DNA of 38,882 nucleotides, from the IMG/VR virus record IMGVR_UViG_3300028840_001471, positions 1 through 38,882 of that record; one strand, written 5' to 3'. Positions 1 through 38,882 of the stretch are shown one piece after another (positions within the stretch are counted from its first letter, which is position 1; each line of letters begins with the position of its first letter). Below the pieces are notes generated by a model, which worked only from the letters and a program-made list of their open reading frames with translations, searched no databases and was not told the DNA's origin. Position numbers and translations under genes: made by a program. The stretch comes from a virus.

Positions 1-373
1 CTAAGCCCTCCGTTACGTCTGTTACTGACTTGGCTAATATATAAATACCGCCAAAGCGTTTTATAGTACGTTCAAATACTTTTTGCTCTTTTGACTGCGT
101 ACCGCCCGGGGCCTTTACTTCAATTTCCAAGCGCCGGCCGTCTGAGTAAATACCTGAAAGGTCAGCTTGCCCACGCTGACCAAAAGATATAACAGGCGGA
201 CTTTCAATTAAAGCAAGCGCTTTGGTGAAATTACCTTTAAGTAATTCAGCGCGTATGCCATGGAGAAAAGAAAAAGGCACAGCCTTACCTACGTTTTGGC
301 GCCATAATCTGTATTCAGGCTTTGTGCCAAATTCACGTAATATTTCATTTTGTATTTGTTTTTCTGTTTCCAT
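1..373 (-). CDS. VRR-NUC-type nuclease (3' end beyond window)
   Basis: Only the first 124 codons are in the window; the frame is open at the left edge. The start is ATG 373, preceded by a GGAGG site about 9 bases upstream. The second half has the VRR-NUC / PD-(D/E)XK pattern: GQADLSG with Asp71, then LEIEVKA with Glu85 and Lys87, then a Gln at about 97 and the GGIYILAKS stretch typical of the fold's last strand. VRR-NUC proteins in phages act as structure-specific nucleases or Holliday-junction resolvases in replication and recombination. It overlaps the upstream gene by 29 bases, so it is probably co-translated with the replication operon. The family is clear; the exact DNA substrate is inference. 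Confidence 0.8.
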   Translation of the reverse strand, partial: METEKQIQNEILREFGTKPEYRLWRQNVGKAVPFSFLHGIRAELLKGNFTKALALIESPPVISFGQRGQADLSGIYSDGRRLEIEVKAPGGTQSKEQKVFERTIKRFGGIYILAKSVTDVTEGL

Positions 374-605
374 TTTCGCCGGCCTCCATAGCTAATGCTT
401 CATTTAAACAGTCAAAACAGACATATAAACTAATAATTGTGTCCTCTTCTGGAGTCTTGCCGGAATCACATCTTGCAAGCTCATTTTTCTTTATTATTTT
501 ACCGCAGTAATTACAGTCATGCTCTTTTCTTACTCTAACAATTTTCCTATTTATCTCAGGCCAAAACTCATGCAATTCTATGTCTAATGCTTCTTTAACT
601 TTCAT
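345..605 (-). CDS. small zinc-ribbon-like protein
   Basis: This 86-residue protein starts at ATG 605 with a GGGAGG site 7 bases upstream, and its start overlaps the stop of the gene before it (ATGA). It has two Cys pairs, CNYC near residue 32 and CFDC near residue 63, consistent with one bound zinc. The C-terminus is basic and polar. No specific family is recognised. Its place between the nuclease and another Cys-rich protein in a tightly overlapping operon suggests a DNA-metabolism accessory role, which is inference only. Confidence 0.75.
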   Translation of the reverse strand: MKVKEALDIELHEFWPEINRKIVRVRKEHDCNYCGKIIKKNELARCDSGKTPEEDTIISLYVCFDCLNEALAMEAGENGNRKTNTK

Positions 606-1060
606 TTGCCGGCCTCCCTAAGTTTCTTTTCCATTGAAATACGGCGCGCCTCTAGCATCATCTGCGAAAGTCCGCCGTTTACCATTTCATTACCAAGCCA
701 CGCGGCCCAGCAGCGCCAGTGCGGGTGTATATCTTCGCCGCGGCGATTTAACTCAATTTCACATGGAAAGCTTTTGCATACCCAGCCCGGGCTTGGCGGC
801 TTATCGAATATTTCATAAGGGCATTTATGCCAAATATCATCTAAGTTGCGCCCGGCAACTTCCCACGTAAGGGCTGCCGCACGTTCAGTATTCTTTATAT
901 CAGCTGCAATGGTATTGGCTAGGTTTTCATCTGCTGCAGCACGGTACCCGCATTTTTCACAAGCCTTAGGGGTCCGGGCCATTTTATCAGCTGGTCCGCA
1001 CTTAAAGCAAATAGCCGGCGGCCGCTTCAGTATGTCTGCATGTTTTCCTTTTCTTTTCAT
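602..1060 (-). CDS. Cys-rich hypothetical protein
   Basis: This is a 152-residue protein with two CxxC pairs near the N-terminus (CFKC about 18-21, CEKC about 34-37) and four more Cys and several Trp residues in the second half. Such spacing suggests one or two zinc sites. The start ATG 1060 overlaps the stop of the radical-SAM-type gene (TAATG), and its own stop overlaps the next start (ATGA), so it belongs to the same translationally coupled operon. No family is recognised. Confidence 0.75.
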   Translation of the reverse strand: MKRKGKHADILKRPPAICFKCGPADKMARTPKACEKCGYRAAADENLANTIAADIKNTERAAALTWEVAGRNLDDIWHKCPYEIFDKPPSPGWVCKSFPCEIELNRRGEDIHPHWRCWAAWLGNEMVNGGLSQMMLEARRISMEKKLREAGK

Positions 1061-1779
1061 TATTTAACCCCTTTATTAAAAAGTATACGTTTGAAGTTAT
1101 CTTTAATTTTCAATTCTATTTTCATTTTCTGCAGTATGTCTACCAGCTGCCGGCATTTTGCACCGTCAGGTTCTACAAGGTCACTGCCTTTACTATCAGC
1201 ACCAAGGCTTACCCATTCAGGCTGCACCATTTCTACATACGTTAACATTTCGTCAATGTCAAAATCAATAACAGGCTCTATAGTAAGCGTGGTTTTAAAT
1301 CCATGGTTTTTAAGTATGGCAATTTCGTTTATACGGTTAACAGGGGCCGGGGCTGTGCATATTTCCCGGGTCAGTTTTTCCCTGTTCGTTTCCACTGTGG
1401 TACATAACCAAGTATTTTCTTTATCAGGAAACATAAGCGCAAAGTCTTTAAAGCGCCCCGGATTCTTACTCTGAAAAAGATATTTGTTATAACGGAAACG
1501 GCTGCAATAATCCAGCACGTCAAATATAAAATGGTCAGGTACCCACTTGCCCCACATATCCGTACTGGACCCTACAAATATAAAATTATGTTCCCCCAGC
1601 TGGGTACCGCCATTACGGCTTATTTCTTTGTCTATTAACTTAACATCATGCGTCCAGCCCATAGCCCCGGACCGTTTTATATAACAGTATTCACAGTCAT
1701 GGAGGCAGCGGCCCCGTATAGGGTTCCAAGTATGAGTTACAAACGGATACATATTTCCTTTAGCTTTATTCATTGCCAT
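1060..1779 (-). CDS. DUF5131 (phage Gp37/Gp68) radical-SAM-type protein
   Basis: This 239-residue protein has the DUF5131 layout: THTWNP followed by a CxxxCxxC triad (Cys25, Cys29, Cys32, then a Tyr) that matches a radical-SAM 4Fe-4S site. Next come FVGSSTDMWG, a KNPGRF stretch, the NRINEIAILKNHGFKTTLT segment and a VSLGADSKG motif near the C-terminus. These segments are shared with phage Gp37/Gp68 proteins and their bacterial relatives. The start ATG 1779 has AAAGGG 7-9 bases upstream. The chemistry and substrate of the family are not known to me; nucleic-acid or nucleotide modification is a guess from the fold and the replication context. The downstream gene overlaps at TAATG. Confidence 0.8.
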   Translation of the reverse strand: MAMNKAKGNMYPFVTHTWNPIRGRCLHDCEYCYIKRSGAMGWTHDVKLIDKEISRNGGTQLGEHNFIFVGSSTDMWGKWVPDHFIFDVLDYCSRFRYNKYLFQSKNPGRFKDFALMFPDKENTWLCTTVETNREKLTREICTAPAPVNRINEIAILKNHGFKTTLTIEPVIDFDIDEMLTYVEMVQPEWVSLGADSKGSDLVEPDGAKCRQLVDILQKMKIELKIKDNFKRILFNKGVK

Positions 1780-1796
1780 AATGACGCCCTTTCAAA

Positions 1797-2015
1797 TTAT
1801 AGACTTATAAAAGTTTCACACGTTAAACATTCAACTACAGGAGGCTTACTGTTTTTATACCCTTGTATTAACCATAAGCCGCAGTGTGGGCAGCGTATAA
1901 CGTATTGACCGCTGCCGCAATGTCCGCAGTGCCATTCAGCTACGTCACCTTCTATTACGTGTCCTACTGCCGGCTGATTGCAATTAGGGCAAGCTTTAAC
2001 TATATTGCCGTCCAT
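1797..2015 (-). CDS. double zinc-ribbon small protein
   Basis: This 72-residue protein is dominated by four CxxC pairs: CPNC, CGHC, CPHC and CLTC. That is enough for two zinc ribbons of the rubredoxin-knuckle kind. The start ATG 2015 overlaps the helicase stop codon (TAATG), so it is probably made by termination-reinitiation after the helicase. It may be a nucleic-acid-binding partner of the helicase or of the neighbouring radical-SAM-type protein; neither is shown by the sequence. Confidence 0.75.
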   Translation of the reverse strand: MDGNIVKACPNCNQPAVGHVIEGDVAEWHCGHCGSGQYVIRCPHCGLWLIQGYKNSKPPVVECLTCETFISL

Positions 2016-3451
2016 TATACTTTAAATTCCTTGTTAAGCAGCTTAGTTACCTCAGAGTCTAAAGCTGACCCGGGAAAGTGGCCATATATACGTTTGTACT
2101 GGACGCGTGCCCAGCCCATTTTATAACCCTTATCCCAAGCTATTTGTACGTAATGCGCATAAATTTTACGTTTGTTTTCTTCATTAGGTTCTATAAGTAT
2201 TGTATCTATTACTACCGGACTTTCCCCGAATATAGCCTTATACTTTGCGCGGTCCCTATTTATCTGTTTCCAGACTGCCTGCTTATCACTAAAAGGCACT
2301 AACTGGCCAGCCTGGACGGCTGCAAGTGCCCGGGCTACAGGGGAAAGGTCCTTACCGCAGTCAGGGCATACCCTGCAGCCAGTTTTAACAAGTAATAAAC
2401 AATCCGGGCACGTTTTTAACCCCAAAGCCTCAGACGGACGCTTAGCCCCTTCTGCAAGGCTGTATTCTATGGGGCGTGTAGGGCTGCCGTGACGCAGTGC
2501 ATTGCCTGCATGATCAAGTATAAGCGCGTAACCCTCAGGGCGCATTATACGGCCGCACATTTGCAGCCAGAGGCATAGGGACGCTGTAGCCCGGGCCATT
2601 ATGGCGCAGTCAAGGGCTGGAACGTCAAAACCTTCGGTAACTATTCCTACATTTGACACTATAGGCGTTATTCCGTCTCTGAGACGCGCTAATATGGCGT
2701 CTCTTTCAGCTTTAGGCGTTTTTCCGTCCAAGTGTTCGGCCCGGACCCCTGCGGCCTCAAAATCCCTTACAATAGCTTTACTGTGGTCTATAGTACTGGC
2801 AAAGGCAATAGTTTTAAGTCCTTTGGCTTTTTGCAGCCATGTTTCTACTATGTCTGCCCTTAATTTGCTTTTATTAGAACGCTGCCCAAGTTCCTTTTTA
2901 GACCAGTCCCCGCCTATTTTCTTGGCGCCGGTCATATCCGGGGCAGCATGTGAATATATTACAGGCTCTTGTATGTGTCCAGCGGCTACAAGTTCGGCCG
3001 GCGTGGCAGCAACTACCAGCCGGCCAAACATGTCACCTAGCCCCCGGCCGTCCAGTCTAAAGGGCGTGGCAGTAGCCCCTACTATTGGTAAGCCAGAGTC
3101 AAAAAGTTTCTGATACTGACTTGCACTAATAGCGTGGTGTGCTTCGTCAATTACAATAAGGTCTATGTCTTCGTCTACGGGCCGGCGTGCTTGTTTCTGC
3201 ACAGACGTTACTTTATAGTTGCTAAATCCTATATGGTCTAAATGGTCCCCAGCCTGCGTAATCAATTCCCGGCGGTGTGCAACCCATAACACACGCATTG
3301 AAAGCCGGCGGCAAAGCTTAGTAAGCATAACCGTTTTGCCGGACCCTGTGGGGCTGACTAAAAGCGGATTAGCGGCCAAGCACTTACTAAGCTGCCGCAC
3401 GGCTTTGCTCTGATAATTACGCATAAGTGGAGGGGGTGAAAAAGACTTCAT
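2015..3451 (-). CDS. SF2 DEAH-box DNA helicase
   Basis: This is a 478-residue superfamily 2 helicase. Motif I is SPTGSGKT (about 33-40), motif II DEAH (102-105), motif III-like GATATPF (125-131), and motif VI QMCGRIMR (297-304). A Cys cluster (Cys348, 351, 359, 362, 365) forms a probable zinc finger after the second RecA domain. This pattern is common in phage 'type III restriction/Rad25-like' replication helicases. An upstream in-frame start at 3541 would add 30 basic residues inside the preceding gene; ATG 3451 is preferred because it lies two bases after the upstream stop and the conserved domain begins soon after it. It probably unwinds DNA during replication or recombination together with the Sak4-like ATPase and ssDNA-binding protein upstream. 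Confidence 0.92.
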   Translation of the reverse strand: MKSFSPPPLMRNYQSKAVRQLSKCLAANPLLVSPTGSGKTVMLTKLCRRLSMRVLWVAHRRELITQAGDHLDHIGFSNYKVTSVQKQARRPVDEDIDLIVIDEAHHAISASQYQKLFDSGLPIVGATATPFRLDGRGLGDMFGRLVVAATPAELVAAGHIQEPVIYSHAAPDMTGAKKIGGDWSKKELGQRSNKSKLRADIVETWLQKAKGLKTIAFASTIDHSKAIVRDFEAAGVRAEHLDGKTPKAERDAILARLRDGITPIVSNVGIVTEGFDVPALDCAIMARATASLCLWLQMCGRIMRPEGYALILDHAGNALRHGSPTRPIEYSLAEGAKRPSEALGLKTCPDCLLLVKTGCRVCPDCGKDLSPVARALAAVQAGQLVPFSDKQAVWKQINRDRAKYKAIFGESPVVIDTILIEPNEENKRKIYAHYVQIAWDKGYKMGWARVQYKRIYGHFPGSALDSEVTKLLNKEFKV

Positions 3452-3452
3452 G

Positions 3453-4172
3453 CTAGAACGGTACCCCCGCTGTTTTCCGTACTTCTTCCCAGTCTTCGTC
3501 TGTAAAGTCTTCTTCGTCTTTGTCCGGTACGGCCCTTTCAAGCAGGTTTGCCCACTCCTTCAGGGCTTGCGCACGCTTTCCATTTTCAAGCCCGTTAAGT
3601 GCCTTTTCGCTGGCCTTCTTTTCAAGGAAAGCTTGCCATGCAAGCGTATACGGGTCAGTTTCAGCGTCTTCGTCTTCGGGCTCAGGGGGTTCTGGTATGC
3701 CTGTAGCTTCGTCTACAGCTGCGTCTTTCTTTTTCGCCGGTTTCTTTTTGCTTGGTGCTGCAGCTGCCGTGGTCCCTACGCTTTCGCCTACTTCTTTTTT
3801 CCATTCAGCATTAAGCTGCTTAATAGTCTTTGCGTCTGCGTCTTCAATCCCGGGACTGCCCCAGATTGCAAACTCCCAGCGTTCCCGGTCCTCTGTTTCC
3901 CCGTCTGCATTTGTATAGTATTCATGCGTGCAGATTAACTCTGTAGTTTGCACTGCAAAATCAGGGGAAGAGTAGTCACCGTTAAAGCCCATTGCTTTAA
4001 GCTTTTTGTAGCTGTTTTTCTTCGCCTTTTTGGAAAGGTAAGTATAAACAGTCCGGTTAATGTCTTCACCCTCAATAGCCCACTCTGAAGCTATACACGG
4101 CGTGCCGGTTCCTTTGGATTTCCCAAAAGTCACACTTACTAAGTGTGCTGTATAACGGCCTTCGTCTATCAT
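3453..4172 (-). CDS. DUF669-like putative ssDNA-binding protein
   Basis: This is a 239-residue protein. The N-terminal ~125 residues (IDEGRYTAHLVSVTFGKSKG, a TPCIASEWAIEG strand, a YTYLSKKA stretch) look like the DUF669 proteins found next to Sak4-type ATPases and phage helicases, which are thought to bind single-stranded DNA. The middle is a Lys/Ala- and Pro/Glu-rich linker, and the C-terminal third ends in an acidic tract, as in many SSBs that recruit partners by an acidic tail. The start ATG 4172 is chosen because AGGAG sits 8 bases upstream; a GTG three codons earlier overlaps that site. Homology to DUF669 is by pattern and order only. Confidence 0.65.
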   Translation of the reverse strand: MIDEGRYTAHLVSVTFGKSKGTGTPCIASEWAIEGEDINRTVYTYLSKKAKKNSYKKLKAMGFNGDYSSPDFAVQTTELICTHEYYTNADGETEDRERWEFAIWGSPGIEDADAKTIKQLNAEWKKEVGESVGTTAAAAPSKKKPAKKKDAAVDEATGIPEPPEPEDEDAETDPYTLAWQAFLEKKASEKALNGLENGKRAQALKEWANLLERAVPDKDEEDFTDEDWEEVRKTAGVPF

Positions 4173-4202
4173 GGTTTTCACTCCTATATAAAAAGAAAAA
4201 AA

Positions 4203-5066
4203 TTACTCTGTTTCCTCTTCGCTTTCCTCAGGCTCTATACCGCCCGGGCTGGTCAATTCAAGCCAAAGAGTATTAAACATTTCTGCAGGGTCAGCCGGCA
4301 TGTTTATTTCACTTGTCATGCCGTACCTGTTTTTGGCGTCATGCGTATCTCTATGCTCAGTGAATAATACGCGGTCAGTACCGCCTATACCCTTTCCCTC
4401 ATCATCAACTATACTTTCAAAGGTCCCGAACAAACAGGCGTCAGCCCAGCGGCGCGCAGCACCCCACAAATTCGCGTTAAGGGCTGCTACATACCTGTCA
4501 TGATCATCATTCATAGGGTCTTTGAAGGTAGTTATAGCGCAGTGTGAAAGCGCAAGTATGAATATTTCCAGCGCTTCCAGCTGGGCAAGAAACTTGCGCC
4601 ATACAGGAATAGCTATTTTAACGCCGCGGCCATAGCTATTAAACTTATTCCAGTTTCCGCTATATTCCGCTTTGCATACCTGCTCGAATAGTTGCGCTTC
4701 AAAGCCGCTTAGTTCGTCAAGTATCAGAGCGTCAAAACCAGCCAAAGAGTCTAAAGCTTCCAAGGTTTCTGCCCATGTTTCTGTAACAAGATTTTTTACC
4801 TTAGGTACGCGGCCCATACCGTACAGGGTTTTATACCCGGTTTCCGTCTGAGGCATAAGAAAGGCCACGTTTTTAAATTCCGCGTGTTCCTGAACGTATG
4901 CGCCCATAGACGTTTTACCCCAGCCCTCTATGGCAACTACAATAACTTTAGGGGGCAAAAAATACTCTTCCGGGTCCTGAAACAAATTACTTACCGGCTG
5001 TTTCCTATCCGGCGCCCCTTTACCGCTTCTTTTCGGGGGCGGTGCTGTTTTTCCTTTTGCGGCCAT
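4203..5066 (-). CDS. Sak4-like RecA-fold ATPase (AAA_24 type)
   Basis: This 287-residue protein has a degenerate N-terminal Pro/Lys-rich leader, a Walker A at about 46-52 (IEGWGKTS) and a Walker B at 112-118 (DALILDE). A later ILALSHCAI strand is typical of the AAA_24/Sak4 group. Sak4 proteins are short RecA-like ATPases that assist single-strand annealing and recombination in phages, usually with an SSB. Here the DUF669-like protein follows directly and the Cas4-like nuclease precedes, which supports that role. The start ATG 5066 has GGAG 8 bases upstream. The C-terminus is acidic (a run ending EESEEETE). Confidence 0.82.
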   Translation of the reverse strand: MAAKGKTAPPPKRSGKGAPDRKQPVSNLFQDPEEYFLPPKVIVVAIEGWGKTSMGAYVQEHAEFKNVAFLMPQTETGYKTLYGMGRVPKVKNLVTETWAETLEALDSLAGFDALILDELSGFEAQLFEQVCKAEYSGNWNKFNSYGRGVKIAIPVWRKFLAQLEALEIFILALSHCAITTFKDPMNDDHDRYVAALNANLWGAARRWADACLFGTFESIVDDEGKGIGGTDRVLFTEHRDTHDAKNRYGMTSEINMPADPAEMFNTLWLELTSPGGIEPEESEEETE

Positions 5067-5114
5067 GTTTATAACTCCTATAAAAAAGTATACGGCTTGC
5101 TTTAGCGTTTATTA

Positions 5115-6164
5115 TTAATTACCCCCTTTCTCGCTAAGTTCTACATGTGGCTTTTTAAATTCAAAACCTACAGGGGCAAACTCGCTGCTTTCGTCTATTC
5201 CGCCCTCTGTACATATATCAAAATACGGGCAAGGCTTATTCCATTTAAAGCATGCGTCCGTATTCTTGAAAAAATACCCGTTCTTATAGCATTCCTGCAG
5301 CATTTTCTGCTGCTGCCATAATTCAAATTCAAATTCTTTAAGATCACCGGCCAGCCGGGGCACGTCTTTACGGCAGAAATAATACTCAGGTCTTTCCATC
5401 ATGTCAGAATATACGCGTTTTTCAAAGGCCGCCACAGTTTCCGGCTCTGTTTCAATGGTCAGACCTTCGCCGCCTGTCTGCCGGGGCGTTTTACCGTCCT
5501 TGTTATATACCCTATCACCTTTTTCGTCCATTACAATTTTCTTGCCGTCTTTGTCCAGCACTGCAAGCTGTTTAGGCTGCAGCTGTGGCCTTCTGGTAAC
5601 GTCATAAAGTATATACCTTACGTCATACCCTGCGGCCTGTGCTGCCATGTAATACAGGCTAATTTGCTGGTCCATAAGCAGCTTGCGCCAGTAGGGCTGC
5701 CCGGGTTCTATATCCCATGTGGTAGTTTTATGCTCCATAAGGGCTAGCGCATTGTCACGCATAGGCAATTGCACTATTTTGTCAATTTTCCCGGCCACTT
5801 TGAAATTAGGTGTTACGCCGTTTGTTTCAGGGTTTATAATCGCCTGCTTAAATTCTAGTTCTGTTTCTATGGTCCGTACGGCATCATCTTTCCAATATTC
5901 CAAATATGCCTTAACCATTCCCCGGGAAAGTGCCTGCATACAGTTATACTGGTAGATTTCTTCAGGTTCTTCTATGAAGCTTGGCGGGTCCTGAAATTCC
6001 GGTACCTCTTTAAGTTCAAGGCCTTTGTGGAACATGCCCCCTACAAATAAGGCCGTTTCGTCTTTCTGTTTATACAGACCTTTCACATAACGCAGCCAGT
6101 ACATGCGTAAACACGTCTTGGCGCAACTCATACTTGAATTTGTTAAAAGTTTACTTTTTCCCAT
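5115..6164 (-). CDS. Cas4/RecB-like PD-(D/E)XK nuclease with Fe-S Cys set
   Basis: This is a 349-residue nuclease. The core motif is Asp128 (KIDKIVQ) followed by Glu144-x-Lys146 (MEHKTT), and QQISLYYMAAQ is the downstream QxxxY motif of RecB-family nucleases. Cys14 and Cys18 at the N-terminus plus Cys305, Cys312 and Cys318 at the C-terminus match the split Cys arrangement that holds a 4Fe-4S cluster in Cas4 and AddB. Such phage exonucleases process DNA ends for strand annealing. It is followed by the Sak4-like ATPase. A GAGGG site lies 6 bases before ATG 6164. The start overlaps the end of the preceding gene by 14 bases. Confidence 0.88.
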   Translation of the reverse strand: MGKSKLLTNSSMSCAKTCLRMYWLRYVKGLYKQKDETALFVGGMFHKGLELKEVPEFQDPPSFIEEPEEIYQYNCMQALSRGMVKAYLEYWKDDAVRTIETELEFKQAIINPETNGVTPNFKVAGKIDKIVQLPMRDNALALMEHKTTTWDIEPGQPYWRKLLMDQQISLYYMAAQAAGYDVRYILYDVTRRPQLQPKQLAVLDKDGKKIVMDEKGDRVYNKDGKTPRQTGGEGLTIETEPETVAAFEKRVYSDMMERPEYYFCRKDVPRLAGDLKEFEFELWQQQKMLQECYKNGYFFKNTDACFKWNKPCPYFDICTEGGIDESSEFAPVGFEFKKPHVELSEKGGN

Positions 6165-6546
6165 ACTCTGCCCTCTCTTTAAAAAAATTATTTATTTCCG
6201 TAGCTATGTCGGCTGGTATTTCGCCGTCATCACTATTGGAGGCATCCCATAAAATGCCTAGCCATTCAAACATAACGGCCGTATGTTCAATTAAAAATCT
6301 ATCCCCCTGTTTTTCTACTTCCATTTGGTGTGACCCGCAGCCGGCATATACCATTACGGCTTCACCGTTCGGGCCGTCTATGCCTTGGAATATTCCGTTT
6401 TCTTTATCCCTGGCAAGCCCTGCAAGTCTTCTTTTATTACTTTCAGCTTTCCAGTCCGGGTCATTTTCTTTAGTCTCATAATATCCCCTTTCTTTTACTT
6501 CGTCAAGTTCATAGTTAAGTTTCCACTTGCCTTTTGTATATTCCAT
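6151..6546 (-). CDS. hypothetical protein
   Basis: This 131-residue protein starts at ATG 6546 with AAAGGG 6-8 bases upstream. It begins MEYTKGKWKLNYE and contains a VMVYAGCGSHQ strand and a conserved-looking FLIEHTAVMFEWLG segment. The N-terminal 'T.G.W......' and the later 'N..I.a.a..lle...' style resemble small phage proteins of unknown role found near nucleases, but no family is assigned with confidence. It overlaps the nuclease gene by 14 bases, so the two are co-expressed. Confidence 0.75.
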   Translation of the reverse strand: MEYTKGKWKLNYELDEVKERGYYETKENDPDWKAESNKRRLAGLARDKENGIFQGIDGPNGEAVMVYAGCGSHQMEVEKQGDRFLIEHTAVMFEWLGILWDASNSDDGEIPADIATEINNFFKERAEYGKK

Positions 6547-6582
6547 ACTCTGCCCTTTCTTTTTAAATTATGCGCCGGCGTT

Positions 6583-6972
6583 CTAGCTACGCCCATATCC
6601 GGGGCGCAGTCCGTAACGCCGGCGCGCGCGTGGGTAGTCTTCGCCTTCCATACGCCTTGACGTGACCTTTGTAAGCTCTTCAAGGTTAAATTCAAAGTCT
6701 ATACCGTCTACGTCCATCTGGAAAGCTTTACAGTCTTTCTTTATCATCAATACGCAAAGCTCAGCGCGTGTGTCTTTTTCCACTGCGCCGGCCCGTTTTC
6801 TTTCAAGCTCTGCTACTTTCATTTTACGGGCTAATGCCGCTATGTCTTTTGGTATTTTCATACCGGGGAAAAGTGTTGTACGCGGCTCGTTATCCCCTTC
6901 AAGCTCTACCGGTTCTTCTGGTACCGGTTTTTTCTTCGCCGGTTTCCGGGCCGGCACCGTCTTTTTAGCCAT
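6583..6972 (-). CDS. hypothetical protein with Lys/Pro-rich N-terminus
   Basis: This 129-residue protein starts at ATG 6972, chosen because AGGAG is 8 bases upstream; ATG 6978 and earlier codons lie too close to or before that site. Residues 1-25 are Lys/Ala/Pro-rich and probably disordered, the middle is a predicted helix (KDIAALARKMKVAELERK), and the C-terminus is Arg-rich. Role unknown. It is the first gene of the block that leads into the recombination nuclease, and a candidate promoter lies just before it. Confidence 0.7.
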   Translation of the reverse strand: MAKKTVPARKPAKKKPVPEEPVELEGDNEPRTTLFPGMKIPKDIAALARKMKVAELERKRAGAVEKDTRAELCVLMIKKDCKAFQMDVDGIDFEFNLEELTKVTSRRMEGEDYPRARRRYGLRPGYGRS

Positions 6973-7082
6973 AAGCATTACTCCTAAATATACGGCCAAG
7001 TGTTTTGCCTTATCATCAGTACCCGGGCGGCACCCCGGGTAAAGCGGCGGGGCTATTAGTGGTATTAAAGGGAAAAGTTGAC

Positions 7083-7110
7083 GTTATATAGTTACCCCGG
7101 CCGCTTTCAA
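7083..7110 (-). promoter_or_regulatory. candidate leftward sigma70-type promoter
   Basis: On the minus strand TTGAAA (7110-7105) is followed after 16 bases by TATAAC (7088-7083). It lies in the 140-base gap between the genes ending at 7113 and starting at 6972, and would drive the recombination and replication genes. Assigned by consensus match only. Confidence 0.4.
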
Positions 7111-7112
7111 TG

Positions 7113-7310
7113 TTACACCTTAACTACGCAGTTAAGCGCTTCGGCAATGTTATTAGATGCTTCTATAAAAGCGTCATACGCATTATCTAATAACACCCAC
7201 ATATCAGCATGTATGCTTCTATCATCTTTGAGTTTACGCAAATTATTCGCGCAGTCCTTTGCCTTATCATCAAGTTTACGCAGCTGCTTTTTTCTTTCCT
7301 TGTTTGTCAT
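7113..7310 (-). CDS. small helical hypothetical protein
   Basis: This 65-residue protein starts at ATG 7310 with GGAGGG 7 bases upstream. It is Lys-rich and almost entirely helix-forming (NKERKKQLRKLDDKAKDCA), and could be a small coiled coil. Function unknown. It follows the 82-residue gene with only two bases between them. Confidence 0.65.
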   Translation of the reverse strand: MTNKERKKQLRKLDDKAKDCANNLRKLKDDRSIHADMWVLLDNAYDAFIEASNNIAEALNCVVKV

Positions 7311-7312
7311 GT

Positions 7313-7561
7313 TTAGCCCTCCGTGTTAAATACAAAATTAGTTACGTTATTCTTAAATTTGTCTTTAAAATCCGCGTGAATTTTGCACCATTCATAAACT
7401 GCCGTTACTCTTTTGTCATTAGCTTCAAATATTGTAGGCTCACTGTTAATAAGCCCAGCTAAAAAAACGTTATTATGAAGCTGGGTTATTATGCTTGTAT
7501 GTGTATGCATTACCTCTATTTTCGTTTTCTGTCCAAGGAATGTAAAGCTTACTAAATCCAT
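7313..7561 (-). CDS. hypothetical protein
   Basis: This 82-residue protein starts at ATG 7561, preceded by GGAGGG at the usual spacing; a longer frame to 7597 would run into the terminator hairpin and has no better site. It begins MDLVSFTFLGQK and looks like a small mixed alpha/beta domain. No family is recognised. Confidence 0.65.
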   Translation of the reverse strand: MDLVSFTFLGQKTKIEVMHTHTSIITQLHNNVFLAGLINSEPTIFEANDKRVTAVYEWCKIHADFKDKFKNNVTNFVFNTEG

Positions 7562-7580
7562 GGTTTGCCCTCCGTAGGAT

Positions 7581-7608
7581 AAAAAGGGGCGGCCCAAGTG
7601 ACCGCCCC
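7581..7608 (-). terminator. rho-independent terminator
   Basis: On the minus strand a 7-bp perfect stem, GGGGCGG (7608-7602) with CCGCCCC (7592-7586), closes a 9-base loop and is followed at once by TTTTT (7585-7581). It sits between the 90-residue gene and the 82-residue gene, so it may attenuate rather than fully stop leftward transcription. Confidence 0.75.
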
Positions 7609-7616
7609 TGATTTAT

Positions 7617-7889
7617 TTATATAGTATTACAAAGTAATTGAATAACTGCTTTATACATGTCTTTATTTATGTGCTCACAAAATCCATTAGTTGCATAAAA
7701 TTCACCGTCAATGTCATACACTTTACATAATGGATAATCCCAGCCGTCACTAATAACTTTCATGCAGCCTTTTCCGGCATGTCTCAACCTGAAATTATAA
7801 CCAAAAAGTTTAAACTCATTTTTTGAAACGTTTACCTTAACCGTAATTTCTTCGCCGCTCCAATCTGCTTTGTTGCATGTAATTTCCAT
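7617..7889 (-). CDS. hypothetical protein
   Basis: This 90-residue protein is the first gene after the control region at 7890-8155. The start ATG 7889 is chosen for the GGAGGG site 7 bases upstream; an ATG at 7904 overlaps that site. It contains several Cys residues (CNKADW, GKGCMK, FCEHINK, LLCNTI) and alternating beta and Gly-rich stretches. Function unknown; its position makes it a probable early gene. Confidence 0.7.
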   Translation of the reverse strand: MEITCNKADWSGEEITVKVNVSKNEFKLFGYNFRLRHAGKGCMKVISDGWDYPLCKVYDIDGEFYATNGFCEHINKDMYKAVIQLLCNTI

Positions 7890-8155
7890 AGTCTTGCCCT
7901 CCATGGTAAAAATGGTGACCAGCGCGGGGGCGCAAAGGGCAAGTTTGCGGAGTTCCCCCTTGCTGGCCGTGTGTTTAGTTTCGTGAAAGTGTTTTATAAC
8001 TTGCCCTTTGCTTTAATGTACGCCTATATAATGTATTAAAATTGAGCTTAAATGCAAATACTTTTTTTTAAAGAAATTGATTTTAAATGCAAATAGCGGG
8101 TTTTCGGCGTTCTAGGCGGGTATTTGTAGCTGATTTATTTTTGACTTACAGAAAT
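7890..8155 (-). promoter_or_regulatory. control region upstream of the early/replication operon
   Basis: About 265 bases with no gene lie between the late-operon terminator and the 90-residue gene. The region is AT-rich in its centre and carries two copies of a 22-base motif. On the minus strand TTGCAT (inside the lower copy) followed after 18 bases by CATTAT, next to TATATA, is a possible promoter. It also shares the short elements CTAGGCGGGTA (8112-8122) and TTTGACTTACA (8140-8150) with the region at 37621-37883. A leftward operon start here is expected because a terminator lies directly upstream; the exact promoter is uncertain. Confidence 0.55.
8039..8095 (-). repeat. tandem pair of a 22-base regulatory motif
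   Basis: Two copies, 8039-8060 and 8074-8095, start 35 bases apart. On the minus strand both begin TATTTGCATTTAA and end TCAATTT; they differ only at two central bases (GC against AA). A third copy matching 18 of 22 bases lies at 37806-37827, abutting a good promoter. The layout suggests an operator or activator site for a phage regulator. Confidence 0.65.
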
Positions 8156-8196
8156 AAAAAGGGCCTGTGCGCTTGGCCGACTTATCACACAGGCCC
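8156..8196 (-). terminator. strong rho-independent terminator of the late operon
   Basis: On the minus strand a 9-bp perfect stem, GGGCCTGTG with CACAGGCCC (8196-8188 and 8169-8161), is followed directly by TTTTT (8160-8156). It lies 27 bases after the stop of the last late gene and ends the run of structural and lysis genes. Confidence 0.85.
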
Positions 8197-8202
8197 CGGG
8201 CA

Positions 8203-8222
8203 GAGCATGGAAAACCATGCTC
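8203..8222 (-). repeat. perfect 8-bp hairpin at the late operon end
   Basis: GAGCATGG and CCATGCTC with a four-base loop begin one base after the stop codon of the last late gene, just before the terminator. It has no T-run of its own. It may protect the mRNA 3' end or help termination. Confidence 0.6.
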
Positions 8223-8444
8223 CTATTTTTCTTTACGCTTCGTTTCGCTCCATATAAAAACCATGCCTACAGCACAAAGGCCAAGGAATTTATAGCGGTC
8301 CATTTCTGATATAGCAAGATACGAAAGCGCTGCAATAACATAAACGCGCTTGCTGGTTACAGCTTTAAGCGCGTTTTCAGTGCTGCCGTAAAGCGTGGTA
8401 AGTACGCCTGTTACTTTGTCTTTAAAACTCTTTTTCTCTTCCAT
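8223..8444 (-). CDS. putative holin, two membrane segments
   Basis: This 73-residue protein has a textbook AAAGGAGG site before ATG 8444. It has a charged N-terminus of about 30 residues, then two hydrophobic segments (about 34-46 VYVIAALSYLAI and 52-65 FLGLCAVGMVFIW) split by a short charged turn, and a Lys/Arg-rich end. Size, topology and position as the last late gene fit a small holin. No endolysin gene is adjacent, so the call rests on topology and position only. Confidence 0.5.
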   Translation of the reverse strand: MEEKKSFKDKVTGVLTTLYGSTENALKAVTSKRVYVIAALSYLAISEMDRYKFLGLCAVGMVFIWSETKRKEK

Positions 8445-8448
8445 GAAA

Positions 8449-8805
8449 TTACCTCCTTTGTTTTTCGCAAAGCTCTTTAACTGAATCGGCCAAAGATTTT
8501 AAATGTATAGTTGTCTGTTCCTGCGTCTTGGCTATTTCCTGCTGGGCCTTCACCATGGACCGGGGCATATACCAAACTGGCAAACCGTCTGAATCTGTTT
8601 TATTATGCATGCTATGCAGCCCTTTAACCTTATCTAAGGTCTCTATTGTCATTTCTTTTATGTCTTTGCAGACTTGCGGCGCTTCAGGGGTTTTACTGCC
8701 GTTCCCGTTTTTGCTTTTAGCTGCCTTTAACATTTCAGTAAGCGCTTTAATAAGCATTAAAGCAAATATACCGTAAACGCCAATTTGTGCCCCTATTCCG
8801 TCCAT
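8449..8805 (-). CDS. N-terminally anchored membrane protein (BhlA/holin-like)
   Basis: This 118-residue protein starts at ATG 8805 with GAAGGGG 5-6 bases upstream. One membrane segment lies at about 8-22 (IGVYGIFALMLIKAL), followed by a Lys/Asn-rich linker and a long helical C-terminal part that probably forms a coiled coil. This resembles BhlA/UviB-type holin-associated proteins and several small phage late membrane proteins. It is four bases from the putative holin gene. Either of the two could be the holin, with the other acting as its partner. Confidence 0.5.
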   Translation of the reverse strand: MDGIGAQIGVYGIFALMLIKALTEMLKAAKSKNGNGSKTPEAPQVCKDIKEMTIETLDKVKGLHSMHNKTDSDGLPVWYMPRSMVKAQQEIAKTQEQTTIHLKSLADSVKELCEKQRR

Positions 8806-8815
8806 GTGTGCCCCT

Positions 8816-9271
8816 TCATTTTAGAAATTTACCAGCTGCCCCCTTGGCAATATGCGCAAGCAGCCAAATAAGCGCAAGTACGAAAATTAAAACAACGGCT
8901 ACAAGTCCTATGCCATATAACGCGCTATTACTGCTTTTAGTTGTTTTTACGTCACCTTCCACGTCACCAGTTTTTACGCTGTCCTGCAGGGTTTCAAACT
9001 TTTGCTGTATAGTTGTTTCTATTTCAGTTTTAAAAGTACTAAAGGACTGCTGCACTTTTGTAAGATCACCCTGCAGCGTACCTATTTCCTCCTGCATTTT
9101 CTGTGCGGTTTCCTGATTACCTTTTACAGCATTTGCCAAGTCATTACTTGGCTTAACTGCCTGACTGTTACAGCCACACTGGGACGTAAAAACAGCTATA
9201 AGCATTATGGCAGCAAGGAAAGTCATTATTAAACCGTCCTTTGCTGTCATTTTATCCCGGTCATACGGCAT
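8816..9271 (-). CDS. membrane protein, possible unimolecular spanin
   Basis: This 151-residue protein has a hydrophobic N-terminal segment (about 13-29) ending at Cys32 and Cys34, then a long Gln/Lys/Thr-rich helical part (about 45-100), then a strong C-terminal membrane segment (about 118-138) and a basic tail. An N-terminal lipidated Cys plus a C-terminal inner-membrane helix is the layout of u-spanins, which link the two membranes in Gram-negative lysis. The lipobox is imperfect (Gln before the first Cys, Gly before the second), so a plain two-helix membrane protein is the alternative. ATG 9271 has AAGG 7 bases upstream. Confidence 0.4.
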   Translation of the reverse strand: MPYDRDKMTAKDGLIMTFLAAIMLIAVFTSQCGCNSQAVKPSNDLANAVKGNQETAQKMQEEIGTLQGDLTKVQQSFSTFKTEIETTIQQKFETLQDSVKTGDVEGDVKTTKSSNSALYGIGLVAVVLIFVLALIWLLAHIAKGAAGKFLK

Positions 9272-9280
9272 AGTAAAACC

Positions 9281-9817
9281 TTAAATAAAGTCAATAAATT
9301 TACGCAGCAAGCCCATTTCTGAAGCGTCAATAAGTACGCCGTCTTTCCCCTGCCTTACTTTCATTTCTTCACGCTCCATAGCCGCTTCAAGTTTGCGCTT
9401 GCTTATTTCTACAGAAAGGTAAGTAAGGGTAATTTCTTTTTTGCTTAGTTCAGTAAATTTAAGGGCCATTTCCCTTTCACGCTTATTATGCTCCGCTATT
9501 TCTTCTTTAGTCATTTTCTTGAAATCAAGTGGAGGCTCAGGCATTTGCGGCCGTGGTTTTCCGTATACCTCTTGGTAAATAGCATCATTCAGCTTTACAA
9601 ACTTCTTTTGCTCTTTTTCCATTGCATCACGGAGGCCTAAAAGGTCAAAGTTTTCGTCTATACCTATATAGAGTCTGCAAAACTTTTCCAAAGCCTGATA
9701 TACCGGTGCAATATTTAAGCATACGTCCCCGGCCTCACATTCTACATTTTTTTCTCTGCGTGTAGGTACTTCGTTTTTCTTTTTCTCTTCTTTTTCTTTT
9801 ACTTCAGTGTCGGCCAT
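9281..9817 (-). CDS. coiled-coil hypothetical protein
   Basis: This 178-residue protein is rich in Lys and Glu with long predicted helices (about 50-110 and 115-160). The N-terminus is a highly charged, disordered-looking leader. No enzyme motif and no membrane segment are seen. It lies between the fibre-proximal genes and the membrane proteins of the lysis block; a virion or lysis accessory role is possible but unsupported. Confidence 0.7.
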   Translation of the reverse strand: MADTEVKEKEEKKKNEVPTRREKNVECEAGDVCLNIAPVYQALEKFCRLYIGIDENFDLLGLRDAMEKEQKKFVKLNDAIYQEVYGKPRPQMPEPPLDFKKMTKEEIAEHNKREREMALKFTELSKKEITLTYLSVEISKRKLEAAMEREEMKVRQGKDGVLIDASEMGLLRKFIDFI

Positions 9818-9850
9818 AACTCAAAACCTTTCTAAAAATAAGAAATAAAA

Positions 9851-10159
9851 TTACTGTTCCGGTACGGGCTCAGGCTCTACCGGTGCTTCTGCCTTTTCTT
9901 CTTTTTCTTCTACAGCAGTTATAATATCTGCAGCCTTTCCTGTGTAAGTGCCGTCAGCTTTTTTAAGCAGCTTTTCAGAAACAAAACCGAAAACCTCTTT
10001 AATTTTCGCCTGTTCGTCTTCCGTAAACTCTTCAAGCAAGGCACTTGCAGGCTTACCAGTATTGGTAAGAAGTGCAGACTTTAAACCTGTGGTAATCTGT
10101 ATACCCATTTCCTCTATAGGTCTGTTGATAATTTCCGTGTACGTAAGTGGGTCACTCAT
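9851..10159 (-). CDS. small acidic hypothetical protein
   Basis: This 102-residue protein starts at ATG 10159. It is helical, with a Pro/Glu-rich acidic tail (alternating PVEPEPVPEQ-like residues) that is probably disordered. It is the first gene after the fibre gene. A fibre-assembly or tail accessory role would fit the position, but no family is recognised. Confidence 0.7.
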   Translation of the reverse strand: MSDPLTYTEIINRPIEEMGIQITTGLKSALLTNTGKPASALLEEFTEDEQAKIKEVFGFVSEKLLKKADGTYTGKAADIITAVEEKEEKAEAPVEPEPVPEQ

Positions 10160-10183
10160 AAATTTGCCTTTCTAAAAAAAATG

Positions 10184-13100
10184 TTATTGATAAAGTGCAA
10201 CTACGTCAATATAAAAATCATGTGCCGCATTACCTGATACCGGGTGATTAAATCTTACTCTTACCTGTCCAGCACTTCCGCCTGTCCCTACGTAATTAGT
10301 ATATAATTCTCCCAAGAAAAAACTAAAATTAACAAAACTTGTACCGCTGTTACTAAATCCAGAATTAACATTATTAAATTTATCCCAGCTTGTACTATTC
10401 CAGTTATAAAGTTCTATATCTATGTTATGTGATGTACTCCCGTCATATTCACAGCGTATGTCTACCCATTGAAAGGCCGTAACGCTTGTAAAGTCAACTA
10501 TAAGCTGTATACCCGGAGTTGTAGCAGCTTCATTTATAGCGTATACATTTCCGTCATTAGCAGTTTGCAGATCAGCAACAACGTTAGAGCTTGTACCATT
10601 ATTAAGCGTTACAGAGTTTGCAGTATATTTATGCCATTTAATATGCCCCGTACCGGCACCCTGTCCAAATTCCAACGTACCAAGTATTTGAGCTATAACG
10701 CCCTGCTGTATTTCCAAGTCATGGTAAAAAGTTGCTTTATCACCAAGTATGCCAAGGTCCGTAGTAAGCTCAAATATTTTATTTCCACTTGCCCCACCAT
10801 AAAATTCTAATATATGAGGCAATCCGGCATTAGCTAGTATTTTTGCATCATGTACCCCTGAAGCGTCAAAAAATAAAGCCTTCCCTTTTTCTATTCCAAT
10901 ATCACCGGTAAAATATACGGTATTATTAAAAGTCAAATATGTACCCGAAACAATAAAGGTTAAATTATCCACTTCATACGTGGCAGCACCTACTACCATT
11001 TCATTTGTTTGTGTGGTAGTTGCTCCATAACCTAAAGCTATACTTTCGTCAAAATTCGCCTGTGTATATCTTCCTCCGATTGCTATTGACCTGTCACCAT
11101 CTGCGTTTACATTTCTTCCTATCGCAACCGAACCATTATATGCACTTGCAGCCCGTCCAATTACAATAGTATCTGGCTCACCATTTCCCGTAGCTAAACA
11201 TCCTATGACAACTGAATCATTATCAACTGTTGCGCCTTGCCCGATAACCACAGATTCTTCTGCAGTAGCATAAGCATCAACTCCAATAATTACATTATTT
11301 CCGCCAACCGAAACAGTATCGTATGCCCCATGACCAATTATAGTATCATTGCTATTTCCGTTATCAGTTGCACTAGACCCTAGTACAGTTGTATTATTTC
11401 CTATTGCACTTGCTCCACCTCCAAAAGCTTCCGATAAAGTGCCTGTGCCTGTAGGTCTTGCTGATACATTCCCGATAAATTGAACATTATTATTGAAAGT
11501 AAGATATGTACCAGACACAACAAATTTTAAATAGTCAATTTCATAAGTTGTGGCTCCAATTACCATTTCATTTGTTTGTGTGGTAGTTGCAGTCCTTCCA
11601 ATAGCTATACTTTCCTCAAAAGTTGCATTAGCTTCATAACCAATTGCTATTGAGCTTGTACCAGAAACTGCCAGCCTACTAATTGCAACTGAATAACTTC
11701 CTGCAAGTGTGGCGGTATAACCAATACAAATTGAATACCCATATGTACTCGGAGTTGCGTTTGCACCTATACATACATTACCGTTATTTCTATTTGAAAT
11801 ACTATCACCAATTACAACTGAATTTCCGAAAGTATTACTTGCACCACCGCCAATTACAACTGAATCATTTCCAGTAGTATATGCCCCGGCACCAAATACT
11901 GTGCCCTTTCTTCCAGTTGAATAAGCATTCCGACCGATTACAGTCATTAAAGATTCAGTTGTTGCCGGAGTTGCATATGCCCCATGACCGAAAACAGTTG
12001 AATAATCAGCTACCGCGCTTGCCCCACTTCCGAATGCTTCAGATTCTAAACCTGCCGTTCCCTGTCCGGCTGATATTGTACCGCTAAAATAATTTGGAAC
12101 ATCACCATTAGAGTAAAAACCGTAATTCCATCCTTGTGAGATATTCCCGTCAGCAAAATACTGATAAGCCGTTCCTACTTTGCTTGGGTCATTAAATGAG
12201 CCGCCAGACCAAATACCATAGTAATTATATGTAAACTGTCCACTTGCCCCTTGACTTATAGACGTGCGTATACCGTAAGAATGTGACCCACCGGAATTAA
12301 CAACACCATTACTGTATACTGACACGTGTAAGCCTTCAAGTGTACTTGTAAGGCTACCATTGTACTGAGTAGTTTCAATACGTAATCCTTTTTGACTTTC
12401 TAATGTTTCTATGCTCTGATTATACAAACACCCTATATAACCGCCATAAATTACGCTTGATGTGTCCCCGCCTGTTCCGGTATGGTAAATACGTTCATAC
12501 AATCCATAATAGCTTTGTCCTGCTATTGCTATATCACCTGTTTCGGAAATATCAGCAACGGCATTAACTGACCCTGCTACACTACCTACGTCTATAGTTA
12601 AAAAACTTGTAGTGCCGGTAATAATTATACCGCCATCAAAAGTAACAGGACCGCCAAAGCGTGAAGGGGCCGTACCGTCTTGATATATACACCAGTCTAT
12701 ATTTGAGTTTTCTTTATAGTAATGCATATAAGCAGTACCGCTAAAGGTCCCGTCTATATCCATTTCAGACCATAGCGCAAACGCGTCTCCTGTCATTGCT
12801 GCAGATGGTCCAAGATTTCTTACGAAAGTTTTACTACCGATCATGTCACCGCTTACGCCATTAGTTGTACTTGAATTTTGTACAATAATATTAACGCCTA
12901 TAAGGTCAGTAGTGGTACCATTGCTTACACTCGCAGTTACATAATCACCGTAAACGTAACCAAGCGTACCGCCGGCCTGATTAAGTGCTGCTGTTATCTG
13001 TGACCCAATAAAATAATCTGAAGCATCAGTGGCCCCGGCTGTTTTACTTGCGCTTATGGCAAGTGCTTTAAATGTATCTGTAGTGTCTATACTTGACGCT

Positions 13101-14980
13101 AAAACCTGCAAGCGCGTACTTGCATTTGGAACACCGCCTATACAGCTGTTTTCATAAATACCAAAACCGGTATTTTCTACAAGTACATAACCTGAAGTAG
13201 TGACAAATTCAAGCCAGTCTATTTCATAACCTGCAGAGCCTATTTTTAATTGGTGGTCTTTAGACGTAGTGGCCGCATAACCTAATGCTATAGAGTAAGC
13301 ACCTCCTGTAGCTTGTGCATCTTTACCTATAGCTATAGAGCCGGCACCGTTTGCGTCAGCCTGTGCACCTATAGCTATTGCATTATCCCCTTGACATGCA
13401 GTGCTAAAACCTATAGCTATAGTACGGTTACCAGTACCGGAATTTCCATTACCTATAAGAATACCTTGACGCCTTGAATATGTAATGTTAGTACCGATAA
13501 TTACATTACTAATGTCAGCAGACGCGCTAGAATTATAACCTATTACTGTATTATCTTGAGCGGCAGCACTAGAGCCGTTACCTATTACTGTACTGTTATT
13601 ACCTACAGCAGTAGCCCCAAGCCCGAAAGCTTCAGAGTTAGTGCCAGCTGTACCCTGCCCAGCTGTTACGGACCCTGTAAAATAACTTGTAAGATTATCT
13701 GCTATATATATAGCGTAATCCCATAATCCCTGCACCCAAATACCGTAACGCGTTCCTGAAGCTCCATTGCTGCTAGATGCATAATATGCGCCATATAGAT
13801 TAGTATATGTTCCTGTAAATTGAAAATTGTAATAATCACCAAATACGCTGCCTGTTACATTACCTGTACCGCCATCACTTAAATAATGATAATCAGAAGT
13901 AATACTCCCAGCTACAGCGCCGTTATTTGTAATTGTGTTATATGTGCCGTAAATCTGCTGCCAGCTTCCAGTAGCAGCTGCTTGAATCTGCTGAAAAAGC
14001 CCCCGGACCTGTGCGCCGCTTCCGCCTACACCTTGCCCGTTTGCAAATATATAATTTGAGAATCCCTCTACAGGACTATTAAATAGTTCTGCAAGATCAT
14101 CAACTATAATGTAGTTTTCTACTCCACGCATAGTACCGTTAAGCTGCGCCCCGGCAAAAGCCTGAAGCTTATTATATTCACCTATAAGGCTTAGTGTACT
14201 GTTCCCCATGTCATTATGCGCGCGCATATCATGCCAAGATCCAATAGCATAGCCCCAGCTATTAACCGCGTCTGCATAATCCCAGTAAGTTCTGTGTCCT
14301 ATAAAATCATCAGTTGTGCTAGACGCTCCTGCAGTTTTTGTTATGCTTATATCATAACCGGTAACACCGTTAACGCTGTCTAAGCCGGCACTATATAACT
14401 GAAAGCACGGCAGCAGTCCGCCTGTAGGTACTACCAGCTGCCACGTCTGCGTAAGAGTATGCCCGGAAAGTGCAAGCTCTAAATTGCTAAGCAATGCGTG
14501 ATCAGTCCCGGCACCGCCGCCCCCGGACCCGCCGCCCTCTGCTATATGGAAAGTCTCTGTGTCTTGGTCAAAACGTCCAAGGGTAATTTTAATGCCGGTT
14601 AAAGGCTCTGTAGTGGTCCACGCCCCGGCTACAGACTGAGAAAGGTAATAAGTCTTTGACGGGTCACCGCCCCAGCTGGTCTTTACCCAGTTACCAGCTT
14701 TAAGAAATCTACCTTGCAATCCTGCCGCAGTATCTTCTGTAAGAATAAAAACAATAACACAGTTAGCTATAGCGTCAGCCTGTGCTTTCTTGGCTTTTCC
14801 TGTGTTATCAAACGTATACCATTCACCCTCTACGCCGCCCTGTCCGCTTGCAATCTCTGCAGTAACCCAGCCGCCGGCATGGTCAGCTGTTCTGAAATTG
14901 TCGTTATAATCCTCTTGCGGATTATTCCCGGTACCTTCGGGTAGTTCGTACTGTGCTTGTGCTGTCTGATTGTCAGCCAT
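10184..14980 (-). CDS. long tail fibre with YadA-head-like repeats
   Basis: This is a 1,598-residue protein. Residues 1-145 form an N-terminal attachment part, followed by a GGGSGGGG hinge. The rest is Gly/Ser/Thr/Tyr-rich beta material. Three blocks, at about 440-580, 973-1165 and 1180-1345, carry the 14-residue head repeat of trimeric autotransporters (repeated IAIG, VVIG and TVIG turns). Each opens with a SEAFG element, and each ends with a connector of the (Y)E(I/V)D-L-F-V type. The C-terminal ~150 residues look like a jelly-roll-type receptor domain. In trimeric adhesins such repeats form a left-handed beta-roll, so a trimeric fibre is expected. It starts two bases after the tail-tip gene, in the usual place for a receptor-binding protein. 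Confidence 0.85.
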   Translation of the reverse strand: MADNQTAQAQYELPEGTGNNPQEDYNDNFRTADHAGGWVTAEIASGQGGVEGEWYTFDNTGKAKKAQADAIANCVIVFILTEDTAAGLQGRFLKAGNWVKTSWGGDPSKTYYLSQSVAGAWTTTEPLTGIKITLGRFDQDTETFHIAEGGGSGGGGAGTDHALLSNLELALSGHTLTQTWQLVVPTGGLLPCFQLYSAGLDSVNGVTGYDISITKTAGASSTTDDFIGHRTYWDYADAVNSWGYAIGSWHDMRAHNDMGNSTLSLIGEYNKLQAFAGAQLNGTMRGVENYIIVDDLAELFNSPVEGFSNYIFANGQGVGGSGAQVRGLFQQIQAAATGSWQQIYGTYNTITNNGAVAGSITSDYHYLSDGGTGNVTGSVFGDYYNFQFTGTYTNLYGAYYASSSNGASGTRYGIWVQGLWDYAIYIADNLTSYFTGSVTAGQGTAGTNSEAFGLGATAVGNNSTVIGNGSSAAAQDNTVIGYNSSASADISNVIIGTNITYSRRQGILIGNGNSGTGNRTIAIGFSTACQGDNAIAIGAQADANGAGSIAIGKDAQATGGAYSIALGYAATTSKDHQLKIGSAGYEIDWLEFVTTSGYVLVENTGFGIYENSCIGGVPNASTRLQVLASSIDTTDTFKALAISASKTAGATDASDYFIGSQITAALNQAGGTLGYVYGDYVTASVSNGTTTDLIGVNIIVQNSSTTNGVSGDMIGSKTFVRNLGPSAAMTGDAFALWSEMDIDGTFSGTAYMHYYKENSNIDWCIYQDGTAPSRFGGPVTFDGGIIITGTTSFLTIDVGSVAGSVNAVADISETGDIAIAGQSYYGLYERIYHTGTGGDTSSVIYGGYIGCLYNQSIETLESQKGLRIETTQYNGSLTSTLEGLHVSVYSNGVVNSGGSHSYGIRTSISQGASGQFTYNYYGIWSGGSFNDPSKVGTAYQYFADGNISQGWNYGFYSNGDVPNYFSGTISAGQGTAGLESEAFGSGASAVADYSTVFGHGAYATPATTESLMTVIGRNAYSTGRKGTVFGAGAYTTGNDSVVIGGGASNTFGNSVVIGDSISNRNNGNVCIGANATPSTYGYSICIGYTATLAGSYSVAISRLAVSGTSSIAIGYEANATFEESIAIGRTATTTQTNEMVIGATTYEIDYLKFVVSGTYLTFNNNVQFIGNVSARPTGTGTLSEAFGGGASAIGNNTTVLGSSATDNGNSNDTIIGHGAYDTVSVGGNNVIIGVDAYATAEESVVIGQGATVDNDSVVIGCLATGNGEPDTIVIGRAASAYNGSVAIGRNVNADGDRSIAIGGRYTQANFDESIALGYGATTTQTNEMVVGAATYEVDNLTFIVSGTYLTFNNTVYFTGDIGIEKGKALFFDASGVHDAKILANAGLPHILEFYGGASGNKIFELTTDLGILGDKATFYHDLEIQQGVIAQILGTLEFGQGAGTGHIKWHKYTANSVTLNNGTSSNVVADLQTANDGNVYAINEAATTPGIQLIVDFTSVTAFQWVDIRCEYDGSTSHNIDIELYNWNSTSWDKFNNVNSGFSNSGTSFVNFSFFLGELYTNYVGTGGSAGQVRVRFNHPVSGNAAHDFYIDVVALYQ
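10994..11590. repeat. 30-base identical in-frame repeat inside fibre gene
   Basis: The same 30 bases occur at 10994-11023 and 11561-11590, exactly 567 bases (189 codons) apart and in the same reading frame. They encode the TTQTNEMV segment that joins a head-repeat block to its connector. The neighbouring connector sequence is similar but not identical, which points to a duplicated module with fairly recent exchange. Confidence 0.8.
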
Positions 14981-14982
14981 TA

Positions 14983-17900
14983 TTATACCCTCTCTATTTC
15001 TTGTTTTATAATGTCAAAACCTTCACGCCCGGGACCGCGCCCAGTTACTACGGGGCGCACGCCTAACCAATAATGATTAGAGGCAAGGCCTCCAAAATCT
15101 ATAGCATTTTGCGCGTCAGTATAAGTATAATTATCTACAAGGCCTATTCCTAAATGCTCTGCAATTATTGTAGTCCCGTCTGAGTCATATATAATTATAT
15201 CATAATCGTCTACGTCCCCGGGCTGCCAGCCCTGCCACTCCCACGCGTCAAGCGCTGCTGCCCCCATTCCTGAATTACGGTTAGTATATTCCCATACTAC
15301 TTTTACGTCCAAGTCTGCAGTTTTAGTGCGCCGGCCAAGTATTCCGCGTGTGCTGTCTTCAATCTGCAGCCGGTCAGCATGCGTAGCTTTCCGGGTCCAG
15401 TTACTAAAAGTATATTCGTAAGTGTCTACTTCTGCTAAATCTTCCGGGCCGTCACCGCGTAAATTGAAAGGTGCAAATTTAAAATATACAGTCTTACCCA
15501 TCCACTCTGTGGGTATTTCTACTTTATTGTAAGTTATACCGGTATGCAATACTACTGTATTATCAGCTACAGTATGCGGCTTATAAAAAGTATAATCTTT
15601 TTCGCGTACCATATTACGCAGCTGAATATCTGACCCGCTTGCCACAGCTTCACGGTAAGTTACAAATTCTAAATCTTCAAGCGTACAGCTGAAGTCTGTA
15701 GGTACTTTCCCTACAAGGCAGTAACTTAAATTATTCCGCTGGTTTGTACGGGTATAACTTACAAAAGTACTCTCAGGGTATGCGTCTGTATTAACAGTAA
15801 AACGCCGGTCATATTTTCCTACGTCTGCCACAAGGTCCCCCACATTTGCAAACTGGGTTAACCGTGTTACATAAAAGAAATTATCCGGGGCGTCAAGACT
15901 TGCGTATACATCAGCGTATGTGGTATTTTCCCCGGACCGTATAGCTGTAAGCCCCAAGTGCGGTACATCATTATTATAACGTGCGTCCTCTTCCCACACT
16001 ACAGGTATTACCTCTTCCGGCTGCCCTACGTCTGTTTCCTCACTTATTGACGGGTCATAATTTATATTTTCGTAACCTACTATATAGTCTTCGTCAATAA
16101 TCCAGCTTACCGTAACCCCGGCCCCTACGTCTGCCGGGGGGTCCTGTATGCTGAAAACTCTGCAGCGCTGATTATTTATATTGTCCTCAGGAAAATTAAG
16201 CAGATAACTTTGGCCGTGTCTTATTTTAAGCCAGCGGCTATTAAGTACTGTAGTATGTATGGCGTTTTGAAAGCGTCCTATTTTCCATGCTTTCCAAGCA
16301 AGCTTTGAAATAACAGCGGGGTTACTGAACATATTATAGTTAAGATTTTCTTCTATTACTTCACCGTCTAAGTCTTGGCTTAACATGTCGTCAAGCTGAA
16401 AAGTAGCATCACGTTTATAACCGTTAAGCCTGTTTGTATAAATAACATTAAGACGGTTAGGACATAGCCCTATATCCTTCATGCTTGTACTTATTATTGC
16501 AAGGTCAGGCGTCCCCAAGTCAGTAATACTTACAACGTCTTCGGCTGTTATCGGGTCCGGGTCAGCCAAGGGGTCATTTACATTAGGCATAAAAAAGCCA
16601 AACTTACCTGCGTCCGTCTGGTACGGGTGAGCCTGTAAATGTCCAAGTACGTCACGTATAACAGCACCTACATTACGCTTACGCAGTACGCTAAATGACA
16701 TTCCTATACGGTTTTCAAAACATGTAAGCGCCACACTTTCCAGCTGGGCTGTGTCAACTATTGACGTGTCAAGGCCACGCGTATTTTTAAACAAGTCAAA
16801 GATTATGTGGCCCGGGTTAGCGTCAATTATCATTTCCATAGTATGATAATTGCTAAGCGTATCATAGCCGGTATAATAAAGTGTACCGTTAGGTCCTTCG
16901 CATACGCTTCCTACATATCCGGGCATGCCTGCAAACGGTGACCCTGTAGGACTATTCCACCATTCATTATTTACCTCTATAACGTCAGCAGTATTACTGT
17001 AAAAAGTCTGTGCTTCCCGATCATACGTCAAATAGCCTATTTTATCATAATCCGGGTCAGGAGCACCCGGACTAAAACCCATATCAACACCTAATATACA
17101 TTCGCTTCCATAGAGCGCAACAATGCAATTAGGTGTTGACATAGCAAGCGGCCACGTAGTAGAGTCAAGCACATTACCTGTGAAGTCTATCATATATAGC
17201 GTACCAGCTGAGCCCTGCCAGAAAATAAAGTCTTCATTTGCTGTTATATCATTTGCATTATCAATAAGTGACATATCATAAGTGGCAAGCAGGGTAGTAC
17301 CGGCATAATTTACTTTATGCAGATTATTAAACGGGCTATACTGATTATCTTCTGCAATAAAAATATAGTCTTTAGTTACTGCTACTTCTATGCCCTCAAA
17401 ATTAGAGGACCCGGACGGCGTATAAATTGTAGTCCGTGTATATTTTCCACGCTGTAAATCAGTCTGTTCGGTATTTACATTGCTTACTGTTTTTGAAAAT
17501 TTAATAAGCTGTATTTCTCCGTCAACGTCATTACCTACTATAATGTTAACATACGTTTTACTCTTACTGTAAGTTAAGCATGCGTCCCACTGGAACGAAA
17601 ACGAAAGACCAAGCGGCGTAAGGTCTACCGTTCTTTGCAATTCCCAATTCTTATCATATACATTCATTTCGTCACTGGTAATTGTTATAATTTGATCATA
17701 CTTATCTCTAAGTATACAATCACCGCCTAACGTCTGTTCGCTTACCTTATTAAGCACGTAAGGCGCAACGTCATTTAATTCAGTGTCCCATGGTAAATTA
17801 TGCGCCTCACTGGAAATAGTAGGCATGCTTGCGTTATCTTCGCCAAGATACCAGTTATTAAAATAAGTATATGCAATCCGTTTAAGCGGTACAACATCAT

Positions 17901-18375
17901 CAGCCCGTAAATCCCAATCCGGGTCTATTGTCTGCTCAGGTGTTCCACGGTAAAGAGTTAAAGCGCTATCAGCTTCAGGTACTATAATATCATCATTTTT
18001 CCACATGCGCGTAACGTCAAGTATACCGCGGCCAAGTCCAAGAGCCGCCCACGTCCAATATTTATAACCGGTTACCGTCTTCTGTCCGCCTTTGCCGCCC
18101 TGTTCTACTTTCTTTTTCCGCAGCGGACCTTTATAAATCCAGTTACCTTTAATTTTGTTTACGCCGTAATGAAGCGGGACCCCTGCGCCCTCTTCAGACG
18201 TATTCAGGTTAAGAGCTGTATACGGGTCCGGGGCCTCCGGGGCATCCGGAGGGAAGAGTACAGACCCAAGTACACCGCCGGCAATATAACCCGGGGCGCC
18301 CAGCCATGCACCAAGCCCGAAAGTAAGGCCTAGCCGTGCTGCAGCACTGAAATTTTCATTAGGTCTACCGCCCAT
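14983..18375 (-). CDS. large tail tip / host specificity protein
   Basis: This 1,130-residue protein occupies the J-like position after the NlpC/P60 gene. The N-terminus has a Gly/Ala-rich hydrophobic stretch (about 13-43) followed by a segment (VPLHYGVNKIKGNWIYKGP) that matches the 'lPvlYG...v.G...' opening of phage tail-tip proteins, then a YKYWTWAALGLG strand. A long beta-propeller-like middle (about 230-500) with repeated hydrophobic strands follows, and fibronectin-like regions lie towards the C-terminus. It overlaps the NlpC/P60 gene by 11 bases. Family resemblance is by pattern and order. Confidence 0.8.
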   Translation of the reverse strand: MGGRPNENFSAAARLGLTFGLGAWLGAPGYIAGGVLGSVLFPPDAPEAPDPYTALNLNTSEEGAGVPLHYGVNKIKGNWIYKGPLRKKKVEQGGKGGQKTVTGYKYWTWAALGLGRGILDVTRMWKNDDIIVPEADSALTLYRGTPEQTIDPDWDLRADDVVPLKRIAYTYFNNWYLGEDNASMPTISSEAHNLPWDTELNDVAPYVLNKVSEQTLGGDCILRDKYDQIITITSDEMNVYDKNWELQRTVDLTPLGLSFSFQWDACLTYSKSKTYVNIIVGNDVDGEIQLIKFSKTVSNVNTEQTDLQRGKYTRTTIYTPSGSSNFEGIEVAVTKDYIFIAEDNQYSPFNNLHKVNYAGTTLLATYDMSLIDNANDITANEDFIFWQGSAGTLYMIDFTGNVLDSTTWPLAMSTPNCIVALYGSECILGVDMGFSPGAPDPDYDKIGYLTYDREAQTFYSNTADVIEVNNEWWNSPTGSPFAGMPGYVGSVCEGPNGTLYYTGYDTLSNYHTMEMIIDANPGHIIFDLFKNTRGLDTSIVDTAQLESVALTCFENRIGMSFSVLRKRNVGAVIRDVLGHLQAHPYQTDAGKFGFFMPNVNDPLADPDPITAEDVVSITDLGTPDLAIISTSMKDIGLCPNRLNVIYTNRLNGYKRDATFQLDDMLSQDLDGEVIEENLNYNMFSNPAVISKLAWKAWKIGRFQNAIHTTVLNSRWLKIRHGQSYLLNFPEDNINNQRCRVFSIQDPPADVGAGVTVSWIIDEDYIVGYENINYDPSISEETDVGQPEEVIPVVWEEDARYNNDVPHLGLTAIRSGENTTYADVYASLDAPDNFFYVTRLTQFANVGDLVADVGKYDRRFTVNTDAYPESTFVSYTRTNQRNNLSYCLVGKVPTDFSCTLEDLEFVTYREAVASGSDIQLRNMVREKDYTFYKPHTVADNTVVLHTGITYNKVEIPTEWMGKTVYFKFAPFNLRGDGPEDLAEVDTYEYTFSNWTRKATHADRLQIEDSTRGILGRRTKTADLDVKVVWEYTNRNSGMGAAALDAWEWQGWQPGDVDDYDIIIYDSDGTTIIAEHLGIGLVDNYTYTDAQNAIDFGGLASNHYWLGVRPVVTGRGPGREGFDIIKQEIERV

Positions 18376-18928
18376 TAGCTTCTAACTCCAATATTATATT
18401 TGCCCTGTATACAGTCTTCAAGCTAGGCACTTGTAAAAGCCTCTGAAAGCGTACAGTACCCCCGCTGGGATTATGTATAATATAATCCGGGTCCATTTGT
18501 ACAATAATCCCGCAGTGACTTTCTATGCCATTGTACAGGAATGTAACCAAGTCCGCTGTCTGTCTATCATCAAAGGCCACAGGCGCCCCAAATTGCGTTA
18601 TATAGCGCCTGAATATGACCGGGTCCACATTCTTACCTAAAAGCCAGTCTCTATGCTCTGTGGGCAGCTGTACGCCCTCAGGAACGCAGCCAGCCAGTTT
18701 ATAGGGGGTAAGGCCGCACATTGCACAGTGTGACCCCTTATAAGGCTGTACAGAGTTCCAAATATATGGGCTGTCAAGCAGACTTTTAGCTATTTTCACT
18801 ATTTTAGCCCTAATTCGTTCAGATTCAAGCGTATTGCCATGCTGTGAGCCGTTACATGCTCCCGGCGTACAATCAGCCACATTTCTTGTAACTGCGTTAC
18901 AGGCTAAATTAGAGGCTTTAACAGTCAT
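18365..18928 (-). CDS. NlpC/P60-type tail tip peptidase
   Basis: This 187-residue protein follows the DUF2163-like gene, as in gene-transfer-agent-like and many Gram-negative siphophage tails. Cys68 or Cys71 (GSHCAMCGL) is the likely nucleophile, His138 (SHCGIIVQ) and His152 (YIIHNPSGG) complete the pattern. The nucleophile region carries two Cys instead of the usual DCSG, so which one is catalytic cannot be told. It probably trims peptidoglycan during genome entry. The N-terminus has three more Cys (10, 20, 25). Confidence 0.75.
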   Translation of the reverse strand: MTVKASNLACNAVTRNVADCTPGACNGSQHGNTLESERIRAKIVKIAKSLLDSPYIWNSVQPYKGSHCAMCGLTPYKLAGCVPEGVQLPTEHRDWLLGKNVDPVIFRRYITQFGAPVAFDDRQTADLVTFLYNGIESHCGIIVQMDPDYIIHNPSGGTVRFQRLLQVPSLKTVYRANIILELEANGR

Positions 18929-18933
18929 ATCAT

Positions 18934-19749
18934 TTATCCCATTTGCTCAGGTCTTGGCACATGCCGAAAACCAAGGAAATTGTCGGTATTTGCAAAATTA
19001 GCGCAGCCGCTATATGCCTTTTGGCAATGCGGCCACGCCGTGTACTGGTCCCCGGCGGTAAGCGCAGTATTAAACGGAGGCATAAGCTTAAACTGGCCCG
19101 TAGTATATTCCTGTATTACGCTTTCTTCGCCGGCAAGCGTCCCAGTGTTTATAAGTATCTTTCCCCGGTTAAAAAAACCGTCTGCTTCTGTCCGGGCAGC
19201 ATCAATTAAAAGCCTGTCCGTGCTGCCAGCCTGTGCTGCCCCCACTACTTTAATAGCGTCCCAGTCTACAGTACATTCTACAGCATCACCGAAAATAACG
19301 TTACACTGCTCAGCGTATATGTCCGGGGGAACGTTCTTTTTAAGTAAAAAGAAAATGTCCCTAAATTCCATTTCCAAAGAAAGCCGGGATAATTCAACCT
19401 TTCCAGTGCTGCCGGCAAATTTAAGTCTAAAATTTATATCCGGGTTAGCAAGTTCAGCCTGATACAATCTGAATAACCCCCGGTCAAGCTCCCGGCGGTT
19501 TCTTATTTTATCCAAGTCTATTAGCGCTTTGTTTTGGTCAGTAATACCAAGTGACACGCGCATAGTATTTACTTTTATACTTGCTTCCATTTCGTTTGAA
19601 TCACGGGAAATAGTAGCAGGCGCATAAGTATTACCTTGGAAAGTTACCGGCACGCTGTGACTTGTAAAACGTTCAAAGCTTCCATCTTTGTATTCAAACT
19701 CGTAAAGCTCTACAAGTGTTAGCTCTTGCTGGTCAGGATTAAAAGCCAT
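18934..19749 (-). CDS. DUF2163/BR0599-like tail tip protein
   Basis: This 271-residue protein starts by describing a beta domain (LTLVELYEFEYKDGSFERF) and ends with the Cys-rich signature of the family: a YAEQCNVIFGDAVECTVDW pair, then WPHCQKAYSGCANF and a NFLGFRHVPRPE end. These Cys may bind metal, as in the tail hub proteins of gene transfer agents. The start overlaps the stop of the preceding gene (TAATG). The neighbours on both sides fit. Confidence 0.8.
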   Translation of the reverse strand: MAFNPDQQELTLVELYEFEYKDGSFERFTSHSVPVTFQGNTYAPATISRDSNEMEASIKVNTMRVSLGITDQNKALIDLDKIRNRRELDRGLFRLYQAELANPDINFRLKFAGSTGKVELSRLSLEMEFRDIFFLLKKNVPPDIYAEQCNVIFGDAVECTVDWDAIKVVGAAQAGSTDRLLIDAARTEADGFFNRGKILINTGTLAGEESVIQEYTTGQFKLMPPFNTALTAGDQYTAWPHCQKAYSGCANFANTDNFLGFRHVPRPEQMG

Positions 19750-20378
19750 TAGTATATACTTTCCTCTTTAATTCCTAATTGCACGTTTGTCAGGTCAAAA
19801 GCATTTAACATAGCATCGGGACTTCCATTAAATCTGCAGCGCCTTAAAAAATAACCCTCTATTTCTACGTCCCCTGTGTCTGCTGCAGTTATTTCTATTT
19901 CACCGCTGTCTATGTATGTCACGGTATAATCAACAAGTTCAGTTAACAGACTGCCACCTACCCACACTGAAAGGCCTAAGGCCTCTTCAATATTCCACAC
20001 ATCATAAAGCCTATCTGTTTCACCGGCTATACTGTACGTACGCTTTGCTTGGAATGTCTCAGTACCGGACGTTACCTTATTCCCTATTGTATTCCGCTCT
20101 ATTTTATTCCCTACCATTCCAAACTCATCACGGAATAAAAAGGAATCAATATTGCCGCCCACGTTAAGTATTACGTCTGCCAGCTGCAGCTTATCAGCCT
20201 CTTTCAACTGGTTAAGTGGCAAGCGGTACGTGGCCCAGTCATAAGCATCATGTACAAGCTCTTGTGTTACGGTTTTATTTGCATTTTGCTGTATGGTTAC
20301 AAGCGTCTGATAATTAGAGCTATATCCATACGAAAAGCATCTTACAACGTCATTAAGAATAAATGTTTTTTTAGCCAT
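19749..20378 (-). CDS. DUF2460-like distal tail protein
   Basis: This 209-residue protein lies directly after the tape measure gene, the normal place of a distal tail protein. The DYWT-like part (AYDWATYRLPLNQL), the FLFRDEFGM segment and the EIEGYFLRRCRF end match the shape of DUF2460 proteins. It probably forms the ring joining the tail tube to the tip. Homology is by pattern and position. Confidence 0.75.
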   Translation of the reverse strand: MAKKTFILNDVVRCFSYGYSSNYQTLVTIQQNANKTVTQELVHDAYDWATYRLPLNQLKEADKLQLADVILNVGGNIDSFLFRDEFGMVGNKIERNTIGNKVTSGTETFQAKRTYSIAGETDRLYDVWNIEEALGLSVWVGGSLLTELVDYTVTYIDSGEIEITAADTGDVEIEGYFLRRCRFNGSPDAMLNAFDLTNVQLGIKEESIY

Positions 20379-20387
20379 TTATATACC

Positions 20388-22658
20388 TCAGTCTATTACA
20401 TAGCCCTGTTTCATTGTCTGGTTAAGCTGCCGTGCGAATTTCGGGTCTTTCAGCATCATATCTTTAACGCCACGTGAATCAGGGCTATTAAAAATGAAAT
20501 TAACCTGCTGCGGCTCTTCACCTCCGCCACCGCCTGCTGCTATTCCAAGGCGTCCGCGTTCATCCTGCTGAAGCGGTATAACAGCTTCCGGGCCAGCTTC
20601 GCCAATAAGGGCCGGCGTGGGACCGCGTACAACTCCGCCTGCTGCCATTGCTACAAGCCCGTTACGTCCGGCCGGCGTACCTGTAGCACCACCGGTTATA
20701 CTTGCCATAATAGCGCGCTGGACTGCCATACGTATAAGCTGGTCCGTCAGGTCCCGCAGCGCGTCACCAAAAGATTTAGCGCCAAGCGCTGCGTCTGTAA
20801 GACTGCTTGCTATAGTGTCCCCTACGTCTTCCATTGTTACTTTAAATTTACTTGCAGCCTCAGTGTTTCCTGCTTGCGTTTCTTCAAATTTTTTACTTAC
20901 TTCATCCATTTGGTCCACGAAGTCCTGCCCGATACTTTCGGCGCCGTCCTGCATTTCGTTAAACATCATATCTAACGTGTCTGCTACTTCGCGCTCAGAT
21001 TTTGCGCGTTCTTCTGCTTCTTTCTGCAGACGCTTTGCCTGATTCTCTTGCTGCTCCATAGCTATTAACTGGTCTTCAAGTTCTTGTGTAACTTTTCCCT
21101 GTGCTAATTCTACGTCTAATACTTTCTGTTTCATTTCAGTAGTTGCTGTTTGTATATCAGTGGTAAGATCACCAACGTTTTTATATTCCATCTGTAAAGA
21201 GTTCATAGCGTCCCGGGTACTGTCTTTAAAGTTTCCAACTGCTATACGTGCGTCTGAGAGTGCCATAGTAACATCATCAGAGAAAAAACTTGCAATACCC
21301 TGCGCTTTCTCGAGAAAATCAGCTATGTCTTGCAGCAAGTCCATTACTACCAGCTTAAACACCCCAGTAATGGTATTTCCAATTCCTATATAAACATTTG
21401 CAATGCGGCTGCCTATATTTTCGGCAACTACTCCCATTATCTTAAAAATACCTTTCCAAATTTCAAGGCCGGTATTAAAGTGGCCAATAAATTTAGCTAC
21501 TGCAATCTGAGCTTTAAGGAAAGGCTTACTTACTGCACCTTCTATTCCAGAAAGCGCACGCACTACGTCAGTAGCAAATTTAACAACATCTTTAAGTACG
21601 CCCAAAAAGCCAGCGTCCCCGGTCTGTAACATAGCTTCTTCTACTGCAGACTTAAAAGTAAGCCAAGCACCGCTAAGCGTTTCCTCCATAAGCTTTGCAT
21701 TTGTTCGTGCTGTCCCTTCAGCGTCTTCGTTTGCCTGTTTAAGTTTTTCCATCATTTCTATATTTTTGGAAAGTATAAGGGCGCTGCCTGTAAATCTTTT
21801 CTGAAAAATAGTTGTAGCGGCCGCAGTATCCATGTTTGCTTTACGCAAAGCCTCAAAGGCACTTATAATACCTACCTTTTCCGGGTTAACGTCATTCATG
21901 GTAAGGCCTAAGGCCTCTATTTGCTGCCTTGCTTCATCAGTAGGCTTTACAAGAGCCAGCATCATACCACGTAACGCGGTACCACTCATAGTACCCTTAA
22001 TACCTGAGTTTGCAAGTACCCCAGCTGCCGCCGCTGTTTCTTCAAGTGAAATACCAAGCGTACCAGCTGTAGCCCCGGCAAACTTTAAACTTTCAGCCAA
22101 GTCTTGTACAGTAGTGTTAGAGCTATTAGCTGTGTTTACAAAAACGTCAGTTACTTGCTGCGCGTCTTCAGCGGCAAGGCTATATTGCCTTATTGTATTT
22201 GCTACTATTCCTGAAGCTTCACCTAATTCAAGTTCTGCAGCTGTAGCAAGATCAAGAGTTGAAGAAATAGCAGCTATACTTTCCTCTACCTCAAAACCGG
22301 CCCGGGAAAGTTCAAGTAAACCTTGCGCAGCCTGTGAAGCACTAAAACGCGTAGCAGCTCCAAGCTCCCTGGCCTTGTTTCTAAATTGGTCCATTTGCTC
22401 TTCAGTAGCACGTGTAGTACCCTGAAGCATAGCCATAGAGTCTTCAAAACCGGAAATAGTACCTATGGTTTTCTTTATTGCAATAGCGCCACCTATAGCA
22501 GCAAACGCTGTTTTAATTGTACCGCCAAAACCGCGTATTTTACCGCCGGTTTTTTCAGTCTGCATGCCCATTGCCTGAAGTGCTTTATTAAAAGTGCGCG
22601 CCCCTGCTACTGCCCCGCGTGCACTTATTGCTACCAGTAATTTTGCAACGTCTGCCAT
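20388..22658 (-). CDS. tail tape measure protein
   Basis: This is a 756-residue protein. The N-terminal ~350 residues match the TP901-type tape measure core (FEDSMAMLQGTTRATEEQMD, AAQGLLELSRAGF, a SGTALRGMM segment). The middle has hydrophobic helices (about 390-470) and a coiled coil (about 510-600). The C-terminus has the canonical GPTPALIGEAGPEAVIPL signature. Tape measure length sets tail length; at about 1.5 Å per residue this predicts a tail of roughly 110 nm, which is inference. The start ATG 22658 follows the frameshifted chaperone extension by only three bases. Confidence 0.93.
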   Translation of the reverse strand: MADVAKLLVAISARGAVAGARTFNKALQAMGMQTEKTGGKIRGFGGTIKTAFAAIGGAIAIKKTIGTISGFEDSMAMLQGTTRATEEQMDQFRNKARELGAATRFSASQAAQGLLELSRAGFEVEESIAAISSTLDLATAAELELGEASGIVANTIRQYSLAAEDAQQVTDVFVNTANSSNTTVQDLAESLKFAGATAGTLGISLEETAAAAGVLANSGIKGTMSGTALRGMMLALVKPTDEARQQIEALGLTMNDVNPEKVGIISAFEALRKANMDTAAATTIFQKRFTGSALILSKNIEMMEKLKQANEDAEGTARTNAKLMEETLSGAWLTFKSAVEEAMLQTGDAGFLGVLKDVVKFATDVVRALSGIEGAVSKPFLKAQIAVAKFIGHFNTGLEIWKGIFKIMGVVAENIGSRIANVYIGIGNTITGVFKLVVMDLLQDIADFLEKAQGIASFFSDDVTMALSDARIAVGNFKDSTRDAMNSLQMEYKNVGDLTTDIQTATTEMKQKVLDVELAQGKVTQELEDQLIAMEQQENQAKRLQKEAEERAKSEREVADTLDMMFNEMQDGAESIGQDFVDQMDEVSKKFEETQAGNTEAASKFKVTMEDVGDTIASSLTDAALGAKSFGDALRDLTDQLIRMAVQRAIMASITGGATGTPAGRNGLVAMAAGGVVRGPTPALIGEAGPEAVIPLQQDERGRLGIAAGGGGGEEPQQVNFIFNSPDSRGVKDMMLKDPKFARQLNQTMKQGYVID

Positions 22659-22661
22659 GGT

Positions 22662-23467
22662 TTACTTTTCCTTTAACAAATTCCGCTGTTTCTTATTTAC
22701 CTTTTTAGGCGCTGTTAATTTCCGCCAAGTATCATCTAGGCGGCAAATAAGGTTAAAAGCATATTCCCTTATTTCAGGATCCCTATAGCCTCTTATATCA
22801 AGCCAGTCTTTTATAGCAGTAATACTTATAGGTGACATACTTAACCCTATTTGCCTCCTGTTATGCAATTCTATGAAAGCGTCCCAAATTGGTAAAAGGA
22901 AAAATGCAAGCCCCGGCTCTTGGTCTAGTGCCCGTACTTTGCGGCCCTTCTGCTGTAGCGCCCGGAGTCTTGGCAGATATTCCCCCCATTCAATCTGCCA
23001 CTCTAGGCGCTCTATCAGTTTTTTCCTGCCGCCTCTTCGTTATCCTTTAAGAATAACTCCCTTTCTTGGCACAAGTGGAAAAGCTCTTTATAGAAATCAT
23101 AAGACTTTTTCATAATTTCTAATGCAAGCTCTTTGGAAAAGGGTACAGGCTTACCATTATCGTACATGTTACGCCAGTCAAGCAGTATGGTTTCAGCTAT
23201 TGCCTCTCTCATAATATTATCTGCTTCGTCCGGGTCCATGGTTTTATTTTCAAAGCTCCGGGCACGGTCCTTACCTATTCTAAGCATAAATTCTTTATAC
23301 TTCTTAGAATTAAGCCGCGCTATTTTAACCTCAAAGCCTGAAGCATACTTTACCCATACCCCGGTATTTTCCTTTTCCGGGTCCGTAAACAAGCTGGAAA
23401 GTTCCAGCCCTTTTACATCTCTTTCTTTTTCCACTTTTTCAACCTCTTTACTTTCTGTGTCGGCCAT
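22662..23467 (-). CDS. tail assembly chaperone, -1 frameshift product (GT-like)
   Basis: The zero-frame protein (stop at 23015) can be extended by a -1 shift on the heptamer A_AAA_AAC (23024-23018), which sits directly before the TGA stop. After the shift the new frame is open to 22662, giving about 268 residues; the length of the span (806 bases) is exactly what one -1 shift requires. The extension (LIERLEWQIEWGEYLP, then LPIWDAFIELHNRRQIG) is helical with the Trp/Phe-rich look of lambda T-type extensions. The order tail tube, chaperone, frameshift, tape measure matches lambda G-GT. The extension has no start codon of its own near the junction. Confidence 0.85.
23015..23024 (-). promoter_or_regulatory. 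-1 ribosomal frameshift site A_AAA_AAC plus stop
   Basis: In frame, GGA AAA AAC TGA gives the classical X_XXY_YYZ heptamer A_AAA_AAC immediately followed by the zero-frame TGA stop. I did not verify a stimulatory structure downstream. Confidence 0.85.
23015..23467 (-). CDS. tail assembly chaperone, zero-frame product (G-like)
   Basis: This 150-residue protein starts at ATG 23467. It begins with a Lys/Glu-rich leader, then a compact domain (LSSLFTDPEKENTGVWVKYA, FEVKIARLNSKKYKEFMLR) and a helical C-terminal half. Chaperones of this kind bind the tape measure while the tail tube polymerises. The short form is expected to be the major product, with the shifted form in smaller amount. Confidence 0.85.
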   Translation of the reverse strand: MADTESKEVEKVEKERDVKGLELSSLFTDPEKENTGVWVKYASGFEVKIARLNSKKYKEFMLRIGKDRARSFENKTMDPDEADNIMREAIAETILLDWRNMYDNGKPVPFSKELALEIMKKSYDFYKELFHLCQERELFLKDNEEAAGKN

Positions 23468-23506
23468 AATCTTACACCTTTCCTATTCAAAAAAATTAAA
23501 AGAACA

Positions 23507-24697
23507 TTAAGCAGCAGGCCATACTACCATACGGGCCGTAATGCTTTCAGTGGGATTCATAAAAGCCTCAAAGCTTATGCTTTCCACTACTTCTGAATCA
23601 ACACCGCCGGCTACTGTTTCATTGTCTGCCTGCTGGTAACTGGGTATTTCCAATACCATTGCATTACCCACGCCAAGCGCGCCTGTAGTTTCAGCGTCTT
23701 CTATTGCAATAGCAAAGCCGCTGGCAGTGTGCGCAAGGTATTTGTTTTTCTGCGTGAGACTTGTAAACAGTAATTCAAGATCACCTGTAACGCCAAAGCG
23801 TCCAATACCTATACTGTTAAGCGAAAGCTCACCGGCGCAGCGAATTTCACGCAGGTTATTTGTAATTTCTATGGACCCGGAAACAAGGCATACACTGCCA
23901 TAATCCACGTTAATAAACTGCACGTCATTTGCAGAGCTTACTACAGGGTTATCATTTACGGCCGTGGGACTTCCGTCACCGCTTGTAGCTGTTTCTGCTG
24001 TTTCCTGTTTCCCCATAAATCCGAAAGTACCTGTTATACGGCCGTCTACCGGTATGTCCATTGTGTAACTGGAAATCATCATACCTGTAAACAAAGAAAA
24101 GACGCTTGAAAGGTCAGTGTTTTCACGCTCAATAGAAAAGCTTGTCTCTGCCACGCCGTTTACAATCTGTGCGCCCTGTACAATGGTTATGCTTATCTGT
24201 CCTGCTGCGTCTACAAGATCATCTTTATTGCTTACCGTAAATGTTCCTGCTGCAGACGTAGCAACTTTAAAGTAACCATTATTGCCGTCATAAGCTGTAG
24301 CAAAGCCTGAAACACGGACCCACTGGCCCACTGTAGGCGGCGTGTCCCATGCCGTAGCATGCGTAAAGGTCCCTGTGGCAGCTGTAACGTCTACTTGTGC
24401 TGCAGTAGCCACTGTTACTGCTGAAGACCATGCAGCGGCCATAAACAGCGCTTTAAAAAAGTCTTCATACGTAATCATGGAAAGCTCAGTATTTACGTCA
24501 CCTTCTGCCATAATGCCAGTACGTATAATATCCGGTATTTGTCTGTCGCTTCTGATTTCGTCAGAAACTTCTGTGCTTTTTGTGCCCTTCAAGCTCTCAC
24601 TGGTAAAGCGCAGGTTTGTCATTTTCGGGTTACCGGATATAACCCCCCACGTGCTTTCCTCCCAGTACCGCAGTGCTACCCTGTTACTGTCACTCAT
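23507..24697 (-). CDS. major tail tube protein (Phage_tube_2-like)
   Basis: This is a 396-residue protein. The N-terminus (VALRYWEESTWGV, LRFTSESLKG, EVSDEIRSDRQIPD, GDVNTELSMITYEDFFKAL) fits the lambda-like tail tube group of siphophages. The middle part (about 95-165) reads as an inserted Ig-like beta domain (GTFTHATAW, VRVSGF, FTVSNKDDL). The C-terminal half returns to tube-like strands. Position between the tail terminator and the chaperone is canonical. It should be the most abundant tail protein. Confidence 0.83.
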   Translation of the reverse strand: MSDSNRVALRYWEESTWGVISGNPKMTNLRFTSESLKGTKSTEVSDEIRSDRQIPDIIRTGIMAEGDVNTELSMITYEDFFKALFMAAAWSSAVTVATAAQVDVTAATGTFTHATAWDTPPTVGQWVRVSGFATAYDGNNGYFKVATSAAGTFTVSNKDDLVDAAGQISITIVQGAQIVNGVAETSFSIERENTDLSSVFSLFTGMMISSYTMDIPVDGRITGTFGFMGKQETAETATSGDGSPTAVNDNPVVSSANDVQFINVDYGSVCLVSGSIEITNNLREIRCAGELSLNSIGIGRFGVTGDLELLFTSLTQKNKYLAHTASGFAIAIEDAETTGALGVGNAMVLEIPSYQQADNETVAGGVDSEVVESISFEAFMNPTESITARMVVWPAA

Positions 24698-24719
24698 TTT
24701 AAAAACTCCTATTAAAAAA

Positions 24720-25145
24720 TTAGTTGACTAAATCAACCCAAAAAACTATAGGTACGTTAACTTGGTACCGTCCGTTAACGCGCCCTACTGGAAGGGGTGA
24801 CGGATTTTGAAAACGTATTACACTGTTTTCGGCATCACCCACGTTAAACTTTTTATATGCAAAAGCAGCTATAATAGCGTTTACGGCTGCGTTAACGTCT
24901 GACTTATCTTCGCCTAAAAATCCTATTACCTGAAATTCAAGCGTACCCATAAGAGTATAACGGACCCCGGCACCGCTTTCTATTCCCCGGGGGTCACTTA
25001 CTCCATACCGGGAAAATGCGCGCAGGTATACTGCAGCGTCAGGCTTTGTAAATGCCTCTTCATTGTCATACTGTATAGCATAGCTTCCGCCCAATTCACT
25101 TGCTACTTTAGCGTCTATATAAGCGTCTATGTCACTGAAAGCCAT
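24720..25145 (-). CDS. tail terminator-like protein
   Basis: This 141-residue protein (FSDIDAYIDAKVASELGG, an IQYDNE strand, a GTLEFQVIGFLGEDKSDV segment and a final VNVPIVFWVDLVN strand) has the DUF4128/lambda gpU-like shape of tail terminators. It lies between the HK97-gp10-like gene and the tail tube gene, the expected order. It would cap the tail tube after tape-measure-defined assembly. Confidence 0.7.
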   Translation of the reverse strand: MAFSDIDAYIDAKVASELGGSYAIQYDNEEAFTKPDAAVYLRAFSRYGVSDPRGIESGAGVRYTLMGTLEFQVIGFLGEDKSDVNAAVNAIIAAFAYKKFNVGDAENSVIRFQNPSPLPVGRVNGRYQVNVPIVFWVDLVN

Positions 25146-25148
25146 ACG

Positions 25149-25562
25149 TTACCCTAACTGCTGGGTTACTGAGCTAATAGCGTCCCGCAGCATTGCCCGG
25201 GGGGCCATTTTATCAGTCCCAAACTCTAAATAAATTGTATACCGAACATTGTTAAAAATAAAAATTACTTCGCCTATACCTTCGTTTTTCAAATAATACA
25301 ACTGCTGGACCGCTGCAGATTCAGGCTGCGTACCTATAGGCATTATATCTTCATTGTCTCTACCTACTGTACATTGCCAATTACCAATACTTAGCCCTGT
25401 ATCTACAGCCCTACGGTCATGCTGATTTTTTACTGTTTCGCGTAAAATCATAAGCGCAACTTTACGCAGCAGTTTACCAAATTGCAGCTTGGTCTTTTTT
25501 TGAAAAGCCATTAAGCTTGCAATAAAAGCAGCCGTGTCTATTGTTGCGTCAGGTTCAGCCAT
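25149..25562 (-). CDS. HK97 gp10-like tail completion / neck protein
   Basis: This 137-residue protein ends with YLEFGTDKMAPRAMLRDA, the signature of HK97 gp10-type proteins. Its first half is helical (FIASLMAFQKKTKLQFGK), and the middle carries an AVDTGL strand. ATG 25562 is used because it starts one base after the preceding stop codon; a further 12 residues upstream lie inside that gene. It acts in joining the completed tail to the head. Confidence 0.8.
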   Translation of the reverse strand: MAEPDATIDTAAFIASLMAFQKKTKLQFGKLLRKVALMILRETVKNQHDRRAVDTGLSIGNWQCTVGRDNEDIMPIGTQPESAAVQQLYYLKNEGIGEVIFIFNNVRYTIYLEFGTDKMAPRAMLRDAISSVTQQLG

Positions 25563-25563
25563 T

Positions 25564-25902
25564 TTAACGCGCCATTCTAATACGGTAAGCTTGCACAAGG
25601 TCCCCGCTTGTAATCGGGTCCACTCCGGTAACTCTATAAGTGTGACTATCTATACTGTCCACTACTTTCATTGTGTTGTAAGGGTTAAAGGGCAAGTCTT
25701 TTGCTGAAACAAGAAAAAGCAAAATATTGTCTTCTGCGTTTTCACTTGGCCGCAGTTCGTCAGCTGCCCGTGGCGGGGACCCTTTACGAATATAAGGGCT
25801 GCTAAGGTCATTTTTCACATGGAAAGTGAAATTACGCCCGTAGCCCTCTATGATATTGTCAACCTCTGCAGCTAATGCGTTTTCGTCAAGGTCCCGGCTC
25901 AT
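25564..25902 (-). CDS. head closure / stopper-like protein
   Basis: This 112-residue protein sits directly between the connector and the gp10-like gene. It has a helical start and then beta strands, including a DNILLFLVSAKDLPF segment. That matches the small beta-barrel head-completion proteins (SPP1 gp16-type) in size and order. No strong sequence signature is visible, so the call is from position and size. Confidence 0.55.
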   Translation of the reverse strand: MSRDLDENALAAEVDNIIEGYGRNFTFHVKNDLSSPYIRKGSPPRAADELRPSENAEDNILLFLVSAKDLPFNPYNTMKVVDSIDSHTYRVTGVDPITSGDLVQAYRIRMAR

Positions 25903-25904
25903 AT

Positions 25905-26432
25905 TTAACCCCTTGTAACTTCTGAATTAGCCCCGGCACTTTTAAGCAGCCCGTTAAGTATAGCGTCTACTTTCCCTGCTACTTCTGTGCCTGAATTGCC
26001 GCCTAAAAATTCTTTCTGTATTTCTATAACGTCAATTTTAATTTTCTGCATTTTAAGAGCTCCCGGGTTATCCAAGTCAGGAAAAGCAGCTCCGTTTTCA
26101 GCAAAATATACAGCTACCTCTACCGTTGCTTGCTCTACCTGTGCAGGTATTATATTACTGTCAATATACCAGCCGTCAGCGTCCGTAACGTCCGCCCGGG
26201 GCCATGCCAGCGCTTGCGTTTCACTGTTCTTATACCCTTTCCACGCGCCATTATATTTTGTGTCAAGGTACCGCGTGCCATTGTTAAGCGCTACTTTCTT
26301 TTGATCATCAGTATAACCGGCCGGCCATGCAAGGCCGTAGTCAGTTATAACTTGGTCAGCGTCAGCTACGCTTATATAGCTTGTAGCGTCACTTTTTCCG
26401 CTGCCGTCCTCAACTACAAAATTAACAGCCAT
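25905..26432 (-). CDS. DnaT-like head-tail connector protein
   Basis: This 175-residue protein carries the pattern of the putative 'DnaT-like' phage connector family: DATSYISVADADQ at the start, then LNNGTRYLDTKYNGAWKGYK followed by QALAWPRADV and a DADGW element. Proteins of this group act as adaptors that extend the portal ring. It lies two bases before the stopper-like gene. Confidence 0.78.
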   Translation of the reverse strand: MAVNFVVEDGSGKSDATSYISVADADQVITDYGLAWPAGYTDDQKKVALNNGTRYLDTKYNGAWKGYKNSETQALAWPRADVTDADGWYIDSNIIPAQVEQATVEVAVYFAENGAAFPDLDNPGALKMQKIKIDVIEIQKEFLGGNSGTEVAGKVDAILNGLLKSAGANSEVTRG

Positions 26433-26443
26433 AAGTTACCCCT

Positions 26444-26737
26444 TTACTCTTTATTCTCTTTTTCAGATTTAGCGGCCTCTTTTTTCTTGGCCGGTTTTTT
26501 CTCTTCTTTTTTCGGTTCAGGTTTCTTTTCCTCTTTCTGCTGCTCTATTTTAATTTCAGAGCCGTCAAGATTTTTATACCCACGGGCTTTATAGTGCGCA
26601 AGATCACTTACACGCACGGCCTCAGGTCCGCCGGGTCCTAGTATTTCTTTTGTCTTCATCTGTCCATTATCCTTTAAAAATGAGGCGGGGACTGCGCGCC
26701 GTTTTCCACATTTCGCGCAGCCCCGCATAACTGGCAT
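26444..26737 (-). CDS. small Lys/Glu-tailed protein (start uncertain)
   Basis: The frame from ATG 26737 gives 97 residues with a CAKCGK knuckle at the N-terminus, a middle motif (VRVSDLAHYKARGYKNLD) and a highly charged Lys/Glu tail that is probably disordered. The first 20 codons coincide with a GC-rich hairpin followed by TTTTT, so the real start may be ATG 26659 (71 residues; AAAGGA lies 10 bases upstream). AAGG also lies 8 bases before ATG 26737, so both remain possible. The middle motif resembles one in the next gene upstream. Role unknown; its place after the coat gene suggests a head accessory protein. Confidence 0.55.
   Translation of the reverse strand: MPVMRGCAKCGKRRAVPASFLKDNGQMKTKEILGPGGPEAVRVSDLAHYKARGYKNLDGSEIKIEQQKEEKKPEPKKEEKKPAKKKEAAKSEKENKE
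26676..26726 (-). terminator. possible internal terminator
   Basis: On the minus strand a 13-bp GC-rich stem with one bulged base (26726-26714 with 26698-26685) and a 15-base loop is followed after four bases by TTTTT (26680-26676). It could attenuate transcription between head and connector genes, or it may only be compositional overlap with the start of the CAKC-containing frame. Confidence 0.45.
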
Positions 26738-26741
26738 ACTC

Positions 26742-27134
26742 TTAGCCTTCGCTTTCCAAGTATTCTATAAGTGCCTCTTTCTTTTCGCCGAATTTTGCGC
26801 CCTCTTCAAATTCAACGTCTAAGCCGTGTTCCTCTATAAAAGAGTTAAGCTTTTCATTACTATTAAGTTTAGCTGCAAGCTCTGAAAGTGTAAGCTCAGG
26901 CTCTTCGTCTTCATTGGCTTCAGGCGCAGAAACAGGCGCGGCCGCACTAATAGGGGCGTCCACGCGCTTAAAACCTTTCTCTTCCCATTCCGGCACGTCT
27001 GCAATATTAACAAGGTATTTATCCTTGCCTTTTGCTACGTAACACGTTGGCACAGCTTTAGCCGGTCCGCCGGCAAAGGTCATAAGAAACAAAAGCGAAA
27101 AAAAAGCAAACATCAAAATAACAATTAGGCTCAT
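26742..27134 (-). CDS. membrane-anchored or signal-bearing small head-region protein
   Basis: This 130-residue protein starts at ATG 27134 with AAGGGG 6-7 bases upstream; codons before that lie in the terminator. The N-terminus is strongly hydrophobic (about 2-22, IVILMFAFFSLLFLMTF), followed by a small domain with NIADVPEWEEKGFKRVD, an Ala/Pro/Glu-rich acidic linker and a helical LEM/HeH-like C-terminus (LSELAAKLNSNEKL...FIEEHGLDVEF). A hydrophobic N-terminus is unusual for a gene in the head cluster. Role unknown. Confidence 0.7.
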   Translation of the reverse strand: MSLIVILMFAFFSLLFLMTFAGGPAKAVPTCYVAKGKDKYLVNIADVPEWEEKGFKRVDAPISAAAPVSAPEANEDEEPELTLSELAAKLNSNEKLNSFIEEHGLDVEFEEGAKFGEKKEALIEYLESEG

Positions 27135-27147
27135 GTCGGCCCCTTTC

Positions 27148-27184
27148 AAAAAGTGCGGGGCGGCCGCGGACCTGCAGCCGCCCC
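27148..27184 (-). terminator. terminator/attenuator after the coat gene
   Basis: On the minus strand GGGGCGGC (27184-27177) pairs with GCCGCCCC (27164-27157), an 8-bp perfect stem with a 12-base loop, and TTTTT (27152-27148) follows after four bases. It begins eight bases after the coat stop codon. It would let coat mRNA exceed that of the downstream connector genes. Confidence 0.65.
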
Positions 27185-27192
27185 TAGGTTAC

Positions 27193-28353
27193 TTAGTCCT
27201 TGTATGCTCTGACTGCAAGGTTACCGTCAAGCGTTTTCACGCCAAACAGTACGTCAAGCACTACTACGACTTTAGAGTTATCGTCGTCATAGTAAAGCCT
27301 TGCACGTATGGACAAATTGGTAACGGGGTCCTGTACAGAGAAAACGCGCGCGCCCAGTTCGTTAGGCAGTTCAAAAGGCAGCTGCCCGAAAGCAAGAGCG
27401 AAAGCGTTTTTATGGTAAGCCATATTCTGCACAGAGCTTGACACTATAAGCCCTGTTACTACAGCGTCATCTGCTACGTCTGCAGCAAGCGCAGGAGTAA
27501 ATGACACGTCACCTTCACCGCCGGTAAAAGTAACGTTTGCAGTAACAGCGTAACGCTGTGTATTCCCTGCAATAACGAAAGTGTCACCTATTACCCACGT
27601 GCCGCCGTCTGTCACGCTGTCAATGTGAATAGTGGTTACCCCTGCAGAGTAACCGGCGCCGTTGTCAATAGCACCCACTGCGTCCGCGCATACTCCGCCG
27701 GTATGTGTCGCCACATTCTGGTTAGCAAAGAAATTGAGGCCGTAACGCATATCCAGCGCGCCGCTTACCTGAGTCTGTACACCCTGCTGCCCGGCGCCCT
27801 GCCACTGGGCAAACGCGGAAAGTCCCAGCAGGTTAGCTTCCATTTCGCCGTCAACCATATAGAACATGTTCATACTGTCCTTAATGGGTACAGCATTGTC
27901 AAAAAGCACCTTACGCGGTCCGGTAATGTCTGTTACCACAGACCCGGGTGTAGCGTTAAGGTCATAGACCCACGGCACGTCAACGTACAGACCTACTAAG
28001 GTCTGGTCTATGAAGTCAGCAAGCGCATACGCTGCAGGGCGTATATGGTCTTCAATTATACGCTCTTCACTGAAAGCAAGTTCTTTGTCTGTCAGTTCAA
28101 AGCGTACCTCTTTCCAGTAGTCAAGGGAAAGCTGGACCTGTTTAGTGGTAAGGTCCTGTGAAGATCCGGGGGCATTCTGTGCTGTGAAAGTGGACGGGCC
28201 TTTAATATTGATTTTCTGACCCTTGCCAAAGACGCGCCGCTCTTCGTCATATCCACGGTGCACGGTGTTTGCCATACCCAGTGCTTTTTCAAGCTGTATA
28301 AGCGCTTCCTGTGCGTAAAATTCAGGAACATAATAACCCAGTGAGTTTGCCAT
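27193..28353 (-). CDS. major capsid protein (P22 coat-like)
   Basis: This 386-residue protein begins MANSLGYYVPEFYAQEALIQ and continues with a GQKINIKGPSTFTAQ segment and LSLDYWKEVRFELTDKELAF, matching P22 gp5-type coat proteins seen in many siphophages. A Gly/Thr-rich beta insertion (about 235-300, VTTIHIDSVTDGGTWVIGD) is common in this group. The C-terminus ends VVVLDVLFGVKTLDGNLAVR. The position after the scaffold gene and the terminator just behind it both fit the coat role. No maturation protease is encoded nearby, as expected for this lineage. Confidence 0.85.
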   Translation of the reverse strand: MANSLGYYVPEFYAQEALIQLEKALGMANTVHRGYDEERRVFGKGQKINIKGPSTFTAQNAPGSSQDLTTKQVQLSLDYWKEVRFELTDKELAFSEERIIEDHIRPAAYALADFIDQTLVGLYVDVPWVYDLNATPGSVVTDITGPRKVLFDNAVPIKDSMNMFYMVDGEMEANLLGLSAFAQWQGAGQQGVQTQVSGALDMRYGLNFFANQNVATHTGGVCADAVGAIDNGAGYSAGVTTIHIDSVTDGGTWVIGDTFVIAGNTQRYAVTANVTFTGGEGDVSFTPALAADVADDAVVTGLIVSSSVQNMAYHKNAFALAFGQLPFELPNELGARVFSVQDPVTNLSIRARLYYDDDNSKVVVVLDVLFGVKTLDGNLAVRAYKD

Positions 28354-28386
28354 AATGCAAAACCTTTCTTAAAAAATTAGCGGGGC

Positions 28387-29190
28387 TTATTCCCCCAATA
28401 CAAGTTTTAGGCCTTCTTTTGCGGCCCGTTCACGCGCAGCCCTGTACCGTACAGGGTCCCGCGCTTCCTCTTGGCTTATTACAAGTTTCCCTGCGTCAGC
28501 TGTCCCGGCTATACTCTGTTTGCCGGCGCCGCCTCCGCCTGTGCTTTCGGTTCCTTTGAAAGCAAAAGGAAACTCTTTTACAAAGCCTTTAATAAGAGCA
28601 TCAATAGAAATAGCTTTAGCCTGTCCGTCTACGGCTGGCTCTCCCTGTTCTGTAAGTACCTGTATGTCAAAGTCGTCGTCAGTCTCAACTACTTTAACGC
28701 GGTCCCTTACATGCGGCAGCAAGTTTTTGACATTGCCTTTAGCTTCGGTAATTGCAGTTATGGCCACATTGTCTACCATAAGAGTACGTAGCTTACCCAT
28801 AAGCTTATCAATACGATTTTTAAGAGCCTCTGTCTCTTCGCCGTGCTGCGTTACAAGCTGGTCAGCCTGAGCCTTCAGTTTACGCTGCACTTCTGCCTGC
28901 ATATCAATATTACCCGCGTCAAATTCAGCAAGCTTTGACTGTGCTTCTATGGCAGCATCTAAATCTATGTCCGCGTACTTCTCGTACTTTTTCATAGACT
29001 TAGCAAAATTCTCTTTGGCGCTGCGCTCTGCATTAAGTGCTTTTTTCAGCGCTGCAGTATCAGCAAGTTCAAAGTTTCCCACAGGTGAAGCATTAAGAAT
29101 ATAGCGCCCGTTATCCTCTCGATAAAAGGGCCTTAATGCTTCGTTTACATTTTCCAAATTCTCCAATACCGTCAACAGTTCGTCAGCCAT
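28387..29190 (-). CDS. capsid scaffolding protein
   Basis: This 267-residue protein is mostly helical with a long coiled-coil-like region (about 55-145, containing LKKALNAERSAKENFAKSMK and EVQRKLKAQADQLV), a Gly-rich linker (about 217-224) and a basic helical C-terminus (RYRAARERAAKEGLK), as in scaffolds that bind coat through a basic helix. It lies directly upstream of the coat gene. AGGAG is 8 bases before ATG 29190. No protease motif is visible. Confidence 0.75.
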   Translation of the reverse strand: MADELLTVLENLENVNEALRPFYREDNGRYILNASPVGNFELADTAALKKALNAERSAKENFAKSMKKYEKYADIDLDAAIEAQSKLAEFDAGNIDMQAEVQRKLKAQADQLVTQHGEETEALKNRIDKLMGKLRTLMVDNVAITAITEAKGNVKNLLPHVRDRVKVVETDDDFDIQVLTEQGEPAVDGQAKAISIDALIKGFVKEFPFAFKGTESTGGGGAGKQSIAGTADAGKLVISQEEARDPVRYRAARERAAKEGLKLVLGE

Positions 29191-29358
29191 TTTTTATGCT
29201 CCTATATAAAAATGGTCTTTCCAAAGTCTCTTTGGCGGCGCGCCTCTCGCACTGCCAGACCTATTTTAAAATTAAATGTATCGGCCGCGGGGGTCCCGGG
29301 CTGCGAAAACCGGGACCCCCTCAGAAAACCACAAAAAGAAAAAGCAGCCGTATACATA
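29191..29358 (-). other. 168-base intergenic spacer with strong hairpin
   Basis: This is the longest gap in the head operon. It holds a perfect 11-bp stem, GGGGGTCCCGG with CCGGGACCCCC (29289-29299 and 29310-29320), around a 10-base loop, with no T-run on either side, and a 6-bp hairpin CCAAAG/CTTTGG (29221-29235) near the scaffold start. It may be an mRNA stability or processing element that sets scaffold and coat levels. Confidence 0.6.
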
Positions 29359-30429
29359 TTATGCGCTTTCCGTTTCTATAGGATTGCCAGCCCTATTTAG
29401 TCCAAAATCTTTAAGCGGTATAGTCCCGCCCTGTTCATTTACAAAACCGTCCACACTTGTAACCTTTCCACTGCGGTACATTTCAGCCCGTACAGGTCCA
29501 AGTAATTTATCTTGCGTTTCTGTGTCCTGTTTCTTTAACCACACGTCAAAACTTTCCGCCTGTGGTATGTCACCGCCAAGCCGTGCGCGCTGGTCCGGGC
29601 GCAGTGTGTCCGGGTCTACTCCCATTTCCTCCCAGCTCTTCAGGACCGGCACGGTAGTAGAACGGCAATTAACATGCTGCGGCGGACGCTCCCCGGAATC
29701 TACCGGATATATATTACCATGCAATGCCATGCAAATAAAAGTAGTCCTATCATCAAAAGTAGCCACATATTCCACGCCGGCCACTACGTCCGCATTAGTT
29801 TCATATACTGCCTGCCGGGCTCTGTTCTGCACAGCATTTGCTGCTGTCCGGGCCACAGCTTTAGCATTATTTACAGCCTTGTTAATTCCGTTAGTTGTAA
29901 AAGCGTCATACTCCCGGGTTAACAGGTCCTTAGCCATTTCAGGAATACTCTTACCCTGTACCATGTCGCTACGTATCGTATTGTAAATTATATTTTGCGT
30001 ATCTTGCGCAAGCTTTGAAAACCAGTCATCAAGTAACTGACCGTCAGAAAAAGGACGCTCAATTACAATAGACTGCAGCAAGTCAGGACCGGGGACTATA
30101 AAGTTAATATTCGGTCCGGCCGCCTGCTGTAGCTGTTCTATTGTTACCTGCGTTTCTTCGCCCATAATTTCACGCAAGCTTGTATTAAGCCGCGCAGTAA
30201 CACGCTCCCAGCCCATACCGTTTTCAATAGCGTTACGCAGCTGTATAAGTCTGAAGTCATTAAGTTTTAAACTGTTAAAAGGCAAGTCCTGCAGTTGCCG
30301 TGCTATATCCGGTAAAACTTCATCACGCAGCAGCTTAACTATTTCATTTGCCACGTCATCAGCTATACCCTTCTGCTCTAGCACGCGAAAGAGTGAGCTT
30401 TCTAAAAGCTGTTCGTTTGCCGTTACCAT
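29359..30429 (-). CDS. MuF/SPP1 gp7-like minor head protein
   Basis: This is a 356-residue protein. The central part (about 175-260) has the gp7/MuF pattern: a helix with ARTAANAVQNRARQAVYETN, then YVATFDDRTTFICMALHG and the PPQHVNCRST metal-site signature. The C-terminal module (FDVWLKKQDTETQDKLLGPV onward) is also typical and is shared with the small protein at 36006-36260. Proteins of this group ride on the portal and enter the procapsid. It starts four bases before the portal stop region, so the two are coupled. Confidence 0.88.
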   Translation of the reverse strand: MVTANEQLLESSLFRVLEQKGIADDVANEIVKLLRDEVLPDIARQLQDLPFNSLKLNDFRLIQLRNAIENGMGWERVTARLNTSLREIMGEETQVTIEQLQQAAGPNINFIVPGPDLLQSIVIERPFSDGQLLDDWFSKLAQDTQNIIYNTIRSDMVQGKSIPEMAKDLLTREYDAFTTNGINKAVNNAKAVARTAANAVQNRARQAVYETNADVVAGVEYVATFDDRTTFICMALHGNIYPVDSGERPPQHVNCRSTTVPVLKSWEEMGVDPDTLRPDQRARLGGDIPQAESFDVWLKKQDTETQDKLLGPVRAEMYRSGKVTSVDGFVNEQGGTIPLKDFGLNRAGNPIETESA

Positions 30430-30432
30430 TTA

Positions 30433-31983
30433 TTATAATCCCACTGTCTCTGTAGTCTGCGGCTGTCCCTGTGCTGCGTTTGCCACTGCTGCAGCACCAA
30501 GCGGCCTGGGCTGCGCGCCGGTGCCCCCGCCCTCCGCTGTATTACCACTTAAAAACCCAAGCCCCGGCGCTTGGTCAGCCCGGGCACGGTTTGCTAGCTC
30601 TGTTACGTCACCGTCTGCAAGCCTGCCGTACCGCTGCATTTCTTTAATAAAATCTTCAAGCGCCAAGTCACCATTTTTACGCATTTCTATAACGTCCTTT
30701 ACCTCTTGACTTGTCTTAGTAGCAAATACAAAGTCTTGGTAAATGTTATATTGTATGTCTTCAAGTGGCACGTCATAACCAAGCCATAACAGATTATTCT
30801 GTATCACTTTCCGCATAGCAGTATTAGCTGCATCAATCCAGCTTTCAATCTGGCTACGGCTCTTGTCTTCATTTGCTGCTATACCTGTAGCCTTAACATT
30901 TGCCAAGCGCTGTATCATAGGGTCCATACCCTGAATTTCCAAACGCTCCATAATATCCCGTATGTCTTTCCAGCCATTTTCTGCTGGCTTACCGTTTGTT
31001 TCCACGCGGTTCAAATTAGCGTCCGGGTTTTCGGTAAGTATTGAGTTAGTAGGTGAAATCAGAATACCTGCTTTAACTTGTGCCTCTGAAAAACCAGCGC
31101 CAAATAATATGCCAAGCCTGTCAAAGCGTAATATATTTTTCTGATCACTCATAGACTGCCATAACTCTAAATTTGTCCAGCCCAAATTAAGGAACGGCGG
31201 CAGTGCCGTAAGCAGACCAAGTTTTTTAGTATACATGGTTACAAGCGGTATATAAGCAGGCGTGCTTCCATTCATGGAAATACTACCGCTTGCTTTATCA
31301 ACTATTCCCCATTCAGCAGACTTAGAAAACGTGCTTCCGCTTTTTCTTTTTTCACGGCGCCAGACTTGGTAACTATCAACTCTTATAACCCGTATTTGTT
31401 CGTATACCTGTTGTTCCCAGTCTGCCAAGTCTTCTATGTACGTTTCCCTTATGCGTACTTCCGTAAGCGTTTCAACTCCGTTAGTCTGCCGGTCCGCTTT
31501 CCAGCCTATTACGTTTGGCGTTGCGAATACAGAGTTAATGGGACGGCTCATACTATCGGCAGTTTCCCCCTCAGGGTTTTCTACTTTTGAATAATCAGTA
31601 TACGCACTTGCCACGCCCCAGCGCATAAGGACCCGAAAATATTCTTTAGCAAATTCTTGGTGCGTCATTCCTTCGCCGTCCATATCCATCATTACAGGCT
31701 CTATCTTTTCCTTCGCCTCAGGATTATTAAGCACGTCCCACGTGGCCGGGCGGCTGAAAGGTCTTGCTACATATTTTTCTATTGTTTCGTCATACGCATT
31801 ATGCAGGAAAGAGCGCTTAATACGTACATTGTAATTTTTCTGTTTTTCGTCCGGTTCCTTCGGCGTAAACTTGGTACCGGCCGCACGCATTGCAGGAGTC
31901 CCGCCAAGCAGCGTTTGTAACAGGTCCCAGCTGCCTTGCTCAGCCATAGCCAAGTATTGTTTACTTTTAGTGTCAACTGCCAT
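30433..31983 (-). CDS. portal protein (DUF4055-like)
   Basis: This 516-residue protein fits DUF4055 portals: an N-terminal AAGTKFTPKEPDEKQKNYNVR stretch followed by a long FLHNAYDETIEKYVARPFSR helix region, and a C-terminal EDIQYNIYQDF and KTSQEVKDVIEMRKNGDLAL segment. It comes directly after the terminase large subunit gene, which is the standard place. The last ~50 residues are Gly/Pro/Gln-rich and probably disordered. It would form the dodecameric DNA gate. Confidence 0.88.
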   Translation of the reverse strand: MAVDTKSKQYLAMAEQGSWDLLQTLLGGTPAMRAAGTKFTPKEPDEKQKNYNVRIKRSFLHNAYDETIEKYVARPFSRPATWDVLNNPEAKEKIEPVMMDMDGEGMTHQEFAKEYFRVLMRWGVASAYTDYSKVENPEGETADSMSRPINSVFATPNVIGWKADRQTNGVETLTEVRIRETYIEDLADWEQQVYEQIRVIRVDSYQVWRREKRKSGSTFSKSAEWGIVDKASGSISMNGSTPAYIPLVTMYTKKLGLLTALPPFLNLGWTNLELWQSMSDQKNILRFDRLGILFGAGFSEAQVKAGILISPTNSILTENPDANLNRVETNGKPAENGWKDIRDIMERLEIQGMDPMIQRLANVKATGIAANEDKSRSQIESWIDAANTAMRKVIQNNLLWLGYDVPLEDIQYNIYQDFVFATKTSQEVKDVIEMRKNGDLALEDFIKEMQRYGRLADGDVTELANRARADQAPGLGFLSGNTAEGGGTGAQPRPLGAAAVANAAQGQPQTTETVGL

Positions 31984-31996
31984 TTAAAAGCCTCCG

Positions 31997-33403
31997 TTAA
32001 ATTGCTTGGTTTCTGTAAGCATAACCCCCGTCTATAGGGTGACGCTTTACAATGTAATAGCCTACACTGTCGCTATGGTGTGACCGTGCCTTATTTGTTT
32101 TCTTGTCTATCTGTCCAGCCCCGCCGTCAAGTACTGTAGTTTCGTCAAAGTCAGTAGCTATGTCTGCAGCATTAGCCGGGTCAACTTTCATACGTACAAT
32201 ACCGTTAGAGCTTTCAAGCCTTGAATTAACAGCGTTAACCCTTGCACGCTCAGGCGGGTTTTTAGTAGGGACCCGGAAAAAGAGCCTGCCGCCAAAGTAA
32301 GGGGTAAGCTCTTGGCGTATAAGGTCCCAGTCAGAGCCGCGCACTTTAGCAGAGCCGCCGGCCCCGCCCGTTGCATCACCGTAGCAGTATACAGGCCCCT
32401 TATGTGTCTTCCACGTTGCGGCCAGTGCATCACATACCGCAGGTGTTGTACTATTTTTGCTTATGGTAACTTGGCCGATAATATAAGTGCAGTCTTCACG
32501 GTCCTTACCGCGCTGCTCTCTGCTTTCCTGAATCACTGCAGCCACGCCCGGGGCAGTGTTAAAGTCAAAGCATAAATGCAACGGGGCTGCAGGGTCATAC
32601 GGCAGCCTTTCTATTGCATGCTTTTCACGGTCAAACTTATGGTAAGCACGGCCGGTAAAATATATAAATTCAGCTTCATACTCTTGCCTGAATGTCAGTT
32701 CATCCATGCGCCGGCGCGCACGTTCTATTTCCCGGGCCGCTGCCTCTTCACCAAGATAAAGAGGCATAACGTCCCGGGACCGCCACCAATAATAACCCCA
32801 TTCGTCCGCGTTCTCTATTTCCTGTGCAAACATAGCAGTTTTGTAATAATGGTTATGCCCTTCAGGCACTCCGTACAGATCAAGGCCGCCAAGCCTTTCA
32901 GAAAGAGCCGGGAAAATATGCTGTTCTATAGCTTCGGCTTTCATGTTCGGCGCTTCATCTGCAAATACCCAGTTATAGCTTGGACCTTCAAAACGGTCTG
33001 GCTTATCCATGCCTATAAGCCATATCATAGAGCCGTTAAAAAGCTTTATCATTAAGTCCGTTTTACTTTCGTCTGCTATAAGACCCTTTTCATAGCCGTT
33101 AATAATCCTGTGCAGATCATCCCAGTAATTACGCTTTACCTGTGCATACGTGGGGCACGTATAAGCTATCCTGAAGTCAGGCCAGAAAGTATTAAGCAGC
33201 GCAAAGCGAACGCCCCGGCGTTTAGCTATCTGAGTCTTGCCGGTACGCCTGCCTGCTGGTATGATATTAAAACGTTTCCGGCTTAACTCATAGGCTGCTT
33301 GCTCTATACTTGGCGTAAATGCCAGCGGGTCCGTTGCTGTAACGGACACACGGCGCGCCCTTTCTACAGGGCTGGGCGGAGCATAAAGCGTCATACTAGC
33401 CAT
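31997..33403 (-). CDS. terL: terminase large subunit
   Basis: This is a 468-residue packaging motor. Walker A is AGRRTGKT (50-57), Walker B WVFADEAP (145-152). The C-terminal RNase H-like nuclease has the three expected Asp residues: Asp280 (CFDFNTAPG), Asp343 (YGDATG) and Asp445 (HHSDSVGYY). ATG 33403 is used; a TTG five codons earlier or ATG 33394 are alternatives. The start overlaps the end of the small disrupted gene upstream by eight bases. The homing endonuclease gene separates it from the small subunit. Confidence 0.95.
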   Translation of the reverse strand: MASMTLYAPPSPVERARRVSVTATDPLAFTPSIEQAAYELSRKRFNIIPAGRRTGKTQIAKRRGVRFALLNTFWPDFRIAYTCPTYAQVKRNYWDDLHRIINGYEKGLIADESKTDLMIKLFNGSMIWLIGMDKPDRFEGPSYNWVFADEAPNMKAEAIEQHIFPALSERLGGLDLYGVPEGHNHYYKTAMFAQEIENADEWGYYWWRSRDVMPLYLGEEAAAREIERARRRMDELTFRQEYEAEFIYFTGRAYHKFDREKHAIERLPYDPAAPLHLCFDFNTAPGVAAVIQESREQRGKDREDCTYIIGQVTISKNSTTPAVCDALAATWKTHKGPVYCYGDATGGAGGSAKVRGSDWDLIRQELTPYFGGRLFFRVPTKNPPERARVNAVNSRLESSNGIVRMKVDPANAADIATDFDETTVLDGGAGQIDKKTNKARSHHSDSVGYYIVKRHPIDGGYAYRNQAI

Positions 33404-33656
33404 TGCTTGCTTTCTCAAAAGAAATATATTTTATCTGATTTCTTTTAAGCCACGCCTTAGCCTGTTCAGTGGTAAAGCGTGTATTAGGAAATCTGTAAGT
33501 TTGTACGGTAGTAGGTCCGTTAGGGTCATTCTTTAAAGGCCCCCCGTAAATCATCACGCCATTAGAAAGAGTACGCAATACCCGTATGCGCTGAAAGGCG
33601 CCCGGGTCCTTTACTCTTGCAGCATGAAAATTAGGGAAAGGAATAACATACCCTTT
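33396..33656 (-). pseudogene. small phage gene with start lost at homing endonuclease
   Basis: An open frame of 86 codons runs from the endonuclease stop codon (TAG 33659-33657) to TAG at 33396. It reads GYVIPFPNFHAARVKDPGAF and ends FTTEQAKAWLKRNQIKYISF, a style common in small phage head-region proteins whose ends carry an 'Ft..eAkaWL...' motif. No ATG, GTG or TTG lies before the conserved N-terminal part. It is in the same frame as the endonuclease, so only TAG read-through or a rare start (ATT after AAAGGG) would express the full length; a TTG at 33578 would give 60 residues. I read it as a gene whose 5' end was removed or displaced when the endonuclease inserted. Confidence 0.6.
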
Positions 33657-34136
33657 CTAATTGTTTCTTATATACGTAGGAACAAAACTTTTTAATTTTC
33701 TATATTCACCATATAAGCTGCGCTCATAATCTGTATATTTTCGCAAACGATTCGCTTTGGCGTTTGGATTGCAATTTATTCTACTTTCCAAAAACTCCAT
33801 AACTAAAACAGCCTTTTCTTTTTTCTCTATGAGATACGGAAAAACTTGCGCCAAAAAACTAAAAACTTTCTTCTGTGAGCTTATACGCCAAACATACATT
33901 GTTTTATGTTTTCTCTTTGGCTTTTTTGTTTTCTTAACAACCTTTCCAACACCTACAATATCACAAAAACGCTTTAAAAGTTTTTTGTTTGAATTACCGA
34001 CTATAACATGCACCGTATAATATTCACGATAGCCTTTACCCGGATTCTTTCTGTTAGAATAATTAAAACTTATACAACCTTCGCCCTCAAACATACCAAC
34101 AACAAAACCTAAATTGAAACCAGTCATTTTATTCAT
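33657..34136 (-). CDS. LAGLIDADG homing endonuclease
   Basis: This 159-residue protein has one LAGLIDADG-type motif (FVVGMFEGEGCISF, about 11-24), the YYTVHVIVGNSNKKLLKRF strand-helix element and the GVGKVV turn of single-motif enzymes, which work as homodimers. It is basic throughout. The gene is visibly AT-richer than its neighbours and lies between the terminase small and large subunit genes, a frequent site of homing genes. GGAG lies about 12 bases before ATG 34136; ATG 34127 is a possible start too. It is probably a free-standing selfish element. Confidence 0.88.
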   Translation of the reverse strand: MNKMTGFNLGFVVGMFEGEGCISFNYSNRKNPGKGYREYYTVHVIVGNSNKKLLKRFCDIVGVGKVVKKTKKPKRKHKTMYVWRISSQKKVFSFLAQVFPYLIEKKEKAVLVMEFLESRINCNPNAKANRLRKYTDYERSLYGEYRKLKSFVPTYIRNN

Positions 34137-34161
34137 TATACTTTTGCTCCAATAGTCATCT

Positions 34162-34795
34162 TTATGTTTTTTTCTTTAATAATTTCTTTGATTTCCGGGG
34201 CGGTGCAGCTACCTTGCTTTTCGCGGTTAGTACAGTCTTTTTCTTCGTACCTGCTGCCAGTGCTGCAGAGGGCGCGCCTCCGTCCGGGGCCATGAATTGA
34301 GCCAGCGGCGCAAGCAAGCGCTCCAAAGTTTCTCGGGCTATTTCCGCTTTGGTCTGTGCGTCCGCTTCCACGTCCCGGGCGTCTTCCCTGAATCCGCAAC
34401 GGCTCTTCAGCAGAAAAATCACCATAGCAGTATTTTTCTTTTTTGTGGCCATTTCGTATGCTGTCCCTATCAGTTCCTTTTGGCCGGCAGCTAGGCCCTC
34501 TTCGTACGCCTTCTTGCAATTCTCGTTTGTCTCTATTAGCTCCTTGAATTGCTTGTGCGTCAGACCTAGACGCTGTGCTATGATTTTGTCGGGGACTAAG
34601 CACGCCGTTAACTCCGTGAGTATTTCGCGGCGGTGTTTTAAAAGTGGTTCCTCCGGGCGTCCACGCCCACGCTTTTTTGTTTTTCTTTTGCGCGTGGTTT
34701 TCTTTTTTGCCGGGGTTTTCTTTTGTGCTGTTTTGGGCCCGGGGGGTACTGCCTGCTTTCTTTGGGCTTGTTTGCTTTCCGTAGCCGTCAGCCAT
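34162..34795 (-). CDS. terS: terminase small subunit, needs +1 frame change
   Basis: From ATG 34795 (AAAGGGGG just upstream) the frame reads MADGYGKQTSPKKAGSTP and then loses sense. The +1 frame carries the clear protein: a Lys/Arg-rich leader (KKRGRGRPEEP), a helix-turn-helix (IIAQRLGLTHKQFKELIE), AYEEGLAAGQKELIGTAYEM, then MVIFLLKSRCGFRED and a Lys-rich tail ending at 34162. This is the layout of phage terminase small subunits, and the next packaging gene is terL. The +1 frame has no start codon after its own TAA next to the ATG. Joining the frames at the run of six C (34746-34741) gives about 210 residues. Either +1 ribosomal slippage or a one-base insertion (biological or sequencing error) explains it. 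Confidence 0.75.
34741..34746 (-). promoter_or_regulatory. C6 tract, presumed site of terS frame change
   Basis: In the zero frame the minus strand reads AGT ACC CCC CGG. Skipping one C restores the terminase frame as ACC CCC GGG CCC. CCC-containing +1 shift sites are known in phages such as Listeria PSA, but there a stop codon follows, which is absent here. Confidence 0.5.
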
Positions 34796-34917
34796 TACCC
34801 CCTTTACTTTCAGTATTTCATATCATACCCATTAAAAACAGCGTTTATGCGTTTACGCCCATATTATTAACCATGTATATATATAAAACAATAAATATTT
34901 TAAATCTGTTTTTTTCC
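34796..34917 (-). promoter_or_regulatory. AT-rich gap with candidate late promoter
   Basis: 122 bases lie between the double-HTH gene and terS. On the minus strand TTGTTT (34891-34886) and TAATAA (34869-34864) are 16 bases apart, followed by a TAAACGC direct repeat. It is a plausible start of the packaging and virion operon. Assigned from composition and a weak consensus. Confidence 0.35.
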
Positions 34918-35262
34918 TCAATTTTCACAGGGATAATCAATTCCCTTGTTTCTTGCGTCTATTTTAGTAATCCCGTGCATTTTAAAAGATTTTCGTACTT
35001 TGCTGGCACTTACCCCTAAAGCCTTGGCAATATCTGCCCAGCTGTACCCCCTGCGGTATTTCATAAGCACAGTTTTCGTAAGGTGAATAACAGGCCGCCC
35101 CCGGCTTGGCACTTTAACACCGAAGTGCTGCAGAGCCCGGGAAAGAGTACCAAAGGAACAGCCCAAAGCCTTTGCCGCTTGGTTTAAATTACTGAAAGCC
35201 TTAACTGCGTCTGCAATTTCTTTGCGCGTAAAATCATGCTTATAACCCCTGTAGTTTTCCAT
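34918..35262 (-). CDS. double helix-turn-helix DNA-binding protein
   Basis: This 114-residue protein holds two helix-turn-helix units: about 27-48 (LNQAAKALGCSFGTLSRALQ) and 71-98 (YSWADIAKALGVSASKVRKS), joined by a basic SRGRP stretch. Its place directly before the AT-rich gap and terS suggests it may regulate late genes or act at the packaging site. A second terminase-small-like role is less likely because a good terS follows. The start overlaps the preceding stop (TAATG). Confidence 0.75.
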   Translation of the reverse strand: MENYRGYKHDFTRKEIADAVKAFSNLNQAAKALGCSFGTLSRALQHFGVKVPSRGRPVIHLTKTVLMKYRRGYSWADIAKALGVSASKVRKSFKMHGITKIDARNKGIDYPCEN

Positions 35263-35549
35263 TAAGTTTTTATCTCCATATTACGCCTATTTAATTCCAA
35301 AGCAACTTTTTCAATACAAGCCCTACTTTCTGAAGTCACATAAAATTCAACACGGTCTTTGTCAGGTACCCACTTAGCGCGAAAATTTTTTAAGTTCTTT
35401 ATGGCAATATATTTTTCTGTTTTGCGCCCGCCTACTGAAAGCCCCCGGACCCTGACACGTTCACCGCCGCCGGTCAATGAACACACAGACACTTTAGCGC
35501 CTTCACGCAGCACATTATCTTTAACAACGTTTGCATATAGTCCGTACAT
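35262..35549 (-). CDS. hypothetical basic protein
   Basis: This 95-residue protein starts at ATG 35549, with AAGGTG 6 bases upstream. The first half is beta-rich and basic (AKVSVCSLTGGGERVRVRG), the second half contains a KNLKNFRAKWVPDKDRVEFY segment and a helical end. It may bind nucleic acid; no family is recognised. Confidence 0.7.
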   Translation of the reverse strand: MYGLYANVVKDNVLREGAKVSVCSLTGGGERVRVRGLSVGGRKTEKYIAIKNLKNFRAKWVPDKDRVEFYVTSESRACIEKVALELNRRNMEIKT

Positions 35550-35552
35550 ATA

Positions 35553-35807
35553 TCACCTTTCATAAGCAAGCTTTGTATGTCCGCTTGCAGTGTCCACGCC
35601 GTTACACTTCCAGCTGTCATACGTTTCTTGCTTTACACATTTAAGCTCTGACCAGTTAACGTACCGCGTTTTTCCATCATCACATTTTATTTCATATTCA
35701 GGCAATAGAATACGCGTAATCTTTCCGCATATTCCGGCGGTCCCATTTTTCAACTGCTCAGGCACAAACATTAGCTGCACAATATCACCTAATTTTATAT
35801 GCGTCAT
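35553..35807 (-). CDS. hypothetical small beta-rich protein
   Basis: This 84-residue protein from ATG 35807 (MTHIKLGDIVQLMF) has the strand pattern of a small SH3-like barrel and three Cys residues. A TTG three codons earlier has a better-spaced AAAGGA and overlaps the preceding stop (TATTGA), so that could be the true start. Role unknown. Confidence 0.65.
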   Translation of the reverse strand: MTHIKLGDIVQLMFVPEQLKNGTAGICGKITRILLPEYEIKCDDGKTRYVNWSELKCVKQETYDSWKCNGVDTASGHTKLAYER

Positions 35808-35812
35808 TTCTT

Positions 35813-36013
35813 TCAATACCTTATCCTTTCAACTACAATACCTTTACCGTCACACAGCCTACACTTCACCGGCTCAGCATGTCCGCAGTGATCACGCTGC
35901 AGCACATAGCCACGGCCGCTGCAGTCTATGCAGCCACGCGTGATACACCTGCGCTTTTCCCGGCTAAGCTGCTGACCTTGTAAGCGCGTCTTAAATAATT
36001 CAGGCTCAATCAT
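35813..36013 (-). CDS. double CxxCxGxG DnaJ-type zinc finger protein
   Basis: This 66-residue protein from ATG 36013 contains CIDCSGRG (28-35) and CRLCDGKG (51-58), the two halves of a DnaJ-type zinc finger, plus Cys23 and Cys43. No J domain is present. Isolated fingers of this kind occur in small phage and bacterial proteins and may aid folding or bind a partner. The start overlaps the stop of the GTG-initiated gene by eight bases (ATGATTGA). A TTG seven codons earlier is a weaker alternative. Confidence 0.75.
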   Translation of the reverse strand: MIEPELFKTRLQGQQLSREKRRCITRGCIDCSGRGYVLQRDHCGHAEPVKCRLCDGKGIVVERIRY

Positions 36014-36260
36014 TTTTTTCTCTGAAACATTCAAGCGGTTTTACTTCGCCTTTGGTTAGATCACTAAGCCTTTCACCTGCAGCCCTGAAATTAGCTGCGC
36101 GCTCAGGACCAAGCAGCCTGTCTTGTACTTCAGGCTTTAACTTTTTAAATGCCTGTTCAAAAGTTTCAAACGGTTTTACTGGCAATTCAGATATTTTACA
36201 AAGTTCAGCTGCTATTTTTTCACGTTCAGACTTTGCAAGAATCGGATATTTTATATTCAC
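36006..36260 (-). CDS. free-standing MuF C-terminal-like small protein
   Basis: This 84-residue protein starts at GTG 36260, with AAGGG 6 bases upstream; no in-frame ATG precedes the domain. Residues about 33-75 (FETFEQAFKKLKPEVQDRLL, GPERAANFRAAGE, a VKPL end) align well with the C-terminus of the phage's own MuF-like head protein (FDVWLKKQDTETQDKLL, GPVRAEMYRSGK, TIPL). This module normally occurs only as the tail end of SPP1 gp7-type proteins. Here it is alone in the small-gene block, so it may be a paralogous decoy, assembly partner or inhibitor; the function is unknown. Confidence 0.7.
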   Translation of the reverse strand: MNIKYPILAKSEREKIAAELCKISELPVKPFETFEQAFKKLKPEVQDRLLGPERAANFRAAGERLSDLTKGEVKPLECFREKND

Positions 36261-36263
36261 ATT

Positions 36264-36566
36264 CTACCCTTTCACTTTAAGCTTACGCGGCGGCACAGGA
36301 AAAGTCTTTATGTCTTTGCGTGTCTCTTTGTTTAAGTATAGTGTTATTCTTTCAGCGCCCGGGGGCTGGCCGCTGCTTATACAAACATTGCTAAGCCGTT
36401 CCTTAGGATTAAACTTAAATTCAGTAAAGGCGTGCTTGTCACCATGCACGCAGCCTTCACCTTCAAGCAAGTATACAGACGTGTACCCACTATTAAATTG
36501 CTTAACCTCAAACGGCAAGCCAAGCTCTTTCAGCTGTTCAATAAATTTCTCCTGCGGCGTCTTCAT
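36264..36566 (-). CDS. hypothetical protein
   Basis: This 100-residue protein starts at ATG 36566, overlapping the preceding stop (ATGA). It opens with a TPQEKFIEQLKELGLPFEVK helix-strand unit and has a GEGCVHGDKHAFTEFKFNP segment rich in His and Cys, possibly a metal site. The end is basic (PPRKLKVKG). No family is recognised. Confidence 0.7.
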   Translation of the reverse strand: MKTPQEKFIEQLKELGLPFEVKQFNSGYTSVYLLEGEGCVHGDKHAFTEFKFNPKERLSNVCISSGQPPGAERITLYLNKETRKDIKTFPVPPRKLKVKG

Positions 36567-36904
36567 TTCTTAGCCTTTACAAAATAACACTCATATACAA
36601 AAAGCTCTTTACCTTCGTCCATAAACTCTATTTGCCGTATCAATTCAGACTTTATCTGCACGGCATCTTTAAGTTTCCACATAATGCACGGCGGGTTAGA
36701 ACGTGAGACATTAGACCGCTGCTGGACTGCAGAAATCCCGGACGGCTGCAGCGGGTGTAAGCCGGCCAGCCTCAGGGAAAGTATGCGGCCTAAATCTTTT
36801 TCATCTATTGCTATAAGCATATTGTTACTGCCAAACTCCCTGCAGGTCCCATTTGAATTAGCCTTAATTTCCTCAATTAGTTTTTTTACATCTTCAATAT
36901 TCAT
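36563..36904 (-). CDS. hypothetical protein
   Basis: This 113-residue protein starts at ATG 36904, overlapping the stop of the gene before it (ATGA), and itself overlaps the next start in the same way. It has a helical N-terminus, a central DEKDLGRILSLRLAGLHPL segment and a C-terminal FVYECYFVKAKK strand. Function unknown. Confidence 0.7.
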   Translation of the reverse strand: MNIEDVKKLIEEIKANSNGTCREFGSNNMLIAIDEKDLGRILSLRLAGLHPLQPSGISAVQQRSNVSRSNPPCIMWKLKDAVQIKSELIRQIEFMDEGKELFVYECYFVKAKK

Positions 36905-37365
36905 ACTCCGCCTTCCTGTATATCTTCTACAGGTTCCAGCCGCACGCCGAAAAAGTTAATACCTTTCTGCGCGTCTTCAAGACATGAAAACCGTACTACC
37001 AAAAGCAGGCTGTTATCAAATTCAGCCACTTGCTCTATACGGTAATTCGCATTACCGCTTTGCTGCAGCACTCTTACCATACTTGCTGCCTCTTTAATTG
37101 TCTTGACACGCCTACAGCCCAGCAGGTCATTTTCAGAAAGCCTGTAAACGCATTGCAGGTTTTCAGGACCCGGGACCGGGACCGGGACCGGGGCTGCGCC
37201 TTTTGGATTAAGCAGCCCCATACTTTCCAGTGCTGCTTTGACGGCTATGTGAATAGTGGCATTGTTCACGCTTTCTATAAGCTCTTTTGCCTGTGCTTCG
37301 TCAAGCCCGGAAAGCACGCCTTTACCCTTGCAAAAAGGGCATGTTTTTTTCACGTCTTCAGTCAT
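36901..37365 (-). CDS. hypothetical protein with Cys knuckle and Val-Pro repeat
   Basis: This 154-residue protein is the first gene after the 37366-37887 control region, with AGGAGG 8 bases before ATG 37365. It starts with a CPFCKGKG knuckle (Cys9, Cys12), then a helical stretch, a Val-Pro repeat (about 58-66) encoded by a hexanucleotide repeat, and a C-terminal mixed domain. The knuckle resembles half of a DnaJ zinc finger. Role unknown. Confidence 0.75.
   Translation of the reverse strand: MTEDVKKTCPFCKGKGVLSGLDEAQAKELIESVNNATIHIAVKAALESMGLLNPKGAAPVPVPVPGPENLQCVYRLSENDLLGCRRVKTIKEAASMVRVLQQSGNANYRIEQVAEFDNSLLLVVRFSCLEDAQKGINFFGVRLEPVEDIQEGGV
37170..37193. repeat. hexanucleotide tandem repeat inside a gene
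   Basis: About four units of CGGGAC run through the reading frame of the 154-residue gene and encode the alternating Val-Pro tract. Such a repeat can expand or contract in whole codon pairs without breaking the frame. Confidence 0.75.
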
Positions 37366-37739
37366 GGTAAAACCTCCTGTTTTTTTTGTGTTTCAGGGCA
37401 AGCAAAGGCGCTGTGCCCCCGCATTTTGTAAATCAAAAAGTAGAAAAATTGCTACTTTTCATAAATCCTTTAAGGAAGGACCCTTAGGACTTGCAAAAAG
37501 TGCTAATGTTAAAAATTCGTGCAGTATAAGCCGATTAGCACGCCTGTACGGCCTGGTACGCCTATCCCCGTCGCTCTAAATATACCCTCTATATATACTA
37601 TTATAGAAAGACATTATTATTTATTACGGTAGGTAAAGTATGCCTAGGCGGGTAAGGCGTTCCTTTTAGTACCATACTATGCGAATTTGAAGGAATTTAG
37701 GCATTGACCTAGTGCAATTTTGGGCCATTTCCTGAGCCT

Positions 37740-37769
37740 AGTATAGCCTTAACCCCCTCAAAAAATCAA
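37740..37769 (-). promoter_or_regulatory. candidate leftward promoter
   Basis: TTGATT (37769-37764), an 18-base spacer, and TATACT (37745-37740) on the minus strand. It lies 39 bases downstream of a stronger candidate, giving a possible tandem pair. Confidence 0.4.
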
Positions 37770-37778
37770 AAACGCGTT

Positions 37779-37807
37779 TCTATAATTGCCAAAAACAGCA
37801 CTTTCAA
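37779..37807 (-). promoter_or_regulatory. strong candidate leftward sigma70-type promoter
   Basis: TTGAAA (37807-37802), exactly 17 bases, then TATAGA (37784-37779) on the minus strand: nine or ten of twelve consensus positions with ideal spacing. The 22-base motif copy directly abuts and slightly overlaps the -35 hexamer, suggesting regulation by a factor bound there. Confidence 0.6.
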
Positions 37808-37827
37808 TTTGAGCTTTTATGCAGATA
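37806..37827 (-). repeat. third copy of the 22-base regulatory motif
   Basis: It matches 18 of 22 bases of the copy at 8039-8060. On the minus strand it begins TATCTGCATAAAAGCTCAAA and its last two bases fall in the -35 hexamer of the promoter at 37779-37807. Confidence 0.6.
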
Positions 37828-37887
37828 CAACGTCAATTTTCAAAGATCAGGCGTAACAGGTCCCAAGGTCAGTTTGACTTACAAAAG

Positions 37888-38352
37888 TCACCCTATTTTT
37901 ACTATTTTTATTGACTGCCCGGATATGCCCACTTCTATAACTTCATAGGTGCCGCCGTGGTAGTCCGTGTACTCTATTTTCTGGCCCACGCGTATAACGG
38001 TTTCCGGGGGCTGCAAGAGCGTGTCATATTGGACGAAAGGCGCCCCGGGTTCACGCTGCCGGAAAACATCTATTTTGACCCAGCCGGCAGCAAGCGCGCG
38101 CCGGTTAACCTCATTGCTGCCAGTGAGCATTTGGCAAGCCGTAGCGCTGGTAAGGGCCACAGCAACGTCAAGGGCGTTCTCAGCGTCTTCAAGAGTCCAT
38201 ATGCGCTTGCTGCAATATAGACGCTTGTACTCAACATAGCAGTCAAGGGCACCGTCACAGAATACATTTTCAACATTAAAATATCGGCAGTCCCAGCAGT
38301 ACAGGCCTGTACACTTGGAAAACTGCTTTACTTTTTCCCGTTCAGTGATCAT
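37888..38352 (-). CDS. Cys-rich hypothetical protein
   Basis: This 154-residue protein from ATG 38352 (AAGGGG 6-7 bases upstream) has six Cys in the first 47 residues (14, 19, 22, 32, 38, 47), suggesting a metal site, then a helical middle and a beta-rich C-terminus (VIRVGQKIEYTDYHGGTYEV) like a small barrel. Longer starts at 38391 or 38382 lack a good site. It is followed by the 522-base control region, so it may end its operon. Function unknown. Confidence 0.7.
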   Translation of the reverse strand: MITEREKVKQFSKCTGLYCWDCRYFNVENVFCDGALDCYVEYKRLYCSKRIWTLEDAENALDVAVALTSATACQMLTGSNEVNRRALAAGWVKIDVFRQREPGAPFVQYDTLLQPPETVIRVGQKIEYTDYHGGTYEVIEVGISGQSIKIVKIG

Positions 38353-38413
38353 ATTAACCCCTTTCTTTAAATTTACGTTCATTCCATACAAGCTTTAGTG
38401 CCTCTTCTATTTT

Positions 38414-38593
38414 TCATGCGCATTCAAGGCATAAATCTTCCGCGTCATATCTGACTGTCCCGCCGCCGCCGTCACGCCCGGCTGTCACAGCAAAGCAAAT
38501 ATGGCCGCTGCCCGTCCAGCCCATATATGGCGAGACTTTCAATATGTCCCTGCCGCATAAATCGCATGTTTTTCTTATAATTGTCTGTTCCAT
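38414..38593 (-). CDS. small zinc-ribbon protein
   Basis: This 59-residue protein has two CxxC pairs, CDLC (10-13) and CLEC (55-58), framing a Gly-rich beta segment (GRDGGGGTVRYDAEDL). That is a treble-clef or ribbon pattern common in small phage proteins. ATG 38593 has GGGGG 6 bases upstream and overlaps the stop of the preceding 29-codon frame (TAATG). Confidence 0.7.
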   Translation of the reverse strand: MEQTIIRKTCDLCGRDILKVSPYMGWTGSGHICFAVTAGRDGGGGTVRYDAEDLCLECA

Positions 38594-38682
38594 TATTTAC
38601 CCCCAATTTTATTTGAAACTTTCCTGCCGCATTTTTTACAGTATAATGCTTTTTCTTTAAGCTCAATTATCTCCCGTTCCAT
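38593..38682 (-). CDS. 29-residue Cys-knuckle peptide
   Basis: ATG 38682 has AGGGG 8 bases upstream, and the frame fits exactly between its neighbours: it overlaps the upstream gene by 16 bases and its TAA overlaps the next ATG. The peptide is Lys/Glu-rich with one YCKKCG knuckle. Tight fit and ribosome site argue that it is translated; it might serve mainly as a coupling ORF. Confidence 0.55.
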   Translation of the reverse strand: MEREIIELKEKALYCKKCGRKVSNKIGGK

Positions 38683-38882
38683 TCTGACTGCCCCTTTAAA
38701 GCTTTCTTTGATTTATCAATAGCATAATCTGACATTTCCTTTGTTGCTGTTAATGCTGTTTCCAATATCACCCTTGCAATTTTCTGTCTGTTTCTGCTGT
38801 CAAAGGCCATAGTAATTGCGCGCTCTAATTTTGCCTTATCTATTTTAAGCTGCTTTATTTCTTTTGCCTGTCTGTCAGCTAG
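38667..38882 (-). CDS. coiled-coil protein, 5' end beyond window
   Basis: The last 71 codons of a gene that begins beyond the right edge. The visible part is Lys/Ala/Glu-rich helix throughout (QAKEIKQLKIDKAKLERAIT) and ends with a TAA at 38669-38667. No domain is recognised. Confidence 0.6.
   Translation of the reverse strand, partial: LADRQAKEIKQLKIDKAKLERAITMAFDSRNRQKIARVILETALTATKEMSDYAIDKSKKALKGQSEWNGR

Follow-up and report, generated by a model that had tools for sequence, protein, structure and literature searches.

Phage operators at early or replication promoters, such as those of the lambdoid phages, are read by a dedicated DNA-binding regulator. The UP-element consensus consists of A/T tracts at about -40 to -60 of a promoter, and at the RNA level the put RNA of HK022 is the precedent for a processive antitermination element. 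The closest described RNA found for the leader analysed here is the translational operator of T4 and RB69 gene 32, a pseudoknot in the 5′ leader (PMC535899). The gene 32 leaders of T4 and RB69 have diverged in sequence and retain similar predicted structures, and in T4 the pseudoknot forms the 5′ terminal component and measures about 28 nt (PMC535899).

Here we describe a phage locus at which a 22-base motif, a putative operator, lies at the promoter of a replication operon whose transcript would begin with a pseudoknot leader, a probable second, translational level of control. We assign this combined reading a probability of roughly 0.55. The motif had been noticed in an earlier note, and that observation is confirmed; the leader RNA is the less expected and more novel part. 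The locus provides a testable control point, at the DNA level and possibly also at the RNA level, for the replication genes of uncultured phages without a close cultured match.

The window, that is, the whole stretch of DNA analysed, is a virus record of 38,882 bases in which all assigned genes point leftward. Terminase, portal and head genes, followed by others down to small membrane-type proteins, occupy about 33.4 to 8.2 kb, and beyond the gap at 7905-8222 lies a replication block encoding an exonuclease, a Sak4-like annealing protein and a helicase (PHROGs, Pfam). As the earlier note had it, 7905-8222 and 37366-37887 (control regions 1 and 2) are the only gaps of more than 250 bases under our choice of open reading frames, and leftward genes follow both.

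The relatives compared were G002, which is 79% identical and both covers and aligns through control region 1, and the more distant G004, G010 and G011, with terminases 65-68% identical. A contig from the same metagenome as G002 (L050) overlaps the left end of the window and runs on with a Prim-Pol gene, with a homologue of the 37888-38391 protein at its own end. Because L050 extends the left end to this homologue, the window probably lacks about 4.5 kb joining its two ends (L050 7457-12088), including the Prim-Pol gene. The window ends, 1 and 38882, probably reflect a linear cut of a circularly permuted genome. An HNH endonuclease gene at 33657-34136, near the large terminase gene and adjoined by a doubtful open reading frame (34136-34795), is possibly an inserted homing endonuclease. 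A radical SAM/DUF5131-like protein is encoded at 1060-1779 within the replication block, and a relative of it also occurs in G004. The control-region DNA had no match in phage records, and no close cultured relative was found by searching with terminase or exonuclease; MW202621 was rejected as a relative on account of its different gene layout. Scans queried with the first-gene protein of the replication operon and with the 37888-38391 protein found nothing, a search of genome contigs with the 10184-14980 protein and the exonuclease alignment gave no match, and no relative spanning control region 2 was found.

The three motif copies that the earlier note had placed in these gaps were recovered with the similarity it had reported:

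8039-8060: motif copy 1, AAATTGAGCTTAAATGCAAATA, overlapping the candidate -35 of the leader promoter.
8074-8095: motif copy 2, matching copy 1 at 20/22 and lying 35 bp further upstream in the transcription direction; 16/22 aligned identity in G002.
37806-37827: motif copy 3, 18/22 to copy 1, sharing 2 bases with a candidate promoter's -35 in control region 2.

Copies 2 and 3 agree at 16 of 22 bases. Confinement of the copies to the intergenic control regions, named in the earlier note as support, also holds, the next best sites in the window on either strand reaching 16/22 (at 38648) and then 15/22. A match as good as that between 8039 and 8074 was reached by none of 1000 dinucleotide shuffles of the region, the best shuffle giving 18/22. 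The evidence for the third copy is modest and weaker than that for this pair: a match of at least 18/22 between the two regions arises in 25 of 1000 shuffles when any pair of 22-mers is allowed, and in 1 of 1000 when only the two known copies serve as the query.

In G002, copy 1 is a clear footprint because 21 of its 22 bases are kept while the downstream flank is only 43% identical, conservation in relatives being a further sign of support named in the earlier note. The stretch between leader and motif, which would hold the -10 and the transcription start, is identical at 12/28 positions (43%), and identity at 8125-8154 is 17/53 (32%). G002 also carries an inverted motif copy, at L048:1687. 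When a degenerate motif pattern was run against viral contigs, eight stretches matched, with two hits only in G002; the other seven were taken as chance, and among them only L054 has distant protein matches to the window.

A related site, TGATCTTTTTWGA, occupies the corresponding place in G004, G010 and G011, just upstream of the promoter -35 (TTGACA or TGGACA). G010 has two such sites 22 bp apart, G004 has one with a weaker neighbour 21 bp away, and G011 has one with TTGATC 21 bp upstream. A matrix trained without the phage under test ranked these sites first and third in G010, first in G011 and second in G004 within their own records, which is support rather than proof because there were so few training sites; the matrix scan of these records gave no clear second site in G004, G010 or G011. 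Outside G002 the motif sequence drifts strongly, and its orientation differs between the window and the relatives. Two candidate promoters accompany the motif in the window:

8030-8058, minus strand: candidate leader promoter, -35 TTTGCA (8058-8053, in copy 1), 17 bp, -10 TACATT (8035-8030), by consensus match only (8/12).
37779-37807, minus strand: candidate promoter TTGAAA-17-TATAGA beside copy 3, 9/12, not unique.

The motif most likely serves as an operator at which a sequence-specific DNA-binding protein of phage or host regulates the replication operon. This protein would bind copy 1, probably together with copy 2, and in the window would most simply block RNA polymerase, because the candidate -35 and some of the spacer lie within copy 1. 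In the distant relatives, where the site lies just upstream of a near-consensus -35, activation would be equally possible. The earlier proposal of a dedicated regulator binding here is partly supported, by copies only in control regions, the G002 footprint and the sites beside the G004, G010 and G011 promoters, all of which concern the site and not the regulator.

Against an operator, the motif is AT-rich and occupies the UP-element position in the relatives. It might be an A/T-rich UP element upstream of the -35, bound by the alpha CTD of host RNA polymerase with no dedicated regulator, as its T-tract/A-tract composition and its place directly upstream of a near-consensus -35 in G004, G010 and G011 would suggest. 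We consider this unlikely, however, as G/C positions (TTGA, GCTT, TGCA) are retained, 21/22 in G002 and also between copies, the distance from copy 2 down to the predicted start is ~70 bp or more, and copy 1 in the window overlaps the -35 rather than preceding it. Alternatively, TTTGCA could be the -35 of each of copies 1 and 2, making them alternative core promoters and their similarity a promoter duplication. They can indeed be read as TTTGCA-17-TACATT (copy 1) and TTTGCA-17-TAAAAA (copy 2), and the G002 equivalent of the leader promoter as TTTGCA-16-TATAAT, yet copy 3 has no -10 at such a spacing, all 22 bases and not merely a hexamer are conserved, and a separate -35 lies downstream of the site in G004, G010 and G011, all of which renders duplicated promoters quite improbable. 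Direct repeats in an AT-rich gap beside genes for exonuclease, annealing protein, helicase and (in L050) Prim-Pol could also be iterons or part of a replication origin rather than transcription operators. We give this very little credence, because there are merely two or three copies, the sites track the promoter in five phages, and GC skew declines steadily across the window without a turning point, although the one-strand gene layout would mask one.

The two control regions also share shorter elements:

8112-8122: shared element CTAGGCGGGTA, within 8106-8124, of which 18/19 bases are kept in G002.
37644-37654: control region 2 copy of shared element CTAGGCGGGTA; the window has only these two.
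8140-8150, also 37873-37883: shared 11-mer TTTGACTTACA, not kept in G002.
8018-8027, also 37556-37565: shared 10-mer GTACGCCTAT, not kept in G002.

All three are common to both regions in the same orientation, and equally many same-strand matches occurred in 10 of 2000 shuffles for 11-mers and 14 of 2000 for 10-mers. The earlier note had proposed that one regulator coordinates two gene blocks 30 kb apart, copy 3 abutting the -35 of the best promoter in the window. Copy 3 does overlap a candidate -35 by 2 bases, but the ranking fails: fourteen other places reach 10/12 against 9/12 for TTGAAA-17-TATAGA, and several further 9/12 matches lie in the same gap. Coordination itself is weakly supported by the third copy (p ~0.001-0.025) and the shared 10-11-mers; copy 3 may be a second target of the same regulator. 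The odds fall somewhat short of even that the copy at 37806 is instead a chance match and that the two blocks are not co-regulated through the motif. The frequency of 18/22 matches between the two gaps in shuffles (25/1000) and the lack of a clear second site in the distant relatives argue for chance, whereas the 1/1000 obtained against the two known copies and the further same-orientation 10-11-mers argue against it.

Control region 2 also contains an AT-rich hairpin (37436-37459) upstream of the 36901-37365 gene, possibly an attenuator, and a palindrome, TGACTT-ACAA-AAGTCA (37874-37889), that overlaps the shared 11-mer where the 37888-38391 gene ends. Control region 1 contains a likely terminator:

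8161-8196, minus strand: likely intrinsic terminator for the structural/lysis operon upstream, GGGCCTGTG..CACAGGCCC followed by a T-rich stretch.

The stretch around it (8155-8200) is identical at 43/46 positions in G002; the terminator scan did not flag it, its loop exceeding the loop limit of the scan.

One protein had been named earlier as a candidate for binding the motif:

34918-35262, minus strand: protein containing two HTH segments that may be a regulator or the small terminase subunit.

Relatives 38-45% identical occur in G004, G010 and G011, and because in each of the four phages the gene is found close to that for the large terminase, a packaging role as small terminase subunit would be as likely for this protein as a regulatory one. 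Its predicted structure (pLDDT 76) had no significant match among solved structures, and the best sequence match of its profile was 8vd6, ‘CAP repeat’.

The minus strand downstream of the putative operator specifies, at 7885-8011, a 5′ leader in which two helices cross, a pseudoknot layout:

7998-8011, minus strand: helix 1 5′ arm (arm A), GCAAAGGGCAAGUU, close to where the predicted transcript begins; 13/14 in G002.
7962-7968, minus strand: helix 2 5′ arm, GGCCAGC.
7932-7945, minus strand: helix 1 3′ arm (arm B), AACUUGCCCUUUGC, inside the helix-2 loop.
7917-7923, minus strand: helix 2 3′ arm, GCUGGUC.

GCAAAGGGCAAGUU pairs with AACUUGCCCUUUGC 52 nt later, and the helices cross because arm B sits in the loop of the hairpin closed by GGCCAGC/GCUGGUC. 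Compared with G002, the helix-2 block is identical at 50/52 positions and leader loop L1 at 13/30 (43%). The same two-helix layout recurs at the same place in five phages (the window, G002, G004, G010 and G011), with exact inverted repeats of 14, 12, 13, 13 and 11 nt, respectively, each accompanied by a crossing helix; for each of the five leaders, repeat and crossing helix occurred together in 0 of 2000 shuffles. Outside the window/G002 pair the arm sequences are unrelated (4-7 matches over 11-13 positions). The predicted fold is well beyond shuffles in G004 (z -3.7), G010 (z -3.6) and G011 (z -3.9), moderately better than shuffles in the window (z -1.6) and not clearly so in G002 (z -0.6), by programs that do not model pseudoknots.

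Rfam gave no hit, either with the window at the gathering threshold or with 7880-8230 at E<=5, and a scan of G006, G012 and G013 for the pseudoknot layout yielded no convincing further leader. A possible sixth leader with this layout is found at L067 3519-3624, in a phage with a 37%-identical exonuclease; the candidate is borderline (6/1000 on the repeat) and lies inside open frames. In several phages an open frame runs through the leader, part of which may therefore be coding. A leader peptide was rejected as an explanation: all of the five phages except the window have a start codon after or in arm A, and by eye the peptides are unlike one another. A role in -1 frameshifting was set aside, since the predicted transcript starts only shortly upstream of the knot.

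Two further features connect the leader to the operon:

7617-7904, minus strand: opening gene of the replication operon, with an internal ATG at 7889 as the probable, well-spaced start.
7893-7900, minus strand: AGGGCAAG at the ribosome-binding site of the first gene, 8 nt complementary to arm B.

Complementarity between loop and ribosome-binding site extends over 8, 8, 7 and 6 nt in four of the five phages; in G011 the loop has no complement to the ribosome-binding site used, and the first gene begins 120 nt downstream of arm B. We infer that the transcript would start with the leader and that in vivo its 5′ end and the hairpin loop would form a helix crossing the hairpin's own, the same loop pairing alternatively with the ribosome-binding site of the first gene. 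Because the loop can pair in this way, the leader is probably a second, translational level of control. The extended ribosome-binding stretch GGAGGGCAAGACCATG or close variants start several post-leader genes (L048 of G002 at 291, 816 and 1522, minus strand; window 7899), and window position 7570 has the variant GGAGGGCAAACCATG; since several genes carry such a stretch, pairing of the loop need not in principle be limited to one ribosome-binding site.

Instead of being a translational switch, the leader might act in put-like processive antitermination or might stabilise the operon transcript at its 5′ end. Its position close to the start of a long operon transcript and the retention of layout rather than sequence would accord with either, but an antiterminator would not need arm B to complement the ribosome-binding site of the first gene, as it does in four of the five phages, and we regard this explanation as serious yet rather unlikely. 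Going further, the putative translational switch may represent a class of phage regulatory RNA not yet described, in which the loop of a 5′ pseudoknot pairs either with the 5′ end of the transcript or with the ribosome-binding site of the replication operon, and in which the layout is kept although each helix differs in sequence from phage to phage; the regulator of the operator above it would also read a promoter 30 kb away. That full picture is doubtful. The locus provides a small phage RNA that retains its fold as its sequence changes.

The window resembles lambdoid-type operators in having repeated, near-identical sites of ~20 bp over or next to the -35 that starts the replication operon, and possibly a second site at another promoter; unlike them, its site was matched to no described operator, and spacing and orientation vary among related phages. 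The likeness to an UP element lies in the A/T-rich tract directly upstream of the -35 in G004, G010 and G011, whereas the conserved G/C positions, the further upstream reach of the tandem copies and the overlapped -35 in the window set it apart. The T4 gene 32 leader precedes the gene for the single-stranded-DNA-binding repressor (SSB) that binds it; by contrast, nothing marks the first gene of the window operon as an SSB gene, because it has no PHROGs or Pfam match, and the window helices are longer, span about 95 nt and enclose a loop that can pair with the ribosome-binding site. Both leaders stand at replication functions, gene 32 being a replication gene and the window leader heading a replication operon. 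As in the T4/RB69 gene 32 operator, the crossing helices lie in the 5′ leader, 5′ of the ribosome-binding site, and their layout is kept across diverged sequences.
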